Assembly (NCBI RefSeq): GCF_000407145.1
Contig: NZ_KE136473.1
Location: 62,001 to 126,000, forward strand
Source of the DNA: Enterococcus caccae ATCC BAA-1240
GTDB lineage: Bacteria > Bacillota > Bacilli > Lactobacillales > Enterococcaceae
Length of the DNA: 64,000 bases
Direction of reading: 5' to 3'
Shown here in pieces: positions 1 to 64,000 of the stretch; within the stretch, counting starts at the first letter, position 1; the number at the start of each line of letters is the position of its first letter. Both the position numbers and the translations under genes were made by a program. Below the pieces are notes generated by a model. It did not search any database, was not told the origin of the DNA, and was given only the letters and a program-made list of their open reading frames with translations.

Positions 1-14
1 GTTCCTTTTATTAA

Positions 15-659
15 TTATTTATAATATTGATAGTGTTTTTCTAATTTTTTAGAAGCTAAAGTTAATACGGCTGTTAATAATAAGTAAATGATTCCAACTA
101 AAACTAAGGGAAGTAAACTGACATCGCGGCTCATCGCAATTTTTCCTGCCCGCAGTAAATCTCCTAAGCCAAGGACATAAATCAAAGATGTGTCCTTTAC
201 TAAGTTGATGACTTCATTACCGATCGAAGGTAAGACCACTTTGACCACTTGAGGAAGAATAATCCTCGTAACTGTTTGAAAACTAGTTAAACGTAAAACT
301 TTAGCTGCTTCATATTGGCCTTCAGGTATTGACTGGATTCCACCACGGAAAATTTCAGCGAAGTATGCTGCATAATTTAAAATAAAAGCAAATAAGGCTG
401 CATCGTATCGTTCAAACACGACCCCAATCAATGGTAAACCGTAAAAAACAAAAATAAGTTGCAGTAGTAACGGTGTGCCCCGCATTAGCCAGATATAAAT
501 GTTGATTAAAAAAGTCAAAGGTTTAAAATTTGTTTGTAAGGCAAAGGCTATGATGATCCCGAGTGGAATCGATCCTAATAGTGTAAAAATAAAAACTTTC
601 AACGTCATAAGTGCACCGTCTAGTAAAGCCGGCATAATTTCTAAAATATAGTCCATCAT
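15..659 (-). CDS. Amino-acid ABC transporter permease, probably histidine
   Basis: Membrane permease of a polar amino-acid importer of the HisM/GlnP family, 214 aa. It must work with an ATPase and a binding protein, presumably encoded beyond the left edge. Several hydrophobic segments run from about residue 20 onward, and the ATPase-docking EAA-type loop is visible (EAAKVLRLTSFQ). The start is the ATG at 659 (a second ATG at 656 is equally possible) because GGAGG sits 5-8 bases upstream. The frame stays open further upstream, but that stretch is the T-box terminator. Two tandem T-box leaders precede the gene and both specifier positions read CAC (His), so histidine is the inferred substrate; the family assignment is firm, the substrate an inference. 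Confidence 0.85.
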   Translation of the reverse strand: MMDYILEIMPALLDGALMTLKVFIFTLLGSIPLGIIIAFALQTNFKPLTFLINIYIWLMRGTPLLLQLIFVFYGLPLIGVVFERYDAALFAFILNYAAYFAEIFRGGIQSIPEGQYEAAKVLRLTSFQTVTRIILPQVVKVVLPSIGNEVINLVKDTSLIYVLGLGDLLRAGKIAMSRDVSLLPLVLVGIIYLLLTAVLTLASKKLEKHYQYYK

Positions 660-691
660 TTTTCCTCCAGTGTTTTGTTTTGTATGAAATG

Positions 692-950
692 CAAAAAGCC
701 CCCTTGGCAATGCCAAGAGGACGAAAGAATCGTGGTTCCACCTCAATTTGTTACTACCTCACGATAGTAACCTCATAGAATCTTTAACAATACTAAAGAT
801 TCATTTCCGATAACGGAGAAAGCCGCATTTTCTTACTTGATTCAGAAGATGACTGAAACAGATGTGTTCATCACAGGTTTCCAGCTTTTTCTCTCAGCGA
901 ATAAAAAAGTCTCTGTCAGGAAATAGTTTATGATTACTTGTTCTGAGTAT
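692..950 (-). promoter_or_regulatory. T-box riboswitch, second of tandem pair (His specifier)
   Basis: On the minus strand the T-box motif AGGTGGAACCACG lies at 743-731, followed by a strong terminator hairpin (CCTCTTGGCA...TGCCAAGGGGG) and a T run near 691-696. Upstream, Stem I can be drawn: CAGA pairs with TCTG and ATCATA with TGTGAT, leaving a bulge GAACACA. Aligned to the B. subtilis glyQS pattern (codon, then A, then the lower stem), the specifier is CAC at 866-864, histidine. It is the element closest to the permease. T-boxes bind uncharged tRNA and switch the terminator to an antiterminator. The assignment as T-box is firm; the specifier call is by hand. Confidence 0.88.
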
Positions 951-1067
951 ACGTGTTGATTTTATTAGAATGGTTGGTAGAAATTGTGTAACAATTTGCT
1001 TTTGTTAGATGTAAGCCGTTTGGTGATTTACCAGCACAGAGATGTCTCTCCTGTTAGTCGCCAAGTA

Positions 1068-1112
1068 CTATACATCATCTACTTTGGCAAAGCCAGTCGT
1101 AGTGATGTATAG
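1068..1112. repeat. Inverted repeat between the two T-boxes
   Basis: CTATACATCA at 1068-1077 is the exact reverse complement of TGATGTATAG at 1103-1112, with further pairing inside (CTAC/GTAG and TGGC/GCCA). On the minus strand it begins directly after the T run of the first T-box terminator. It could be an extra hairpin of the read-through transcript or a protein-binding palindrome; nothing in the sequence decides. Confidence 0.5.
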
Positions 1113-1360
1113 CAAAAAGTCCTCTAGCTATTAAGCTAAAGGACGTAAAATTCGTGGTTCCACCTTTTTTTATTATCGCTTCACAACGATAACCTCATGA
1201 AGTCATAGACTTCTATTGCTGTAACGGGCATACCCGAACTTTCCTACTTCGTTTCAAAAAGTTAACTCCCAGATGTGGTTCGCTTTATTCTTCTGTCTTT
1301 TTTCACCAACCAAAGACTCTCTTGAATGAAATAATAAAGGTACTCTTCTGTTCTTTGTTT
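1112..1360 (-). promoter_or_regulatory. T-box riboswitch, first of tandem pair (His specifier)
   Basis: The T-box motif AGGTGGAACCACG lies at 1165-1153 on the minus strand. It is followed by a terminator hairpin (GTCCTTTAGC...GCTAGAGGAC) and T5 near 1114-1118. Stem I is recognisable: loop-E-like AGTA on the 5' side, CTTTATT paired with AATAAAG, a distal GGTTGGTG loop, and CAGA paired with TCTG. The unpaired segment CGAACCACA aligns base for base with the glyQS specifier bulge and gives CAC (His) at 1277-1275; CCA (Pro) would need a one-base shift. It is transcribed first, from the promoter at 1367-1395. Confidence 0.88.
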
Positions 1361-1366
1361 TTTATA

Positions 1367-1395
1367 ACTTTACCATCAGTTTTTCTGTCTGTCAA
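1367..1395 (-). promoter_or_regulatory. Sigma-A promoter of the T-box/permease transcript
   Basis: Minus-strand TTGACA (1395-1390), 17-base spacer, TAAAGT (1372-1367). It places the transcription start about 1360, right at the 5' base of Stem I of the first T-box. No equally good promoter is seen between the two T-boxes, so they are probably in one transcript. Confidence 0.65.
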
Positions 1396-1619
1396 CTACT
1401 GATTGTATAGAATATTCAGAAAATAATTTTTTTTAAGCATAAAAGTTACTGATTTAGTGAAGTTAAGGTAAAATAGAAACAGTGAATTACTTTTAAAAAG
1501 TAAGTGAATGGTGATAGTTAAAAACTATCGCACAGCTTCGATTTATACTATCCTTTCATATATATATCTGATACACTATGTACAATTATTATCGGAAAGT
1601 ACAAAAGGAGTGGTGTTGG

Positions 1620-2342
1620 TTGGGACGATCAGTTATAGGGATTGCAGCGAATGAAATAGAGGATGCAGGAGCAAAATTGTATCATTTGCCGATTAGTTAC
1701 ACTCCGTACGGTTATGTGAAAGCAGTTCAAAATTCAGGAGGATTACCGTTGATTTTACCAGTTGGTTCTCCTGATTTGGCTAAAGAGTATATTACCCAGA
1801 TCGATAAATTGATTTTAGCTGGTGGGCAAAATGTATCCCCAGCATTATATGGGGAAGAGATTCAAGTCGAAGAAGCATCGTTATCTAAAGAGCGTGATCA
1901 ATTTGAATTAGCATTGATCAAAGAAGCAATTAAACAAAAGAAACCTATTTTTGCGGTTTGTCGTGGGTTGCAGTTGGTCAATGTAGCATTGGGCGGTAGT
2001 TTATACCAAGATATCAGTCATTTAAACCAGAATGCCATTAAACATATGCAAGCACCAATATCTAGAGAAATTCCTACACATCTGATTCGGACAGAAACTG
2101 GGAGTATTTTACGCAAAATCTATGGGGAAGAAACAAAGGTTAATTCATTTCATTTTCAATCAGTAAAATCGTTAGCAAAGGAATTAAGTGTTACAGCACT
2201 TAGTGAAGATGGCGTCATCGAAGGTGTGGAGAGCAACAATTCTGGTCTCGTCTTTTTAGGAGTACAGTGGCATCCTGATTTTGCTTATGATCACTTAGAA
2301 CAAGAGATGGCTATTTTTCGTTATGTGGTTGAAGAATTATAA
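1620..2342 (+). CDS. Gamma-glutamyl-GABA hydrolase family peptidase (C26)
   Basis: Class-I glutamine-amidotransferase-like hydrolase of the PuuD/peptidase C26 family, 240 aa, expected to cleave gamma-glutamyl amide bonds in the cytosol. The nucleophile Cys is in FAVCRGLQL and the catalytic His in GVQWHPDF near the C-terminus; GGSLYQD follows the nucleophile elbow as in this family. I choose the TTG start at 1620 because AAAGGAG ends nine bases before it; an in-frame ATG at 1578 lacks a ribosome binding site. The gene stands between the divergent T-box transcript and an OppA-type binding protein, which would fit peptide scavenging, but the real substrate cannot be read from sequence. Confidence 0.85.
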   Translation: MGRSVIGIAANEIEDAGAKLYHLPISYTPYGYVKAVQNSGGLPLILPVGSPDLAKEYITQIDKLILAGGQNVSPALYGEEIQVEEASLSKERDQFELALIKEAIKQKKPIFAVCRGLQLVNVALGGSLYQDISHLNQNAIKHMQAPISREIPTHLIRTETGSILRKIYGEETKVNSFHFQSVKSLAKELSVTALSEDGVIEGVESNNSGLVFLGVQWHPDFAYDHLEQEMAIFRYVVEEL

Positions 2343-2481
2343 AGAAATCAGCTTTACAGAATAAGTTCCTTAGCAATTAGACAAATCACCTGGAAATCAA
2401 AAGGATGATTCTAAGTGGGTTTTCTAAATAGCTCAGAAAGTAAGTCTTCTGTTTAGCTTAAAAAAGAGGAGGAATTAGAGG

Positions 2482-4128
2482 ATGAAGAAAAAATTTGGTG
2501 TTTTTGTTTTAGCGGCAAGTTTGTTATTGACTGCTTGTAATAGCGGTAAAGGAGCAACGGATTCAACTGGTGAAAAGAATGGCGGTAAAACAGCACAGAC
2601 ACAAGTAATCAAGGTAGCTTCAGGTGGAGAATTGTCAACGTTAGATAGCGCTCATTATACAGACGTGTACAGTTCAGATATGATTGGTCAAGTTGTCGAA
2701 GGACTTTATCGTATGGACAAAAACCATGATCCGGAATTAGCTGTTGCAGCAAGTGAACCGACCGTTAGTGATGATGGACTTGTGTATACCTTCAAATTAA
2801 AAGAAACTAAATGGAGTAATGGCGATCCAGTCGTGGCAGGTGATTTTGTGTCTGCATTCAAAAATGTGGTTGATCCTGCTTTTGGGTCAAGCAGTAGTAA
2901 TCAAATGGATATTTTCAAAAATGGTCGGAAAATTCGTGAAGCTCAAGCGAATTTGGATGAATTAGGTGTAAAAGCCATCGATGATCAAACACTAGAAATG
3001 ACCCTAGAGTATCCGATCCCTTATTTAGCTCAAGTTTTAGTAGGGACACCATTTATGCCTAAAAATGAAAAATTTGTCAAAGAAAAAGGTGAGGCTTATG
3101 GCACCTCAACAGACAATTTTGTTGGAAATGGCCCATTCGTGATTTCTGGTTGGGATGGTAACACTGAAAATTGGAAGTTAACAAAAAACAAAGACTATTG
3201 GGATCAAAAAAATGTTAAATTAGATACGATTGATGTTCAAGTCGTCAAAGAAATTGGTACAGGGACCAATCTATTTGATGCTGGGGATTTAGATTATACA
3301 GTGTTGGCAGATACGTACGCATTACAATACAAAGACTCACCTCAAGCACATTTTACGCCGAAAGCAATGGTTGGTTATTTAAGTCCTAACCATAAGCGTG
3401 AAGTAACGGGGAACGTAAACGTTCGTAAGGCGATTTTACAAGCAATTGATAAAGAAACGTTTGCAAAAGACATCTTAGGTGACGGTTCAACGGCAATCAA
3501 TGGATTTGTACCAAAAGATTTTGCGAAAGATCCTAAAACAGGTGAAGACTTCCGCAAAGAAAATGGTGATTTTTTACCATTTGATTTAAAAGCAGCTCAA
3601 AAAAGCTGGGAAACAGCTAAAAAAGAATTAGGCAAAGACGAAATTGAACTAGAATTACTTTCGGCTGATTCTGCTCTTGCCAAAAAGACGATTGAATACG
3701 TCCAAGGTCAGTTACAACAAAATCTACCAGGCTTAAAAATTAATTTAAAATCAGTACCATTGCAAAATCGTTTAGATTTACAAACAGCGAGTAATTTTGA
3801 TTTAGTATTTGGAACTTGGACACCAGATTATGCAGATCCAATCAATTTCTTAGAATTTTATGATTCTAAAAGTGGGTTGAATACAGCAGGTTATAAAAAT
3901 CCAGAGTATGATCAAGGGCTGAATGATGCAAGAATTACCTTAGCAAATGAACCAGAAAAACGCTGGAATAAGTTAAAAGAGTTAGAGGAAACATTGATTA
4001 AAAAAGATGCTGCTGTATTACCTCTCTACCAAGGAGCGATTGGCTATCTTAAGGCGGATAAATTAAAAGATTTACAAGTATTTCCATTTGGAAGAACTGT
4101 TTCTTATCGTTTGGCACATGTGGAATAA
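2482..4128 (+). CDS. Peptide ABC transporter substrate-binding lipoprotein (OppA family)
   Basis: Extracellular solute-binding protein of the OppA/SBP_bac_5 family, 548 aa. It has a lipoprotein signal: basic MKKK, a hydrophobic core and the lipobox LLTAC with the lipidated Cys at residue 19. The family signature region VYTFKLKETKWSNGDPV follows at about residue 110, and length is typical. AGGAGG lies just upstream of the ATG. No permease or ATPase genes are adjacent, so it must use an Opp-type translocator encoded elsewhere, as is common for the multiple OppA paralogues of enterococci. Such orphan binding proteins may carry peptides or sex pheromones; the ligand cannot be told from sequence. 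Confidence 0.9.
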   Translation: MKKKFGVFVLAASLLLTACNSGKGATDSTGEKNGGKTAQTQVIKVASGGELSTLDSAHYTDVYSSDMIGQVVEGLYRMDKNHDPELAVAASEPTVSDDGLVYTFKLKETKWSNGDPVVAGDFVSAFKNVVDPAFGSSSSNQMDIFKNGRKIREAQANLDELGVKAIDDQTLEMTLEYPIPYLAQVLVGTPFMPKNEKFVKEKGEAYGTSTDNFVGNGPFVISGWDGNTENWKLTKNKDYWDQKNVKLDTIDVQVVKEIGTGTNLFDAGDLDYTVLADTYALQYKDSPQAHFTPKAMVGYLSPNHKREVTGNVNVRKAILQAIDKETFAKDILGDGSTAINGFVPKDFAKDPKTGEDFRKENGDFLPFDLKAAQKSWETAKKELGKDEIELELLSADSALAKKTIEYVQGQLQQNLPGLKINLKSVPLQNRLDLQTASNFDLVFGTWTPDYADPINFLEFYDSKSGLNTAGYKNPEYDQGLNDARITLANEPEKRWNKLKELEETLIKKDAAVLPLYQGAIGYLKADKLKDLQVFPFGRTVSYRLAHVE

Positions 4129-4157
4129 GTATTAAAAAAATGAGTCAGCAAGTTGTT

Positions 4158-4342
4158 AGGATGGAAGTGTTTCATCCCGAGCACTAAGTAGGTACTGTTC
4201 TAGATCAACTCGTATCTCGTTTTGTGTTAAAGCAATCTTGGCTTATTTTCGAAGGGAGTACTTCTGCTTCCGTTTTTTATCTGGATCACACGTGAGTGGG
4301 ATATGACTTGAAGAGTCATGCCTCACTCACGTGCTTTTTTTT
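4158..4342 (+). repeat. Dispersed intergenic repeat, family 1, copy A
   Basis: The sequence opens with AGGATGGAAGTGTTTCATCC, continues with AAGTAGGTACTG, GCTTATTTTCGAAGG and ACTTCTGCTTCCGTTT, and ends in a terminator hairpin. The same ordered words occur at 6612-6790 (minus), 41654-41967 and 63031-63193. The copies differ mostly in the middle third. Confidence 0.7.
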
Positions 4343-4343
4343 A
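4288..4343 (+). terminator. Rho-independent terminator
   Basis: CACGTGAGTG...CACTCACGTG with an inner GACTTGAAGAGTC hairpin, followed by T8. It closes the oppA-like gene and forms the 3' end of repeat copy A. Confidence 0.85.
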
Positions 4344-4435
4344 TAATAAATTTCATGGATAGAAGGTGCTCGTACTAGGATTCGTAAGAGAATTATACTT
4401 GGGAAGCTAATAAAAGGTATGCGTATCTTTTGTAA

Positions 4436-4463
4436 TTGTTTGATAATGCGTTTAACATAAAAT
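4436..4463 (+). promoter_or_regulatory. Possible promoter of the amaP-gls24 operon
   Basis: TTGTTT, 16-base spacer, TAAAAT, about 50 bases before the amaP start. The match is moderate. A stress sigma factor is not expected, since enterococci lack sigma-B. Confidence 0.4.
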
Positions 4464-4514
4464 ATAGAAATAGAAAGAATATGTTTGAAAAAATCAACGT
4501 TGGAGGGAAATTCT

Positions 4515-5078
4515 ATGCGAGTGATTAAAGGACTTATCGCGTTAGTATTAATAGCGAGCATTGTTGGCGTTGTCGGCTTATATTCTCAATTGGAAAACTT
4601 AGGCGTTGTAACGACTTTTTTCCAAGACTTAGCGTTTCAGTATGATTGGCTGTTTTATTTTTATCAAGTGGTTCTGTACGTACTGTTACTATTGTTGTTC
4701 CTTGCTTTTTTGGTGGTTTTATTCAAACCAATCCGCAAAAAAGAAATTCATGTAAAAAAAGAAATGGGACAAATCAATGTACCATTGCACTCATTAGAAT
4801 CAATTGCTAGATCTTCGCTAAAAGATATTGTAAATATTGAGGATACACAAGTAAAAATAAGCTTGACGAAACATCAAAAAGCAGATGTAGAGGTCACGGT
4901 AGTTGATGAAAAACAGCAACAGCTTTTGAGTAAAGGCAAACAGATTCAAGAGAAAATACCTTTTGCTTTACAACAGATGGTGCATCTTGACACGAATAAA
5001 ACGAAAGTCGTTTTCAAAAAGAAAAAAGTGGAATCGTCTTTGCTTCCGAATGCTAAAAAAGCGCCACGTGTGTTGTAA
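4515..5078 (+). CDS. amaP: Alkaline shock response membrane anchor protein AmaP
   Basis: Membrane protein of 187 aa that anchors Asp23/Gls24-type proteins at the cell membrane. Two hydrophobic helices are visible (about residues 5-25 and 50-75, the second rich in Leu/Val), followed by a cytoplasmic domain of some 110 residues with a basic C-terminus. The ATG at 4515 is preceded by GGAGGG at seven bases; an in-frame ATG 30 bases earlier has no ribosome binding site. It heads the four-gene set amaP, DUF2273, gls24 and glsB, all on the same strand with short gaps, the standard Firmicutes arrangement. Assignment rests on topology plus context and is solid. Confidence 0.88.
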   Translation: MRVIKGLIALVLIASIVGVVGLYSQLENLGVVTTFFQDLAFQYDWLFYFYQVVLYVLLLLLFLAFLVVLFKPIRKKEIHVKKEMGQINVPLHSLESIARSSLKDIVNIEDTQVKISLTKHQKADVEVTVVDEKQQQLLSKGKQIQEKIPFALQQMVHLDTNKTKVVFKKKKVESSLLPNAKKAPRVL

Positions 5079-5092
5079 GAGGAGGAACTATC

Positions 5093-5308
5093 TTGAAAAA
5101 ATTAAAGACATTCACTCCTTACCGCAATCAAATTATCTTTACAAGTTTATTTGTAGTCGTGGCGATTCTTTTTATGACAATTGGTTTTTGGAAGACAATC
5201 TTACTTATTCTTTTTACAGGAATCGGTTATCTTATTGGTATGATGCAAGATGAAAAACGTTCTATCTCTTCAATTTTAGCTTTTGTACAAGCTTTTTTTG
5301 AAAGGTGA
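5093..5308 (+). CDS. DUF2273 small membrane protein of the Gls24 operon
   Basis: Protein of 71 aa with two closely spaced hydrophobic helices (IIFTSLFVVVAILFMTIGF and ILLILFTGIGYLIGMM). Its size, topology and place between amaP and gls24 are those of the DUF2273 family. It starts at TTG 5093 behind AAGAGGAGG, 14 bases after the amaP stop. The molecular role is unknown; family members travel with Asp23-type stress proteins and are presumed part of the same membrane-associated complex. Confidence 0.82.
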   Translation: MKKLKTFTPYRNQIIFTSLFVVVAILFMTIGFWKTILLILFTGIGYLIGMMQDEKRSISSILAFVQAFFER

Positions 5309-5347
5309 AAATAAATTGAAACAAATTACAGAAAGGTTGAGAAGAAT

Positions 5348-5818
5348 ATGGATAACAAAGCAAATGTAAACACAACTGAAGGAACAAATGCAAATGGAAT
5401 CAAAACAAAGCTAACATTTGACGATCAAGTCGTGAAAAAAATTGCTGGTATCGCCGTATCAGAAATTCCTGGAATTTTAGGATTGAGCGGAAATGCCATT
5501 ACAAACTTGACCGACAAATTTACGAATGGGAATAATCCGACTAAAGGAATCAGTGCTGAAGTGGGAACCAAACAAGTAGCAATTGATTTGGATGTCATTG
5601 GAGAATATGGTAAAAATATTGCCCAAGTCTTTGATACAGCGACGAAAAAAGTTGCCGAAGAAGTGAAAAATATGACTGGTTTAGATGTTATTGAATTTAA
5701 CATGAATGTTGACGATATTATGACGAAAGAACAGTATGCTGAGAAATTTGAAAATAAGAAAAAAGAAGATAGCGATAGCGATAAAAAAACAGAAAATACG
5801 ACACGGGAATTACAATAA
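5348..5818 (+). CDS. gls24: Asp23/Gls24 family envelope stress protein
   Basis: Soluble 156-aa protein of the Asp23/Gls24 family (DUF322). The conserved core is visible: DDQVVKKIAGIAVSEIPGI near the N-terminus and VNMNVDDI-like FNMNVDDIM near residue 125. The C-terminal 25 residues are Lys/Glu/Ser-rich and probably disordered. In E. faecalis the homologue is a general stress protein linked to bile-salt tolerance and virulence; that is knowledge of the family, not visible here. It is the third gene of the amaP operon, so AmaP should tether it to the membrane. The ATG at 5348 has only a weak AGAAAGG upstream, which may lower its translation relative to its neighbours or reflect coupling. Confidence 0.9.
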   Translation: MDNKANVNTTEGTNANGIKTKLTFDDQVVKKIAGIAVSEIPGILGLSGNAITNLTDKFTNGNNPTKGISAEVGTKQVAIDLDVIGEYGKNIAQVFDTATKKVAEEVKNMTGLDVIEFNMNVDDIMTKEQYAEKFENKKKEDSDSDKKTENTTRELQ

Positions 5819-5855
5819 TAGGTAGTATTACTTAAATCTTAGGAGGTAATTAATT

Positions 5856-6104
5856 ATGTTAAGTTTTATTTGGTCATTGATTGTTGGTGGTGTGCTAGGA
5901 GCTATTGCCGGAGCAATTTTAGGTAGAGATGTACCAGGTGGTGTGATTGGGAATATTATTGTCGGTTTTATCGGAAGCTGGGTTGGTACGATGTTGCTAG
6001 GAAATTTTGGTCCAATTATTGGAGGATTTCCAATTATTTCCGCATTGATTGGAGCAATAATCTGTATCGCCATCTATTCGTTTATTGCGAAGCGAATGGC
6101 ATAA
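5856..6104 (+). CDS. glsB: GlsB/YeaQ/YmgE family stress response membrane protein
   Basis: Very hydrophobic 82-aa protein with glycine-rich helices (GGVLGAIAGAILGRD, GNIIVGFIGSWVGTMLLG, GAIICIAIYSFIAKR), typical of the transglycosylase-associated GlsB/YeaQ family. TAGGAGG precedes the ATG by a normal distance. It is the last gene of the amaP-DUF2273-gls24-glsB operon and is followed by a bidirectional terminator at 6115-6163. Function at the molecular level is not established; in enterococci glsB is co-expressed with gls24 under stress. Confidence 0.88.
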   Translation: MLSFIWSLIVGGVLGAIAGAILGRDVPGGVIGNIIVGFIGSWVGTMLLGNFGPIIGGFPIISALIGAIICIAIYSFIAKRMA

Positions 6105-6114
6105 ATCTAAAAAA

Positions 6115-6163
6115 TAAAAACAGTTCGAATCAATTTACTCATTGATTCGAACTGTTTTTTTTT
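6115..6163. terminator. Bidirectional terminator
   Basis: Perfect 13-bp stem CAGTTCGAATCAA / TTGATTCGAACTG with an A-rich left flank and T9 right flank. It serves the gls24 operon on the plus strand and the converging DUF960 gene on the minus strand. Confidence 0.9.
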
Positions 6164-6165
6164 GC

Positions 6166-6486
6166 TTATTCCAACATTTCTGCCGGCAGTAAGATCGTTT
6201 CTTTATGGCCGTCATCAACGGCAAAAATCTGAGATGGATAGGCATCAGAATAAGGAAAAGGCAGATCAATGGCCATTTGGACATCACTGATTTCTTGAGA
6301 AAAATGAACGGTTACTTTCCCACCGTTATCAATCAAATCAAAGTACAACATATTTGTGAGTGGAATCACCCCTTTTAAATCCAAATCAATAATCAGCCAG
6401 ATACTGTCAATCAAGGCACTAGGTAGGCTTTCGACCACACCAAGAGAAGCATAACGACTACGATGACTGTCAAAACTTTCAACCAT
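6166..6486 (-). CDS. DUF960 family protein
   Basis: Small acidic cytoplasmic protein of 106 aa that I recognise as DUF960 from its opening ESFDSHRSRYASLGVVESLP and its length. Function is unknown in all members I know of. AAAGGAGG precedes the ATG at 6486 at a standard distance. It is monocistronic: a family-1 repeat lies upstream on its strand and a terminator directly downstream. No catalytic motif or membrane segment is visible. Confidence 0.7.
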   Translation of the reverse strand: MVESFDSHRSRYASLGVVESLPSALIDSIWLIIDLDLKGVIPLTNMLYFDLIDNGGKVTVHFSQEISDVQMAIDLPFPYSDAYPSQIFAVDDGHKETILLPAEMLE

Positions 6487-6611
6487 TTATTTGACCTCCT
6501 TTATCTATTACTATTCATAGTATACCTTATTTAGACTGACCTGGCTTCTGTCATGTTTGATGAAAAAAGCAACTAGAAAGCTTGCGAAATTCGGTTAATC
6601 AATAGTTAAAG

Positions 6612-6790
6612 AAAAGGGGCTGAGATATAACTTGAAGAGTTATATCTCAGCTCCTTAAAATACGAATAAACGGTGGTAAAAAAGCAGCTCCTTCTGAAAT
6701 AAGCCGAAATTTACAAAAATTTGAAAAACAATTTTTGTGAATTCTTTCTTACGTTCTTGAAGCTAGGCGCTTTTTGTCCCAACCTCTTGG
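6612..6790 (-). repeat. Dispersed intergenic repeat, family 1, copy B
   Basis: Read on the minus strand: AAGAGGTTGGGACAAAAAGC, then TTTCGGCTTATTTCAGAAGG, GCTGCTTTTTTACCACCGTT, and finally a hairpin GGAGCTGAGATATAACT / AGTTATATCTCAGCCCC followed by TTTTC. It is the most complete copy of the family in the window. It lies after the L25 gene on its strand and probably supplies that gene's terminator. Confidence 0.75.
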
Positions 6791-6846
6791 AATCTAAATA
6801 ACGGTTGTAAAAAGCAGATTCTTTAAATCTATTTATAGTCAAATGA

Positions 6847-7461
6847 TTATTCTGGTTTTTCACCGATTACTGTAGGTTCTGCGGCGTCTTCAGAGCTTTC
6901 TTCTTCCGTTGCTGATTTCGCTTCTACAACGGCTGCGATTTGTTCTTCACCATCAGTAACAATGTCATAATCTTTATTAACAGGCAAATCAGCAACCGTA
7001 ATGGCATCACCAATCACAAGTTTCGTAATATCGACTTCTACACGTTCTGGTAATTTATCTGGAGTAGCTGAAACTAAAACATTATACAAGTTTTGAGCTA
7101 GTTCCCCACCGGCTTTCACACCTTCAGATTCACCGACAAGAACGATTTCAGCTTCCACTTCGGTTGTTTCTTTCATGTTTACCGCTAGAAATTCAATATG
7201 TTTCATTTGATTTGTAAAAGTGTCTAATTGGGCTTTAAAGACTAGTGTATTGATTTTTTTACCACCAATCGTCATTGTAATGACAGCATTAGCACCATTA
7301 TCTCGTAAAATTTTTGTTAATTCTTTTTGATCAACTGAAATAGGGGTACTTTCAATATCATACCCATAAACGACTGCAGGAACTTGACCAGAGTGACGTA
7401 GTTGATTTCTTAGGGAACGTGGACGGACAGCTCTTTCTTTAACTTCTAATGATACTGACAT
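6847..7461 (-). CDS. rplY: 50S ribosomal protein L25 / general stress protein Ctc
   Basis: Ribosomal protein L25 of the long Ctc/TL5 type, 204 aa: an N-terminal 5S-rRNA-binding domain (VRPRSLRNQLRHSGQVPAV to about residue 95) followed by the extra C-terminal beta domain and an acidic Glu/Ala-rich tail. It binds 5S rRNA in the large subunit. The true start is ATG 7461, eight bases after AAGGAGG; a TTG two codons upstream is less likely. Upstream on the same strand lie a 350-base leader region with family-2 repeats and a separate short transcription unit (7824-7930). In Bacillus the homologue is stress induced; here no stress promoter is obvious. Confidence 0.92.
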   Translation of the reverse strand: MSVSLEVKERAVRPRSLRNQLRHSGQVPAVVYGYDIESTPISVDQKELTKILRDNGANAVITMTIGGKKINTLVFKAQLDTFTNQMKHIEFLAVNMKETTEVEAEIVLVGESEGVKAGGELAQNLYNVLVSATPDKLPERVEVDITKLVIGDAITVADLPVNKDYDIVTDGEEQIAAVVEAKSATEEESSEDAAEPTVIGEKPE

Positions 7462-7499
7462 AACCAAAATCCTCCTTAAATTTAAAGCGGAACAAATCT

Positions 7500-7790
7500 C
7501 TTAATCCTGTAGAAAATTAGGAAATGGACATTGAGACGTATTTTATCTCACTGACAATTTATCTATTTTCCTAAGGAATGATTTGTGCAGCTAGATATGA
7601 TTTAAAGCTAAACGAGTTCATTTAGTCTTGACTACTCGAAGCCTAACCCGTAAAGCACAATAAATCAAAATGAATTTGTATTTGGTTATCTACAAAACGC
7701 AACATGATGGAAAATAGGAGTGTTACTTGTTGCTGTGAATCCATGTAAAAGCAATTACTTAGCTAAGTATTCCTGTCCAGATGAAAATTG
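7500..7790 (-). repeat. Dispersed intergenic repeats, family 2, two degenerate copies
   Basis: Two adjacent imperfect palindromes on the minus strand. One reads GAACTCGTTTAGCTTTAAA...CTAGCTGC...GGAAAATAGATAAATTG...TTTCCTAATTTTC (about 7620-7510). The other is CATCTGGACAGGAATACTTAG...CACTCCTATTTTCCATCATG (about 7780-7700). The words match those at 16300-16447, 24141-24475 and 27600-27735. They occupy most of the space between the small RNA and the L25 gene. Confidence 0.5.
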
Positions 7791-7823
7791 AACAAATAGC
7801 TTCTACAAAACGCACTGCAAAAA

Positions 7824-7930
7824 CAAAAAATCCCGAATAATTGTGCACAATTATCCAGGGGAAAATTCCTATAATACGCTATTCTCTCCCAGGTCATTAC
7901 GCTGTTTTTGAGAAACCTTATTCACTTTCT
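7824..7930 (-). ncRNA. Candidate small RNA upstream of L25/ctc
   Basis: A self-contained transcription unit of about 107 nt. It has a good promoter (minus-strand TTGACT 7965-7960, 17-base spacer, TATGGT 7942-7937) and a strong terminator (near-perfect hairpin CCTGGATAATTGTGCACAATTATTCGGG region, 7859-7832, then ATTTTTT). No start codon with a ribosome binding site lies between. A central segment CCTGGGAGAGAATAG can pair partly with the CCCCTGG start of the terminator, suggesting alternative folds. I recall an sRNA being described in the equivalent intergenic region of E. faecalis; that needs checking. It could alternatively be an attenuated leader of the L25 gene. Confidence 0.6.
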
Positions 7931-7936
7931 ATATCA

Positions 7937-7965
7937 ACCATAACGCGAATCCAAACTTAAGTCAA
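7937..7965 (-). promoter_or_regulatory. Promoter of the candidate small RNA
   Basis: TTGACT, 17-base spacer, TATGGT on the minus strand, predicting a start at about 7930. Confidence 0.6.
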
Positions 7966-8104
7966 GGGAAGTGGAGAATAGAAAAGAGTCTTTTAAATAG
8001 TACTTAAAGTTTATTATGTAGAAAGGTGAGTCGGTCTTGTATTCTATTTTCTTTCCATTCTCCATCGTTTATACTAAAATATTAAGTGAAATGAGGAAAA
8101 ATAG

Positions 8105-8860
8105 ATGCGTTTAGATAAATTGTTGGAGCTAGAAAAGATTGGTTCTAAAAGAAAAGTTAAAGCACTGATTCGTAGTAAACAGGTAACCGTTGACGGAATG
8201 GTCATCATGAGTGAAAATCAAAATGTGGATCCAGCAGTGCAAGATATTTATGTTGAGGGAAAAAAAATTCAGCGACATTCCCATGTCTATTATATGCTGA
8301 ATAAACCTCAAGGTGTTGTGACGGCAGTCAAAGATGCACAACATCAAACGGTTATTGATTTAATCAGTTTAGATGATCAAAGAGCAGGGTTATATCCAGT
8401 TGGTCGTCTAGATCGTGATACAGAAGGATTTCTATTGATTACAGACAATGGTCAGTTAGGTTACCAATTATTATTACCACATAAAAAAGTTTCGAAACGA
8501 TATGAAGTTGTCGTGAACGAACGATTGACAACATTAGACAGTCAAGCTTTTGCTGAAGGGATCGTTTTTGCAGATGGGAAAAAGTGTAAACCTGCGAAAT
8601 TGCAGATTTTATCTTCAGAAAAAAACGAAAGCCACGCACATTTGGATATCACAGAAGGAAAATTTCATCAGGTCAAAAAAATGTTTTTATCTGTTGGAAA
8701 AAAAGTGATTTATTTAAAACGTTTATCCATGGGACCGATTCAATTAGATCCTGCACTTGGCTTAGGGGAATATCGTTCGTTAAATCAAGAAGAACTGCAA
8801 GCATTACGACCGTATTTTACTATTCATAAAAAAGAAAAGAGTGTGGAACATGAAATTTAA
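8105..8860 (+). CDS. 16S rRNA pseudouridine synthase, RsuA family
   Basis: Pseudouridine synthase of 251 aa that isomerises a uridine in 16S rRNA (position 516 in E. coli for RsuA). Domains: an N-terminal S4 RNA-binding domain (residues 1-60, MRLDKLLELEKIGSKRKVK) and the catalytic domain, with the family Asp in PVGRLDRDTEGFLLITDNG at about residues 100-118. ATG at 8105 follows GAGGAAAA. The stop overlaps the start of the HAD nucleotidase, so the two are cotranscribed. RsuA versus the related RluB/E/F cannot be separated with certainty by eye, but the short length and S4 domain favour RsuA. Confidence 0.88.
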   Translation: MRLDKLLELEKIGSKRKVKALIRSKQVTVDGMVIMSENQNVDPAVQDIYVEGKKIQRHSHVYYMLNKPQGVVTAVKDAQHQTVIDLISLDDQRAGLYPVGRLDRDTEGFLLITDNGQLGYQLLLPHKKVSKRYEVVVNERLTTLDSQAFAEGIVFADGKKCKPAKLQILSSEKNESHAHLDITEGKFHQVKKMFLSVGKKVIYLKRLSMGPIQLDPALGLGEYRSLNQEELQALRPYFTIHKKEKSVEHEI

Positions 8861-9533
8861 AACATTATTATTTGATGTTGACGATACATTGCTAGATTTT
8901 CAATTAACAGAAAAAAAGGCGTTACAAGCACTGTTTGAAGAAGAGGCATTAACATTGACGGATGAAATAGAAGCAATGTACAAAAAAATCAATCATCAAT
9001 TGTGGCGAGAGTTTGAACAAGGAAAAACAGATAAAAAAACTGTGACCGATACCCGTTTTAGTTTGTTATTTTCTCAGTTGAACAAAAAGGTAGATGGGAA
9101 AAAAATGGGAGAACAATATCGTTATCATTTAAGTCAAGGTCATGATTTGCTAGGGAATAGTAAAGAAATTATTGAACAGCTTAAACCCGATTATGACTTA
9201 TATATTGTGACAAATGGTGTAGCAAAAACGCAGTATCAACGACTAAATGATTCAAACATGACGAGCTTTTTTAACGATATCTTTGTTTCTGAAGAAGTGG
9301 GGTATCAAAAACCAATGAAAGAATATTTTGATTATGTTTTTGAACGAATTCCTAATTTCGAACATGAAAAAACAATGATCATTGGTGATTCCTTAGCTTC
9401 AGATATTCAAGGGGGAAATCAAGCGAAGATTCAAACATTGTGGCTAAATCCATCAAAACAATCAGCACCTTCAGAGATTCAGCCAACGTATGAAATTAGT
9501 CGTTTAGATGAGATTTTTAACGTATTAGAATAA
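8850..9533 (+). CDS. HAD-family noncanonical pyrimidine nucleotidase (YjjG-like)
   Basis: Haloacid-dehalogenase phosphatase of 227 aa. The four HAD motifs are visible: LLFDVDDTLLDF (nucleophile Asp), IVTNGVAKTQ, the Lys in GYQKPMKEYF, and MIIGDSLASDIQGG. The overall pattern is the YjjG/YfnB group, which dephosphorylates noncanonical pyrimidine nucleotides and so cleans the nucleotide pool. I take ATG 8850, overlapping the end of the pseudouridine synthase by eleven bases, as the start; GTG 8841 is possible but less conserved looking. A terminator follows at 9538-9581. Confidence 0.87.
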   Translation: MKFKTLLFDVDDTLLDFQLTEKKALQALFEEEALTLTDEIEAMYKKINHQLWREFEQGKTDKKTVTDTRFSLLFSQLNKKVDGKKMGEQYRYHLSQGHDLLGNSKEIIEQLKPDYDLYIVTNGVAKTQYQRLNDSNMTSFFNDIFVSEEVGYQKPMKEYFDYVFERIPNFEHEKTMIIGDSLASDIQGGNQAKIQTLWLNPSKQSAPSEIQPTYEISRLDEIFNVLE

Positions 9534-9537
9534 TAAC

Positions 9538-9581
9538 AAAAGAGACCAAGCGTTTTGTGAAGACGTTTGCTCTCTTTTTTA
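9538..9581 (+). terminator. Terminator after the HAD gene
   Basis: AGAGACCAAGCG paired with CGTTTGCTCTCT and followed by T6. The A-rich left flank may also serve the converging GNAT gene. Confidence 0.75.
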
Positions 9582-9583
9582 GG

Positions 9584-10036
9584 TTATACATCCATACTTA
9601 AACGAACCATATCTCTCAAGATTAGCTTATTTTCCACGATTTCTTCTTCATAGTGACGAAGAAAAAAATCTCGATCAATGCTAGTCATACGGAAGCCACA
9701 TTTTTGATACAGATATAATTGACCAAAACTAGTGCTACCTGTGCCAATCTCTACTGTTTTATAATTATTATTTTTAGCATAACTTAGTGCAAATTTTAGC
9801 AAGTTCTCGCCGATTCCGTGACCTTGATGACTTTCGGCTACAGCAATATTGACGACTTCCAATGTTTCTGGTCTAGTAGGAAGTAAAGCTAAAATACCTG
9901 CTGTAGTATCGTCAAATATAGCTTCAAAACAAACACTACGTTTGACATAGGCTTCAACTAAGTGTTTATCTGGATCTGCTAACAATAATAAGTCGTAGTG
10001 AACAGCTTGAAGTTCTTTGATTGCTCTAATTATCAT
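9584..10036 (-). CDS. GNAT family N-acetyltransferase
   Basis: Cytosolic acetyl-CoA-dependent acetyltransferase, 150 aa. The CoA-binding motif A is clear: VAESHQGHGIGENLLKFAL (Q/R-x-x-G-x-G/A pattern), followed by motif B region LYLYQKCGF. AAGGAGCCCTTCA precedes the ATG at 10036. It is transcribed alone, converging on the HAD gene and divergent from uridine kinase. The substrate cannot be deduced. Confidence 0.85.
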   Translation of the reverse strand: MIIRAIKELQAVHYDLLLLADPDKHLVEAYVKRSVCFEAIFDDTTAGILALLPTRPETLEVVNIAVAESHQGHGIGENLLKFALSYAKNNNYKTVEIGTGSTSFGQLYLYQKCGFRMTSIDRDFFLRHYEEEIVENKLILRDMVRLSMDV

Positions 10037-10181
10037 TGAAGGGCTCCTTTCTAATACCTTGATTGAATAAATGAATAGTTTTTTTGAATTAAATAGATAA
10101 AATTGTAGCTTTCTTGCTCGTTTCTATTATAATAGAAAAAGGTTATTATGACTATTACATATAAGAGAGAGGTTTCGTTGA

Positions 10182-10811
10182 ATGAAAAATACTCAACCAA
10201 TCGTGATTGGTGTTACTGGCGGTTCCGGCAGTGGAAAAACTAGTGTTAGTCGGGCGATTTTCAATCATTTTCCCAATCATTCGATTATGATGCTGGAACA
10301 AGATTCTTATTATAAAGATCAAAGTCATTTGAGTTTTGAAGAAAGATTAGCGACGAATTATGATCATCCATTTGCATTTGACACAGAGTTATTGATCGAA
10401 CATTTACAACAATTATTAAACTATCAAACAATTGAAAAACCCGTGTATGATTACGTTGCCCATACACGGAGCTCAGATATTATTATTCAAGAACCAAAAG
10501 AGGTCATTATTTTAGAAGGTATTCTGATTTTAGAAGATAGTCGATTAAGAGAATTGATGGATATTAAACTATATGTGGATACGGATGATGATATTCGTAT
10601 CATTCGTAGAATCAAACGTGACATGGAAGAACGCGGAAGAACGTTAGATTCTGTTATTGAACAGTACTTGACTGTAGTCAAACCAATGTATCATCAATTT
10701 ATTGAACCAACAAAACGTTATGCAGATGTGATTGTTCCAGAAGGTGGAGAAAATCATGTAGCTATCGATTTGATCACAACAAAGGTAGCAAGTATTTTGC
10801 ATGAAACATAA
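10182..10811 (+). CDS. udk: Uridine kinase
   Basis: Pyrimidine-salvage kinase, 209 aa, phosphorylating uridine and cytidine to UMP and CMP. The Walker A loop [12 protein letters not shown] is at residues 9-20. [26 protein letters not shown] and RDMEERGRT are the characteristic uridine-kinase signatures, and the length is typical. Upstream, TTGTAG and TATTAT/TATAAT near 10102-10133 form a probable promoter. A terminator follows at 10829-10876, so the gene is probably monocistronic. Confidence 0.95.
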
Positions 10812-10828
10812 GTAAATAAAGAGTGTGA

Positions 10829-10876
10829 AAAACAGTAATTGTATTTGGATTTCAGAAATACGATTACTGTTTTTGT
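10829..10876 (+). terminator. Terminator after udk
   Basis: AAACAGTAATTGTATTT paired with GAAATACGATTACTGTTT and followed by T-rich sequence. Confidence 0.85.
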
Positions 10877-11410
10877 TATTTTATTTTGAGCGTATCCATA
10901 AACAAATCATTCTTATAGAATTTAATAAGTACATCAAACTGTAGCTAGTTCTTTCCAAAAAGTTCTGATTCAGCGAAAAAATAAAATAAAATTTTGGTGA
11001 GAGAAAATTTCTTTTCGAAAAGGCTAAAGAAATGAAGTGGTTGAGCTAATCAAAAAAAATACTGTTTTTTATAGGGAAAACAAAAAATAAAGATAGTTTT
11101 TTTAAAAGAGTATGTATCTGTTTTTTTGAGTTGAATTGTGTAAATAAAGTGTTTTCTTAGCGAATATGATAGTTTTTATTGTTTAAAATTATATATATTC
11201 TAGTTTTAAATAAACATGAAAGTTCTATTTTTGTATATTCTATTTTTTTTATTAAAGAAAAAAGAGCGTTCTTTTTCTCATGGAATCCTCTTTTTAAATG
11301 AATTTATCAAAGATTTCAGGGATGGGTATAAAATATTGAAAATTTTTACTATAAAAGCATGATATAATTTACACGTATGAAGTTTTGTTAGTTAGGGGTG
11401 ATAAACTATT
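10877..11410. other. AT-rich intergenic stretch
   Basis: About 530 bases without a plausible gene. Very AT-rich, with T- and A-runs. The only feature I can support is an extended -10 (TGATATAAT, 11360-11368) that could drive the following mazF-like gene. Confidence 0.5.
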
Positions 11411-11752
11411 ATGATGCGAAGGGGAGAAATCTTTTATGCAAATCTCTCACCTGTTGTTGGTTCAGAGCAAGGAGGAATTAGACCAGTATTAATTATTCAA
11501 AATAATAAGGGGAATTTATTTAGTCCAACGTTGATTGTTGCACCTATCACTAGGAATGTGAATAAGAAAATGCAGCCAACTCAGGTTAAAGTGGATATAC
11601 CACATGATGACGGCATGACACCGTCATTGGTATTGTTAGAACAAATTCGAACGCTGGATAAAGAACGAATCCTTCACAAAATTTGTCAGTTGCAAGAAGA
11701 AGATATGATGAAAGTCAACCAAGCACTGAAAATAAGTATAGGGATCCGTTGA
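11411..11752 (+). CDS. MazF/PemK-family endoribonuclease toxin, orphan
   Basis: Toxin-like endoribonuclease of 113 aa in the MazF/PemK family. The family opening RGEIFYANLSPVVGSEQGGIRP and the VLLEQIRTLDK segment are intact, so the fold and the catalytic Arg and Thr region look functional. AGGGGTG lies eleven bases before the ATG (a second ATG follows directly). No antitoxin gene is found upstream or downstream: the 500 bases before are non-coding and a terminator follows. A close paralogue (34022-34402) follows alr in this window. Either the antitoxin is encoded elsewhere, the protein is weak, or it acts as a stand-alone RNase. Confidence 0.85.
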   Translation: MMRRGEIFYANLSPVVGSEQGGIRPVLIIQNNKGNLFSPTLIVAPITRNVNKKMQPTQVKVDIPHDDGMTPSLVLLEQIRTLDKERILHKICQLQEEDMMKVNQALKISIGIR

Positions 11753-11880
11753 ACGGGAGTAGTACATAGGTAGAGATATACATAAATATTCGTAGGCAAT
11801 GGATTGAAAAATTAGGGTGAGATAGAAGGAACTAAATAAAACGATTCGCGAATATGCTTTTTTGAATGGTACACAATAAG

Positions 11881-11933
11881 GCGAGCTTAGGACAAAACGG
11901 TTATTTCGTTTTGCCTTAGGTTCGTTTTTTTAT
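11881..11933 (+). terminator. Terminator after the orphan mazF-like gene
   Basis: CGAGCTTAGGACAAAACG paired with CGTTTTGCCTTAGGTTCG, seven-base loop, T6 tail. Confidence 0.85.
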
Positions 11934-12014
11934 GATTTGATATCACCAGCAAAAAGAAACTTTTTGAAATTTTCAACATTTATAGCTATAGTATGATCAA
12001 AGGAGTCGATCAGG

Positions 12015-12989
12015 ATGAAGAAAATTTACTACGGTATTTTAAGCACTGCTCAAATTGTTCCACGTTTTGTAGAGGGGATCAAAAAAAGTCGTGCAGGGCA
12101 AGTGGCGGCAATTGCATCAAGAAGTTTAGCAAAGGCGGAACAAATGGCGTCAGAGCTAGCTATACCGAAAGCGTATGGCAGTTATGAAGAATTATGTAAG
12201 GATGAGGAAATAGATATTATTTATGTTGCTACATATAATAAAGGCCACTATGAAGCTGCAAAAATGGCGTTGAAGCATCGCAAACATGTTTTAGTTGAAA
12301 AACCATTCACATTACAAGCTGCTCAAGCAAAAGAATTATTTGAATTAGCTGAAAAAAATAATTGTTTTTTGATGGAAGCGCAAAAGTCAGTTTTTTTACC
12401 TATTAGTTTACAAGTGAAAGAAGCAATCAAGAAAAATAAAATTGGGCAGGTTTATTGGGTACAAGCTGTGACAACTTATCCTAGCGTAGATCATATCAGT
12501 TGGTTTCACTCATTAGAAGCAGGTGGTGGGACCTTACACGGATCGGGAAGCTATCCGATCCAGTACATGCAGTTTTTATTGGACCAGCCTGTCGAAGAAT
12601 CCAGTGGTTGTGTGACTAGAAAAGCAGGTGCCACAGATGATCAAGTGAATTTGGCTTTGAAGTTTCAAAATCAAACGTTAGCCAATGTTTTTATTTCGGT
12701 GAAATTAGATATCCCTAGTAAAATGACAATCTATGGTGAAAAAGGTCGTATAGAAATTCCTTATTTTTGGAAAACCAAAGAGGCGACTATTTATTATGAA
12801 GATGGGTGTTGTGAACCATTAACAGGTGAATTTGAGAGTGAATTTATTTTTGAAGTCGAACATGTTAATGAGTGCTTGCAAAAACAGCTGCGAGAAAGCC
12901 CGGTGATGACAAAACAACTGACAATAGATACTGTCAGTTTAGTGGAACGACTATATGGAAAGTGGCTGGAAAAAGAGGAACAGGCATAA
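12015..12989 (+). CDS. Gfo/Idh/MocA family oxidoreductase
   Basis: NAD(P)-dependent oxidoreductase of 324 aa, typically acting on sugars, inositols or trans-dihydrodiols. The N-terminal Rossmann fold begins [16 protein letters not shown]. The signature VEKPF at about residue 95 carries the conserved Lys of the family, and the C-terminal half has the expected alpha/beta substrate domain. AAAGGAG precedes the ATG by nine bases. It lies just before the carbohydrate cluster but is separated from it by 650 bases including a terminator, so I treat it as separate. Substrate unknown. Confidence 0.88.
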
Positions 12990-13200
12990 AGATATTGCAA
13001 ACAAGACAGATCTATGATAAAGTAATCCTCATGCGACGAGTTGACTCAATCAGATAGCTTCGGCTGTTCCGTTTTGACGGCTAGTGATTGACAAAACAAC
13101 AGAGGCACATATGTTAAGTCATACCTACCGGATGTAGGCGTGTCGGATAAATATTTTTGTGGAGAAGATTTTATCTATTTATTTTTATAAATACTGTGGC

Positions 13201-13228
13201 AAAAAAGAAGACTTCGGTCTTCTTTTTT
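13201..13228 (+). terminator. Terminator
   Basis: AAAAAAGAAGAC TTCG GTCTTCTTTTTT: a UUCG-type tetraloop hairpin, symmetric and possibly bidirectional. It lies in the gap between the oxidoreductase and the PRD regulator. The rest of 12990-13500 holds no gene I can support. Confidence 0.85.
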
Positions 13229-13524
13229 GTTGTGTAGTAAAGAGGTATATTGTGTTAAACGAACTGAAATATAATGTACGAGGAGAGCAGAAAAATAGAT
13301 CCATTTATTCGGATGACTTGTGGCTGAGATGTCAGGTGTATAGTGATGTCCCAGCTACTTGAATAGTCTATTCTCTATTTTTACTGGTAAAATTGTAGCA
13401 TTAGTTGGTGCAAAAAGTATTCAATAATGGATAATTCGGGTTGCACTAAGCAGGAATGGCTGCAAAACCCTTTTATTTCGCTTAAAATAAGTGCATACAT
13501 TCATATAAAATAACGTTTTATAAA

Positions 13525-13554
13525 TTACAAATTTTCCGAATAAAATAGTATACT
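13525..13554 (+). promoter_or_regulatory. Promoter of the PRD regulator operon
   Basis: TTACAA, 18-base spacer, TATACT. The predicted start (about 13561) falls on the first base of the GTTGCACTT inverted repeat. Confidence 0.55.
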
Positions 13555-13560
13555 AATAAA

Positions 13561-13589
13561 GTTGCACTTGTGTAAGTGCAACTTTTTTG
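13561..13589 (+). promoter_or_regulatory. GTTGCACTT inverted repeat at the +1 region: operator and/or 5' terminator
   Basis: GTTGCACTT GTGT AAGTGCAAC followed by T6. It can fold as a perfect 9-bp terminator hairpin, yet sits at the predicted transcription start rather than after a gene. The half site GTTGCACT recurs at 13440-13447 and GTTGCACTT at 18341-18349 upstream of the EIIC promoter. This makes it a candidate binding site for the cluster's regulator, or an early attenuator. Confidence 0.5.
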
Positions 13590-13641
13590 TGTTGTTATGC
13601 AATAAAAATCAAGCTATAGTTCAAATGTAAGGGAAAGAAAG

Positions 13642-15522
13642 TTGGTGAGTAGGATGTCGCTGCACTTATCAAAAAGGGAAATAAAAATTTTGTTGTTGCT
13701 TTTAGATTTAGAAGACAGTGTGACAACAAAAGAATTGGCTGAAACCTTTCATGTTAGTGTTCGGACGATCAAATACGACTTGGATAATGTTCGGGATTGG
13801 TTCAAAGAACAAAATGTCGTATTACAAACGCGTCGTAATAAAGGGATTTGGTTAGAGATACCTGATTCGGAACGATTAACGTTGAAAAATGAAATTATCG
13901 AAGTGGAGCGATTTGAAACATATCCTGATCAGGAGTTACGAGTAAATCAGCTGATTTTTCGTTTACTTTTAGCGGAGAAGCCATTAACATCGCAGGAACT
14001 AGCTGATGGTTTGCAAGTTAGTCGAAATACAATCGTCAGTGACCTAGATCGTGTGGAAGAATTGATTCAAGCGTATAGTCTTGCCTTGACTCGTCAAAGT
14101 CGTCAAGGATTTTCGATCACGGGAGAAGAAAGTAAGATTCGTTTGTTGATGGAATATATTACGCAAAAAGAAATAACCGAATATGATATGTATCAAATCA
14201 TGAGTTATTTTGTTCAATCGGGACAACAGAAAAAAATGCAAGAAGTACATGTGGGCGTCAATACGATTTTTCAAAAAATTTATCAAGTTGCTTTGAAAGA
14301 AATGACAAATCTTTTAGATCCATCATTATTTGATCAATTTAATTATGCTGAGATTTTGTCGATTACTTTACGTGTGGCAATTGCTACTTCTAGAATGCAA
14401 TTACATCATACTGTTGGTGGGTATAAAATGCTAGCAAATCAAAAAGTCCTTCAGCAAAAACAGGAATTGCCCTTTTTATTAATGAAAAAAGTATTTGATC
14501 ATTATGAGTTGCCACTTTTGGCAGATGAGTATCTTTACATTTATAGTGATGTATTTGTGGCAAATAATCAACAGGATATTGTTGGGTTGACAGAAGAATT
14601 AATTAAAGATGTATCGGAAGAAATCAACTTTCCTTTTTATCGAGATCGACAATTATTTACGAATTTATTTGCCCACTTGTCGTTACGTTTGACCAAAAAA
14701 CATCTTTTTATTAATGAGTATAATCCTTTTGTTGATGATATCAAAGCGAAATATCCACAATTATTTTCAGCAATCCAACTTGCCAGCCAGAGTGATATTG
14801 TAGGATCCGCTTTGTTGATCAATGATTCGTTTATTGCCTACATTGCGCTACACTTTCTAGTTGCTTACGAAAAAAATCTCCATGAAGTCAATGTAGTGCG
14901 AATTGTTTACGTTTGTTCAACTGGTTTGGGTGTAACAAGTTTGATTGAACAAAAAATTTTGGAAGAAGTGTCAAATGTTGAGATTGCAGGATTTGCATCG
15001 GTGTTGAATGCAGTGGATGTTATAGAAGAAAAAAATCCGGATTTGGTTTTAAGTATTTTTCCTATTGACATTGTTAATCGGCCATTTATTAAAGTAAATC
15101 CGTTGCCAACGACAGCTGATATTCACAGTATACAAGAAGAGGTCAACAAAATTTTGACTCATACTCATTCTGGAAAAGTACCTCGTTTGATTCCTCGTCA
15201 GCAAATCAAAGAAAAGCAAGGAATCGAGGCTGAAAGTCGGGATATAATCGTACGGACATATGTGATTTATGAAGAGTTACTCAAAGCCTTTGCAGGAAAA
15301 TTGACGCAAGAATATAGAGAAGCTTTTTTACTACATGTCATGTTGATGGTTCACCGAATCACGTTTGACAGTCAGTACGAGAATGAAGGCAATATTGTGA
15401 AAGAAACGTTATTAGCACAGCAAGTATTAGTCGAACAAATCGAACGAATTTTTGCTAAAAATGATTTAATGGTGAATCAAGCAGAAATCACTGCTTTATT
15501 GAATTATATAAGGGAGGAGTAG
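13642..15522 (+). CDS. PRD-containing transcriptional regulator (BglG/MtlR/LicR type) of the sugar cluster
   Basis: Phosphorylation-controlled regulator, 626 aa. Domains in order: HTH (residues about 10-60, VTTKELAETFHVSVRTIKYD), second HTH (about 105-160, LTSQELADGLQVSRNTIVSD), PRD1 (about 200-290), PRD2 (about 310-415, ending ALHFLVAYEKN), a GatB-like EIIB domain with phosphorylatable Cys in YVCSTGLGVTS (about 425), and a C-terminal helical PRD-like domain (about 530-620) with HVMLMVHRI. No EIIA domain is seen. DNA-binding HTHs indicate an MtlR/LicR-like activator, not an RNA antiterminator. TTG 13642 has AGGGAAAG upstream; GTG 13645 or ATG 13654 are alternatives. It heads the gene cluster and presumably senses its inducer through the PTS. 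Confidence 0.87.
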   Translation: MVSRMSLHLSKREIKILLLLLDLEDSVTTKELAETFHVSVRTIKYDLDNVRDWFKEQNVVLQTRRNKGIWLEIPDSERLTLKNEIIEVERFETYPDQELRVNQLIFRLLLAEKPLTSQELADGLQVSRNTIVSDLDRVEELIQAYSLALTRQSRQGFSITGEESKIRLLMEYITQKEITEYDMYQIMSYFVQSGQQKKMQEVHVGVNTIFQKIYQVALKEMTNLLDPSLFDQFNYAEILSITLRVAIATSRMQLHHTVGGYKMLANQKVLQQKQELPFLLMKKVFDHYELPLLADEYLYIYSDVFVANNQQDIVGLTEELIKDVSEEINFPFYRDRQLFTNLFAHLSLRLTKKHLFINEYNPFVDDIKAKYPQLFSAIQLASQSDIVGSALLINDSFIAYIALHFLVAYEKNLHEVNVVRIVYVCSTGLGVTSLIEQKILEEVSNVEIAGFASVLNAVDVIEEKNPDLVLSIFPIDIVNRPFIKVNPLPTTADIHSIQEEVNKILTHTHSGKVPRLIPRQQIKEKQGIEAESRDIIVRTYVIYEELLKAFAGKLTQEYREAFLLHVMLMVHRITFDSQYENEGNIVKETLLAQQVLVEQIERIFAKNDLMVNQAEITALLNYIREE

Positions 15523-15527
15523 CACGC

Positions 15528-15866
15528 ATGAAGTTAAATGACGATGCTCAAAAAATAATTGATGAGAGTCCTAATAAAGTTGCGTTAGAAGCATCATTAG
15601 AAAAGATTAGTGAATTACTAGTGGAGCAATCGATTCAACCAACGGAATTACAGTGGACGATTTTGATCAATCATGTTAATGAAATGATCAAACGCTCAAT
15701 TGCGGATGAAAAAATGTCAGGTGTTGATCCAGTGATGTTTGAAGAAGTTTCTGAAGAAGCTTTAACGATCGCTGACAAAGTTGTTCAGTATATTGGAAAT
15801 CTGCCGCAAGATGAAATGTATGTTTTGTCGATTCATTTTGAGGCAGCAAGACAAAACGAATTGTAA
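15528..15866 (+). CDS. Stand-alone PRD domain protein
   Basis: A 112-aa protein that consists of little more than one PRD (PTS regulation domain). The two histidines expected to be phosphorylated are visible in LINHVNEMIKR and LSIHFEAARQN. It starts five bases after the regulator stop behind AGGGAGGAG, so it is translationally close to the regulator. With no DNA-binding part, it may act as a phosphorylation-dependent partner or decoy for the regulator; that is inference. I recall that E. faecalis has the same gene at the same place (EF0829). Confidence 0.8.
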   Translation: MKLNDDAQKIIDESPNKVALEASLEKISELLVEQSIQPTELQWTILINHVNEMIKRSIADEKMSGVDPVMFEEVSEEALTIADKVVQYIGNLPQDEMYVLSIHFEAARQNEL

Positions 15867-15923
15867 AAAAAAGTTGAAGTGAATCATTATCAGCTTTTAA
15901 ATAAAAAATTGGAGGAATTATAC

Positions 15924-16277
15924 ATGATAACAGTAGTAATCGCAGATCGTTTAGGTAAAGGTCAAAATGTTGCAAAAGGAGTAGAGGCTGCAGGAGGTAA
16001 AGCTGTTGTTGTTCCTGGAATGGGTGCAGATATGCGTTTAGGAGATGTAATGCAACAGGAAAATGCCGATTTAGGGATTTCATTTTGCGGAAGCGGTGGT
16101 GCAGGAGCCTTAACAGCTGCTACAAAATATGGTTACCCAGAGCGCCATGGTATGCGTTCGATCGATGAAGGTGTAACAGCTATCAATGATGGTAAAACGG
16201 TTTTAGGTTTTGGATTTATGGATCAAGAGGAATTAGGGAAGCGAATCGTTGAAGCATATATGAAAAAGAACGGTTAA
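15924..16277 (+). CDS. Glycine-rich SFCGS family protein (EF_0830 type)
   Basis: Small cytoplasmic protein of 117 aa carrying the motif SFCGSGGAGALTAATKYGYP, from which its family takes its name (TIGR03577, EF_0830; related to DUF2620/YhfU). The N-terminal half (MITVVIADRLGKGQNVAKGV) looks like a small alpha/beta fold, reminiscent of a PTS EIIB, and Cys 59 or so in the Gly-rich loop would be the obvious functional residue; that analogy is mine. ATG 15924 follows TTGGAGGAA; the frame open upstream from 15879 has no ribosome binding site. It always travels with DUF4310-4312 genes. Function has not been established to my knowledge. Confidence 0.85.
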   Translation: MITVVIADRLGKGQNVAKGVEAAGGKAVVVPGMGADMRLGDVMQQENADLGISFCGSGGAGALTAATKYGYPERHGMRSIDEGVTAINDGKTVLGFGFMDQEELGKRIVEAYMKKNG

Positions 16278-16299
16278 AAAGTGAAACTATCAAGTTTCA

Positions 16300-16447
16300 T
16301 GAACTAGCCACTACGTTCAGCTTCGATCAAATCAATTCCTACAAGCTAACGCCTAAGGATTGAAGGTTCGGAAAAAGGATAAAAATAGAATGAGACAAAA
16401 AAAGTAACTCAATCACTTTCTCCTATTTTCCAGTCAACGCTGACCGA
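16300..16447 (+). repeat. Dispersed intergenic repeat, family 2, inside the sugar operon
   Basis: Words CAAGCTAACG, GGTTCGGAAAAAGGATAAAA, CACTTTCTCCTATTTTCC and GCTGACCGAACCC in the order seen in the other copies. It separates the SFCGS gene from the DUF4312 gene. It could form a processing site or attenuator within the operon. Confidence 0.5.
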
Positions 16448-16484
16448 ACCCATTATGTGTTTAAATTACGGGGAGGAAAATCTT

Positions 16485-16859
16485 ATGGAAAAAGTAACGA
16501 CGAAACAACGCCAGATTATTCAAGTCGAAGGTACTGGGAAAGAAAAAAATCAGGCGTTTGCGAATGCATTGAATCAAATCCATAATCGTGTATTGAAGGG
16601 AAAAAATGATGTGATTGTGCGGATTGAACCGCTTGATATCCAGATTATCAAAGCAGAACAAGAATCATTCACAGAACGCTTTTTATTTTTCTTCTTGCCT
16701 CGCACACGTGTAGACTATCGTGTGTTATTAGATGTTGAAGTGGAGATTACATTGATTGAAGTGGAATCAATCAAATTTGTGGAAAAAAGAGTTACCGATC
16801 CAAACGGTCTTCCTATCCCTTTTGGAAAGAAAAAAAGAATACAGAAGGAGGCAAATTAA
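16485..16859 (+). CDS. DUF4312 family protein (EF_0831 type)
   Basis: Cytoplasmic protein of 124 aa belonging to DUF4312 by cluster position and length (TIGR03578). It shows an alternating strand/helix pattern and an internal hydrophobic FLFFFLP stretch in the middle, but no transmembrane segment. ATG 16485 follows GGGGAGGAAAA; the frame open from 16455 has no signal. Its stop abuts the next start, indicating translational coupling with DUF4311. No function is known; constant linkage to DUF4311/DUF4310 suggests a cytoplasmic component of that membrane system. Confidence 0.8.
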   Translation: MEKVTTKQRQIIQVEGTGKEKNQAFANALNQIHNRVLKGKNDVIVRIEPLDIQIIKAEQESFTERFLFFFLPRTRVDYRVLLDVEVEITLIEVESIKFVEKRVTDPNGLPIPFGKKKRIQKEAN

Positions 16860-17642
16860 ATGGATGTTTTAGTGGTTTTACTCAAGTCTTTATTGATTGG
16901 GGGATTAGTAGGATTTGCAGCAGGAGCAGGGGCAGCAAGGATGTTCCATGCGCCAAGCACCCAAGGTTTAGGTGCTTTTAGAACATTAGGTGAAATGAAT
17001 GCATGTGAAGGGGATGCGGCCAGTCATTTTTCATTTGGATTAGGTTTTTTCTTTAATGCGTGGGCTTCAACAGTTGGAGCAGGAGCATTTACACAAGATG
17101 TGGATCACCGTGTCATTCCTAACTGGGCTGCGGCGGCTTTACTAGTGAAAAATAAAAATGTCGCTGAAACAATGCATAACCCTAAGAAAATGGGAATCTC
17201 TGGTGCGATTGTAGGAATGTTAGTTGTAGCTTTCTTGAATACAACTGCTTCAGCGATTCCAGAATCACTTCAAGTGACAGCGGTTGCCGTTTTAGTACCA
17301 GCAGCAAATTTGCTGATTAATACAGTAATGCCTGTTTTATTCTGGTTAGCAGCGATCGATGCTGGTAAACGCTCAGGTCTTTGGGCAACGATCTTCGGAG
17401 GTCTTGCAACAATGATTATGGGCAATGCAGTTCCAGGAGTAGTACTAGGTATTTTGATTGGTAAAGGTGTGGATGAAATCGGTTGGAATAAGGTGACGAA
17501 AAGTATGATGGCAGCAGTTATTTTATTATTTGTCTTTAGTGCCTTTTTCCGTGGATTTGATCTACAAATGATCGAAAGTTTCCGTTTGCAGATCCCAGGT
17601 TGGTTGCAAAATATGCATGACGTTTTTAGTGTAGGGAAATAG
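16860..17642 (+). CDS. DUF4311 membrane protein (EF_0832 type)
   Basis: Polytopic membrane protein of 260 aa with about six to seven hydrophobic segments, rich in Gly/Ala (GGLVGFAAGAGAARMF, GNAVPGVVLGILIGKG). Position and composition identify it as DUF4311 (TIGR03580). The start directly follows the DUF4312 stop, with GAAGGAGG inside the preceding gene. With DUF4310 it forms a two-protein membrane module; conserved acidic and His residues in EMNACEGDAASHF, between helices 1 and 2, are candidates for substrate contact. Transport function is inferred from topology and neighbours. Confidence 0.83.
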   Translation: MDVLVVLLKSLLIGGLVGFAAGAGAARMFHAPSTQGLGAFRTLGEMNACEGDAASHFSFGLGFFFNAWASTVGAGAFTQDVDHRVIPNWAAAALLVKNKNVAETMHNPKKMGISGAIVGMLVVAFLNTTASAIPESLQVTAVAVLVPAANLLINTVMPVLFWLAAIDAGKRSGLWATIFGGLATMIMGNAVPGVVLGILIGKGVDEIGWNKVTKSMMAAVILLFVFSAFFRGFDLQMIESFRLQIPGWLQNMHDVFSVGK

Positions 17643-17666
17643 TGAAAGGGAAAGTGAGGAACAGTG

Positions 17667-18329
17667 ATGGATGAAATAGTAGAATTAGAAAAAAAGAATT
17701 TTTGGTTTGCTGATTGGTCATTCCCGATCTTAGTTGGATTATTATCAGCTGGTGTATTTGCTGGAACGCATATGTATTTTGAACATGGTGTTGGAGCTTT
17801 CAATGAAGTGGCGATTGTTGCGATGCTCAAAGCTGGAATGGACGGTGGTTCATATGGTGCGGCAGCAGCATTTGGTGCGAGTTTCTTATTTGCACGAATT
17901 TTGGAAGGTTCGCTTGTGGGGATTTTAGATATTGGTGGTGCGATTTTAACGGGTGTTGGAATTGGAGTTCCTGCTATTCTATTAAGTATGGGGATTACAG
18001 CGCCAGTTGAAAACTTTGGACTGTCTTTATTAACTGGAATGATCCTCGGTCTGATCATTGGTGGAATTATTATTATGATCCGTAAGTTTACGATCAATCA
18101 GTCGAATTCTACTTTTGGGGCAGATGTTATGATGGGAGCAGGGAATGCTTCTGGTCGTTTCTTAGGACCTCTGATCATTATTAGTGCATGTGGAGCCTCT
18201 GCCCCAATCGGTATTGGTTCAATTATCGGTGCTGTGATTTTCTATGTCTGGAAAAAACCTATCGCTGGTGGCGCTATTTTAGGCGCAATGATCTTTGGTG
18301 CAATATTCCCGGTTGATTTACCTAGTTAA
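17667..18329 (+). CDS. DUF4310 membrane protein (EF_0833 type)
   Basis: Polytopic membrane protein of 220 aa (TIGR03579/DUF4310 by context). Five to six hydrophobic segments are visible, with Gly-rich re-entrant-like stretches (AGMDGGSYGAAAAFGASF, GADVMMGAGNASGRFLGP). AGTGAGG lies seven bases before ATG 17667; GTG 17664 is an alternative. It closes the first half of the cluster. An internal promoter and a 120-base gap follow before the EIIC gene. It is presumed to pair with DUF4311 in the membrane. Confidence 0.83.
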   Translation: MDEIVELEKKNFWFADWSFPILVGLLSAGVFAGTHMYFEHGVGAFNEVAIVAMLKAGMDGGSYGAAAAFGASFLFARILEGSLVGILDIGGAILTGVGIGVPAILLSMGITAPVENFGLSLLTGMILGLIIGGIIIMIRKFTINQSNSTFGADVMMGAGNASGRFLGPLIIISACGASAPIGIGSIIGAVIFYVWKKPIAGGAILGAMIFGAIFPVDLPS

Positions 18330-18340
18330 GATCGATTAAA

Positions 18341-18393
18341 GTTGCACTTTTCTTTTGAAAACCGTTTACATTATAATGTTACCATGTTATTAT
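18341..18393 (+). promoter_or_regulatory. Internal promoter with GTTGCACTT site and weak cre-like sequence
   Basis: GTTGCACTT at 18341-18349 repeats the half site of the inverted repeat at 13561-13582. It is followed by TTTACA (18365-18370), a 17-base spacer and TATTAT (18388-18393), a good sigma-A promoter. GAAAACCGTTTACA overlapping the -35 resembles a CcpA site (cre) with two mismatches to the core consensus. It suggests separate activation and catabolite control of the downstream half of the cluster. Confidence 0.5.
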
Positions 18394-18452
18394 GAATGAG
18401 AAATAATTTGATTTTTTATTCATAATACTATTTTGAACGGGGGACAAAAGAA

Positions 18453-19772
18453 ATGAATGGTTTTGTGCAGTGGATGGAAGTAAAATTGATGCCGGTTGCG
18501 AATAAATTTGGTTCGCAGCGGCATATGACAGCGATCAGAAAAGGACTTATCGCAACGATGCCTTTAACGATCGTGGGTGCCTTTTTTACAGTATTTCAGA
18601 ATATTCCAATTGATGCGTATATGAAATTTATTGAACCGTATCAAGCAGTTTTGGATATTCCGTCACGTTATACAATGGGGATCTTAGCTCTTTATGCAAC
18701 ATTTGGGATTGCTTCTTCTTTAGCAACGAGTTACAAGTTGGATTCCTTAACGTGCGGGATTTTAGCAGTGATGGCCTTTTTAGTCACAGCAGCACCTCCA
18801 ACACGTGTTTTTGAAGACGTGAAAGATGTTATTGGTGCAGGGCGTTATATTAATTTAGCCAATATCGGTTCTGCTTCATTGTTTGGCGCGATCGTTACAG
18901 CGCTTGTTTCGGTAGAAATTTATCGTTTCTTTATTCAAAAGGACATTACGATAAAAATGCCTGATGGTGTTCCACCAGAAGTGTCTAACTCATTTATTGC
19001 GTTGATTCCTGGAGCGGTGATTTTATTACTATTTTGGGTGATTCGTCACGTTATCGGTTTTGATTTAAATGGATTTTTAAGTACATTACTAATGCCTTTG
19101 AAAGATACCTTAGCTGGGAATAGCTTATTTGGTGGATTACTTACAGTCTTCTTGATTTGTTTCTTCTGGGTTTTAGGAATTCACGGACCAGCAATCATGG
19201 GACCTGTGATCAGACCGTTTTGGGATATGTCGATTGCTGAGAATACACTTGCTTTCCAAGAAGGTGCCTCTGTTCATAATTTACCGAATATTTTCACTGA
19301 ACAATTTTTACAATGGTTTATTTGGATCGGTGGAGCCGGTACTACTTTAGCTTTAGTCGTTTTAATGATGTTTTCTAAATCAACATACTTGAAAAGTTTA
19401 GGACGTTTGTCCTTCTTGCCAGGATTATTCAATATTAATGAACCTGTGATTTTTGGTACACCGATCGTGATGAATCCGATTTTGGGAATTCCATTTATCG
19501 TGGCACCACTGATCACAACAACATTTTCATATTTTCTAACAGTGACCAATGTGATTCCAATGATGGCAGCGCGTTTACCATTTGCAATACCTGCGCCGAT
19601 TGCTGCTTGGATGAGTACAAACTGGAGCGTTCCAGCAGCACTGCTTGTCTGTGTCAATTTCGCGATTACTTTGGCGATTTACTACCCGTTCTTCAAAGTA
19701 TATGAAAAACAACAATTAGACAAAGAAGCAGAAGAGTTGGCAGCAGAACAAAAAGCAAAAGCAGCTGCTTAA
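18453..19772 (+). CDS. PTS EIIC, lactose/cellobiose family, without its own EIIA/EIIB
   Basis: Sugar permease of the Lac/Cel family (CelB/LicC-like), 439 aa, with some eight to ten membrane segments. GIHGPAIMGPVIRP (around residue 245) and NEPVIFGTPIVMNP (around 330) are the family's substrate-site signatures. Length is typical. Remarkably, no EIIA or EIIB gene of this family lies in the cluster, so phosphoryl transfer must come from elsewhere, from the small SFCGS/PRD proteins, or not occur at all. Its own promoter lies at 18365-18393. The family imports disaccharides such as cellobiose, lactose or chitobiose as phospho-sugars. Confidence 0.88.
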   Translation: MNGFVQWMEVKLMPVANKFGSQRHMTAIRKGLIATMPLTIVGAFFTVFQNIPIDAYMKFIEPYQAVLDIPSRYTMGILALYATFGIASSLATSYKLDSLTCGILAVMAFLVTAAPPTRVFEDVKDVIGAGRYINLANIGSASLFGAIVTALVSVEIYRFFIQKDITIKMPDGVPPEVSNSFIALIPGAVILLLFWVIRHVIGFDLNGFLSTLLMPLKDTLAGNSLFGGLLTVFLICFFWVLGIHGPAIMGPVIRPFWDMSIAENTLAFQEGASVHNLPNIFTEQFLQWFIWIGGAGTTLALVVLMMFSKSTYLKSLGRLSFLPGLFNINEPVIFGTPIVMNPILGIPFIVAPLITTTFSYFLTVTNVIPMMAARLPFAIPAPIAAWMSTNWSVPAALLVCVNFAITLAIYYPFFKVYEKQQLDKEAEELAAEQKAKAAA

Positions 19773-19811
19773 TTGAGATAGAGAGGGAGGGGAGTAGCTT
19801 TACTGCCCTCT

Positions 19812-20078
19812 TTGGTGATGAAGGTTATGATAATTTGGTTCATCGTATTTTTTATTTTTAGTCAAGTAATGATTGAAAGAAAATGGCTGCCTGAAAAATT
19901 TATGGATTTAAGGCTACTGCATCTATGTGTTGCTTCAATTGGTTTGATTTTCTTAGCGATTGTGGTAGGAATTTTAGTCAAGCAACCAATAGTTGTAGTA
20001 GGAACCGTCACTATTTTTTGTAGTTCAGTCCTTTCTTGGAAATATCGTAATAAATTCGACCATATAAAGCGAGGGTAA
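19812..20078 (+). CDS. Small membrane protein of the sugar cluster
   Basis: Unrecognised 88-aa protein with three hydrophobic helices (MIIWFIVFFIFSQVMI, LCVASIGLIFLAIVVGILV, IVVVGTVTIFCSSVL) and a short basic tail. It lies 40 bases after EIIC and 5 bases before the DUF871 gene. The start is unclear: TTG 19812, GTG 19815 or ATG 19818; GGGAGGGGAG sits 16-22 bases upstream, longer than usual. Probably an accessory of the permease. No known family comes to mind. Confidence 0.6.
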   Translation: MVMKVMIIWFIVFFIFSQVMIERKWLPEKFMDLRLLHLCVASIGLIFLAIVVGILVKQPIVVVGTVTIFCSSVLSWKYRNKFDHIKRG

Positions 20079-20083
20079 AAGAA

Positions 20084-21172
20084 ATGAAAAGAGCATTAGG
20101 TGTATCTGTTTATCCAGATCATAGTGATATAGAAAAAGATAAAGCTTATTTAAAAAAAGCCAGTGAATGTGGATTTTCACGGATCTTTATGAGCATGCTA
20201 GAAGTAACCGAAGGCAAAGAAGTCGTAAAGGAAAAATTTAAATCATTGATTTCTTATGCAAAGGGCTTAGGTTATGAAACGATTTTAGATGTGGCACCAA
20301 ACATTTTTGATGAGTTACAAATTTCATATGATGATTTAACATTCTTTTATGAAACTGGAGCAGACGGTATCCGTTTAGATGCAGGCTTTGACGGAAACAA
20401 AGAAGCGAAGCTAACATTTAATCCATTCGAGTTAGCCATTGAATTAAATATGAGTAACGATGTAGCATATCTGGATAATATTTTAACTTATGAAGCAAAT
20501 GTTCCGTTTCTTTATGGGTGTCACAATTTTTATCCGCAAGAAGGGACTGCTTTGCCTTACGATTTCTTTGAGCGGTGTAGTGTGCGTTTTAAAAAACATG
20601 GAATTCGGACAGCAGCATTTATCAATTCACAAGCGGGTAAAATCGGTCCTTGGGATGTTAATGATGGCTTACCAACACTTGAAATGCACCGCCATTTACC
20701 AGTAGATGTCCAAACAAAACATCTATTTGCAACGGGTTTGATCGATGATGTGATTATTGGCAATGCCTATGCATCTGATGAAGAGTTAGAATTGTTAGGC
20801 AGTTTAAATCGCTATCAATTAGAATTAGCAGTTGAATTTACTGAACAGGCAAGCGAGCTTGAAAAAGAAATCGTGTTGACGGAACAACACTTCCGCCGCG
20901 GAGATATCACTGATCAAGTAGTTCGTTCAACCGAAGTTCGTAAAAAATACAAAAATGATGCCAATCCTGCTCATGACAATACACAAGAATTTCAAGTCGG
21001 AGATGTTGTGATCGGCAACGATGCATTTGGGAAATACAAAAATGAGCTGCAAATTGTTTTACAGCCGCATTCAGACGACCGTAAAAACAAGGTAGGTCAA
21101 ATAACAGAGAAAGAATTGTTGTTGTTGGATTTTGTAAAACCCTGGACAAAATTTAGATTTAAAGAAAAGTAG
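20084..21172 (+). CDS. DUF871/MupG-like glycoside hydrolase
   Basis: Protein of 362 aa in the DUF871 family, whose characterised member MupG of Staphylococcus aureus is a cytosolic 6-phospho-N-acetylmuramidase. The N-terminal TIM barrel (residues 1-240) starts ALGVSVYPDHSD and contains GADGIRLDAGFDG and the HNFYPQEGTAL motif; a C-terminal beta domain (about 245-362) follows, FQVGDVVIGNDAFGKY. AGCGAGG is upstream. In this operon it would cleave a phosphorylated disaccharide delivered by the PTS. Whether the substrate contains MurNAc-6-P or another 6-phospho sugar cannot be told; no MurQ etherase is present, which argues for a different sugar. Confidence 0.82.
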   Translation: MKRALGVSVYPDHSDIEKDKAYLKKASECGFSRIFMSMLEVTEGKEVVKEKFKSLISYAKGLGYETILDVAPNIFDELQISYDDLTFFYETGADGIRLDAGFDGNKEAKLTFNPFELAIELNMSNDVAYLDNILTYEANVPFLYGCHNFYPQEGTALPYDFFERCSVRFKKHGIRTAAFINSQAGKIGPWDVNDGLPTLEMHRHLPVDVQTKHLFATGLIDDVIIGNAYASDEELELLGSLNRYQLELAVEFTEQASELEKEIVLTEQHFRRGDITDQVVRSTEVRKKYKNDANPAHDNTQEFQVGDVVIGNDAFGKYKNELQIVLQPHSDDRKNKVGQITEKELLLLDFVKPWTKFRFKEK

Positions 21173-21180
21173 GGGATAAA

Positions 21181-22290
21181 ATGAGTTACGACTTAATTAT
21201 AAAAAATGGGAGAACAATTGAAGGTAAACCGATAGAAATAGCAATAAATGCTGGGAAAATCGCAAAAGTTGCGGATAAAATCGAAGCAGATGGGAAAGAA
21301 TTGATCGAACTATCAGCTGATACCTATCTATCAGCTGGTTGGATCGATGATCATGTTCACTGTTTTGAAAAGATGACTTTGTATTATGATTTTCCAGATG
21401 AAATTGGTGTGAAAAAAGGCGTAACAACAGTAATCGATGCAGGTACAACAGGCGCTGAAAATATCCATGAATTTTATGACCTAGCCAAACAAGCAAAAAC
21501 TAATGTTTATGCGTTAGTGAATATTTCGAAATGGGGCATTGTTGAGCAAGATGAATTGGCAGATCTTAGTAAGGTAAAAGAAGAGCTCGTTCATAAGGTG
21601 TTGACTGAATTGCCTGATTTTGTTGTAGGGATCAAGGCGCGTATGAGTAAAACAGTGATCGGTGACAATGGGATCACTCCTTTAGAGATGGCGAAGAAGA
21701 TTCAAAAGGAAAACAATGACCTGCCGCTTATGGTGCATATTGGATCAGCTCCTCCAGAGCTAAACGAGATACTAGCTCATATGACAAAAGGGGATGTGTT
21801 GACCCATTGCTTTAATGGAAAACCCAATGGTATTTTAGATCAGTCAACAAATAAAGTTAAAGATTTTGCTTGGGCTGCCTATAATAAAGGTGTTGTATTT
21901 GATATTGGTCATGGGACGGATAGTTTTAATTTCCATGTTGCTGAAACAGCTTTAGCAGAAGGTATGGAAGCAACTTCGATCAGTACAGATATTTACATCC
22001 GTAATCGTGAAAAAGGTCCAGTTCATGATTTAGCCACTACGATGGAAAAATTACGTGTGGTTGGCTATGAGTGGCCTGAAATTATTGAAAAAGTGACCGC
22101 AGCACCTGCTGAAAACTTCCGTTTTGAGACAAAAGGTCATTTAAAAGAAGGCTATGACGGAGATATCACAATTTTTACGATTGAAGCTGGCCAAAAGACA
22201 TTGACTGATTCAAACGGATTTACCAGAGAAGCAAAAGAATTGATCAAACCTGTAAAAACCATTATTGGAGGAACAGTTTATGACAATTAG
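21181..22290 (+). CDS. Amidohydrolase/deacetylase family metallohydrolase
   Basis: Metal-dependent amidohydrolase-superfamily enzyme of 369 aa. Visible metal ligands: the HxH-like DDHVHCF at about residue 58, the bridging Lys in GIKARMSK (~156), His in LMVHIGSAPPE (~184), His in LTHCFNGKP (~203) and the catalytic Asp in SISTDIYIRN (~265). Such proteins next to DgaE-type lyases are annotated as deacetylases. I infer it removes an N-acetyl group from an amino sugar (acid) before the lyase acts. ATG 21181 follows AGGGGATAA; the 3' end overlaps the next gene by eleven bases, giving translational coupling. Confidence 0.85.
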   Translation: MSYDLIIKNGRTIEGKPIEIAINAGKIAKVADKIEADGKELIELSADTYLSAGWIDDHVHCFEKMTLYYDFPDEIGVKKGVTTVIDAGTTGAENIHEFYDLAKQAKTNVYALVNISKWGIVEQDELADLSKVKEELVHKVLTELPDFVVGIKARMSKTVIGDNGITPLEMAKKIQKENNDLPLMVHIGSAPPELNEILAHMTKGDVLTHCFNGKPNGILDQSTNKVKDFAWAAYNKGVVFDIGHGTDSFNFHVAETALAEGMEATSISTDIYIRNREKGPVHDLATTMEKLRVVGYEWPEIIEKVTAAPAENFRFETKGHLKEGYDGDITIFTIEAGQKTLTDSNGFTREAKELIKPVKTIIGGTVYDN

Positions 22291-23374
22291 TTATGAAAAA
22301 TTCAATCTAAAAGAAGTCATCAATGCCTCAGGGAAAATGACGATCTTAGGCGTATCGAAAGTCTCAGAGAATGTCTTAGCCGCGCAAAAATTCGGTGGGG
22401 AACATTTCTTTGAGATGAGTGAGTTAAGCATTCAAACAGGCGCTTACCTAGCTAAATTATTGACTGTCGAAGATGCTCAAGTCGTTTCTTCCGCATCCGC
22501 TGGTATCGCCCAAAGTGTGGCAGCCTTGATCGGTGAAGGTTCAGTGTATCACGCCTATCATCCATACACAGATAAAATCACCAAACGTGAAATTATCTTA
22601 CCTAAAGGGCATAACGTAGATTACGGCACGCCCGTTGAAGTAATGGTCGAACAAGGTGGGGGACAAGTTGTGGAAGCAGGCTATGCCAATATGTGTTCAC
22701 CTGAACATATTGAAACGATGATTACCGATCAAACCGCAGCGATTCTCTACATTAAGAGCCATCACACTGTTCAAAAAAGTATGTTAAGTGTGGAAGAAGC
22801 CGCGACAGTTGCGAAGGCTCATAAGTTACCATTGATCGTTGATGCCGCAGCGGAAGAAGATCTATTCAAATACATCGAAGCAGGCGCAGATCTAGTGATC
22901 TACAGTGGGGCCAAAGCTATCGAAGGACCAAGTGCAGGACTTGTGATCGGCAAAAAAGCCTATATCGAATGGATCCGCCTACAAGGAAAAGGCATCGGCC
23001 GCGCAATGAAAATCGGTAAAGATAATATCTTAGGTTTTACCCAAGCGGTAGAAGATTATGTGAAAAACGGCAGTGAAGCAGGGGATTCCATGCAAGCACG
23101 CTTAGCACCATTTATCGCAGCATTAAATCAAATAAACAATATTGAAGCCAAAAGCGTTCAAGATGGCGCTGGCAGAGATATTTACAGAGCGAGTATCAAG
23201 GTCAGTGGAGAAAAGTCAGCGAAAGCAGTCATCCAAGAATTAAAAGCTGAAAGTCCCGCTATTTATACCCGAGAATACCAAGCCAACAACGGAATCATCG
23301 AATTCGATATCCGTTCTGTCAATGAAGAAGAAATGACTAAAATCGTGACTCGTTTAACCGAGATCATGAATTAA
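22280..23374 (+). CDS. DgaE-family PLP-dependent ammonia lyase
   Basis: Fold-type-I PLP enzyme of 364 aa related to SelA, like Salmonella DgaE (2-amino-2-deoxy-D-gluconate-6-phosphate ammonia lyase), which makes 2-keto-3-deoxygluconate-6-phosphate. The PLP lysine is in IYSGAKAIEGPSAG (about residue 213), preceded by the cofactor Asp in LIVDAAAEED. TTGGAGG lies nine bases before ATG 22280, inside the upstream gene. From here through the aldolase the codons end in C noticeably more often (ATC, GCC, GGC) than in neighbouring genes. Substrate assignment follows from the family and the next gene. Confidence 0.85.
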   Translation: MTISYEKFNLKEVINASGKMTILGVSKVSENVLAAQKFGGEHFFEMSELSIQTGAYLAKLLTVEDAQVVSSASAGIAQSVAALIGEGSVYHAYHPYTDKITKREIILPKGHNVDYGTPVEVMVEQGGGQVVEAGYANMCSPEHIETMITDQTAAILYIKSHHTVQKSMLSVEEAATVAKAHKLPLIVDAAAEEDLFKYIEAGADLVIYSGAKAIEGPSAGLVIGKKAYIEWIRLQGKGIGRAMKIGKDNILGFTQAVEDYVKNGSEAGDSMQARLAPFIAALNQINNIEAKSVQDGAGRDIYRASIKVSGEKSAKAVIQELKAESPAIYTREYQANNGIIEFDIRSVNEEEMTKIVTRLTEIMN

Positions 23375-23402
23375 AAAACTACTAAACAGGAGTGAATCAA
23401 CC

Positions 23403-24146
23403 ATGACATTAACACCAAACTATTTAGAAGACCGTATTTGCCTAAACGTTTTAGCCAACTCAGTAGAAAACGCAAAAGACTGTTACGAAGCTGCCGAAGG
23501 GCATATCGTTTTAGGGGTTCTTTCAAAAAATTATCCAACCGATGAAGCCGCAATCGAAGACATGAAAAAATACGCCGCAGAAACCAATAACGCGTTATCA
23601 GTTGGCTTAGGTGCAGGCGATCCAAACCAAAGCCAAATGGTGTCAAGAATCTCAAAAGAACTACAACCACAACACGTCAACCAAGTCTTTACAGGCGTTG
23701 GGACATCTCGTGCTTTATTAGGTCAAAATGACACGATCGTTAATGGCTTAGTCTCACCAACAGGCAAAGTCGGTATCGTCAATATCGCCACAGGTCCCTT
23801 AAGTTCCCAAACACCAGCAGGTGAAGTGACGATCGAAACAGCGATTCGTTTATTACAAGATATGGGCGGTAGCTCTATCAAATTCTTCCCTATGAAAGGA
23901 TTAGCGCATATCGAAGAATACAAAGCAGTCGCAGAGGCCTGTGCCAAATATGATTTCTACCTAGAACCAACAGGAGGCATCGATTTAGAAAACTTTGAAG
24001 AAATCGTGCAAATCGCAGTGGACGCAGGCGTGAAAAAGATCATCCCTCACGTATACAGCTCAATCATCGACTCAGAAACAGGCGATACAAGACCAGAAGA
24101 TGTGAAAACATTACTAGGTATGATTAAAAATACGTTGAACAACTAA
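23403..24146 (+). CDS. KDGP aldolase family protein (DgaF-like)
   Basis: Class-I aldolase of 247 aa (TIGR03581/EF_0839 group, DgaF-like). It splits 2-keto-3-deoxy-6-phosphogluconate into pyruvate and glyceraldehyde-3-phosphate. The likely Schiff-base Lys is in GGSSIKFFPMKGL (around residue 157), and the phosphate-binding EPTGGIDLENF follows. The start follows ACAGGAG. The gene ends exactly where a 121-bp tandem repeat begins. It is the step that delivers the cluster's carbon to glycolysis. Confidence 0.87.
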   Translation: MTLTPNYLEDRICLNVLANSVENAKDCYEAAEGHIVLGVLSKNYPTDEAAIEDMKKYAAETNNALSVGLGAGDPNQSQMVSRISKELQPQHVNQVFTGVGTSRALLGQNDTIVNGLVSPTGKVGIVNIATGPLSSQTPAGEVTIETAIRLLQDMGGSSIKFFPMKGLAHIEEYKAVAEACAKYDFYLEPTGGIDLENFEEIVQIAVDAGVKKIIPHVYSSIIDSETGDTRPEDVKTLLGMIKNTLNN

Positions 24147-24475
24147 AAGCAGAATGAGCTCGATTAGGGCTGACAGAAAAATAGGGAAAGTTGACTGTGG
24201 TGTATTGTGCCACGGCTCACTTTCATCTTTTTTCCGAAGCACTAGCTCATGAAGCTAGATAAACTAAAAGCTGAATGAGCTCGTTCAGGGCTGACAGAAA
24301 AATAGGGAAAGTTGATTGTGGCGTATTGTGCCACGGCTCACTTTCATCTTTTTTCCGAAGCACTAGCTCATGAAGCTAGATAAGCTAAAAGCAGAATGAG
24401 CTCGTTCAGGGCTGACATAAAAATAGGAAAAACTTGACTGTGTTGTACCACAGTCAAGTTTTATCATCTTTCTGA
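24141..24475 (+). repeat. 121-bp tandem duplication of a family-2 element
   Basis: Two nearly identical 121-bp units (24141-24261 and 24262-24382, only a few differences) and a third, diverged partial unit to about 24475. Each unit contains AGCTAAAAG-like and GAATGAGCTCG words, CTGACAGAAAAATAGGGAAAG, a palindrome around TGTGGTGTATTGTGCCACGG, CTTTCATCTTTTTTCCGAAG and CATGAAGCTAG. The first unit overlaps the aldolase stop codon. The reverse complement matches the copy at 27600-27735. Confidence 0.85.
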
Positions 24476-24553
24476 AATCCTTCAATCCTTTGAGCTTTAG
24501 CTCTTAGAAATTGTTGAGATTGAAGCAAAGCTAGGAAATAGGAAGGGGTCGAC

Positions 24554-25564
24554 ATGAGAATTGCAGCGTTTGGTGAAATAATGATGCGTTTTACGCCACC
24601 AGAATATCTAATGTTGGAGCAAACCAAAGATTTACGTTTAGATTTTACAGGTACGGGAGTCAATATTTTAAGTAACCTTGCTCATTTTGGTTGTCAAACA
24701 AGTTTATTGACAAATCTTCCTGATAATCGATTAGGCGAGGCTGCCAAAGCAACTATTCGTCAATTGGGCATTCAGGATCGTTGGATCGGTACTTTGGGTG
24801 ATCACATTGGGTCATATTTTGCTGAAATGGGATTTGGAGCTAGACCTACGCAAGTAACCTATCAAAATCGCCGTAATAGTTCATTTGGTATGAGTGGTAC
24901 GGCTGATTATGATTTCGATACTTTTTTAGCTGAAATCGATTTAGTTCATATTTGTGGAATCTCACTAAGTTTGACCAAAGAAACACGTGAGGCTGCATTT
25001 ACTTTAGCTGAGAAGGCTCATACTTTAGGGAAAAAAGTTTGCTTTGATTTTAATTTTCGCCCTAGCTTGAATGAAGTTCATGGGACCTCCTTCATGAAAG
25101 AACAATATGAAAAGATGCTACCTTATTGCGATTTAGTTTTTGGTAGTCAGCGAGATTTAACAGATCTATTAGAAATGACGATGGACGAAGCGATAGAACC
25201 TTCTAAGCAGTTTGAAGAATTAGTTCATCGCTTTATGACAATCTATCAAATTGATTGCTTTGCTGGAACCATTCGTCAAGGCGAAGGCGACAAACGCTAT
25301 TTAACGGGCTATATCTTTGATTCAGAACACTATGTACAAGCAGCGCCTAGAGAAATTATTCATTTGGATCGAATCGGAGCAGGTGATGGCTATGCAGCTG
25401 GTATTTTACTTGGATACAGCGAATCATGGTCATTGCTAGAAAGTGTAGAGTTCGCTACAGCAAATGGTGTTTTAGCGCATACAATCCAAGGGGATGTGCC
25501 GTTAACAACACGTAAACAAGTCAGACATATCATGGAACATCCTACAGTGGATTTGATCCGCTAA
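24554..25564 (+). CDS. 2-keto-3-deoxygluconate kinase-type sugar kinase (PfkB family)
   Basis: PfkB-family carbohydrate kinase, 336 aa, most like 2-keto-3-deoxygluconate kinases (KdgK). It opens IAAFGEIMMRFTPP with the substrate-binding TGTGVNILSNLAHFG (Gly-rich motif). The C-terminal DRIGAGDGYAAGILLG holds the catalytic Asp and anion hole. ATG 24554 follows AGGAAGGGG. It is separated from the aldolase by the tandem repeats but lies on the same strand and fits the pathway: it would phosphorylate KDG to the aldolase substrate when sugar enters unphosphorylated. A terminator follows at 25565-25626. Confidence 0.87.
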   Translation: MRIAAFGEIMMRFTPPEYLMLEQTKDLRLDFTGTGVNILSNLAHFGCQTSLLTNLPDNRLGEAAKATIRQLGIQDRWIGTLGDHIGSYFAEMGFGARPTQVTYQNRRNSSFGMSGTADYDFDTFLAEIDLVHICGISLSLTKETREAAFTLAEKAHTLGKKVCFDFNFRPSLNEVHGTSFMKEQYEKMLPYCDLVFGSQRDLTDLLEMTMDEAIEPSKQFEELVHRFMTIYQIDCFAGTIRQGEGDKRYLTGYIFDSEHYVQAAPREIIHLDRIGAGDGYAAGILLGYSESWSLLESVEFATANGVLAHTIQGDVPLTTRKQVRHIMEHPTVDLIR

Positions 25565-25626
25565 AAGAAAGAGTAGAATGAAATAGTGTAAATCCGTTTA
25601 TACTACTTTCGTTCTACTCTTTTTTT
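25565..25626 (+). terminator. Terminator at the end of the sugar cluster
   Basis: AAAGAGTAGAATGAAATAG paired with CTACTTTCGTTCTACTCTTT, with an inner GTAAA/TTTAT continuation, then T-rich tail. Confidence 0.85.
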
Positions 25627-25762
25627 CATTATAATAAGAAGAGCAGTGATTTTTGCGAAACCATTTACGTAACTCAGATAAATTGGTATGCTAAGGATCG
25701 ACAGCAATTATTTTGTACGTTATTTTTTATATTAGAAAAGACTGTTTACAGGAGGAGATCAT

Positions 25763-26773
25763 ATGACCGATGAAACTATTTGGAAAGCGCTAGATGATGA
25801 TGTTTTAAAAGTTAGTATTCGAAAACGACCAAGTATGTATATTGGTGGGATTGGTCCGACTGGTTTGGAAAGTATGGTCTTGCAAGTCTTAGACCATCTA
25901 TTACAATTAGCAGTTGATTTAACGCAGACAGAACTTTCAATTGAACTTTCAGAGAGACAATTTATTTTTTCTTTTTTCAGTAAAAAAGGACTATTTTTAG
26001 ATAAAACGCCAGAAGAGCAATATACTCCACCTTATCTTTTTCTTTCTGTTGTCAATGCATTATCAGAGCAGTTAGGTTTTGGCGTAGAAAAATTTGGAAA
26101 GCGAACAATCCAAATCTATCAAAATGGACAGTTGAATAAAAAAGCTTTGATTCCGTCTGAAGACGAAGGACAACGGATCGAGCTTGCGTTTACACCGGAT
26201 GAAACATTATTTGGAAATAAGCCGCTATCATATTTTATTTTATTGAATCGTTGCCAAGAATTAGCGATGTTAAATAGTGGCTTAACCATTTCATTGACAG
26301 ATGGAACAAAACAGAAAAATTATTTTCACTATGATCAAGGACTTGTCGAATATATTTTCCAAAAAGATGATAGTATTACTAGGAACGGTCAACCACTGAT
26401 CATCAATACAATCAGTGAAGGTGTTTCGATCCAAGCCGTAATCTCCAAAAATGGCTCCACTAGTATTAAAGATAGCTTTGTCAATGGGCATCTACCTTCA
26501 GACGGTGGGACTCATCTTGATGGCTTTGTTCAAGGAACCGTGGATGCAATTAATCAATTTCTAGAAGAAACGAATCGTCTGAAGTATCTCACAATTGATA
26601 ATTTTCCAGAACGCTTTGATGTTGTTCTCTCCATCAAGGTCAAACGCCCGAGGTATACTGGTGCAGTCAAAAAGAAAATTAGAAATCCAGAATTGTATAA
26701 AATTGTGAAAGAAGCTGTTTTTACGGAAGTATCAATCTTTTTAAAACGCCATCCAGCTTGGTATTTAAATTAA
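25763..26773 (+). CDS. Degenerate GyrB/ParE-like protein lacking ATPase residues and TOPRIM
   Basis: Protein of 336 aa that aligns with the N-terminal half of type IIA topoisomerase B subunits. IRKRPSMYIGGIGPTGLE matches the GHKL N-terminus, LAMLNSGLTISLTDG and FVNGHLPSDGGTHLDGF match the start of the transducer domain, and SIKVKRPRYTGAVKKKIRNPE matches the region around the QTK loop. The essential residues are gone: E. coli Glu42 is Gln41, Asn46 is His45, Asp73 is Phe72, the GGLHGVG lid is absent, and QTK reads AVK (Lys kept). No TOPRIM or tail follows. It should fold like GyrB43 but not hydrolyse ATP. AGGAGGAG precedes ATG 25763. Function unknown; I suspect a gyrase/topo IV-binding modulator. 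Confidence 0.82.
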   Translation: MTDETIWKALDDDVLKVSIRKRPSMYIGGIGPTGLESMVLQVLDHLLQLAVDLTQTELSIELSERQFIFSFFSKKGLFLDKTPEEQYTPPYLFLSVVNALSEQLGFGVEKFGKRTIQIYQNGQLNKKALIPSEDEGQRIELAFTPDETLFGNKPLSYFILLNRCQELAMLNSGLTISLTDGTKQKNYFHYDQGLVEYIFQKDDSITRNGQPLIINTISEGVSIQAVISKNGSTSIKDSFVNGHLPSDGGTHLDGFVQGTVDAINQFLEETNRLKYLTIDNFPERFDVVLSIKVKRPRYTGAVKKKIRNPELYKIVKEAVFTEVSIFLKRHPAWYLN

Positions 26774-26800
26774 GTGTACATCGCTAAAGGGGAACAACGT

Positions 26801-27250
26801 ATGAGGATTTTTGTTGATGGTGACGGTTCACCAGTAAAGGATTTAACGATAGAAGTTGCGCTAACGTATTCGATTGATGTGGTGATCGTGACAAGCATCG
26901 ATCATTACTCAATGAAGGAATACCCTGAAAATGTTTCTGTTATCTATGTGGATAAGGGAGCGGATGCTGCTGATTATAAGATTGTTCAGTTGATTGGAAA
27001 AGGCGATATTTTAATTACTCAAGATTACGGATTAGCCTCGTTAGTATTACCAAAAGAAGTTCGTGTACTCCATCAATTAGGGTATGAATATACTGGGGAA
27101 AATATGGATGGGTTATTGGAGCAACGCTATTTTAGTGCAAAAGTCAGAAAAGGCGGTGGTCGTACAAAAGGGCCAAAAGCTTTTACTCAGGCAGACCGGG
27201 AAAAGTTCAAGGAAAAGTTGCTCTTGTTGATTGAACAAAGCATTCATTAG
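26801..27250 (+). CDS. YaiI/YqxD family protein (DUF188)
   Basis: Conserved protein of 149 aa of the UPF0178/YaiI/YqxD family, with a PIN-like fold by family knowledge. FVDGDGSPVKD at the N-terminus, VDKGADAADYKIVQL, ITQDYGLASLVL and GGGRTKGPKAFT are the family signatures; the Asp residues would form the metal site. Function is not established. ATG 26801 follows AAAGGGGAA. It lies 27 bases after the GyrB-like gene and is probably cotranscribed with it. Confidence 0.88.
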   Translation: MRIFVDGDGSPVKDLTIEVALTYSIDVVIVTSIDHYSMKEYPENVSVIYVDKGADAADYKIVQLIGKGDILITQDYGLASLVLPKEVRVLHQLGYEYTGENMDGLLEQRYFSAKVRKGGGRTKGPKAFTQADREKFKEKLLLLIEQSIH

Positions 27251-27599
27251 ACATATAAATAAAGTACTTAGCAGCCTGATAAGAGCAGTGATTCCAAATT
27301 TTTTCCGTTATTTCGTGATTTGTTTCTATTCTGACTAAAGCTTTTATGCTAAAATATGGAAGAACTATTTTGACTGTATTTACTAATACTATCATTTGTG
27401 TTATCAAGTTCTATGGTCGGCTGATCTCCAAGGAACTTTAAAGAGTATCTAGTTTTGCAGACGAACACTACGCTCTGCCCCGATGTCAACAATTTCTAGG
27501 AGCTAAAACGCTAAGAGTTGAAAGTCTTCGGGAAAAATACAATTGACATGGATAAAAAGCAGTACAGTCAATTTTTCAGTTAGAGTTAAACAGGTCCGC

Positions 27600-27735
27600 T
27601 ATGCTTTAAAAATTATCTAGCTTTAAGAGCGAGCCTTTTGGAAAAAAGATAAAACCTGAATGTGATAAAGAACATCATGGTCAAGCTTTTCTATTTTCCA
27701 GATGAGGCTGAACGAGCTCTGTTAGCTTTAAAAAT
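27600..27735 (+). repeat. Dispersed intergenic repeat, family 2, upstream of ddl
   Basis: CTAGCTTTAAGAGCGAGCC, TTTTGGAAAAAAGATAAAA, CAAGCTTTTCTATTTTCCAG and GCTGAACGAGCTCTG, i.e. the reverse complement order of the tandem units at 24141-24475. It ends about 15 bases before the ddl start region. The rest of the 27251-27750 gap holds no gene. Confidence 0.6.
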
Positions 27736-27750
27736 TAGGAGGAAAAGCAT

Positions 27751-28827
27751 TTGAAGATTACTTTGCTATATGGTGGGAGAAGTGAAGAACACGACGTTTC
27801 GATATTATCTGCCTATTCTGTTTTAAATGCGATCTATTATAATTACTATCAAGTTCAATTGGTTTTTATTAGCAAAGATGGTGAATGGGTCAAAGGACCG
27901 CTTTTATCGGAAAAACCGGAAAGTAAAGATATCCTCAATTTGACATGGTCTACTGATGGTGAAGTAGACAAGTGGGGAGAATATACAGGGCGTGTGATTA
28001 TGCCATGTGAAATTAAAGAAGAAGATACGATCGTGTTTCCAGTTTTACATGGACCAAACGGTGAAGATGGAACGATCCAAGGTTTCTTAGAAACATTGGG
28101 ATTACCGTATGTTGGTGCGGGCGTATTGGCAAGTGCTAATGCAATGGATAAAATCATGACAAAATATTTATTGCAAACTGCTGGAATTCCTCAAGTACCG
28201 TTTGTTCCAGTACTAAGAAGCGATTGGAAAGAGAATCCTAAAAAAGTGTTTGAGCAATGTGAAGGTTCACTGATTTATCCAGTATTTGTTAAGCCAGCGA
28301 ATATGGGTTCTAGCGTAGGAATCAGTAAAGCAGAAAATCGTGAAGAATTACAAAATGCGTTAGAAGAAGCATACCGTTATGATTCCAGGGCAATCGTTGA
28401 GCAAGGAATCGAAGCTCGTGAAATTGAAGTAGCGATTTTAGGTAATGAAGATGTTCGGACGACATTACCAGGTGAAATCGTTAAAGATGTTGATTTTTAT
28501 GATTACAATTCAAAATATATCGATAATCAAATCACGATGCAGATTCCAGCTGAGGTAGCAGATGAGGTACACCAAAAGGCACAAGAATTTGCCAAGAAAG
28601 CATATACTATTTTAGATGGTAGTGGTTTAAGTCGATGTGACTTCTTTTTAACGAGCAAAAATGAGTTGTTCTTAAATGAGCTGAATACAATGCCTGGTTT
28701 TACAGAATTTAGTATGTATCCATTGTTATGGGAAAATATGGGCTTGAAATATAGCGATTTGATTGAAGAGTTAATCCAATTAGCTTTAAATCGTTTCAAA
28801 CAAAGACAAAGTTTTTATGAAAGATAG
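27751..28827 (+). CDS. ddl: D-alanine--D-alanine ligase
   Basis: ATP-grasp ligase of 358 aa that joins two D-Ala for peptidoglycan precursors. LLYGGRSEEHDVS opens the protein, and LHGPNGEDGTIQG, FVKPANMGSSVGIS and LNELNTMPGFTEFSMYP are the classic signatures. A Tyr in the omega loop (NSKYIDNQ) is that of D-Ala-specific enzymes rather than the Phe of D-lactate-type VanA-like ligases, so this is the housekeeping ligase. TTG 27751 follows AGGAGG. It is next to murF, the following step of the pathway. Confidence 0.96.
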   Translation: MKITLLYGGRSEEHDVSILSAYSVLNAIYYNYYQVQLVFISKDGEWVKGPLLSEKPESKDILNLTWSTDGEVDKWGEYTGRVIMPCEIKEEDTIVFPVLHGPNGEDGTIQGFLETLGLPYVGAGVLASANAMDKIMTKYLLQTAGIPQVPFVPVLRSDWKENPKKVFEQCEGSLIYPVFVKPANMGSSVGISKAENREELQNALEEAYRYDSRAIVEQGIEAREIEVAILGNEDVRTTLPGEIVKDVDFYDYNSKYIDNQITMQIPAEVADEVHQKAQEFAKKAYTILDGSGLSRCDFFLTSKNELFLNELNTMPGFTEFSMYPLLWENMGLKYSDLIEELIQLALNRFKQRQSFYER

Positions 28828-28837
28828 AACACTAAGA

Positions 28838-28880
28838 GGGAGGAGACAAAACGTAGCACGTTTTGTTTCAGCCCTTTTAT
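28838..28880 (+). terminator. Probable terminator between ddl and murF
   Basis: GGGAGGAGACAAAACGT paired with ACGTTTTGTTTCAGCCC (with mismatches) and a short TTTTAT tail. Weak, so some read-through into murF is likely. Confidence 0.55.
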
Positions 28881-28938
28881 ATATGATCAGTTGTTGATAA
28901 GCGCTATGAGGTTAAAGCAAATTTAAGGAGAGAGACCG

Positions 28939-30306
28939 ATGAAACTTACTTTTTGGGAAACAGCCAAAGCCGTACAAGCTACGAATAATTGGGAACAATG
29001 GACAGATTTTGAATTAACAGGTATCGAATTTGATAGCCGTCTGATTACACAAGGAAATCTTTTTGTACCGCTAAAAGGTGAAAATGATGGACATTCATTT
29101 ATTAAAAATGCTATAGACAAAGGGGCACAAGCTGCATTTTGGAGCTCGAAAGACATGGCACCCGCTCAATTACCAATATTACATGTAACGGATACGTTGA
29201 AAGCTATGCAAGACTTGGCTGTTTATTATCTAAAGAAAATGCAACCGACAGTAATCGCGATTACTGGAAGCAATGGTAAAACGACAACGAAAGATATGAC
29301 GGAAGCTGTTTTAGCTAAACAGTTTAAAACGTACAAAACGCAAGGGAATTATAATAACGACATCGGATTACCCTATACTATTTTACATATGCCGGATGAA
29401 ACAGAAAAACTGATTTTAGAAATGGGCATGGATCATGCCAACGAGATCGATTTCTTATCGAAGCTGGCGCAGCCTGAGGTAGCCGCAATTACAATGATCG
29501 GTGAAGCTCATATAGAAAACCTCGGCTCAAGAACAGGCATTGCAAAGGCAAAAATGGAAATCACTTCAGGACTTGCTGAAAATGGTTTGTTGATCATTCC
29601 AGCAAGTGAACCATTATTAGTACCATTGACACAAGGACTACCACAAACGATCAAAACATTTGGCTTAGAGCAGGCTGATTGTCAAGCAGAAATCATAGAA
29701 GTACAAAAGGAATATACTTCTTTTAAAATCAATAGTTCAAAAACGCTGTTTACCATTCCAGTACCAGGCAAATACAATGTTGGCAATGCGTTGATCGCCA
29801 TCACCATCGGACAATGGTTTAATATATCAGAAGAAAAGATACAGGTGGGATTATCCGAGTTTCAATTAACTAAAAATCGAACAGAGTGGCTGCAAAGTAA
29901 TACGGGGATTGAAATTTTAAGTGATGTTTATAATGCCAATCCAACGGCTATGAATTTAGTCTTAGATAGTTTTAGTCAAATGCCAACACAAGGTAAGAGA
30001 GTAGCCGTCCTAGGAGATATGCTTGAATTAGGACCAGATTCAGCTGAGATGCACGCTTCTGTGAGTGAACACCTAAATCCAAATGAGATCACAGAAGTTA
30101 TTCTTTACGGAAGCGAAATGCAGGCGCTACATGATGAAATCAAAAAAAAATATCATGAAAATCAAATCCATTACTTTGAAAAAGAAGAAAAAGCAGCTTT
30201 AATAGAAACTTTAACATCAATTTTGACCCCCAAAGATATGGTTGTTTTGAAAGCTAGTAACGGGATGGGATTAAATGAAGTCGTTACTAAGCTTCTGGAA
30301 ATATAG
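28939..30306 (+). CDS. murF: UDP-N-acetylmuramoyl-tripeptide--D-alanyl-D-alanine ligase
   Basis: Mur ligase of 455 aa that adds the D-Ala-D-Ala made by Ddl to UDP-MurNAc-tripeptide in the cytosol. The ATP loop AITGSNGKTTTKDM is at about residues 109-122. TQGNYNNDIGLPYTIL, LEMGMDHANEID and YNANPTAMNLVLDSF are MurF signatures. AAGGAGAG precedes the ATG by seven bases. It lies directly downstream of ddl, the standard enterococcal order. Confidence 0.96.
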   Translation: MKLTFWETAKAVQATNNWEQWTDFELTGIEFDSRLITQGNLFVPLKGENDGHSFIKNAIDKGAQAAFWSSKDMAPAQLPILHVTDTLKAMQDLAVYYLKKMQPTVIAITGSNGKTTTKDMTEAVLAKQFKTYKTQGNYNNDIGLPYTILHMPDETEKLILEMGMDHANEIDFLSKLAQPEVAAITMIGEAHIENLGSRTGIAKAKMEITSGLAENGLLIIPASEPLLVPLTQGLPQTIKTFGLEQADCQAEIIEVQKEYTSFKINSSKTLFTIPVPGKYNVGNALIAITIGQWFNISEEKIQVGLSEFQLTKNRTEWLQSNTGIEILSDVYNANPTAMNLVLDSFSQMPTQGKRVAVLGDMLELGPDSAEMHASVSEHLNPNEITEVILYGSEMQALHDEIKKKYHENQIHYFEKEEKAALIETLTSILTPKDMVVLKASNGMGLNEVVTKLLEI

Positions 30307-30322
30307 TGAGCTTTCATAAAAC

Positions 30323-30351
30323 TTGCTGAAAATATAAAAATATGTTAGAAT
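30323..30351 (+). promoter_or_regulatory. Promoter of cshA with a long leader
   Basis: TTGCTG, 17-base spacer, TAGAAT. It predicts a 5' untranslated leader of about 285 bases before the helicase start. The leader holds part of a family-2 element (GCTGAACGAACTCGTTTGGC, near 30430) and several small hairpins; I recognise no riboswitch. Confidence 0.5.
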
Positions 30352-30641
30352 AACCTATTGCCGAAAGATCGAAGTAGATATAACGAAAGTACCTATTGAA
30401 GATACTTTTCTATCATATAAAGATTAAAAAAGCTGAACGAACTCGTTTGGCTTTTCTAGTGCCTGTAGCTTCATAAGGTGGATTTTTCGGTAACACTAAT
30501 GAGAAAATAAACGCAACCTATGTTGAAAGGTTACTGATTCCATGAACATTTTCGAAGTTAGTGAAAGTCAAATCACCTGTAACATCAATCTTAGAAGAAA
30601 CTATTTTTCTTCTGTAACAAACATTATTAGGAGGATATCAT

Positions 30642-32177
30642 TTGAAATTTAAAGAACTAGGCTTAGAACCAAACTTATTAGCATCAATCGAGCGCTCTGG
30701 ATTTGAAGAAGCAACACCCATTCAAGAGGAAACAATTCCTTTAGCTTTAGAAGGAAAAGACGTTATTGGACAAGCACAAACGGGGACTGGTAAAACAGCT
30801 GCTTTTGGCCTACCAATGTTGCAAAAAATCGACACAACTAATCGTGTGTTACAAGGTATCGTAATTGCACCAACGCGTGAGTTAGCGATCCAAACACAAG
30901 AAGAACTATACCGTTTAGGGCGCGACAAAAAAATCCGTGTTCAAGCAGTATATGGTGGTGCAGATATCGGCCGTCAAATTCGTGGACTAAAAGAAAATCC
31001 GCATGTCGTTGTCGGAACACCTGGACGTTTATTAGACCATATCAATCGTCGCACATTAAAATTAGACACAATCGAAACATTAGTTTTAGATGAAGCAGAT
31101 GAAATGTTAAATATGGGATTCTTAGAAGATATCGAAAAAATCATTTCTAAAATTCCTGCAAAACGTCAAACATTACTATTTTCAGCAACAATGCCGCCAG
31201 CAATCAAAAATATTGGCGTGAAATTTATGAAAGAACCTGAACACGTGAAAATCAAAGCCAAAGAGATGACGGCAGATTTGATCGATCAGTACTATGTCCG
31301 CTCAAAAGACTTCGAAAAATTCGATATCATGACTCGTTTATTAGACGTTCAAACACCAGAATTAACGATTGTTTTCGGACGTACTAAACGTCGTGTTGAT
31401 GAGTTGGCACGCGGTTTAGAAGCTCGCGGATACAAAGCAGAAGGAATCCATGGAGATTTATCACAACAAAAACGTATGAGTGTTTTACGTTCATTCAAAA
31501 GTGGTAACTTAGATATTTTAGTTGCGACAGATGTAGCGGCTCGTGGACTAGACATTTCAGGCGTTACCCACGTTTATAACTATGATATCCCACAAGATCC
31601 AGAAAGCTATGTTCACCGTATTGGCCGTACAGGTCGTGCTGGTAAAGGTGGAATGTCTGTGACCTTCGTTACACCAAACGAAATGGGTTACTTACATGTT
31701 ATCGAAGAATTGACTAAAAAACGCATGACACCATTACGTCCGCCAAGTGAACAAGAGGCATTCAAAGGACAATTAGGCGCAGCACTTGAAACAGTTGAAG
31801 AAAAATTAGCAGAAAATGGTCTAGAAAATTACTTACCTTCTGCTGAGAATCTTTTAGAAAAATATTCTGCTGAAGATTTAGCCGCATTATTACTGAAAAC
31901 TATTTCTAAAGACCCAACAGATGCAGTACCAGTAAAAATTACGCCAGAACGTCCATTACCTTCAAATAAAAAAGGTTTCAATAAAAATAATCGCGGTGGC
32001 GGTAGCAATAACCGTAATCGCAATAAAAATGGTGGCGGTGGTTACCGCGGAAACAAAAATAACAAAGGCACGGGCGGAAGCAGCAACGGTGGCTACAATA
32101 AGAGTAAAGACAATCGTTCAGCGAAGCGCCACAATGATAAAAAACGTAGCTTTGTTATCAGAGATAACTCAAATTAA
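30642..32177 (+). CDS. cshA: DEAD-box ATP-dependent RNA helicase CshA
   Basis: RNA helicase of 511 aa involved in RNA turnover and ribosome assembly at low temperature. All DEAD-box motifs are present: Q motif [24 protein letters not shown] (I), APTRELAIQ (Ia), LDEADEML (II), LFSATMP (III), [12 protein letters not shown] (V) and [15 protein letters not shown] (VI). The C-terminus is a low-complexity Gly/Asn/Arg/Lys tail ([19 protein letters not shown]), typical of CshA. TTG 30642 follows TAGGAGG. A strong terminator follows at 32241-32286. Confidence 0.94.
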
Positions 32178-32240
32178 TAGATCAATAAAAGGTGGAAGTA
32201 AGAATTAAATTATTTTACATTTACCAATTGTTGAATTGAT

Positions 32241-32286
32241 AAGAGGATAGAACAAAGCTTAAAAGCTTTGTTCTATCCTCTTTTAT
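32241..32286 (+). terminator. Terminator after cshA
   Basis: AAGAGGATAGAACAAAGCTT paired with AAGCTTTGTTCTATCCTCTT: a perfect 20-bp stem with a minimal loop, followed by TTTATTT. Confidence 0.92.
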
Positions 32287-32408
32287 TTCATCTAAATAGA
32301 TGACTTGTTCAGCTTTTTATTAATTTTTTACATTATTATGTGGAAAAATTGCTAAAATTTGATAGAATAAGAGTAATTTATAAAATAAAAAAAGAAGGGC
32401 TCAAAGGG

Positions 32409-32762
32409 ATGATTAAGGGAATTGGTATAGACATGGTAGAACTGCCAAGAATCGAAAAGATTATCGAAAATAAAATGTCTTTTGTCCAACGGGTTCTCAC
32501 GAATAATGAGTATGTACTTTTTCAGCAATTACCGCATAAGCGCCAAGTAGAGTTTTTAGCAGGACGTTTTGCGTGTAAGGAAGCATTCTCTAAAGCTTGG
32601 GGAACAGGAATTGGAAGTGTTGGTTTACAGGACATTGAGGTTTTAAAAGAAGAGAATGGGGCTCCTAAAGTAACAAAATCACCTCATAAAGGAAACGTAT
32701 TTGTATCTATTTCACATACAGATACTTTTGCAGTCGCACAAATTATTTTGGAAACAGATTAA
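32409..32762 (+). CDS. acpS: Holo-[acyl-carrier-protein] synthase
   Basis: Transfers 4'-phosphopantetheine from CoA to acyl carrier protein, 117 aa, acting as a cytosolic trimer. GIGIDMVELPRIEKI at the N-terminus carries the metal-binding Asp; FLAGRFACKEAFSKAWGTGIG holds the Glu/Lys of the active site; VSISHTDTFAVAQ is the C-terminal signature. Of the possible starts I take ATG 32409, which gives the usual N-terminus and has AGAAGGG eight bases upstream. acpS before alr is a common Firmicutes order. Confidence 0.94.
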   Translation: MIKGIGIDMVELPRIEKIIENKMSFVQRVLTNNEYVLFQQLPHKRQVEFLAGRFACKEAFSKAWGTGIGSVGLQDIEVLKEENGAPKVTKSPHKGNVFVSISHTDTFAVAQIILETD

Positions 32763-32887
32763 AAAGAGGTAGCGAATAAAGGTTGAGTTAAACGGCAGCC
32801 ATCAAAGAAACACTGAACTTTTTTAGTGGAAGGACAACGTAAGTATAGGCTGTTTTTATTTCAATCGTAAAAGAAAGAAGGACACAT

Positions 32888-34006
32888 ATGGCAGTAGGAT
32901 GGCATCGTCCCACCAAGTTAGTGATCGATACACAGGCAATCAAGGAAAATGTTTGGAACGAAGTAAAACGAATGCCGCAAGGGTCTGAATTGTTTGCTGT
33001 AGTTAAGGCAAATGGTTATGGACACGGAGCTGTTCAAACAGCTAAGGCGGCCATCCTTGGAGGTGCTACAGGTTTTTGTGTAGCAATCTTAGATGAAGCG
33101 ATAGAACTACGCGAAGCCGGTATTACAGAGCCGATACTTATTTTAAGTATCGTGGATGTTTCTTACATAGACGTGCTGCTGAAATATGATTTATCTGTTA
33201 CAGTAGCAACTCAAGAATGGCTAGAGCAAGCAATCGATCGATTAAATCATATAGAAACGCAGGGACCATTAAAAATACATATAAAAGTCGATACAGGTAT
33301 GGGGCGTATTGGATTTACTACCCCAAAAACTGTAAAACAAGCAGTTGAATTAGCACAATCAACACAGCTGGTCGTTTGGGAAGGATTATTTACTCATTTT
33401 TCAACAGCAGATGAAAAAGACGTCAGCTATTTTGAAAAACAAACGCAACGCTTTCAAGCAGTCTTGTCAGCACTTTTTGAATTGCCGAAATATGTACATG
33501 TTAGCAATAGCGCAACAGCACTTTGGCATCCAGATAATGTGGGCAATATGATTCGCTTTGGTATAGCCATGTATGGACTGAATCCGTCAGGGCATATGTT
33601 ACCTGAAGTTTATCCTTTGAAGCCTGCGTTGAGTTTGGTATCACAATTGATTCACGTGAAAGAACTGGCAGCTGGGGAAGGTATTGGTTATGGAAATACC
33701 TATACGACAACGGAAAATGAATGGATAGGCACTATACCAATCGGTTATGCTGATGGTTGGTTGCGTCATTTACAAGGTTTTTCAGTACTAGTAAATGGTC
33801 AAAAGTGTGAAATTGTCGGAAGAATCTGTATGGATCAATGTATGATTCGATTACCAGAAAAAGTATCTGTAGGAACAACAGTAACATTGGTTGGACACGA
33901 TCATGGAGCGGATATCACACTACAGATGGTGGCAGACAAATTAGAGACAATCCACTACGAAGTAGCATGTACATTTTCAGATCGCATGCCAAGGGAGTAC
34001 AAATAG
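32888..34006 (+). CDS. alr: Alanine racemase
   Basis: PLP-dependent racemase of 372 aa supplying D-Ala to Ddl. The PLP lysine is in AVVKANGYGHGA (about residue 40) and the second catalytic Tyr is in EGIGYGNTYTT (about 263). RICMDQCMIRLP is the conserved C-terminal motif. The start follows AGAAAGAAGG. It forms an operon with acpS upstream and the mazF-type gene 15 bases downstream. Confidence 0.96.
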   Translation: MAVGWHRPTKLVIDTQAIKENVWNEVKRMPQGSELFAVVKANGYGHGAVQTAKAAILGGATGFCVAILDEAIELREAGITEPILILSIVDVSYIDVLLKYDLSVTVATQEWLEQAIDRLNHIETQGPLKIHIKVDTGMGRIGFTTPKTVKQAVELAQSTQLVVWEGLFTHFSTADEKDVSYFEKQTQRFQAVLSALFELPKYVHVSNSATALWHPDNVGNMIRFGIAMYGLNPSGHMLPEVYPLKPALSLVSQLIHVKELAAGEGIGYGNTYTTTENEWIGTIPIGYADGWLRHLQGFSVLVNGQKCEIVGRICMDQCMIRLPEKVSVGTTVTLVGHDHGADITLQMVADKLETIHYEVACTFSDRMPREYK

Positions 34007-34021
34007 AATAGGAGGCTTCAA

Positions 34022-34402
34022 ATGGTCAAAAGGGGTGACATATATTTTGCAGACTTATCCCCTGTTGTAGGATCAGAACAAGGGGGAGTACGTCCAGTAC
34101 TAGTCATACAAAATAATTTAGGTAATCATTTTAGCCCAACTATTATCGTAGCCGCAATTACAGCGAAAATGGCTAAACCAAAATTGCCAACACATATAGG
34201 CATCAACTCAGAAGAAACTGGAATTGAACGAGATTCGGTCATATTACTAGAACAGATCCGCACCATTGATAAAATACGTTTAAAAGAAAAAGTTTGCCAC
34301 TTAGGAATAGAAATCATGGATTCAGTAGACCGTGCATTGGGAGTTAGCGTAGGCATTTTCGAAGCTGAACTAGAAGAAGAAAATCTTGGTACATATCGGT
34401 AA
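34022..34402 (+). CDS. MazF/NdoA-type endoribonuclease toxin after alr
   Basis: mRNA interferase of 126 aa, close to B. subtilis NdoA (EndoA): RGDIYFADLSPVVGSEQGG, RPVLVIQNN, SPTIIVAAIT and ILLEQIRTIDK. In B. subtilis the antitoxin gene lies between alr and ndoA; here the toxin starts 15 bases after alr behind AGGAGG and no antitoxin ORF is present on either side. The C-terminus is about ten residues longer than the paralogue at 11411-11752, ending in an acidic Glu-rich stretch (EAELEEENLG). That tail could modulate activity, but this is speculation. Confidence 0.9.
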   Translation: MVKRGDIYFADLSPVVGSEQGGVRPVLVIQNNLGNHFSPTIIVAAITAKMAKPKLPTHIGINSEETGIERDSVILLEQIRTIDKIRLKEKVCHLGIEIMDSVDRALGVSVGIFEAELEEENLGTYR

Positions 34403-34811
34403 GGTTTCGCGCACTTGAGTTGAAAGCATAAGACATATCCAGTTTTTATAGACATTAGGATAGCTGGTTGCAACAACATAATCTTATATTGGATCATATT
34501 GTTATTTACTTATACGTTGTTATTTTTACTAAGTAGGAATTAAAAGTAAAAATGCGAACATTAAAAATTGTAAACTATAAATTAATAGAATAAAATTGCG
34601 ATTCCTTCATTGGAATAATAAAAAAACACTAAATTTTGATGCTTGAACTCTTATGTTTATTGACTTTTCGTTGCGTTTATAAAAAAAAGTTGGCAATAAC
34701 GTGACGTAATGTTACAATAAACTATGTATAATTGGGTAGAAAGTGGATAACTTTCAAAAAAGTAGATATATTTAGTGTTTTTTTATTAAGGGATAAAGGA
34801 GTTTATATTTG
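34403..34811. other. Intergenic stretch without recognisable gene
   Basis: About 400 AT-rich bases. A TATAAT at about 34725-34731 and the palindromic GTGACGTAATGTTAC just before it could be a promoter/operator for the next operon, but no good -35 is seen. I see no terminator hairpin after the mazF-type gene. Confidence 0.4.
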
Positions 34812-35513
34812 ATGACGATTTTTATGTTCGTACTAGTAGTACTATTGTTTCTTTTTTTCAGTTATCAGTTGTATGTACGATTCCAGTTGGAGAGCTTGGA
34901 TTCTGATAGTCCAAAAATGAAACGTAAGATCAATTTTTATAAATACCAAGAGAATAATCGATCATTATTATTTTTGATGATTGCAGCCATTATTTTTTGC
35001 TTAATACTTTTTGGGATACTTTACAATCAAGATACTTTAAGGAAAGATAATAAAGATTTACAATTGAAGATAGAAGAGATTAAAGAGAACAAAGGCACAG
35101 CTTCTGGTGCTGAAATTGAAAGTTACAAAGAGAACTCATTGAAATTAGCCGAATTTCCTTGGAAAAAAGTTGTAGAAAGTCGAGATGCTCAAGCACTAGA
35201 TAACTACGAACTTTCACTTTTAAGAGATTGGCAGCCCTTTTTCGGTGAAGCAAATGTGGCGATCATGATCAGTCAAAAGACAGAAACCTTGACTGTTTCT
35301 GTTTTTCCTACGGCATTGACATTTAATGATTTCCAAACAGCTGAAAAAAATATTGAAACGTTTATCAAAGAGTTGCAACCGGTGAAAGAAATCACGATGA
35401 TTGATTTTAACTTTACATATCGAGATAAAACAAACAAACTATCTAAACAGTCGATCGTTTATACAAGAGAGTCGAAAGACAGTAACTTAGAAAAAGTAGC
35501 ATTGGATAAATAA
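34812..35513 (+). CDS. Hypothetical membrane-anchored protein
   Basis: Unrecognised protein of 233 aa. One hydrophobic segment at the extreme N-terminus (FMFVLVVLLFLFFSYQLYV), a short cytoplasmic or loop stretch, a second segment at about residues 55-75 (LLFLMIAAIIFCLILFGILY), then a short coiled coil (LRKDNKDLQLKIEEIKENKG) and a globular domain of some 130 residues. AAAGGAG precedes ATG 34812 by ten bases; TTG 34809 is possible. It opens a four-gene run (this, coiled coil, LysM, lepB) that looks like a cell-envelope set. Confidence 0.7.
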   Translation: MTIFMFVLVVLLFLFFSYQLYVRFQLESLDSDSPKMKRKINFYKYQENNRSLLFLMIAAIIFCLILFGILYNQDTLRKDNKDLQLKIEEIKENKGTASGAEIESYKENSLKLAEFPWKKVVESRDAQALDNYELSLLRDWQPFFGEANVAIMISQKTETLTVSVFPTALTFNDFQTAEKNIETFIKELQPVKEITMIDFNFTYRDKTNKLSKQSIVYTRESKDSNLEKVALDK

Positions 35514-35547
35514 AGTAAGCTAGAAATAAAAGACGGGGTGTAAAAGC

Positions 35548-36903
35548 ATGGCAAAGAGACGGTTAATTAAAAAAATTAACGAGGTTTCAGAGGAAGAATT
35601 GACGCAAGAAGTAGAGTTCAATTCACCAGAGGAACAACGACCAGTTTCAGTAACGACAACAAACAATAGCAGCTTATTAGCTGAACAAGAACAAGAAATC
35701 ACACGTTTAAGAGAATTGATTGAAGAATATAGATTACAAGAGTCTGAATTTGAACAAAATAAAGAGGAAAACTTCCGTTTATCTCAACAAAACAAACAAC
35801 TAGTCCTAAAGGTTGAAAGCAACCAAAACGAGCTTGAGTTACTAAAAGAGAAAAATGATGACTTGGCAACCCAACTCAATCAAAAAGAAACAGAGATTTT
35901 TGAATTAGAAGATGTTCATGAATCCAATGATTCTTCAGAAGAAATTAATCATTTAAAAGCACAAATCGAAGAATTGAAAACAGAAAATATCCGTGGACAA
36001 GAACAAATTGCTAATCTAGAAACAGCACTTGTTGAAAAAGACCAAGCATTAGATGGACAAATTATTGAAAAAGAAAAAGAAATACAACAATTACAAGCAG
36101 ATTTAGCAGCCCGAGGAACGATCGGAGAAAAACAAGAAGCATTGGAGACGGTGAAGATGGAATTAGAAACATTGAATGAAAAACTTCAAACTACTGATAA
36201 AGAAAATCAAGAGTTAACACAAAAACTTGCTGATCTTCAAGCACAAATGCACCAATTACAACAAGAAAACCAAGAATTAAAAGAAAAAGAAATCAATTTA
36301 TCAACAACTAGCGATGCATCTGTTGATAACAGTCGTGTTGAAGAGTTGAAAAAAGAATTAGAGACTGTTCTAAAAGAAAAAAGTGATCTAGAAACAAATC
36401 TTGGCCGTATCCAAGGGTTAAATGATAAATATTCTATCCAAAAAAATGTGTTTGAGTCTGAACTAGCAGGTTTAAGAAGTATTTATAAAGAAAAAGAAGA
36501 AGAACTAGAAAACTTGAATGCTGAGCTTGAAACAATGCGTAACATGTCTACAACAGGTGAAGCCACTGGTACTCAATTAGCTGAGTTGCTACAAGCGAAA
36601 CAACAAATTAATGATTTACTGCTTAAAAACCAATCACTACAAGAAGAAGCGCTAAAATCGCAACAAGAAATCGGGGAAGTTATGGTTTCTGCTAAGAAAG
36701 AAGCGAACCGTATTATTAGTGAAGCACAAGTTGAAGCCAAACATATGGTCAACTCAGCTGAACTTGAAATGTTGAACATTGGGAACCGTGCGAAAAATAT
36801 TTCAAACGAAGTAGAAGAGTCTAAGAATGAAGTCATGACTATTTATCGTGAATTAGAGGAACGTTTAAGCAAATTATCACGTTTAGATAAAAGTGGAAAC
36901 TAA
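35548..36903 (+). CDS. Long coiled-coil protein
   Basis: Protein of 451 aa made almost wholly of heptad-repeat helix rich in Glu, Gln, Lys and Leu (residues about 45-380). An N-terminal basic MAKRRLIKKINE stretch precedes it, and a C-terminal part (KKEANRIISEAQVEAKHMV) resembles the tails of DivIVA/GpsB-like or V-type coiled-coil proteins. No signal peptide or membrane segment is seen. GGGGTG lies before the ATG. Because it sits between a membrane protein and a LysM wall protein, a cell-division or envelope scaffold role is plausible but unproven. Confidence 0.75.
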   Translation: MAKRRLIKKINEVSEEELTQEVEFNSPEEQRPVSVTTTNNSSLLAEQEQEITRLRELIEEYRLQESEFEQNKEENFRLSQQNKQLVLKVESNQNELELLKEKNDDLATQLNQKETEIFELEDVHESNDSSEEINHLKAQIEELKTENIRGQEQIANLETALVEKDQALDGQIIEKEKEIQQLQADLAARGTIGEKQEALETVKMELETLNEKLQTTDKENQELTQKLADLQAQMHQLQQENQELKEKEINLSTTSDASVDNSRVEELKKELETVLKEKSDLETNLGRIQGLNDKYSIQKNVFESELAGLRSIYKEKEEELENLNAELETMRNMSTTGEATGTQLAELLQAKQQINDLLLKNQSLQEEALKSQQEIGEVMVSAKKEANRIISEAQVEAKHMVNSAELEMLNIGNRAKNISNEVEESKNEVMTIYRELEERLSKLSRLDKSGN

Positions 36904-36935
36904 GCGATCAAAGATCGAATGAAGGGAAGAACAAT

Positions 36936-37301
36936 ATGAAAAATCGAATCAATAAAAAATATCTTACTCTGTTGATTTTTTCTGCAATATTGTTTAGTAC
37001 TGCTATTTACTTGAGTTCTAGTTCGTTCGTTTTAGGTGCTTCAGTGGGGGGCGAAACTGTCTCAGCTATTCCTATCCCGATTCCAGCAGCGCCAACAGCA
37101 GAAACACAAGATGCAGCAGCTGAAAAGGCTAGTACTGTAAGCAAGGAAAACGAACAACCTAAAGAAGTCTACCTTGTAAAAAAAGGTCAGACACTATGGG
37201 AAATTGCTCAAGAGTCAGGTGTATCGATCCAAACATTAATGAATAAAAATCAGCTTGGTAGTAGTGTTATTGTTGAGGGGCAAGAATTAGTAATGAATTG
37301 A
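36936..37301 (+). CDS. LysM domain protein, secreted or membrane-anchored
   Basis: Protein of 121 aa with an N-terminal hydrophobic helix (LTLLIFSAILFSTAIYLSSS), a Pro/Ala/Glu-rich linker and one C-terminal LysM repeat (YLVKKGQTLWEIAQESGVS ... VEGQELVMN) that binds peptidoglycan GlcNAc. There is no enzymatic domain, so it is probably a small wall-binding adaptor. GAAGGGAAG precedes the ATG. It lies 32 bases after the coiled-coil gene and is followed by a terminator-like hairpin at 37313-37356. Confidence 0.82.
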   Translation: MKNRINKKYLTLLIFSAILFSTAIYLSSSSFVLGASVGGETVSAIPIPIPAAPTAETQDAAAEKASTVSKENEQPKEVYLVKKGQTLWEIAQESGVSIQTLMNKNQLGSSVIVEGQELVMN

Positions 37302-37312
37302 TAGTGAGTTTA

Positions 37313-37356
37313 GGTGGGGGGAGCAAAACTCTAAGAGTTTTGTCCGCTCACTTTTT
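37313..37356 (+). terminator. Probable terminator after the LysM gene
   Basis: GTGGGGGGAGCAAAACTC and GAGTTTTGTCCGCTCAC pair imperfectly around TAA, followed by TTTTTC. Confidence 0.6.
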
Positions 37357-37470
37357 CATTAGTAAGAGAACTTGCTATAACGCTTTAATTCGCTAGCTTT
37401 TGTATGGAAAAATGGACAGCAGTCTGTTATCCTTAATTGAGAGTATTAATCGGTATGATTGAGGTGTATC

Positions 37471-38328
37471 ATGGATGAAATAAAGGAACGTTTTGAACGA
37501 CTAAAACGAAAACTAAAAAGGAAGTTCAATAAAAAACAAAAGGCGAAAAATTATAATAATAAAAAAAGAAAACCTACGCAATCTGGGAAGACAGGTACAA
37601 AAAAGAAGCGTCCTTTGCAACCTAGAGAACGAATTGAAGAAACACGGGAAGAACCTAAAATCAGTTCAAGACCGAGAGAAGTAGTAGGTAGAAAACCAAA
37701 ACCAGTCAAAAAAAATCAGAAAAAGAAAAGAATAACCAAAGAAGAATTTGAAAAAAGAAAAAAGAAAAAAAGAAAAGAAAACATTGTTGAAATCATTAAA
37801 TTTATGTTTCCAGTTGTATTGTTTGCAGTATTTGTTTTTTTCTTTATCTTAAATACGTCACCCCATATGGTTGACGGTGATTCGATGAAACCTACATTGC
37901 TTAACGGCGACCGTGTCATTGTTCGTCGTACAAAAGAACCAAAACGGTATGAAATCATTACCTTTAAACCTCCTGTGAAAAGTGAGTTTCAATATGTAAA
38001 ACGAATTATTGGAATGCCAGGCGATCTTGTTTGGACTGAAGGCAGCGACCTGTTTATCAATCATCAAGCTGAATCGCTACCTAAGGCTTCGGAACTATCA
38101 GCTGCAAGCGAATTGCCAGACGGAACGATTAAGATAAATCTATCAGAAGACAGCTTGGCCCAAATGTCACAATTGAAAAAAATTCCGAAAGGCTATTATT
38201 TCGTATTAGGCGATAATCGAAATAATTCTAGTGACAGTAGAACATTTGGTTTAGTTGAGGGACAGTCGATCGAAGGGGTTGTTTCCCTTAGATTTGCTCC
38301 TTTTAATAATATTGGATGGATTAAATAA
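37471..38328 (+). CDS. lepB: Signal peptidase I with long basic N-terminal extension
   Basis: Type I signal peptidase of 285 aa that cleaves exported preproteins. The catalytic Ser is in MVDGDSMKPTL (about residue 137), the Lys in FQYVKRIIGMPGD (about 177), and GDNRNNSSDSRTFG is the box E. One membrane anchor (FMFPVVLFAVFVFFFIL) precedes the catalytic domain. Unusually, about 105 residues rich in Lys/Arg come before the anchor (KKKRPLQPRER, KKNQKKKRITKEEF), where most Firmicutes enzymes have about 10-20. ATG 37471 follows GAGGTG. The extension would lie in the cytoplasm and might bind nucleic acid, acidic lipid or ribosomes. Confidence 0.92.
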   Translation: MDEIKERFERLKRKLKRKFNKKQKAKNYNNKKRKPTQSGKTGTKKKRPLQPRERIEETREEPKISSRPREVVGRKPKPVKKNQKKKRITKEEFEKRKKKKRKENIVEIIKFMFPVVLFAVFVFFFILNTSPHMVDGDSMKPTLLNGDRVIVRRTKEPKRYEIITFKPPVKSEFQYVKRIIGMPGDLVWTEGSDLFINHQAESLPKASELSAASELPDGTIKINLSEDSLAQMSQLKKIPKGYYFVLGDNRNNSSDSRTFGLVEGQSIEGVVSLRFAPFNNIGWIK

Positions 38329-38359
38329 AAAAACGATGAATTTTCATCGTTTTTTTGTT
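38329..38359 (+). terminator. Terminator after lepB
   Basis: AAAACGATGAA paired with TTCATCGTTTT, T7 tail; A-rich left flank. Confidence 0.88.
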
Positions 38360-38543
38360 TTTTTAATAAAATAGATGCTTTATAATTAGTACAACAACAA
38401 ATAAAAATAAATAAAAGAAGAGTATTATTTGCTCAATTTACACTTATTCTCATTATATTTAATAGGTATAAAGAAAACAGAGAACTTAAAGAGTATGTTC
38501 TCTGTTATAATTTTAATTAGTGATATATAGAACAAATGCTGTT

Positions 38544-40025
38544 TTAGCGTGTATCAATCAATTGAATAATCAGTTTTTCGATTTCATTCATGTCATAGCT
38601 GTTGCCGATATCAGAAAAAATATAGACTAATTCTTGTTTTTCAGAAATCGTTTCACTATAAATGTTGGAAAGTAATATATCATAGTGACTGTCTTCTTTG
38701 AAAGCTTCTGCTTTAATCGGATATTTATGACCTAAAACATTGGTCAAATGTTGAATCACTAATTCGCCAATGAATGGATTGAGTGAATGATAGACACCGA
38801 TGGCAATTTTTTCTTCATTTAATTCAGCAATATGATTTAATATGATTGTATAGTGGATTTCAGTGAATTTGTTTTTATAACTTCCTTTTTCACCATCTTG
38901 ATCAAACTTTTTAGTGGCAATATCCATTAATTCCAGCACTTCATTACCGGAAAACGGATGCCGATGTGCATTGACGATAGATTTTACTGTCCAATTATCA
39001 AATGCCAAGATAAAACCATCAAAATAATAAAGCAGAGAATGCAGTTGAAACAGTAGGTTTTCAATGTATAATAAACGAGCGGATGATGCATAGCTCGACA
39101 AATAGCCTTGTTGCTTTAGATATTTTAAGATTACTTTATTCATGTAGTTTAAGTAAGAACTTTCTCTACGTTGTTTTTCTGCCAATCTAAATGCAAAAGA
39201 GGAATTGGGTGAAAAATTATTCATAGAGCAAAAGAAGTCATAAAACATGTATGCTTCATAAATAGTATATGGACGGTCGATTTTTTTCATATATGTATGT
39301 AAGGCTAAATTAATTTCTTCAAATAACGGTCGATCAGGATAATCATAATTCGGACTGATGACTGGGTTATATTCTGTAGTCAGTCGCCTGAAGGATATTT
39401 TCATCCATAACTTGATTTGCAAAACTTCAGTCGGATCAAAGACTAAATTAAGGGATTCCTTTAAAATATCAACGAAACCAAGGTATTGATTAGCCGTTTC
39501 TTTTTCTAAGCTTGTCTTATCTTCAAAAAGAAACCAGAAAAAACTAAAGAAAAAGTAGCGGATCTGTTTTTCTTCTCCAATGAGTTTTCCGCGTTTGATT
39601 TGTAGACGAAACTCTTTTAAAAGATCATTTAGTTCAGTAATCTTTCGATAATACGTTGCAGAGCTTATCGCATAATTTAACTGGAAATAGTCGCAAGTCA
39701 ACTCACCTTTTGAAAACAACTGATTGACCATTTGAAATTTGATCGATTTTTCCAGAAAAAGGACAACAATCTTTTTTAATGGAAATGTTGGTTCTTTTTT
39801 CAAGAAGATATTTTCACCATGTAATGTTATTTCAACCTGCTTGTTCACTTCATTCTCTTCGAGAAAACTTTGTAGGAAGGATAAATATTCATTTAGTGTT
39901 GGTAAGCTAATTTGAAATTCACTGACTAGCTCGTTTTTTGTTGCGCGCCCTTGATTGTTGTATAAAAATAATAATATATCATTCATATAATCAAAAGGCT
40001 TTTCTAAAAAATCACGTTTTAGCAT
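38544..40025 (-). CDS. Mga-family helix-turn-helix regulator
   Basis: Transcription regulator of 493 aa in the Mga/AtxA-like group. N-terminal HTH at about residues 20-60 (GRATKNELVSEFQISLPTLNEY), a second HTH-like Mga segment at about 110-150 (LNYAISSATYYRKITELNDLL), then a long helical PRD-like region and a C-terminal EIIB-like portion (HYDILLSNIYSE). Mga-type proteins control virulence and carbohydrate genes in streptococci and enterococci. I use ATG 40025, preceded by GTGAGG; GTG 40034 is an alternative. The gene is divergent from the flavoenzyme at 40216, its most likely target. Confidence 0.82.
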   Translation of the reverse strand: MLKRDFLEKPFDYMNDILLFLYNNQGRATKNELVSEFQISLPTLNEYLSFLQSFLEENEVNKQVEITLHGENIFLKKEPTFPLKKIVVLFLEKSIKFQMVNQLFSKGELTCDYFQLNYAISSATYYRKITELNDLLKEFRLQIKRGKLIGEEKQIRYFFFSFFWFLFEDKTSLEKETANQYLGFVDILKESLNLVFDPTEVLQIKLWMKISFRRLTTEYNPVISPNYDYPDRPLFEEINLALHTYMKKIDRPYTIYEAYMFYDFFCSMNNFSPNSSFAFRLAEKQRRESSYLNYMNKVILKYLKQQGYLSSYASSARLLYIENLLFQLHSLLYYFDGFILAFDNWTVKSIVNAHRHPFSGNEVLELMDIATKKFDQDGEKGSYKNKFTEIHYTIILNHIAELNEEKIAIGVYHSLNPFIGELVIQHLTNVLGHKYPIKAEAFKEDSHYDILLSNIYSETISEKQELVYIFSDIGNSYDMNEIEKLIIQLIDTR

Positions 40026-40215
40026 AATAGACACCTCACTTTAAGGATACTTGATTCATAAGGAAATGGCAATACGCAACTTATAAAAAGAAATTTACTG
40101 CTTAATATTATTTTAAAAAAACGAATTTTTATATGAAATGTGATAGAATGTTGTTGTTATTTTGTATATATATAAATTTAGAGCTCCATATTTGATTGAA
40201 GGGAGAAGAACCTTA

Positions 40216-41559
40216 GTGAAAGTAATAATAATCGGTGCCTCTCATGGAGGCCTTCAAGCCGCATTAACATTAAAGAGATTAAATCCTCAAACTGAGGTTA
40301 TTCTAATTGAAAAAAGAAGTGAGATCAGTTTTGTTTCAAGTGGGATTATATTGAGAATGAATCAATTGGTTGATGAATTGGACAAAGTGAGATACCTCTC
40401 TTTGGAAGAGTTGACGAATCAAGGAGTAGATATTTTAATCAATGCCACAGTTAATACAATAAATCCTGAGAAAAAAACAATTGTTTATGAGGATGCTTCT
40501 AACCAGTCATTTGAACTGAGTTATGACAAGTTGATTTTAGCGACTGGCTCAAATCAATTTTCAACTAATCTGACATTACCAAGTAAAGATAAAGTAACGG
40601 TCTTTAAAAATTATCCTAGTTCTGTGGAAGTCTTAAGTAAATTGGAAAAGTCAAAATCAATCTCGATTGTCGGTGGTGGGTATATCGGGGTAGAATTGTG
40701 TGATGCACTGAAAGGACAAGGAAAAGAAATTCATTTGATCGAAAGCGCAGGTTCAGTTCTTTTTCGTTATTTAGACAAGGAAATTTCGTCGCTAATAGAA
40801 CAAAAGATCGTTGAGTCTGGCGTAAAAATTCATTTGAACGAAAGTGTTCTTGGTTTTTCAGGACTAGAGGAAGAGTTCTTTGTTACGCAAACAACCAATG
40901 AAGAAATTAGAAATGATTACGTCATCATAGCAGTGAATGCTCGTCCAGATAGTACTTTAGTCAAAGACTTTTTAGATCTAAATACTAATGGAACGATTCG
41001 TGTTGATGAGCACATGCGGACAAGTGATCCTGATATATTTGCTTTAGGAGACGTGATCTCTTATCCAGTTCGTAACAGCTATCGTAAATCTTTTATTCCT
41101 TTAGTGAATAATGTTGTTAGAAGCGCAACGGTTGCAGCGATGAACGTGTTGGGAAATACGATGAAGTATAATATGACGCAAAAGACAACCGCAACCAAAA
41201 TTTTTAATAGTTATGTCGCTAGTACAGGATTAACAGAGGAGGAAGCACGATTTGAAGGAATCGATGTTGAAAGCACCTTTTTAACATTACCATGTCAACT
41301 TCCTTATCTTGAGTTACAGGAAGAAGTACATATCAAATTGGTGTTTGAAAAAGGGTCGCACAAATTGATTGGAGGTCAATTGATGTCTGAAAAAGATATT
41401 ACACAATCAATCAACACATTGTCCTTAGCAATCGGTAAAGAGACAACATTAGAAGAATTGGTTACGATGGATTTTTATTTTAATCCAGGAATTAATCAGC
41501 CAATGGGCATCATTGGGCAAGCTGCATATGAGTTTTTAATTCAAAAGTATAGAAAGTAA
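40216..41559 (+). CDS. Npx/Nox-family FAD-dependent NADH oxidoreductase with Ser in place of Cys42
   Basis: Flavoprotein of 447 aa of the NADH peroxidase/oxidase/CoA-disulfide reductase family. The FAD Rossmann motif IIIGASHGGLQAA keeps His10; the NADH motif is SIVGGGYIGVELCDAL; PDIFALGDV binds FAD; the C-terminal dimer domain ends NPGINQPMGIIGQ. The redox Cys42 of the family (SFLSCG) reads ISFVSSG, so it is Ser42. Without it neither peroxide reduction nor disulfide chemistry is expected; engineered Cys42Ser Nox makes H2O2. GTG 40216 follows GAAGGGAGAAG; the frame open from 40162 has no such site. Probably controlled by the divergent Mga-like gene. Confidence 0.88.
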   Translation: MKVIIIGASHGGLQAALTLKRLNPQTEVILIEKRSEISFVSSGIILRMNQLVDELDKVRYLSLEELTNQGVDILINATVNTINPEKKTIVYEDASNQSFELSYDKLILATGSNQFSTNLTLPSKDKVTVFKNYPSSVEVLSKLEKSKSISIVGGGYIGVELCDALKGQGKEIHLIESAGSVLFRYLDKEISSLIEQKIVESGVKIHLNESVLGFSGLEEEFFVTQTTNEEIRNDYVIIAVNARPDSTLVKDFLDLNTNGTIRVDEHMRTSDPDIFALGDVISYPVRNSYRKSFIPLVNNVVRSATVAAMNVLGNTMKYNMTQKTTATKIFNSYVASTGLTEEEARFEGIDVESTFLTLPCQLPYLELQEEVHIKLVFEKGSHKLIGGQLMSEKDITQSINTLSLAIGKETTLEELVTMDFYFNPGINQPMGIIGQAAYEFLIQKYRK

Positions 41560-41653
41560 TTTTAATATTAGTACCCTTTTGAAATTATTGGGTAATTTGT
41601 CTGGACATAAGCATTTTTTAGAGAAAGATTACTAGATTAATTGGAGAAATAGT

Positions 41654-41967
41654 AAGAGGTTGGGATAACGCTTAGCGCTGATAACCCAGTAAATACTGTT
41701 CTATATCAGTTGTGCCACACTGCGTTTCATAGCAGTTTGGCTTATTTCGGAAGCCTTCAACCGTTTAGTGATTTAGTAGGTAGAAAATAATGGAAGTAAG
41801 CTGTCTTTCGGCAACCTTATAGTATGTATAGTCGAATCATTTCGCTCTTCGTGATGTACAACAATGTGATCGAAGTATAATGAAGTAGCTACTTTTTTAC
41901 CATCTTTTATTCGAATTTTAAGGGGCTGAGGTATAACCAGAAGAGTTATGACTCAGCTCCACTTTTA
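41654..41967 (+). repeat. Dispersed intergenic repeat, family 1, copy C (with internal insertion)
   Basis: Starts AAGAGGTTGGGATAACGC, contains GGCTTATTTCGGAAG, and ends CTACTTTTTTACCATCTTTTA followed by the hairpin GGGGCTGAGGTATAAC...GTTATGACTCAGCTCC. Compared with copy B it has about 130 extra bases (roughly 41760-41890) between the two halves. The hairpin at 41922-41960 is a probable terminator. Confidence 0.7.
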
Positions 41968-42062
41968 TATAATTGTAATTTTTTTAGAATAAAAGCAAAA
42001 TGCTACTACTTCTTGTTATTTAAGTTTATAATAGAAGAAAATTCTAGGGGGGAGCATCGTCT

Positions 42063-42290
42063 ATGAAAGCAGAAGAAAAGAAATTTTATGACTTCATAAT
42101 GGATCGAACTAAAGCTGACCATCAAGAAGACATGAAGCATTTACTAGCAGAATTGATGGAAAGACGATCAACGAATAAGCTTGATAAAATGTATCTTATG
42201 AGTGTGGTTCCTAGAGCACTTTCCTATTTAGATCCTGATTCAGTAAATGAAGTAAAAAAAGTTGTATCAGAGTTTTCAGCAAAACTATAA
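42063..42290 (+). CDS. Hypothetical small helical protein
   Basis: Protein of 75 aa, unrecognised. Charged and predicted mostly helical (KAEEKKFYDFIMDR, VNEVKKVVSEFSAKL); no membrane segment. AGGGGGGAG lies nine bases before the ATG and a terminator follows at 42302-42341, so it looks like a real monocistronic gene. Confidence 0.65.
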   Translation: MKAEEKKFYDFIMDRTKADHQEDMKHLLAELMERRSTNKLDKMYLMSVVPRALSYLDPDSVNEVKKVVSEFSAKL

Positions 42291-42301
42291 GCTAGAAAGA
42301 T

Positions 42302-42341
42302 AAAGGCAAGCTGATTCATTTGGATGAGTTTGCCTTTTTTA
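42302..42341 (+). terminator. Terminator
   Basis: AAAGGCAA paired with TTTGCCTTT around a 17-base loop that can pair further, T6 tail. Confidence 0.7.
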
Positions 42342-42542
42342 GGGTGTCAGAAAGTATCCGTGTAATAAGCAAAACAAAGCAAAATAAGTAGTTGAGCCAA
42401 GTAAACAAATACATAGCTGGAAATCTCTACGACAATTCAAGAGACTTGTCGTAGAAATGGACAAAAATCGGAATTTTCATTTGTTATTGATAAAAAAATT
42501 ATGCTAAAGTATATCAGGCATTAAAAAGAGTAGGTGAGCAGG

Positions 42543-45242
42543 ATGAAACATATAAAAAATACATTAAAGTTATTTAAATTAGATTGGCAACGCATTTTTA
42601 AAAACCCGATCGCTACATTTTTGATTATTGCACTGATGATCATTCCATCACTTTATGCATGGTTCAATATCAAAGCTTTGTGGGATCCTTATGCCAATAC
42701 TGGAGAGTTGCCAATTGCGGTATACAGCGATGACCAAGCTGCAAGTTTCCAAGGTAAAGAAGTTGACATTGGTAAAGAAGTCCTGAAAAATCTTCATGAG
42801 AACAAACAATTGGGTTGGAAGTTTGTTGATTCTAAACAAGAATTAGATAAAGGGGTAAGGTCAGGGAAATATTATGCTGGTATTTATTTACCGAAAGATT
42901 TCTCTAAAGACTTATTAAGTTTTACAACAGGTGATATTACTAAACCTAAAATAGAATATTCTATCAATGAGAAGATTAATGCAATCGCACCAAAAATTGC
43001 TGACAAAGGAGCCTCTTCTTTACAAGCCCAAATCACAGACCAATTTACCAAAACAGCTAGCAGTACATTAGTGAAGGTCTTTAACGACATAGGCTATAAT
43101 TTAGACTCTAATTTAGTTAGTATCACCAAAGTCAAAAATATGATTCTATCAACAGATGAGAATATCGATCAAATTGACAAGTATACACAAGAAGTTGTCG
43201 CACTTCATGACAAAATGCCAGAGCTGAAAACAAAACTAGCAAAAGCAAATGAATTTGTCGACTATTTACCGCAAGTCGATGCTCTAGGAGCAAAATTAGT
43301 TGATCTAAACAACAAGATGCCCACAATCAAAGAGCAAGCTAAAGTTATTTTAACGCTACAAGAAAAAATTCCTGAAATTCAAAATGCGGGTAAACAATTA
43401 GCGATGATAGACGAAGATTTTGCTTCAGTTGAACAAACAATGAATGAAGGGATCAATGAAGCAAAACAAGGATTAGTGATTATTCAGCAAGTCCAAACTG
43501 CATTACCAGATATTGAGAAGCTGGGAGATCAAGCAGATCAACTAGCTACGGCAACAAGTGAAGGTGCTGCGAAACTTCAAGAAGCATTACCAAGTATTAC
43601 TAGTAGTATCAAAGTCACTTTAGAGTCCGTTCAAACAATCGGTTCAAATGTCTCTGCTATTGCTGGACAAATCGGGCAATTAGTAACAGACAATGAACTA
43701 ACACCAGAAGAACGCGCAGCTCTAAAACAAATGTTGCAACAATTTAGTGACAGTTTAGGGAAACAGCAAGCAGCGATTGATCAATTAGTTGCCATGTTGA
43801 CAGATATTCAAAATTCATCAGGCAATCAAGATCTTCAACCAATCATTGATAATTTGACTAATTTAAGTGCCTTGGTTGGTGGGTTAAAAGCCCGTGTAGA
43901 TAGTATTGATGCAGACTCGATTTCAGTTGACCAATTAAAAGCTGTTCTTGCGGAAATCGAAAGTATGGCCAATAATATTGCTGGAATTGCTGGAAGTATC
44001 AATGTCGATGCTGTTGCAGGACACGTGAATGATATTCTAACGAAATTAATCAATACGATCACTACTGCACAAGGTCTACTTAATCAAGCAAAACAAATCG
44101 ATTTTGCTGCACTATTAAATTCAACACAAGCGACTGTTGCCAATGCAATCGTCATTTTAGAAAAATACCAAGCAGAGTTACCAGCAATCAAACAAGAAGT
44201 CCATGATGCTAATGTTTTGTTGAATGGTCACATGGATACGATTGTTAGTGGTATCAACAAAGGGGCAGAACTGTATAATAATGAATTACCAGTAGTCGAA
44301 GAAAAACTTGGGCTAGCTGCAAACTTTATTCAAAATGATTATCCAGGAATCAAAGAAAACATCACAGGTACGTTAAAAACAGTGAATAAAAAAATGCCCG
44401 ATTTAGAATCTGCTTTAAACAAAGCAACTGATCTAGTTCAAAATGACTGGCCAAATATCAAGACAGGGCTCCATAAAGCTGCAGAAGCGATTCGCAAAGG
44501 TGAAAAAGATGTTGATCTTGGACAAGTAATCAAGCTTCTTAAACTAGATGCGAACGCTGAGAGTGATTTCTTTACGAAACCAGTTGAAGTATCAGAAAAT
44601 AAAATTTATCCAATTGCGAATAATGGTTCGGCTAGTACGCCGTTTTACACAGCATTGTGTTTATGGGTAGGGGCAGTATTATTTTCAAGCGTTGCAACAA
44701 CTGATTTTTATCTGGATGAAAAAGACCGTGGAAAATATTCTAAACGAGAACAATTTTCTGCAAGAATGTTGACATTCTTAATAATGGGCTTAGCACAAGG
44801 ATTAATTGTTACGTTAGGAAATTACTTTATACTAGGGGTGGATGTTAGACAACCTGTGTATAGTGTCTTGTTTGCCTTATTGATCGCCTTTGCCTTTATG
44901 ATGATGGTTTACGTGTTGGTAGCCTTGTTTGGTAACGTTGGGAAAGGTGCTGCAATCATTATTTTGGTTTTATCCATTTCAGGTGGTGGCGGTAACTATC
45001 CAATTCAAGTTTCTGGTAAATTCTTCCAGTTTATCAACCCATTTTTACCATTTACACATGCGGTAAATCTATTACGGGAGTCTGCTGGTGGTATTTATTG
45101 GCCGAATGCATGGAAAGCAATCATTATTTTGGTCATGATTTCAATTGTATTTTGTGTACTGGGGATATTTTTATATCCTTACATTGAAGAGAAAACGAAG
45201 AAACTTGCAAAAGTTTCTCATGAAAGTCATATTTTCCATTAA
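42543..45242 (+). CDS. YhgE/Pip domain membrane protein
   Basis: Large membrane protein of 899 aa in the YhgE/Pip (phage-infection-protein) family. One N-terminal membrane helix ([20 protein letters not shown]) is followed by the conserved extracellular YhgE domain, then a long helical region of some 450 residues with degenerate repeats ([30 protein letters not shown]). Six C-terminal membrane helices (from about residue 705) resemble ABC-2 permeases. The E. faecalis relative PIP was the phage receptor-like protein of Lactococcus; related proteins take part in type VII secretion and phage entry. I use ATG 42543 with AGGTGAGC upstream. A terminator follows. Confidence 0.88.
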
Positions 45243-45269
45243 AGCAATAAGAATAGTGGACCATTTAAA

Positions 45270-45316
45270 AGAAGATTGGGCTGTGACTCGTAGAGTTATA
45301 GCCCAATCTTCTTTTT
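45270..45316 (+). terminator. Terminator after the YhgE/Pip gene
   Basis: AGAAGATTGGGCTGTGACTC paired with GAGTTATAGCCCAATCTTCT, then TTTT. Confidence 0.9.
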
Positions 45317-45443
45317 GATCCGTTTGCTAATGATTTAGAATCATGCTATCGTTTAGATGGAAAAGCTCTGAATATGGTTCCTTGTTAACAACGAGAAGGG
45401 GGGATTCAAAAAATCGTGTGCTGTGAAAGAAAGTAGGGAGAAA

Positions 45444-45605
45444 ATGTCGGATTGGGATACTTTATTTTATGATGAAAAGAATATAGAAATGATCCCTGAA
45501 CTTGAGGTCTTTAAATTTGTTGAATTTTTAAAAAGAGAATATCCAGGTGAGAAATTTTTCGGAAATCAATCCATTCAGATATACTACCTGGTACATATTG
45601 GCTAA
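45444..45605 (+). CDS. Small hypothetical ORF, possibly a gene remnant
   Basis: Reading frame of 53 codons from ATG 45444 behind TAGGGAG. The composition (FKFVEFLKREYPGEKFFG) looks protein-like and resembles the start of a larger enzyme or immunity-type protein, but it ends early (YYLVHIG). I cannot assign it; it may be a truncated gene. The surrounding 45620-45830 holds nothing else. Confidence 0.35.
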   Translation: MSDWDTLFYDEKNIEMIPELEVFKFVEFLKREYPGEKFFGNQSIQIYYLVHIG

Positions 45606-45835
45606 AAGCGATAAAATAGGAGACTGTAATCAAGACTGATTTGTAAATGTTGGCCGTAGCCATTTGTGTATCAGTTTTTCAAGGTGTCCCTAACATAAAA
45701 ACAAAGAAGTTCCAGTAAACAACTTGGGCCGTACTAAACAATAAAAAGTCACTAATAAAAACAGTATTTCACTATACAAATGGCTAAAATCATTTTATAG
45801 TTCTATGATATGCTAAAAATGAGGTAGGGATTACG

Positions 45836-46999
45836 ATGATAAATTTTTTAATCGGTCATTTTGAAAAAAGACAAACCAAAAATGCAGATACGAGAACAGC
45901 TTTTGGTGTTTTTGCTGGAGTTGTTGGTTTGTTATCTAACTTATTACTTTTTGTAGGGAAATTTTTGATTGGTTTAGTTTCAGGTAGTGTGTCGATCATG
46001 GCAGATGCAATGAATAACTTGTCAGATACGGTCTCTTCTGTTTTGACTTTAGTTGGTTTTTATATTGCGGGGAAACCAGCCGATAAAGAACATCCATATG
46101 GCCACGAGCGCTTTGAATATATTAGTGGGATGTTGGTTTCATTGTTGATCACCTTTGTAGGATTTCAATTTTTTATGACATCGATCCAACGAATCAAAAC
46201 CCCTCAAAGTATTCATGTCACACCGGTGATTTTGGTTATTTTGATTTTATCGATTTTGATCAAAGTTTGGCAAAGTGTTTTTTATAAACGGGTAGCGCAA
46301 AAAATCGATTCAAATACCCTTGTTGCAACAGCTAAAGACAGTTTGAACGATGTTTTTACAACGATTGCAGTTTTGGTGTCAGCAACTGTTGAAGGGGTTA
46401 CCGGCTTAAAAATTGATGGGATCGTTGGTTTAATCATTGCTTGTTATATTATTTTTAGTGGTCTGCAATTGATTCGAGAGTTTGTAAATGAGTTGATGGG
46501 ATTACGTCCTGATCAAGCCGCGATCGATAAAATGAAATTGTATTTATCGTCTGTTTCGGATATTGTGGGTTATCATGACTTGTTGATTCATCAATATGGA
46601 CCAAATAAAACGTTTGCTTCAGTTCATATTGAAATTGATGATCGTTGGGATTTGACGCGAGCACATGAAACCATTGATGAAATCGAATTGGTTTTTAAGC
46701 AAAAATTAGGTGTAGATCTTGTTTGTCATATCGATCCAGTAAATTTATATGATCAAAGACAACAGTTTATTCATCAAGAACTAAAAAAAATTATTAAAGG
46801 GATCGATAATGAATTAAAAGGACATGATATTCGTTTAGTAGAACATGGTAACAAGCCGCGTATTTTATTTGATTTAGTTGTTCCAAATCATTTTAAGGCG
46901 ACTGATCAGGAATTAAAAATACGTATTCAAGAACAAGTTTATAGAAACATTGGAGATTATCCAGTAGAAGTGACTTTTGATCATAATTATTTACTTTAA
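45836..46999 (+). CDS. Cation diffusion facilitator family transporter
   Basis: Membrane exporter of divalent metals (Zn, Mn, Fe or Co), 387 aa. Six membrane helices lie in the first 215 residues. The metal site Asp pairs are visible in SIMADAMNNLSDTVSSVL (helix 2) and AKDSLNDVFTTI (helix 5), and HPYGHERFEYI is the CDF signature between helices 2 and 3. The C-terminal cytoplasmic domain (VHIEIDDRWDLTRAHETIDEIE) follows, with a further extension of about 90 residues that repeats a similar fold. GAGGTAGGG precedes the ATG. Metal specificity is not readable with confidence. Confidence 0.9.
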   Translation: MINFLIGHFEKRQTKNADTRTAFGVFAGVVGLLSNLLLFVGKFLIGLVSGSVSIMADAMNNLSDTVSSVLTLVGFYIAGKPADKEHPYGHERFEYISGMLVSLLITFVGFQFFMTSIQRIKTPQSIHVTPVILVILILSILIKVWQSVFYKRVAQKIDSNTLVATAKDSLNDVFTTIAVLVSATVEGVTGLKIDGIVGLIIACYIIFSGLQLIREFVNELMGLRPDQAAIDKMKLYLSSVSDIVGYHDLLIHQYGPNKTFASVHIEIDDRWDLTRAHETIDEIELVFKQKLGVDLVCHIDPVNLYDQRQQFIHQELKKIIKGIDNELKGHDIRLVEHGNKPRILFDLVVPNHFKATDQELKIRIQEQVYRNIGDYPVEVTFDHNYLL

Positions 47000-47146
47000 T
47001 TCTACGGTAAATAATGAAATATCGAGATAAATATGTTTTATTTTCTCAAAAAAAGTATAAAATCAGTTGTTTTATCTAAAAAAATGAAAAAATATTCTTT
47101 TCTAACGTGGTACCATAAAGGTGGATTGTTAGGAGGAATTAAAAAG

Positions 47147-47488
47147 ATGAATATTGATTTATTGGTTATCTTGTATTTTTTCGTTGTGGTGATCGTTGTT
47201 TTGACGTTGGTGATTGTCAGAGATAAACAATTTTTAAGAAATTTATTAGGCAAAAAAGAGTTACAACAAGAAGAAATCACGAATTTGAAATTGGAGAGAG
47301 TTCGTTTGAAGCATATTATAAAAATGCAGGATGAGACTATTGCTCATATGTTGAACACAAATACGTACCATTACTCCAAACCAATCGACTTTGACTCTTC
47401 AAAAAGAGCGATGATAGAAGAAGCAGCACCTTTAGAGTGGGATTTAGGTGAATATGAAAGTATGAACCAAGATTATTACCAGTTGTAA
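47147..47488 (+). CDS. Hypothetical single-pass membrane protein
   Basis: Protein of 113 aa: N-terminal membrane helix (LLVILYFFVVVIVVLTLVIV) followed by a cytoplasmic short coiled coil (QQEEITNLKLERVRLKHIIK) and an acidic tail. ATG 47147 follows TAGGAGG; the frame is open from 47033 but without a signal. No family recognised. A terminator at 47491-47546 separates it from the MutS-like gene. Confidence 0.65.
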   Translation: MNIDLLVILYFFVVVIVVLTLVIVRDKQFLRNLLGKKELQQEEITNLKLERVRLKHIIKMQDETIAHMLNTNTYHYSKPIDFDSSKRAMIEEAAPLEWDLGEYESMNQDYYQL

Positions 47489-47490
47489 AT

Positions 47491-47546
47491 AAAAAAGAAG
47501 TGAATGAGAGATGCCTTAACAGGATTTGTCTTAATCACTTCTTTTC
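47491..47546 (+). terminator. Terminator
   Basis: AAAAGAAGTGA paired with TCACTTCTTTT, with a partly paired interior, then CTTGTTG. Confidence 0.65.
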
Positions 47547-47601
47547 TTGTTGTATGTGACTCTATAAAAACATATACTGAATTAAAAGAGGGGGGAGTTG
47601 A

Positions 47602-49263
47602 ATGGAAGCTCAATTAATCGTACTTGGATTTGTAGGTTTGATTATCTTGGCAATTGTTGTGATGGATGTTTATAACCGTTTAAAACTAAAAGCAATGGTC
47701 AAAGATAAATGGGGAACATTTCCAAGTGCACGTTTTTTTGATAAGGAAGAAAGTTTGAAAGAAGCGTGGAAGAAGGCTAAAAAGTATAGAAATTACGATA
47801 GTGAGGTCGATGATATCACTTGGTATGATTTGGATGGCTTTACCTTGTTTGAACAAATCAATGCAACATACTCAAGCGTGGGATCTGAAGCTTTGTACCA
47901 GCGTTTACGGAATTTCAATTTTTCAAAAAAGAGTCATGAGCGTTTGGAAACATTGATCAATTATTACGAACAGAATCCCGCTACCAGACAAGAGATACAA
48001 TTTCAATTTGCTTGTTTAGGCAAGCAAGATAAGAACAATGTAGAAAGTTATTTAAGTGAAACACGAAATCAAGAATTGCCTAATACAAAACTATACTTGT
48101 TTTGTGGATTATTACCGCTTATATTGTTGAGTTTCATACTTTTGTTTCCAACATCACTGTCGATTTTATTGCTTTTAGGTTCTATCTTATTCAATGTTAT
48201 CTATTATCAAGTGAAAAAAGAAAAATTGCAGAGGGAGTTAGCTTGCATGGGGTATCTGGTGCAAACCGTTGCCTGTGCTAAAAAAATCGCGAAAATAAAA
48301 ACTCCTTTTCAAGAAGAGTTAACTAAAAATCTCCAACCACTTGCTTCTATGACGAAGTTTGGCGTATCGTTTCGGATGAAGTCCAATAGTGATGCAGAGT
48401 TGATGTTTGAGTATGTTGCGATGATTTTTATGTTACCATTTATTTCGTATAATTTTGTGTTAGAAAAATTGACAAATTATGAGATGCAGGCAAAAGAAAT
48501 GTGGCGTTTACTGGGAGAATTAGAAGTTGCAGCCGCAGTATTGAACTTTCGAACGGTGATGCCTGATACTAGCCAGCCTATTTTTTCTAAGGAAATTCAA
48601 GTGTTAGGTGAAGAAGTGTATCATCCTTTAGTAACAACCCCAGTACCAAATGAGGTGAATTGGACTAAAAACACCCTTGTAACGGGTTCTAATGCTTCTG
48701 GGAAGTCAACCTACGTCAAAAGTGTAGCCATCAGCTGTATCCTTTCTGCGACGATCCACACGGCCTTAGCTACAAAGTTCCAATTACCATTTGGTCATAT
48801 CTTGACCTCGATGGCAGTTGAAGATGATATCTTTGAAGGAGACAGTTATTTTGTGGCAGAAACGAAATCTGTTAAACGTGTGTTGGATCTTGCTGAAACG
48901 AAAGTTCCTTGTCTGTGTTTTATTGATGAAATATTAAAAGGAACCAATACCATTGAACGAATCTCTGCTTCATCTAGTATGATTCATTGGTTAGGGAATT
49001 ACCCATCGCTTGCTTTTGTCGCCACACATGATATCGAGCTGACAGAAATTTTAAAAGAATCATGCGCTAATGTTCATTTTGAAGAACAAGTAACGAAAGA
49101 ACAAGGCGTGACGTTTGATTATCTCTTGAAGCAAGGACCCGCTACGACGAGAAATGCTATTCAGTTGTTACATGTACTGAATTATCCGAAAAGTGTTGTT
49201 GAGCTGGCGAAAAGAGAAGCGAACTACTTTGATGAACATCGTACGTGGCAAACATTAAAATAG
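47602..49263 (+). CDS. Membrane-anchored MutS-like ATPase
   Basis: Protein of 553 aa whose C-terminal third is a MutS-type ABC ATPase: Walker A GSNASGKSTYVKS (about residue 372), Walker B CLCFIDEILKGTN (about 447) and THDIELTEI (about 475). The middle has MutS core-like helices. There are hydrophobic segments at residues 5-25 (LGFVGLIILAIVVMDV) and about 175-215 (LPLILLSFILLFPTSLSILLLLGSILF). No mismatch-recognition domain I is seen. So this is a membrane-bound MutS relative, unlikely to do canonical mismatch repair. GAGGGGGGAG precedes the ATG. Function unknown. Confidence 0.85.
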   Translation: MEAQLIVLGFVGLIILAIVVMDVYNRLKLKAMVKDKWGTFPSARFFDKEESLKEAWKKAKKYRNYDSEVDDITWYDLDGFTLFEQINATYSSVGSEALYQRLRNFNFSKKSHERLETLINYYEQNPATRQEIQFQFACLGKQDKNNVESYLSETRNQELPNTKLYLFCGLLPLILLSFILLFPTSLSILLLLGSILFNVIYYQVKKEKLQRELACMGYLVQTVACAKKIAKIKTPFQEELTKNLQPLASMTKFGVSFRMKSNSDAELMFEYVAMIFMLPFISYNFVLEKLTNYEMQAKEMWRLLGELEVAAAVLNFRTVMPDTSQPIFSKEIQVLGEEVYHPLVTTPVPNEVNWTKNTLVTGSNASGKSTYVKSVAISCILSATIHTALATKFQLPFGHILTSMAVEDDIFEGDSYFVAETKSVKRVLDLAETKVPCLCFIDEILKGTNTIERISASSSMIHWLGNYPSLAFVATHDIELTEILKESCANVHFEEQVTKEQGVTFDYLLKQGPATTRNAIQLLHVLNYPKSVVELAKREANYFDEHRTWQTLK

Positions 49264-49268
49264 AGGTC

Positions 49269-49308
49269 AAGACAAGAACAACCAATAAGGCGGTTCTTGT
49301 CTTTTTTT
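49269..49308 (+). terminator. Terminator after the MutS-like gene
   Basis: AAGACAAGAAC paired with GTTCTTGTCTT, T-rich tail. Confidence 0.85.
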
Positions 49309-49403
49309 CTTAAAAGAGGTGCTTGATAAAATAAAGCCCTGAGAGTTTCTTTAATAAAAAAAGAGGAAGGAATGAATATTCAACTAGTTTAACAGGTAAA
49401 TAA

Positions 49404-49432
49404 TTGACAATCGTAATGTATGAGCGTAGCAT
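49404..49432 (+). promoter_or_regulatory. Promoter of the KimA-type gene
   Basis: TTGACA, 17-base spacer, TAGCAT, about 75 bases before the GTG start. The leader is short and no c-di-AMP riboswitch is visible. Confidence 0.55.
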
Positions 49433-49508
49433 ATGTGATTGTTTATGGAAAAAGCATGTTTTTTCTGAAAACAGAAGAGAAATAATCAGAGAAGGAGAGA
49501 TTGACCAA

Positions 49509-51332
49509 GTGGACTATTTAAAACGATTGTTTATCGGAAAACCTTTAAAATCTACTGATAATGATGAGCATAAATTAAGCCGATTTGCAGCGTTAGCTTT
49601 ATTATCATCAGACGCATTATCTTCGATTGCCTATGGTACAGAACAAATTGTTGTTGTACTTGTTACATTATCCGCTGCTGCCATATGGTATTCATTGCCG
49701 ATTGCTGCTTTTGTTATTATTTTACTTATTTCATTAACGTTATCTTATCGGCAAATTATTCATGCCTACCCTCATGGCGGAGGAGCATATGTTGTCAGTA
49801 GTGAAAATTTAGGGAAGAATGCAGGACTGGTGGCTGGTGGATCGTTGCTAGTGGATTATATGTTGACCGTTGCGGTTTCGGTTTCTGCAGGAGCGGAGGC
49901 AATCATTTCAGCGGTTCCTGCTTTGTATGGTCACCAAGTCGCGATTTCGATTGTGATTGTGTTGTTGATCATGTTGATGAATTTACGCGGCTTAAGAGAG
50001 TCCGCAAGTTTTTTGATGTTTCCTGTGTATAGTTTTATTGCAGTTATCACTTTGTTGATTGCAACAGGCTTATTTAAAATTATTACTGGAGCTGTTCCCT
50101 TACATGCTACAGCAATCCCTGGCACTGTGGTTCCTGGAATCACGATTGCGTTGATTTTACGAGCCTTTTCTTCTGGTTCTTCTTCATTGACTGGGGTTGA
50201 AGCAATCAGTAATGCGGTGCCTTTTTTCAAAAAGCCTAGAGCAAAAAATGCGGCAGGAACATTAACTTTGATGGCTGCGATTTTAGGTTTTTTCTTTGTT
50301 GGAATCACGTTTATCAATTACTGGTATGGAATTGTCCCTCAAAATGAAGTGACAGTGTTAGCACAAATTGGAAAAGCAGTATTCGGACAAAATCTTCTTT
50401 ATTATGTACTGCAGTTTACGACAGCATTAATTTTAGCCGTAGCGGCCAATACAGGATTTTCAGCTTTCCCAGTGTTAGCCTATAATTTGGCGAAGGATAA
50501 ATTTATGCCACATATGTATATGGACCGTGGGGATCGTTTAGGTTATTCAAATGGAATTTTGACTTTGGCAGCTGGATCAGTGGTCTTGTTATTGATTTTC
50601 CAAGGTTCAACGGAGCGATTAATTCCACTTTATTCAATTGGTGTATTTATTCCATTTGCTTTATCTCAGACAGGAATGGTGCTTAAATGGCGGAAAGAAA
50701 CCAAAAAGTGGTTGTCAAAATCGATTGCGAATATTGTTGGGGCATTGATTTCTTATGGTATTATCGTTATTTTATTCATGTATCGCTTAGGTGATATCTG
50801 GCCATTCTTTATTATAATGCCCGTTTTGATTTTTGTTTTTTACAGCATCCATGCTCATTACAAAAATGTAGCGGAGCAATTGCGTGTGGAAGAAACGGCG
50901 GAACAGCAGAAATTTTATGGGAATACTGTGATTGTTTTAGTGGGAAACGCGACACAAGCCAATGTTGGTGCAGTAAATTATGCTCGCTCGATTGGTGACT
51001 ATGTGGTTGCGATGCATGTATCATTAGACGAAAACAAAGAAAAAGAGCAGGAAATTGAAACAGAATTTAAAAAACATTTTCCAGATATACGTTTTTCTGT
51101 GGTTCATTCTTCTTATCGGTCGATCACCAATCCAATTCTTCGATATGTAGATATCGTCAGTAAAAATTCTGCGAAACGAAAGTATACGACGACAGTGTTG
51201 ATTCCTCAATTTGTTCCGAATCGGCGCTGGCAAAATATTTTGCATAATCAAACGAGCTTACGTTTACGTCTAAAATTATCTTGGCGGGAAAATATTGTCG
51301 TTGCGACCTACAGTTATCATTTGAAAAAGTAA
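49509..51332 (+). CDS. kimA: KimA-type potassium importer (APC superfamily)
   Basis: Permease of 607 aa that matches B. subtilis KimA (YdaO) closely as I remember it: YLKRLFIGKPLKS at the N-terminus, ALLSSDALSSIAYGTEQI, YPHGGGAYVVSSENLG, GGSLLVDYMLTVAVSVSAG and SSLTGVEAISNAVPFFK. Twelve membrane segments are followed by a C-terminal cytosolic domain of about 150 residues (NTVIVLVGNATQANVG), which in KimA binds c-di-AMP. High-affinity K+ uptake is the expected role. GTG 49509 follows AAGGAGAG; the frame open from 49404 is promoter and leader. Unlike B. subtilis, no riboswitch precedes it. Confidence 0.87.
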   Translation: MDYLKRLFIGKPLKSTDNDEHKLSRFAALALLSSDALSSIAYGTEQIVVVLVTLSAAAIWYSLPIAAFVIILLISLTLSYRQIIHAYPHGGGAYVVSSENLGKNAGLVAGGSLLVDYMLTVAVSVSAGAEAIISAVPALYGHQVAISIVIVLLIMLMNLRGLRESASFLMFPVYSFIAVITLLIATGLFKIITGAVPLHATAIPGTVVPGITIALILRAFSSGSSSLTGVEAISNAVPFFKKPRAKNAAGTLTLMAAILGFFFVGITFINYWYGIVPQNEVTVLAQIGKAVFGQNLLYYVLQFTTALILAVAANTGFSAFPVLAYNLAKDKFMPHMYMDRGDRLGYSNGILTLAAGSVVLLLIFQGSTERLIPLYSIGVFIPFALSQTGMVLKWRKETKKWLSKSIANIVGALISYGIIVILFMYRLGDIWPFFIIMPVLIFVFYSIHAHYKNVAEQLRVEETAEQQKFYGNTVIVLVGNATQANVGAVNYARSIGDYVVAMHVSLDENKEKEQEIETEFKKHFPDIRFSVVHSSYRSITNPILRYVDIVSKNSAKRKYTTTVLIPQFVPNRRWQNILHNQTSLRLRLKLSWRENIVVATYSYHLKK

Positions 51333-51333
51333 A

Positions 51334-51382
51334 ACTAAAGCTATAAGATTATTCGTTTTTTGGATAACTTGTAGCTTTTTTT
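51334..51382 (+). terminator. Terminator after kimA
   Basis: AAAGCTATAAGATTATTC paired with GGATAACTTGTAGCTTT, T7 tail. Confidence 0.85.
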
Positions 51383-51474
51383 GTTGTGAAGGAGGGTAAT
51401 ATTATTCTTCTATCTTGAAAGAAGGTATAATCGTTTGTAAGTTATTCATAAAAAAGGGTCAGATTGGAGTAGAA

Positions 51475-52383
51475 ATGACATTTAAAATTTTATGGGAGTT
51501 AGGAGAAATCTATACAACTCCGCTTGATTGGTTTTTGGTCTTATTGGGAATGGCTTATAGCGGTTATGCTCAAGGAAATTTTTTCAACTGGCGTATTCTT
51601 ATTTTTTTAATTGTCTTATTTCTTTATCATATCACGATGAATGTGTTTAATAATTACATGGATTATCAAAATGCGAAAGATGATCATTATAAAAAACAAA
51701 CGAGCACTGTTAGTAAATGGAACCTTTCTCTAAAAACAGTGAAAAGGACTTTTTTATTTTTTCTGTTCATTTCTTTGTTTTTTGGCGCTATTTTAGTTTT
51801 TAGTACGGATGGCTTAGTGTTGATTTTGGGGCTTGTAGGATATTATGTTGGTTTTGGTTATTCTTATGGGAGAAGACCGATCAATAGTTTACCAATAGCG
51901 GAGACGATTCCAGCAGTATTAAGTGGTTTTATGATTCCGATAATCAGTGCTTACTTGGCGAATTATGGGGAGTCTAGTTTAACGTTGCATTCACTTTGGG
52001 GCATGCTGATGGCTTTTATGCCGATGTTTTTCTGTATGTTTAATAACTTACTGGCAAATAATACCTGTGATCTTGAGGAAGATATTAAAAACGGGCGTAA
52101 GACACTTGTCTATTCTATTGGCAAGAAAAATAGTGTTTTGTTGCTTATCCTGTTAACGTGTTTAAGTTATGTTTCAATTTTAGTGGCTGTTTACTTAAAA
52201 CAAGCTCCAGTCTTGACTCTAGGAATGATCTTATTATTTCCAGTTACTTTAAAAGTATTGCGACCTTATTTTAAACAACAAATAAAAAAACAGACTTTTC
52301 CGTTAGTCCTTAAAGGGATGTCTTTGATTATGCTTGGGTATCCGGTTGTTTATTTCATGGGAAGTTTTATTAATCAACAATAG
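51475..52383 (+). CDS. menA: UbiA-family prenyltransferase, 1,4-dihydroxy-2-naphthoate type (MenA-like)
   Basis: Integral membrane prenyltransferase of 302 aa with about eight hydrophobic helices. The two aspartate-rich motifs are NNYMDYQNAKDD (about residue 59) and NTCDLEEDIKNGRKTL (about 200), the Mg-diphosphate sites of the UbiA family. The second motif with DLEED matches MenA, which attaches the polyprenyl tail in (demethyl)menaquinone synthesis. ATG 51475 follows TTGGAG. No other men genes are nearby. It stands alone after the kimA terminator. Confidence 0.85.
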   Translation: MTFKILWELGEIYTTPLDWFLVLLGMAYSGYAQGNFFNWRILIFLIVLFLYHITMNVFNNYMDYQNAKDDHYKKQTSTVSKWNLSLKTVKRTFLFFLFISLFFGAILVFSTDGLVLILGLVGYYVGFGYSYGRRPINSLPIAETIPAVLSGFMIPIISAYLANYGESSLTLHSLWGMLMAFMPMFFCMFNNLLANNTCDLEEDIKNGRKTLVYSIGKKNSVLLLILLTCLSYVSILVAVYLKQAPVLTLGMILLFPVTLKVLRPYFKQQIKKQTFPLVLKGMSLIMLGYPVVYFMGSFINQQ

Positions 52384-52438
52384 ACAATAAATGCTTATGG
52401 ATACTGAGATGCAACTATGAATTGACAAGGTGGGAACA

Positions 52439-52615
52439 GATGGGAGCAGTATTGTTTTTTAGTATTGGTGGTACTGCTTTAATTAACTATTAAATAAAAA
52501 ATGTAAACAAAAAGAGCTTCAATATATGAATACAAAGTTCGTTAAAGTGATTGGTTATGTCCTCATTTTTACATCACTATTGATATCGTGACTATTTAGT
52601 TTAAATCCTGATAAC
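52439..52615 (+). pseudogene. Decayed small membrane protein gene
   Basis: Fragments with membrane-protein character in two frames: MGAVLFFSIGGTALINY then a stop, and MNTKFVKVIGYVLIFTSLLIS then an in-frame TGA followed by LFSLNPDN. Together they resemble a two-helix protein such as DUF3784, broken by a stop and a frameshift. Weak evidence. Confidence 0.35.
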
Positions 52616-52638
52616 ATTCTTAATGACAAAACGAAAAC

Positions 52639-52695
52639 GACATTCACTACTTTCCTGCAGATTGATTGCAAAATAGTAGTGAATGTCTTTTTTTA
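52639..52695. terminator. Terminator between menA side and opuC operon
   Basis: GACATTCACTACTTT paired with AATAGTAGTGAATGTC, T7 tail on the plus strand and TCGTTTTCG on the minus; probably bidirectional and ending the opuC transcript. Confidence 0.75.
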
Positions 52696-52752
52696 AGTAT
52701 CTAATTTACTTATAAGAGAAGCGCTTCTTATGGATAAAAAAACTGTTATTGT

Positions 52753-53427
52753 TTAATTCGTTGAATGTTTACTCGCTGGATCCAAGCGGCGTTCGATTAT
52801 GCCTAATACCCAGTCCGTAATGATCGCCATCAAAGCAGTCGGTAACGCCCCAACAAGGATGATTGCTGTACCATCCGTCGCATTGGTTCCGCGAATAATG
52901 ATATCACCAAGACCACCTGCTCCTACAAAAGCACCGATGGCTGTGATCCCGATCGCCACAACTAAAGCATTCCGAATCCCTGCCATGATCACAGAAACTG
53001 ACAGTGGCAATTCCACCATGTAAAGTCGTTGCCACTTTGTCATACCCATTCCTTTACCCACATCTAAAATATTTCGATCGACCTGAATCATTCCAGTATA
53101 CGTATTTTTGATGATCGGTAATAGAGAATAGAGAAAGACGGTAACGATAACTGTATTGACACCAAGTCCAAGACCGAGCATTAAAATTGAAAGCATCGCC
53201 AATGAAGGGACCGTTTGAATCAAGTTTGCGATACTCACGACCCAGCCAGCCATTTTTCTTCTGCGGGCAATGAAAATTCCAATCGGTATTCCAACAATCG
53301 CGGCAAATAATACACCGTAGATGGAAATCAGAAAATGTCGGACAAATTGGCTCAATACGTAGCTGCCGTTTTGTTCAAAGTAATAAATAAACTGTTGCAG
53401 TAAATTCATATCTTGTAGATTCTGCAT
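52753..53427 (-). CDS. opuCD: Osmoprotectant ABC transporter permease OpuCD
   Basis: Membrane permease of 224 aa (OpuC/OpuB type) with five to six helices. The ATPase-contact loop reads LDVGKGMGMTKWQRLYMVELP and is followed by the binding-protein-dependent transport signature GAGGLGDIIIRG. The ATG overlaps the last base of the opuCC stop, and AGGAGG lies nine bases upstream inside that gene. It is the final gene of opuCABCD, which imports glycine betaine, carnitine or choline under osmotic stress. Confidence 0.92.
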   Translation of the reverse strand: MQNLQDMNLLQQFIYYFEQNGSYVLSQFVRHFLISIYGVLFAAIVGIPIGIFIARRRKMAGWVVSIANLIQTVPSLAMLSILMLGLGLGVNTVIVTVFLYSLLPIIKNTYTGMIQVDRNILDVGKGMGMTKWQRLYMVELPLSVSVIMAGIRNALVVAIGITAIGAFVGAGGLGDIIIRGTNATDGTAIILVGALPTALMAIITDWVLGIIERRLDPASKHSTN

Positions 53428-54359
53428 TATTTTCCACCTCCTTCAGATTCGAAGAAATGGTGTTCTTTTAAGAAATTATCGGCTACAGTCGCAGGTTCCA
53501 TTAAATCGTTGTCCGCTTGATAATTTAATTTTTGCATTGTTTCGGTTGAAATTTTTCCAGATAACTTAGCTAGAACATCATTCAATTCAGGATGTTCTTT
53601 TAAAACGGCATCTGTTGCAACAGCACAAGCATCATAAGGCGGGAAGAAATGAAGATCATCTTCTAAAATAACAAGGTCGTAACTGCCGATTCGGCCATCT
53701 GTTGAATAACCTAATACGACATCCATCTTGTTCGCCGCAACAGCATCATAAACTAAACCAATCTGCATCGGAAAAACACGCTTGAAGTCAAAGCCGTATG
53801 TTTCTGTAAAGCCTTTGTAACCATCCCCTTTACGATCGATCCAAGAGGTATCAACCCCAGCTGTTAGTTGATCGCCGACTTTTTTGAGGTCACTGATGGT
53901 TTTTAGATTATACTTTTTAGCGGTTTCTTGTGTAACCATAAATGCATAGGTATTGGCAAATCCGTAAGAGTTAAACCATTTTTGCTGAAATCTTTTTTGA
54001 AATTCAGATTGTACAACATCAAAGGCTTTTTTGGGATCTTTGATCGGTTCTAAATTTAATGTAGTTGTTAAATCAGTCCCAGTATAACGAGCGGCTGAAA
54101 TTTGTGCATCGCCATTCATCATAGCTTGATGATTGATCGTAGTTGTGGCTAAATTATTGATGATCGTTGTTTTTTCGTCCGTGTAATGCTCGATCATCCC
54201 AGCAACTAAGCTTGCTAATATTTGAGCTTCTGATGTAATTCCACCTGTAATGGAAATGGTCGACTCATCAGAGTTAGAAGCTAGTCCTGGTAAAGAGCAA
54301 CCTGATAGTAATAAAGCGCTACAAAACGTTATGAGTAATAATTTTAATTTTTGTTTCAT
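53427..54359 (-). CDS. opuCC: Osmoprotectant-binding lipoprotein OpuCC
   Basis: Extracellular substrate-binding lipoprotein of 310 aa. The lipobox LLSGC gives a lipidated Cys at about residue 21 after a basic, hydrophobic signal. The mature protein begins GITSEAQILASLVAGMIEH, the OpuAC/ProX-like fold. NSYGFANTYAFMV and VVLGYSTDGRIGSYDLV line the ligand cleft in this family. ATG 54359 (or 54362) overlaps the opuCB stop, with GGAGG in the preceding gene: translational coupling. Confidence 0.92.
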   Translation of the reverse strand: MKQKLKLLLITFCSALLLSGCSLPGLASNSDESTISITGGITSEAQILASLVAGMIEHYTDEKTTIINNLATTTINHQAMMNGDAQISAARYTGTDLTTTLNLEPIKDPKKAFDVVQSEFQKRFQQKWFNSYGFANTYAFMVTQETAKKYNLKTISDLKKVGDQLTAGVDTSWIDRKGDGYKGFTETYGFDFKRVFPMQIGLVYDAVAANKMDVVLGYSTDGRIGSYDLVILEDDLHFFPPYDACAVATDAVLKEHPELNDVLAKLSGKISTETMQKLNYQADNDLMEPATVADNFLKEHHFFESEGGGK

Positions 54360-54994
54360 CATTCTGCCTCCTTCAATGCTTTAGGAGTTAATTTCTTCTC
54401 TAACAAACCTAATAACAAGTCTGCCGCTAAAGCTAAAATAGTAACAGGAATGGTTCCAGCAAAAATCAAATCTGGCTGATAATTATTTAATCCGCTGAAA
54501 ATAAAGTCTCCAAGACCACCTGCGCCGATGTAAGAGGCAAGTGTTGCCCAAGCGATGACATACACCGCAGCCAGACGAATCCCCGCCATGATGGTCGGCA
54601 TTGCGATAGGCAACTCGACCATAAAAATCGATTGTACATTCGTCATGCCCATCCCTTTGGCGGCATCTTTATAATCAGAACTGACTTCTTTGATCCCAAT
54701 ATACGTATTTCTTAAAATAGGGAGTAATGAATAAATAAACAAAGCGATGATCGCTGGAATTTTACCGACACCAAAGATCGGAATCATCAATGCGAGTAAG
54801 GCTAATGAAGGGACCGTCTGTAAGGCACTGGTCAAGCCGATGACGATGGCAGCTGTCCTTTTAGTTCTAGTTAATAAAATCCCGATCGGTACTGCAAATA
54901 AAATCCCCAAAAGGAGTGCGACACCTGAAATGAAAATATGCTCACCTATTTTAGTAACAAGTTCATTTCCTCTTTCTAAAAGAAACTGATTCAT
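54359..54994 (-). CDS. opuCB: Osmoprotectant ABC transporter permease OpuCB
   Basis: Membrane permease of 211 aa, paralogous to Opu[21 protein letters not shown], the loop [21 protein letters not shown] and [15 protein letters not shown] 54994 follows GGAGGTG, four bases beyond the opuCA stop; the frame open upstream to 55045 lies within opuCA. It forms the heterodimeric channel with OpuCD. Confidence 0.92.
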
Positions 54995-54998
54995 GTTG

Positions 54999-56201
54999 CT
55001 ACACCTCCGCTTGAGGTTGTTTGACATCAGTTGATTCTGTTTCACTTGAAGCAGGAGTCACATCTTCTGTTTCTTCTTCACCCCAGATAACATCGTACAC
55101 GATATCTACGAGTGAGGCTCTGGTTAAGATTCCAACCACTTTTTGTTGATCATCCACGACAGGTACATATTTTAAACCGCGTTTTAAGATACGTTGCAGC
55201 GTATCCCGTAGTAAGGACGATTTTTTTACAAAGAAGACTTTTGGATTCATGATATCACTCACACTAGTAGCTGTATTTCTACGACGGTCAAGCGTTTCAA
55301 CATCAATAAACCCTTTTAAAACACCAGCTCCATCAACGACTAAGAGCGTATCAACCCGTTTTTCTCTCATGAGTTTGATTGCTTCTGATAATGATTTTTC
55401 TGGTGTGATCGTGATTGCGTTGTTTAACATCACTTCGCCAACTGTGGTAATATCCGGTTTGGCTTGGATCAAGCGGTCTTCGCCAATCAATTCTTCGACA
55501 AATTCGTTGACTGGGTGACGTAAAATATTATCTGGTGTATCAAACTGGATAACTTTTCCTTCGCTCATAATCGCAATTCGATTTGATAATTTCAGTGCTT
55601 CATCCATATCATGAGTAACAAACACAATGGTTTTTCCTAATCGTTCCTGTAAATCTTTCACTAAATCTTGTAAAGAATCCCTTGTAATAGGATCTAACGC
55701 ACCAAAAGGTTCATCCATCAAGATGATGTCTTGATTGGCTGCAAGGGCACGAACGACCCCGATTCTTTGTTGTTGACCACCAGAAAGCTCATTTGGATAA
55801 CGGTCGAGCATTTCTCTAGGTAGTTCAACTAAATCGATCATTTTTTCTGCAATCTTGTTCCGTTCTTCTAGGTCGACTTTTAATAACTTAGGTACAAGCA
55901 CGATGTTTTCTCTGATTGTCATGTGCGGCATCAACCCGATATTTTGAATAACATACCCGATTTTTCTGCGTAACTCTACTGGATTGATGGTTTGAATATC
56001 TTCACCATTGATCAAGATTTTTCCTTTTGACGGATCCGTCATTCGATTGATCATCCGCATAGAAGTTGTTTTTCCGCTACCACTGGTTCCGATAAAGCAG
56101 ATAAATTCACCTTTATCAAAAGACAGATTGATGTCATCTACAGCGATTTTACCGCCTTTGTAAATTTTTGAAACATGTTGAAATTCGATCAACTTTCTCA
56201 C
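54999..56201 (-). CDS. opuCA: Osmoprotectant ABC transporter ATP-binding protein OpuCA with CBS pair
   Basis: ATPase of 400 aa driving betaine/carnitine/choline uptake. ABC domain (residues 1-245): Walker [12 protein letters not shown], signature [10 protein letters not shown], Walker [16 protein letters not shown]-loop FVTHDMDEA. Two CBS domains follow (about 250-365; [35 protein letters not shown]), which in OpuCA homologues bind c-di-AMP and inhibit transport. An acidic Glu/Thr-rich tail ends it. First gene of the operon; no GbsR-type regulator is adjacent. Interesting beside kimA: both are targets of c-di-AMP in relatives. Confidence 0.94.
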
Positions 56202-56649
56202 CCCAAATTTTTTTTCTGTGTCTCGTTTCCTAATTGATTTCAGTGTTTCCTAATAAACGTTTCTACTACTAGTATGCTACAAAACAACGATTTGGACAAA
56301 TCAGATGTTTTTTTTCTCTTCCTCAAGGTTACAAATAATCGAATAACTAGCTTGTTTGATTAAATGATGAGCCCTCTTATTAAGGAAGTTATGGGGAATT
56401 TCAACAAGAAGTTTTGTCCGCTAGTCTCCTATTGACAATAAGTAGAAACCTTAGTATATTGTTGACTATCCACTAGTATTTTATGAATAATAGAAGGGTG
56501 GTATAGGGGATTTAGGTTGGGCTAGTTGTTTTATTTTATCGGATACCCAAAAGAAACAAGGAATGTTGGAAATAAAGATTGACTGTTTTTATCGTTGTTT
56601 AGTTTTCTTATCTTTTTTCTTGGGTGACCTTTGCTTAGAATGTGTATAA

Positions 56650-57290
56650 ATGTGGAGAAAGACGAGAAAAAAGATAGGAGGAGAAACAACACAGACGGTA
56701 AATCTTATAGTTGCTGTTTTTCCTAAAAATGAAGCAAGTAGGAAAAGCTTGGCTTTGAAACGAGAATAACGAGCAAAAGTTGTGTCTAAAAAGCTCGTAC
56801 TTGTTGAAAACTCAATCAAAACAAAAGAAGCAGCAACATACAAACAAATAATCGCATCAGAACAAGTAGTAATCCAGTAGCCAATGTAATTGGAACAATC
56901 GCCATGAGCGTCAGAAAACAATAGAAGAAACGGAGACTTGTCGAGGACTTCAATTAACAGATGAACAAGGATGCGACAAAAAGGAGCGTGGAGGCAGCAA
57001 TTAAGCCATCCTAATTTGACACCAGAAGAACGTCAAGGTATTATTCAAGAGAAAAAGAATTACAATCGCAATAACCACGGATAAAGGACTGAACAATAGG
57101 TGCTTCAAGGGATAAGGAACTTTGGTGTAATGCTAAAGTTGTTGCTTTCTATAAATGAGATATAGAACGTTCTTTTCAAGCTGAACAGCCAACGAACTTA
57201 GCTGTAGTTGCTCTTTTCATAGTCGATTTAGTTCAGTGGATATGTATAGAAACTGCGGGTAATTTGTCAATCAAAACTGTGATAAGGGGA
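56650..57290 (+). pseudogene. Decayed locus of unknown origin
   Basis: No intact gene in 56202-57297, but protein-like fragments interrupted by stops in changing frames: from ATG 56650 AVFPKNEASRKSLALKRE then TAA, VVSKKLVLVENSIKTKEA and YKQIIASEQVVIQ, from ATG 56971 SHPNLTPEERQGIIQEKKNY, and near 57160 DIERSFQAEQPTNLAVVALF. I cannot name the parent gene or genes. There are no transposase signatures. The left part (56202-56600) carries only the opuC upstream region. Confidence 0.35.
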
Positions 57291-57297
57291 TTGAGCG

Positions 57298-57615
57298 ATG
57301 AGGGCTTCTAGTCAATTTAAAAAAGGTGCTTTAGAGATGTGTGTGCTTCATTTTATCCAAAAAGAAGATCGTTATGGTTATGAATTAACACAACGAGTGA
57401 ATCAGTTTATACCAATTACTGAAGGGGCGCTTTACCCAGTTTTGCGTCGCTTAGTCAAGGAAGCCTATTGCGACATCTATACTAAAGAATCGCCAGAGGG
57501 GCCTTCTAGAAAATATTATCAGATAACTGTTAAAGGCAAAGAATATTTAGCACTCTTAGAGCGTGATTGGGATGAATTCGTTGAACAAGTAAGGAAACTG
57601 AGGGAGGCAGATTAG
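57298..57615 (+). CDS. PadR family transcriptional regulator
   Basis: Winged-helix repressor of 105 aa. The PadR core is clear: KKGALEMCVLHFIQKEDRYGYELTQ (shortened: ALEMCVLHFI, RYGYELT), ITEGALYPVLRRL and SRKYYQITVKGKEYL. AAGGGGATTG precedes the ATG. Its stop overlaps the GTG of the next gene. PadR regulators of this kind commonly repress the adjacent DUF1700/DUF4097 gene and respond to cell-envelope or drug stress. Confidence 0.9.
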   Translation: MRASSQFKKGALEMCVLHFIQKEDRYGYELTQRVNQFIPITEGALYPVLRRLVKEAYCDIYTKESPEGPSRKYYQITVKGKEYLALLERDWDEFVEQVRKLREAD

Positions 57616-59171
57616 TGAACACAATGGAAGACTATTTAAACCAACTAAAGTCTGCTTTTGCTGAAGAAGATATAGAAGACTTTAATGCGTTAAAAGAAGA
57701 TTTATTAGAACAATTAGCTATTTGTTTAGACGAAGGACAGACAGAAGCCGAAGTTGTTGCAAGACTTGCTTCTCCAGAGGAAATTGCGGCAGATTATTAT
57801 GCTGATCTCAGTTTAGCTACTGCAATCAATGCCAAAACATCTGTTGTTCCAAGAGAAGACATTCAAAATGTATTCATTCAAACTCAGAAAAAAAGGATGC
57901 AGAAGGTTATCAAAACCGCTTTTAAAGTGGTGAAACCATTATTATTATTATTCCTTTTGACAAGCTGTTTATTTTTTTTGGTCTATATTATAAAAGAATT
58001 GAATGAGGAACGAAACCTTGCGAGTATTCCGACCGTTTTGAGTTTATTTTTGTTGGCGCTTATTTTACAAGTAAGCAAGGGGTGGTTTATAAAAAAACAG
58101 CGAATAATCAGCGTGATAGCGATTGGACTAGCTGGGTTTGGCGTAGGACTATTACTATTTTTTTTAGTGACAGGACAATCGATGTATACAGGTAGGCAAT
58201 ACTATAAAGAAATTAACCTAACTTCTAATAATCATGTTGCTTTCAGTTTTGACTCAGACGCAGATGTTGAAATCACTACGGTAGAAGTATCTAGTACTGA
58301 AAAACCTAGTTTGATGATTAAAGGCAAATTTAAAGAAAGTGATATCAAGCAAATCGAGAACGCTTCATATGGTAATAAGGTCGATTTAACTTTGGATGAA
58401 GAAAATATTTTTGATATATTTACACGAACAGGTCGTTCAGAAGTGATTTTCTTTATTCCAAAAGGCACGATCCTGGATGATTTTCACTTGGGATTAAATT
58501 GTGGAGATTTGCGTTTATTGGACATTCAAACGAAAAAATTTGATTTAGATTTATTTTCTGGTGATGTTTATGCTAAAAATATCATTGCTGACGAAGGGCA
58601 TGTGGACAGTGATTATGGGGATGTCATCATAGAAGAATCTGCGATGAATTTAACTGTTAAAAGTGTTACTGGAAAAACAGTCATCACTGAAATGCTAGGC
58701 GATTTAACAATCGAAGGAGACAAAGGACTTTCTGTTTTGAAATTTTTACGCTCAGATAATGTTGTATTGAACAATCATTCAGGAAGAATGATTTTAGAAG
58801 ATTCTGAAATAAAGAAACTAGCAGCTACTGCGACAGATGGTCAAGTTATCGTCAAAAGAACAACAGGTGCTCTTTTGCTGGCTAATGAATCTGGAAAAAT
58901 TGTTTCAGAAGAAAATCAAGGGACACTAGAATTGAAAAATATTTCTGGACCGACAATTGCTATCCAAGAGAGCAAAGTAAACGCAAAGGTCTCAAGTCAA
59001 TCTGGTTTTATCAAATGGCTTCAAGATCCTAGCCAATCGCTCAACGTTACAGCAAGTACAGAGACTGGTGAATTACGAAACGATTTTTCTGAGGTTCCCA
59101 ATGACGAGAACTATAAAATAGAGGTGAAATCCCAAACTGGTGATGTTAAAATTTTAGAAAAAGTTGAATAA
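57615..59171 (+). CDS. DUF1700/DUF4097 membrane protein cotranscribed with PadR
   Basis: Protein of 518 aa. N-terminal DUF1700-type cytoplasmic domain (residues 1-100; YLNQLKSAFAEEDIEDF, ARLASPEEIAADYYADL), three membrane helices between about 113 and 190, then an extracellular right-handed beta-helix-like DUF4097 domain with many short Asp/Gly/Val repeats (GDVYAKNIIADEGHVDSDYGD). GTG 57615 with AGGGAGG seven bases upstream overlaps the padR stop. This pair is widespread in Firmicutes and linked to envelope stress; the molecular role is unknown. Confidence 0.85.
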   Translation: MNTMEDYLNQLKSAFAEEDIEDFNALKEDLLEQLAICLDEGQTEAEVVARLASPEEIAADYYADLSLATAINAKTSVVPREDIQNVFIQTQKKRMQKVIKTAFKVVKPLLLLFLLTSCLFFLVYIIKELNEERNLASIPTVLSLFLLALILQVSKGWFIKKQRIISVIAIGLAGFGVGLLLFFLVTGQSMYTGRQYYKEINLTSNNHVAFSFDSDADVEITTVEVSSTEKPSLMIKGKFKESDIKQIENASYGNKVDLTLDEENIFDIFTRTGRSEVIFFIPKGTILDDFHLGLNCGDLRLLDIQTKKFDLDLFSGDVYAKNIIADEGHVDSDYGDVIIEESAMNLTVKSVTGKTVITEMLGDLTIEGDKGLSVLKFLRSDNVVLNNHSGRMILEDSEIKKLAATATDGQVIVKRTTGALLLANESGKIVSEENQGTLELKNISGPTIAIQESKVNAKVSSQSGFIKWLQDPSQSLNVTASTETGELRNDFSEVPNDENYKIEVKSQTGDVKILEKVE

Positions 59172-59245
59172 GTTTCACTTGTTTGGTATAGAGGCATAGT
59201 TTTCATGAGTAATCTTCATTGGTAGTAAATAAAAGGGGAGAGAGC

Positions 59246-59380
59246 ATGGAACAGACATATTTAACTTTGATAAATGAAGTGGACAGTGTTTCTGTTCCCG
59301 ATGTTTTGCTGGATTTCTGGACACTCCTACAATCATTATTTGGATACTCAGAATATAGGACTTTCCCAATATCAATTTAA
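59246..59380 (+). CDS. Small ORF, possible gene fragment
   Basis: Frame of 44 codons from ATG 59246 with AGGGGAGAGAGC upstream (LTLINEVDSVSVPDVLLDFW). Its good ribosome binding site suggests it was or is translated; no family recognised. It lies in a region of decayed sequence. Confidence 0.35.
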   Translation: MEQTYLTLINEVDSVSVPDVLLDFWTLLQSLFGYSEYRTFPISI

Positions 59381-59589
59381 TTCAATGTTAAAGTTGTGTT
59401 TAGTTTTTATTTCTAGTTTCTTTGATGGATCAACCCTAAAAAGCTGAGAAGTCAATAGGCTGGTATAAAAATAGAGAAAAGTGTATTTATTTTCATAATA
59501 AAAAAAGATAAATGAAAAATTTTCTGACACTTTGTTGACTATGAAATTGTTTTTCTTTAAAATGAGTAGTAGATAGAAACGAATATAAT

Positions 59590-59635
59590 AAAAAAGGCAC
59601 TTCACAAATCAGTTGGCGCTGATTTGCGAAGCCCT
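59590..59635 (-). terminator. Minus-strand terminator-like hairpin
   Basis: On the minus strand CTTCGCAAATCAG CGCCAA CTGATTTGTGAAG, then TGCC and T6. No gene on that strand ends here, so it may be the tail of a lost gene or of an unannotated RNA. Confidence 0.55.
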
Positions 59636-59787
59636 GAGAAGTCAGAGAAAGCTGACCAATCAAGTTGCCCTTGTCAATGCGTAACATCGACATATTCCAT
59701 TTTACTCAATTTTTGGAGAAATATCTAGAACTTTCTTTTCCGGAATGTAAGGTGGATTATTTGATGCCTATTTGTTGAACATGCAAT

Positions 59788-59823
59788 GGTGTTGGTAGAG
59801 TTTACCAACACCATTTTTTTGTT
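59788..59823 (+). terminator. Terminator-like hairpin in a gene-free region
   Basis: AATGGTGTTGGTAGA GTTTACCAACACCATT with T7. Nothing convincing is transcribed into it; 59381-60153 holds no gene I can support. Confidence 0.75.
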
Positions 59824-60153
59824 TCTATCTAGAGAGAGTAAAGCGTTCTATTTTAGATAGTATTGATTGAAGCCGACAGTCAAACGCTACCTTAGAATAA
59901 AACCTTTGCGATTTCGAAAAACCAAAGACCAACAAACACCAATAAAATCGTTGAAGTGGTAATGTTCTGTTTTGTTGGTGGTTGTCTTTGGTTGTTAGGA
60001 GGTATAAACAGGAGTGAAAGTGTCAAAGGAAGGGTGACTTATTCTAGGCGAGTCAGCTTACTTTACCTTGTGTGACTGTTTGTACCTTTTTTATATTTTT
60101 GAGCTAAAATACATAGAGCTATTATTGGTAATATAAAAAATAAATGGTTTAAT

Positions 60154-61044
60154 TTATTTTTCTTGATAAATAGTTGCTTCAATAGCCGTTCGTTTTTTTT
60201 CTAAGAAAGATGGCAGAATAAGACGTTCACCTAAGGTTTCTAATGGTTCGTCGATCGTAAATCCTGGAGTTAAAGTTGCAAATTCGACTCGATTTCCGCC
60301 AGGTTCTCTGATATATAAACTTTTAAAATAACCGCGATGGATAAGTTTTTCAATCTGCCATCGTTGTTGTTTGGCTTTTTTATATAGCAGGTCAAGGTCG
60401 TTTTCACTTTTGATCGAGAAAGCGATGTGATCCATACTTCCTCGTCCCATTCGTGTTTTTTCTGAGGTATTTGTTGATACTAGTTGAATAAAATCGGATT
60501 TATTTAAACGAATCTGACCATTTTCATTTTTCAAACCTAGCAACCGATAGAAGAAATCAGCTGTTTTTTCAGGATCAGCAATATGAAATTCGGTTGATAA
60601 AAGACCTAAAATCTGCTTGTTTCCTGGAATAGAGCTAGGGACTTGCAGATTGCTAGATAATGTTGGTTGGTTTACTTCAACTAGTCGAAGGTTTACTTGA
60701 TCTCGATCTTTAAACTGAAGTGAGGTTAACTCTTTAGTGAATGCAATTTGAGCTTTAGCTAAGCGTTGTTCCCAAAATGGTAAGCTACCTTTTGGGATCT
60801 TTAGCCCGATAGAGCTTAAAAAATGCTCATTATCATAACGTTTAGCAAGAGCGGGGACTACGAAGAAGGTAATAACAGAGCCTGGTGTACCTGCGTAATT
60901 GCCGTAATAATAATGAAGCATTTTATGGTTATCCTGATTGACTGTTTTTTTTACAAAGCGTAGCCCAAGGATGGTGGTATAAAAAAAGCGGTTTTCCTCT
61001 GCATATCTTGTCAATAACGAAACATGATGGATTGGTACAGTCAT
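60154..61044 (-). CDS. VOC family ring-cleaving dioxygenase-type protein
   Basis: Metalloenzyme of 296 aa with two vicinal-oxygen-chelate modules, similar to B. subtilis MhqO/MhqA-type quinone-responsive proteins. IHHVSLLTRYAEENRFFY opens module 1 (metal His), GSMDHIAFSIK opens module 2, and REPGGNRVEFATLTPGF carries the metal Glu. AAGGAGG precedes the ATG at 61044. Relatives are implicated in detoxifying quinones and thiol-reactive electrophiles; the presence of a nearby Spx-type regulator fits loosely. Confidence 0.88.
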   Translation of the reverse strand: MTVPIHHVSLLTRYAEENRFFYTTILGLRFVKKTVNQDNHKMLHYYYGNYAGTPGSVITFFVVPALAKRYDNEHFLSSIGLKIPKGSLPFWEQRLAKAQIAFTKELTSLQFKDRDQVNLRLVEVNQPTLSSNLQVPSSIPGNKQILGLLSTEFHIADPEKTADFFYRLLGLKNENGQIRLNKSDFIQLVSTNTSEKTRMGRGSMDHIAFSIKSENDLDLLYKKAKQQRWQIEKLIHRGYFKSLYIREPGGNRVEFATLTPGFTIDEPLETLGERLILPSFLEKKRTAIEATIYQEK

Positions 61045-61206
61045 TATAAAACCTCCTTAAAGTAATAACTTACTTATAGTAAGTTTAGAGCTTTGAATGA
61101 ACAGATTCAAGTATTTTGTCTTTTAATGAGATGTTTTCTTCGTAGCTATATAACATAAAAAATGGTAGAATAGCCAAGACAAATCAAGTAGAAAGAGTGA
61201 ACGGAT

Positions 61207-62238
61207 ATGCTTAGTACAGAAGATTTTGATTTTGATTTACCAGAAGAACTGATTGCTCAAACTCCTTTAAAGGATCGAACGAGTTCACGACTTTTGGTGT
61301 TGAACCGCGAGACAAAAGAGATAGAAGATAAACATTTTCATGATATCATTGATGAATTAAATGCGGGAGATGCGCTTGTCATGAATGATACCCGAGTGTT
61401 GCCAGCTCGATTATATGGGGAAAAACCTGAAACAGGCGGGCATTTGGAAGTGCTGTTATTGACAAATACACAAGGTGATACCTGGGAAACATTGATCAAG
61501 CCAGCTAAACGAGCAAAAGTTGGGACAAAGATCAATTTCGGGGATGGTCGTTTAAGTGCAACTGTTGTTGAAGAACTGGAACATGGTGGACGGATCGTAA
61601 CCTTCAATTATGAAGGAATCTTCTTAGAGATTTTAGAATCACTTGGTGAAATGCCATTACCGCCGTATATAAAAGAACGTCTAGAAGACCCTGAACGATA
61701 TCAAACAGTCTATGCAAAAGAAAATGGCTCTGCAGCAGCCCCTACAGCGGGGTTACATTTTACTCAAGAACTACTTGAGAGAATCCAATCAAAGGGTGTG
61801 AAGCTTGTTTATTTGACCTTACACGTCGGTTTAGGGACATTCCGCCCGGTGAGCGTGGAAAATATTTCAGAACATGAAATGCATAGTGAATTTTATCGTT
61901 TAACTGAAGAAGCAGCCGAACAGTTAAATAAGGTTCGGGAAACTGGTGGTAAAATCGTCGCAGTAGGAACAACCTCAATTCGGACCTTGGAAACGATTGG
62001 AACGAAATTTGACGGACAAATCAAAGCAGATAGCGGTTGGACAGATATTTTTATTACCCCAGGCTACGAATTTAAAGTTGTACAAGCTTTTTCTACCAAT
62101 TTTCATTTGCCAAAATCAACATTAGTGATGTTAGTCAGTGCATTTGCAGGAAGAGACCTAACGTTAGCTGCCTATCAACATGCGATCGACGAGCGTTATC
62201 GCTTCTTTAGTTTTGGTGATGCAATGTTTGTAAAGTAA
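61207..62238 (+). CDS. queA: tRNA preQ1(34) S-adenosylmethionine ribosyltransferase-isomerase
   Basis: Enzyme of 343 aa that converts preQ1 at tRNA position 34 to epoxyqueuosine using the ribosyl of [26 protein letters not shown] at the start (shortened here to [11 protein letters not shown]), [36 protein letters not shown] and [10 protein letters not shown] are QueA signatures, length typical. GTGAACGG precedes the ATG. It is not next to tgt. A terminator with a long stem follows. Confidence 0.95.
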
Positions 62239-62245
62239 TTTAAAT

Positions 62246-62340
62246 CAAAAAACTCGTTTTTATTCTAACAGAGTTGAAGATAAATGACTGAATACATTTA
62301 TCCTTCGTGCTCAAGTTTAGAAGCAAACGAGTTTTTTGTT
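62246..62340. terminator. Bidirectional terminator between queA and spx-like gene
   Basis: AAAAAACTCGTTT (62247-62259) pairs with AAACGAGTTTTTT, with an inner hairpin ATAAATG...CATTTAT. It can end both converging genes. Confidence 0.75.
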
Positions 62341-62364
62341 TTTTGGGATTCGAGGTAGTAACAG

Positions 62365-62763
62365 TTATAAGCCGCTTAAAAGTAGTGTTTGTGATAATTC
62401 TCTTTTACGAACAGATCGTGGTAAGAAGCATCGGATTTCATCTTCATTAAAACCAATCTGAAGTCTTTTTTCGTCAATCATAATTGGACGGCGTAGCAAT
62501 CCAGGGTTATCCTGTACTAATTCCAATAATACATGTAAAGGAAGTTCGTTAATATCTATATCTAGTTTTTGGAAGACTTTGGAACGAATGGAAATAATGT
62601 CCTCTGTGCCTTCTTCTGTAAGAATCAATATATTTTTAAGTTCATCTAATGTAATAGGAGTCGTGCCAAAGTTCTTTTCTTCAAATGGAATATCATGATC
62701 AATCAGCCAACGTCTTGCTTTTCTACATGATGTACAGCTATTTGTGGTATATAATTTTAACAT
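62365..62763 (-). CDS. spx: Spx/ArsC-family transcriptional regulator
   Basis: Regulator of 132 aa that binds the RNA polymerase alpha subunit. The redox switch CxxC is at residues 10-13 (NSCTSCRKAR), and RRPIMIDEKRLQIGFNEDEIR is the conserved C-terminal part with the Arg-Pro pair. In Firmicutes Spx activates thiol-stress genes when the Cys pair is oxidised and is degraded by ClpXP. Length matches Spx (131 aa). AAAGGATCT precedes the ATG at 62763. Enterococci carry more than one Spx paralogue, so whether this is the main one is not certain. Confidence 0.9.
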   Translation of the reverse strand: MLKLYTTNSCTSCRKARRWLIDHDIPFEEKNFGTTPITLDELKNILILTEEGTEDIISIRSKVFQKLDIDINELPLHVLLELVQDNPGLLRRPIMIDEKRLQIGFNEDEIRCFLPRSVRKRELSQTLLLSGL

Positions 62764-63030
62764 ATTTTTTCAGATCCTTTCGAAAATATTGGTACATACC
62801 TCTTAATAAGTATAATATACTAAAAGTAAAGAATTCACAAAATAAATGCTTACAAAATAGCTGATTATTTCAATCAAAAGGATGGAATAATCTTTAAAAT
62901 AGAAAAAAATGTTATTTTTTTTGGATAAATATCATTGTTATCTTTACTTGTTGTGTGTAAGGATTGTTATGTATAGTTTTTAGTTAGGCAAGATTTTTTT
63001 AACAAGTGGATGCAAGCGATTTCGAAAATG

Positions 63031-63193
63031 AGGATGGGACAGAAGTGTTTAATCCCGAGAACCAAGTAGGTACTGCGCAACAATGTTTATCTGCGACGAG
63101 CCTTTAGCAAGAAAGCAACTTGTTCTTCGTTGTGTTTTACAGCAATTTCAGCTTATTTCCGAAAGGATTACTTCTGCTGCCATCGTTTATTCT
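63031..63193 (+). repeat. Dispersed intergenic repeat, family 1, copy D
   Basis: AGGATGGGACAGAAGTGTTT, AATCCCGAGAACCAAGTAGG, TACTG, GCTTATTTCCGAAAGG, ATTACTTCTGCTGCCATCGT, in the order of copy A; the terminator hairpin is missing. It lies in the gap between spx and the MerR-family gene. Confidence 0.75.
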
Positions 63194-63214
63194 ACTCACT
63201 TTTTTAATAAATAC

Positions 63215-63245
63215 TTGACTGTAGGGCTACCTCATAGTTTATGCT
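63215..63245 (+). promoter_or_regulatory. MerR-type promoter with 19-base spacer
   Basis: TTGACT, then 19 bases, then TATGCT, about 100 bases before the MerR-family gene. Spacers of 19-20 bases are the hallmark of promoters untwisted by MerR proteins, so autoregulation is likely. Confidence 0.5.
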
Positions 63246-63344
63246 GTTAATATGAAATACAAAGACGCATTTTTTATAATAAAGAGAGCAGCTATACCTG
63301 AGTGTTGTGTTGTCAGGTTTAAACAAGTCTGTTCTATCTGGAGA

Positions 63345-64000
63345 GTGGAGGAGATTAAAATAGAATCCTATTTAACAATGGGGCAATTAGCGGAATTGAT
63401 GGCTATTTCCAAACACCAAATTCGTTATAACGAAGACAAAGGGTTGTTAGCACCAGCTTTTATAGACAGTAATGGTTACCATAAATACGGTGTTGATCAA
63501 GTATATCAGCTAGCAAATATACTTTTAATGAGAAGTCTAGGGATATCAACAGCGCAAATTGCCCAGTTTATGGAGAATCAGGACAATGTATGGGCTGAAA
63601 AAACTTTAAAGGAAACATTGAAAGCAACTGAAGAGAAAATTCAGCAATTCGTTTTTGCTAAAGAGAAAATTGAAGCCATTTTGCCAGAAATCGATCAAAA
63701 AGAGGAAGCGTATGTTAGCTTACCTGAAAGAAGGTTGAAAAAAATTTATTCATATCCAGTGACAGAATCTTTAAATATAGTGGCATTCTTTAAGACGTTT
63801 AAAAAAAATCAGCAGATGCTGTTTGAATCGCTTTACTATTTAGTCGAGGATCATCAGATCAATATTTACATTGAAGATCAGTTGTCAAAAGATAACGTGC
63901 TAAATGCAGGGGATTATTTAGTGAGACGAGTCTGGATAGAAGATGAGGCAGAGTTATCGGAAGCTGTTGACAGATTCAAAAAAGAGAACCAGAGTCCGTT
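63345..64000 (+). CDS. MerR-family transcriptional regulator, cut by window end
   Basis: Open frame running off the right edge, at least 218 codons. The N-terminus is a MerR HTH: MGQLAELMAISKHQIRYNED, GLLAPAFIDSNGYHKYGVDQ, LLMRSLGISTAQI; a coiled coil follows, then a C-terminal effector-like domain (GyrI-type, about residue 130 on). The start is odd. The frame-conforming GTG 63345 has a poor site, whereas a perfect GTGGAGGAG (63345-63353) lies six bases before an ATA codon at 63360; the first ATG (63378) is too far. Related proteins sense drugs or other small molecules. Confidence 0.8.
   Translation, partial: MEEIKIESYLTMGQLAELMAISKHQIRYNEDKGLLAPAFIDSNGYHKYGVDQVYQLANILLMRSLGISTAQIAQFMENQDNVWAEKTLKETLKATEEKIQQFVFAKEKIEAILPEIDQKEEAYVSLPERRLKKIYSYPVTESLNIVAFFKTFKKNQQMLFESLYYLVEDHQINIYIEDQLSKDNVLNAGDYLVRRVWIEDEAELSEAVDRFKKENQSP

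Follow-up and report, generated by a model that had tools for sequence, protein, structure and literature searches.

What a block of four conserved protein families (SFCGS, DUF4312, DUF4311, and DUF4310) contributes to a cluster of amino-sugar-acid genes, and whether the thirteen genes of that cluster serve a single substrate, are the questions raised by this locus. The initial annotation had named thirteen genes on one strand and proposed that together they import one glycoside, which is then cut, deacylated, deaminated, and split. In the window (the whole 64,000-nt stretch of DNA that was analyzed), an open reading frame (ORF) check gives 13 ORFs, all on the plus strand between 13642 and 25564, and the names derived from family scans (bits against curated cut-offs) match those originally given (Table 1).

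Composition of the cluster

Table 1. Features of the cluster, with window coordinates
Feature	Coordinates	Strand	Remarks
PRD/Mga-type regulator	13642..15522	+	HTH_11, Mga, and PRD domains
Free-standing PRD protein (EF_0829)	15528..15866	+	Module A; YhfY homologue
SFCGS protein (EF_0830)	15879..16277	+	Module A; YhfU homologue; weakly RpiB-like
DUF4312 protein (EF_0831)	16455..16859	+	Module A; predicted soluble
DUF4311 membrane protein (EF_0832)	16860..17642	+	Module A
DUF4310 membrane protein (EF_0833)	17664..18329	+	Module A
Lactose/cellobiose-family PTS EIIC	18453..19772	+	Operon B
Small membrane protein, 88 aa	19812..20078	+	Operon B; no family matched in the scans
MupG/DUF871 glycosidase family	20084..21172	+	Operon B
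EF_0837-type amidohydrolase, putative deacylase	21181..22290	+	Common to A and B
DgaE-family PLP ammonia-lyase	22265..23374	+	Common to A and B
DgaF KDPG aldolase	23403..24146	+	Common to A and B
121-bp tandem repeat and hairpin	24141..24462	.	Between dgaF and kinase gene
PfkB/KDG-kinase-like protein	24554..25564	+	Operon B

The enzyme families are those expected for an N-acyl amino-sugar acid that is deacylated, deaminated, and then split by an aldolase, and this part of the original proposal stands. The amidohydrolase belongs to the EF_0837 family (562 bits; cut-off, 432.15), and DgaF passes the NCBI equivalog NF047796 (396.1 against 300 bits). DgaE passes the wider DgaE family TIGR01437 (571.4 against 385.3 bits) but scores below the cut-off of NF047797, the NCBI equivalog for true D-glucosaminate-6-P lyase (354.4 against 600 bits). 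It matches the Salmonella enzyme (PDB 7lc0) with an E value of 7e-84, and the His162-His163 pair of the Salmonella protein, whose role is described in the available text of PMC9529869, is present in the window DgaE when aligned to 7lc0 and in 76/76 relatives. The EIIC scores 398 bits in TIGR00410 (cut-off, 236) and the DUF871 protein 321.2 and 132.8 bits in the Pfam families MupG_N and MupG_C, respectively, while the kinase lies under every curated cut-off.

The five proteins from the free-standing PRD protein to DUF4310 all exceed their cut-offs: EF_0829 (127.6 against 69.35 bits), SFCGS (TIGR03577; 220.8 against 141.1), DUF4312 (TIGR03578; 114.5 against 89.65), DUF4311 (TIGR03580; 493.5 against 301.1), and DUF4310 (TIGR03579; 385.4 against 215.45). 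Relatives of SFCGS begin at an ATG equivalent to position 15924, inside the tabulated ORF. These proteins are catalogued as hypothetical families only (EF_0829-EF_0839). The block had been said to lack an assigned function, and our literature searches likewise found neither an assigned function nor a functional study of it. As a side observation, an EIIB-like Cys motif was read by eye in the sequence of the PRD/Mga regulator.

The kinase gene starts 407 bp 3′ of dgaF, beyond 2.5 copies of the repeat unit (24141-24442) and the hairpin (24429-24462), and because of this gap it may form a transcript of its own. Strict-consensus CRE sites numbered 0 in the window (1.3 expected), and promoter-like sites were uninformative (52 observed against 48.1 in shuffles).

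Two separable operons with shared enzymes

To place the cluster in a wider context, we relied on 490 DUF4311 relatives confirmed in genome contigs, of which the best 80, i.e., the closest ones, were kept. Fourteen of these loci were excluded because DUF4311 lay <4 kb from the upstream end or had <9 kb after it, leaving 66 usable loci. The order SFCGS-DUF4312-DUF4311-DUF4310 is contiguous in 63 of the 66, which, together with the 490 relatives, argues that the arrangement is not due to chance. The block is nonetheless rare, with DUF4310 above its cut-off in 7/398 genomes of a phylum sample.

Two separable operons are fused in the cluster and share the amidohydrolase, DgaE, and DgaF. One, module A, comprises the free-standing PRD protein, SFCGS, DUF4312, DUF4311, and DUF4310; the other, operon B, comprises the EIIC, MupG, and the KDG kinase, along with the small membrane protein. 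MupG, the sole glycosidase, occurs in only 16 of the best 80 loci, and among the usable ones it is present in 14 and missing from 52. Operon B is found without an adjacent module A in four loci (L115, L179, L180, and L181), and module A without the enzymes in three (L019, L027, and L028). In Enterococcus malodoratus, A and B stand apart and are accompanied by a third operon with a mannose-family PTS and dgaEF. It is therefore highly improbable that the DUF block helps the EIIC in taking up one N-acylated glycoside on which all thirteen genes act, even though the window genes are contiguous and codirectional and A and B are also joined, in another gene order, in Lactococcus (L045, L052, and L085). 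Thus, of the initial reading, the enzyme chemistry and the functionless status of the block hold, and import of a single glycoside by the whole cluster does not.

The amidohydrolase follows both parts: it is present in 47/52 usable loci without MupG and in 14/14 with MupG, and the mannose-PTS operons L159, L160, and L182 lack it. We also examined 12 amidohydrolase loci without module A (L099 to L110); a family search had been too broad, matching 343/398 genomes. The four above the family cut-off (L099 to L102) all carry DgaE, DgaF, and the kinase; the eight weaker relatives have the kinase in one case (L104) and DgaE in two (L103 and L107).

The kinase as a possible pointer to phosphorylation by module A

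The distribution of the kinase separates the two operons. With a 30% identity floor, it was found in 12 of the 14 usable loci with MupG versus 0 of the 52 without (from the best 80 of 490), as well as in 4/4 stand-alone B operons, and it is absent from the three mannose-PTS operons named above. Kinase labels at L047 and L078 were dropped (22% identity, ∼8 kb from DUF4311). The exceptions are L061, where a kinase has no MupG downstream (the upstream side is cut), and L014, L020, and L038, where MupG lacks a kinase. Genome-wide, 12 of 18 genomes with module A gave no kinase match at an E value of ≤1e-20, and the three close kinase orthologues among the 18 were all in separate B operons. Because the kinase tracks MupG and operon B rather than module A, the substrate of module A is probably delivered in phosphorylated form, as with the mannose PTS, even if an unrelated kinase elsewhere in the genome could supply the phosphate instead.

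Our preferred explanation, to which we give a probability of roughly 0.45, is that module A, here fused with operon B, is an importer that is linked to the phosphotransferase system (PTS) and takes up N-acyl amino-sugar acids. It would be self-contained and would draw on the PTS to deliver its substrate, an N-acylated 2-amino-hexonic acid such as N-acetyl-D-glucosaminate or something close to it, 6-phosphorylated. The amidohydrolase would then strip the acyl group, DgaE would eliminate ammonia to give KDPG, and DgaF would cleave KDPG to pyruvate and GAP, making a kinase unnecessary on this route. In operon B, a disaccharide would be imported by the cellobiose-type EIIC with the small membrane protein, phosphorylated on its nonreducing sugar, and then cut by MupG. 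The amino-sugar acid freed in this way would be unphosphorylated, which would explain why operon B carries a KDG kinase.

The Salmonella dga operon (mannose-family PTS DgaABCD, DgaE, and DgaF) has DgaE and DgaF in common with the cluster, but its transporter is unrelated in sequence, and the window adds the amidohydrolase, a second transporter, MupG, and the kinase. Contig C5 of the window genome holds a similar operon, with a second DgaE and DgaF (98% and 100% identical to the cluster copies, respectively) behind a mannose-family IIA-IIB-IIC-IID and with a PTS-linked regulator containing PRD. Neither the dga operon nor the C5 copy needs a kinase, as proposed for module A. In the MurP/MupG/MurQ/MurR pathway of Staphylococcus aureus, a PTS EIIC is likewise paired with a DUF871 protein (MupG), which cuts the phosphorylated disaccharide; the available text of PMC6262408, which describes it, expects specificities other than MurNAc-6P-GlcNAc within the MupG family. 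The window differs in that its EIIC is of the lactose/cellobiose family, its DUF871 protein is nearest to PDB structure 1x7f, and MurQ is missing from the cluster.

Module A, the PTS, and the E. coli yhf operon

Several features suggest a link between module A and the PTS. The free-standing PRD protein has invariant His49, Arg56, and His103 (70/70 aligned), and the two histidines are what would connect it to the PTS. It is retained without the PRD regulator in six usable loci and relocates together with module A, not with the regulator. Enzyme I was found in 19/19 genomes tested (13 with module A and 6 with YhfT) versus 34/109 phylum genomes, some of them module genomes, a comparison that ignores kinship, although many members of these families have Enzyme I in any case. 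HPr-EI genes adjoin the module in 2 of 107 neighborhoods scanned (L114 and L036), which could be chance.

PRD domains typically serve as targets through which the PTS exerts regulation. DUF4310 and DUF4311 could instead form an ion-coupled importer, with SFCGS, DUF4312, and the PRD protein in regulatory or assembly roles, the PTS merely gating transport through the PRD protein, and the phosphate coming from an unlinked, unrelated kinase or entering with the substrate. None of 74 DUF4310 and DUF4311 proteins matched a PTS family at an E value of ≤1, and DUF4311 weakly matches the membrane family DUF2232 (29/38 members; best E value, 1.9e-4; a short stretch). However, the kinase pattern parallels that of the mannose-PTS operons and the PRD protein moves with the module, leaving this alternative somewhat unlikely. 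Homology between DUF4310 and DUF4311 was rejected (hhalign, <1%; no HMM support).

SFCGS and its PRD partner are, judged by their profiles, homologues of YhfU and YhfY of the E. coli yhf operon (yhfZYXW-php-yhfUTS). A YhfU HMM recovered 71/71 SFCGS proteins at an E value of <1, plus one EIIC; the first six matches of the SFCGS HMM were YhfU proteins, with E. coli YhfU eighth (E = 0.096). SFCGS stays under the Pfam DUF2620 gathering score (15.0 against 25), and 10 module genomes contained no DUF2620. In six of six other yhf loci read, the PRD protein, YhfU, and a membrane protein are consecutive, and the trio adjoins an amidohydrolase-superfamily enzyme and a PLP enzyme. The operons differ in that YhfT is not detectably related to DUF4310 or DUF4311 (homology to either was rejected; hhalign, <1%; no HMM support) and that yhf lacks DUF4312, DgaF, and an EF_0837-type enzyme. 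A likeness of the N termini of DUF4310, DUF4311, and YhfT, seen by eye, is not claimed.

SFCGS and YhfU also weakly resemble RpiB isomerases. With a joint SFCGS and YhfU profile, RpiB chains were the first four of 11 PDB matches (best E value, 0.0054), and RpiB accounted for 8 of 10 weak matches of a 5-sequence profile. SFCGS Cys55 (74/74 aligned) appears to be in register with the RpiB catalytic Cys, though overall similarity is weak, and the equally invariant Arg9 (74/74) replaces the His of the RpiB DHxG motif. SFCGS could then be an RpiB/LacAB-like isomerase or epimerase acting on an imported sugar or sugar phosphate, with DUF4310 and DUF4311 alone importing. We consider this quite improbable: a 34-sequence SFCGS profile found nothing; hhalign gave 3% for RpiB and SFCGS (14% for YhfU and RpiB); the window SFCGS is under every RpiB/LacAB family cut-off (12.1 against 24.7 bits for the Pfam LacAB_rpiB gathering score); and the unrelated family Cecropin matches as many SFCGS members as LacAB_rpiB (13/34 each). 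Unlike a pathway isomerase, moreover, the SFCGS-type protein recurs with PRD and membrane proteins beside the different yhf enzymes.

A bolder form of the PTS-linked importer, which we regard as unlikely, is that the PRD protein, SFCGS/YhfU, and DUF4312/DUF4311/DUF4310 or YhfT constitute a new class of PEP-dependent group-translocating permeases, unrelated to known PTS permeases. Phosphate would pass from EI through HPr and the free-standing PRD His to the Cys of the RpiB-like SFCGS and from there to the amino-sugar acid bound by DUF4310/DUF4311, with yhfY-yhfU-yhfT of E. coli K-12 as a second branch for another substrate. Counting against the PTS-linked importer, besides the missing PTS-family match of DUF4310 and DUF4311, are the lack of any invariant His or Cys in DUF4312 and the lack of any EIIB family among the matches of 34 SFCGS members.

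If the PTS-linked importer is correct, a set of families so far hypothetical and yhf, an orphan operon of E. coli K-12, would gain a shared, testable role, and the PTS permeases would gain an architecture that the known families do not include. At least three transport systems, each able to take another's place, would supply the two-enzyme DgaE/DgaF pathway, and E. malodoratus has all three. The kinase pattern makes a locus catalogued as hypothetical experimentally approachable, through import and phosphorylation of N-acyl hexosaminates by module A.

Two operons joined in one cluster

Thirteen ORFs, all on the forward strand, occupy positions 13642 to 25564 of the window, which belongs to a 3.55-Mb genome. 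The families named in the initial annotation were borne out by family scans of these ORFs. We call the PRD protein, SFCGS, DUF4312, DUF4311 and DUF4310 module A, and the EIIC, small membrane protein, MupG and KDG kinase (KdgK) operon B; the amidohydrolase, DgaE and DgaF are common to both.

Features flanking or lying within the cluster (window positions)
Feature	Position	Remarks
Gfo/Idh-type oxidoreductase	12015-12989	same strand, upstream of cluster
Rfam Ref68 (Enterococcus sRNA 68)	13032-13167	88 bits versus gathering score of 44; immediately upstream of cluster
Hairpin	13558-13585	5′ of first cluster gene
121-bp repeat, 2.5 tandem copies	24141-24442	after dgaF
Tandem repeat and hairpin		between dgaF and kinase gene

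An alignment scan with DUF4311 confirmed 490 relatives, of which the best 80 were retained for locus comparison. Within these 80, the closest named relatives of the window protein are from Enterococcus (E. ureilyticus, 99%; E. crotali, E. moraviensis and E. plantarum, 98%), and the core gene order is PRD regulator, PRD protein, SFCGS, DUF4312, DUF4311, DUF4310, amidohydrolase, DgaE, DgaF. DUF4310 is present in 80/80 of these best loci, SFCGS in 78/80, DgaE in 75/80 and the amidohydrolase in 74/80, some contigs being cut. SFCGS, DUF4312, DUF4311 and DUF4310 are contiguous in 63 of the 66 loci with enough flank (DUF4311 at least 4 kb from the upstream end and at least 9 kb after it). The Gfo/Idh-type oxidoreductase cluster (c15) was seen in 12 of the same best 80 loci, and in one genome (G253; L007/L009) DUF4310 gives two partial matches that lie side by side in different frames, which a frameshift or a sequencing error may explain.

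MupG occurs in 16 of the best 80 of 490 loci, 15 of which also carry EIIC; one further EIIC (L051) sits away from the module. Operon B with the common enzymes also stands without the SFCGS block: in L115, EIIC, small membrane protein, MupG, amidohydrolase, DgaE, DgaF and KdgK follow one another, and the module lies alone on another contig of that genome (L003). Three further genomes show this arrangement and have their modules elsewhere: E. malodoratus (operon B, L179; module, L037), E. gallinarum (operon B, L180, with no call for the small membrane protein; module, L025) and a genome submitted under the name E. faecalis 13-SD-W-01 (operon B, L181; module, L028). In three Lactococcus loci (L045, L052 and L085) the two halves are joined in an order that differs from that of the window, with PRD, SFCGS and DUF4312 not called in L045. 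Since A occurs without B, B without A, and the Lactococcus joins are ordered differently, the window cluster is most plausibly a fusion of the two operons, which share a single amidohydrolase-DgaE-DgaF set. The thirteen-gene cluster stands as first described, and its proposed role as importer of a single glycoside gives way to this two-operon fusion. In the E. ureilyticus locus L011, EIIC is lost and all that remains of the small membrane protein is a fragment between DUF4310 and MupG (11551-11667).

Kinase, amidohydrolase and the shared DgaE/DgaF pathway

Counted at ≥30% identity, KDG kinase is present in 12 of the 14 usable loci with MupG and in none of the 52 without it. Exceptions among the best 80 loci are L020, L038 and L014 (a cut contig), with MupG and no kinase, and L061 (cut upstream), with kinase and no MupG. 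All four stand-alone B operons carry the kinase, as do four further neighborhoods (L099 to L102); neither module A loci of distant genomes (L111 to L114) nor the mannose-PTS operons (L159, L160 and L182) carry it. When the 18 genomes with A were searched as a whole, 12 had no kinase match at E ≤ 1e-20; among the remaining six, a close orthologue (57 to 62%) lies in a separate B operon in three, and the other three have only a relative at 27 to 29%. Because DgaF needs KDPG, loci lacking the kinase should obtain the phosphate earlier, and the simplest reading is that A, like the mannose PTS, would phosphorylate its substrate on import. The amidohydrolase is found in 47 of 52 usable loci without MupG and 14 of 14 with it, and not in L159, L160 or L182, as expected if those operons import the free amine. 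As the loci are related, no probability is attached to these counts.

Several transporters appear to feed this pathway. A second dgaEF on another contig of the window's genome (C5; locus L159) encodes DgaE and DgaF 98% and 100% identical to the cluster copies and is preceded by genes for a sigma-54/PRD activator and for mannose-family IIA, IIB, IIC and IID. The DNA tracts (window 22288-24447; L159 9560-11718) are 97.7% identical over 2,160 bp, and the six closest Enterococcus genomes searched (G408 to G413) have only one DgaF each at E ≤ 1e-40. These copies, like the EF0839 and EF2975 reported to be identical in E. faecalis (PMC2912369), would reflect recent copying or gene conversion. More copies of the 121-bp repeat follow the C5 dgaF (L159 11413-12019), and inverted copies lie upstream of the C5 operon (6667-6829). 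E. malodoratus carries all three kinds of operon: A, B and mannose-PTS dgaEF. Elsewhere, amidohydrolase-DgaE-DgaF-KdgK lies near an ABC transporter (L099) or directly beside EIIBC (MurP-like), MurQ-like and RpiR-like (MurR-like) genes and a MupG relative (L101), the latter neighbors raising a possible link to peptidoglycan sugars; no transporter was identified in the L100 and L102 neighborhoods.

Module A and the PTS

In the free-standing PRD protein, His49, Arg56 and His103 are conserved in all 70 sequences. Five Companilactobacillus loci and L084 retain the protein although no PRD regulator was detected there, and in L019 (7030-9240) it is fused in frame to the C terminus of the PRD regulator, with a module A lacking the enzymes. 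In L057 and L089 it was missed by ORF calling and recovered by tblastn. Enzyme I occurs in 19/19 genomes with A or YhfT versus 34/109 in a phylum sample, a risk of refutation passed rather than proof, because the families concerned are PTS-rich. HPr-EI pairs adjoin the module in 2 of 107 neighborhoods scanned, L114 (EI by Pfam, HPr by motif) and L036 (both by motif). Counting against a PTS link, however, no PTS-family match was found among 74 DUF4310/4311 proteins, and DUF4312 has no invariant His or Cys. DUF4311 (window 16860-17642) and its relatives weakly match DUF2232, a membrane family grouped with ECF S-components, in 29 of 38 cases (best E, 1.9e-4). The likeliest role of module A is that of a PTS-linked importer for N-acyl amino-sugar acids; we infer its transport, phosphorylation and substrate from context.

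SFCGS and the yhf genes

NCBIfam holds hypothetical equivalogs for EF_0829, 0830, 0831, 0832, 0833, 0837 and 0839, so the locus is already catalogued. Full-text searches on SFCGS/DUF4310-4312, the EF locus tags, yhf genes and DUF2620 found no functional study of the module. In published work, EF0838/EF0839 appear in a transposon study (PMC7701990), EF0839 and EF2975 are called strictly identical in an expression screen (PMC2912369), dgaE and dgaF are duplicated in 100% and 97.5% of the E. faecalis strains analyzed in a survey (PMC7396535), and the lyase of the Salmonella dga operon is described (PMC9529869); further sources are a biofilm proteome (PMC11135667) and a comparison of urinary isolates (PMC10746210).

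A joint SFCGS/YhfU profile searched against the PDB placed RpiB first (E = 0.0054, 0.0069, 0.12 and 0.14; 5 of 11 matches), and of the 10 weak matches to a 5-sequence profile, 8 were RpiB or LacB; a 34-sequence SFCGS profile gave no RpiB match, and hhalign of SFCGS with RpiB gave 3%. LacAB_rpiB matches 13 of 34 SFCGS members (best E, 0.0024) but is not specific, because Cecropin likewise matches 13. Cys55 of SFCGS is invariant (74/74). From these profiles, SFCGS likely has a distant RpiB-like fold; isomerase activity would be putative. Separately, LacAB/RpiB had no match in the window's genome, and 43 of the 46 genomes of that search have one.

SFCGS also weakly matches DUF2620, the family of YhfU from the E. 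coli yhf operon. An HMM of seven YhfU proteins recovered 71/71 labelled SFCGS among 1,806 locus proteins (best E, 1.3e-6), with one non-SFCGS protein at E < 1. In the opposite direction, the SFCGS HMM ranked YhfU in the top six places among yhf-neighborhood proteins, E. coli YhfU being eighth (E = 0.096) with one unrelated protein ahead. HMMs of the PRD protein and YhfY recognize each other, the YhfY model also matching PRD regulators and others; in seven YhfY proteins the first His is kept in 7/7 and the second in 5/7 (alignment read by eye). The SFCGS-YhfU and PRD-YhfY links agree with hhalign (92%, E = 5e-7, and 94%, E = 1.4e-7), and hhalign and HMM searches detected no relationship between YhfT and DUF4310/4311. 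YhfY, YhfU and YhfT are consecutive in 6/6 other yhf loci. Together with the two matches, this gene order indicates that a PRD protein, an SFCGS/YhfU protein and one or more membrane proteins form a unit that recurs beside different enzymes.
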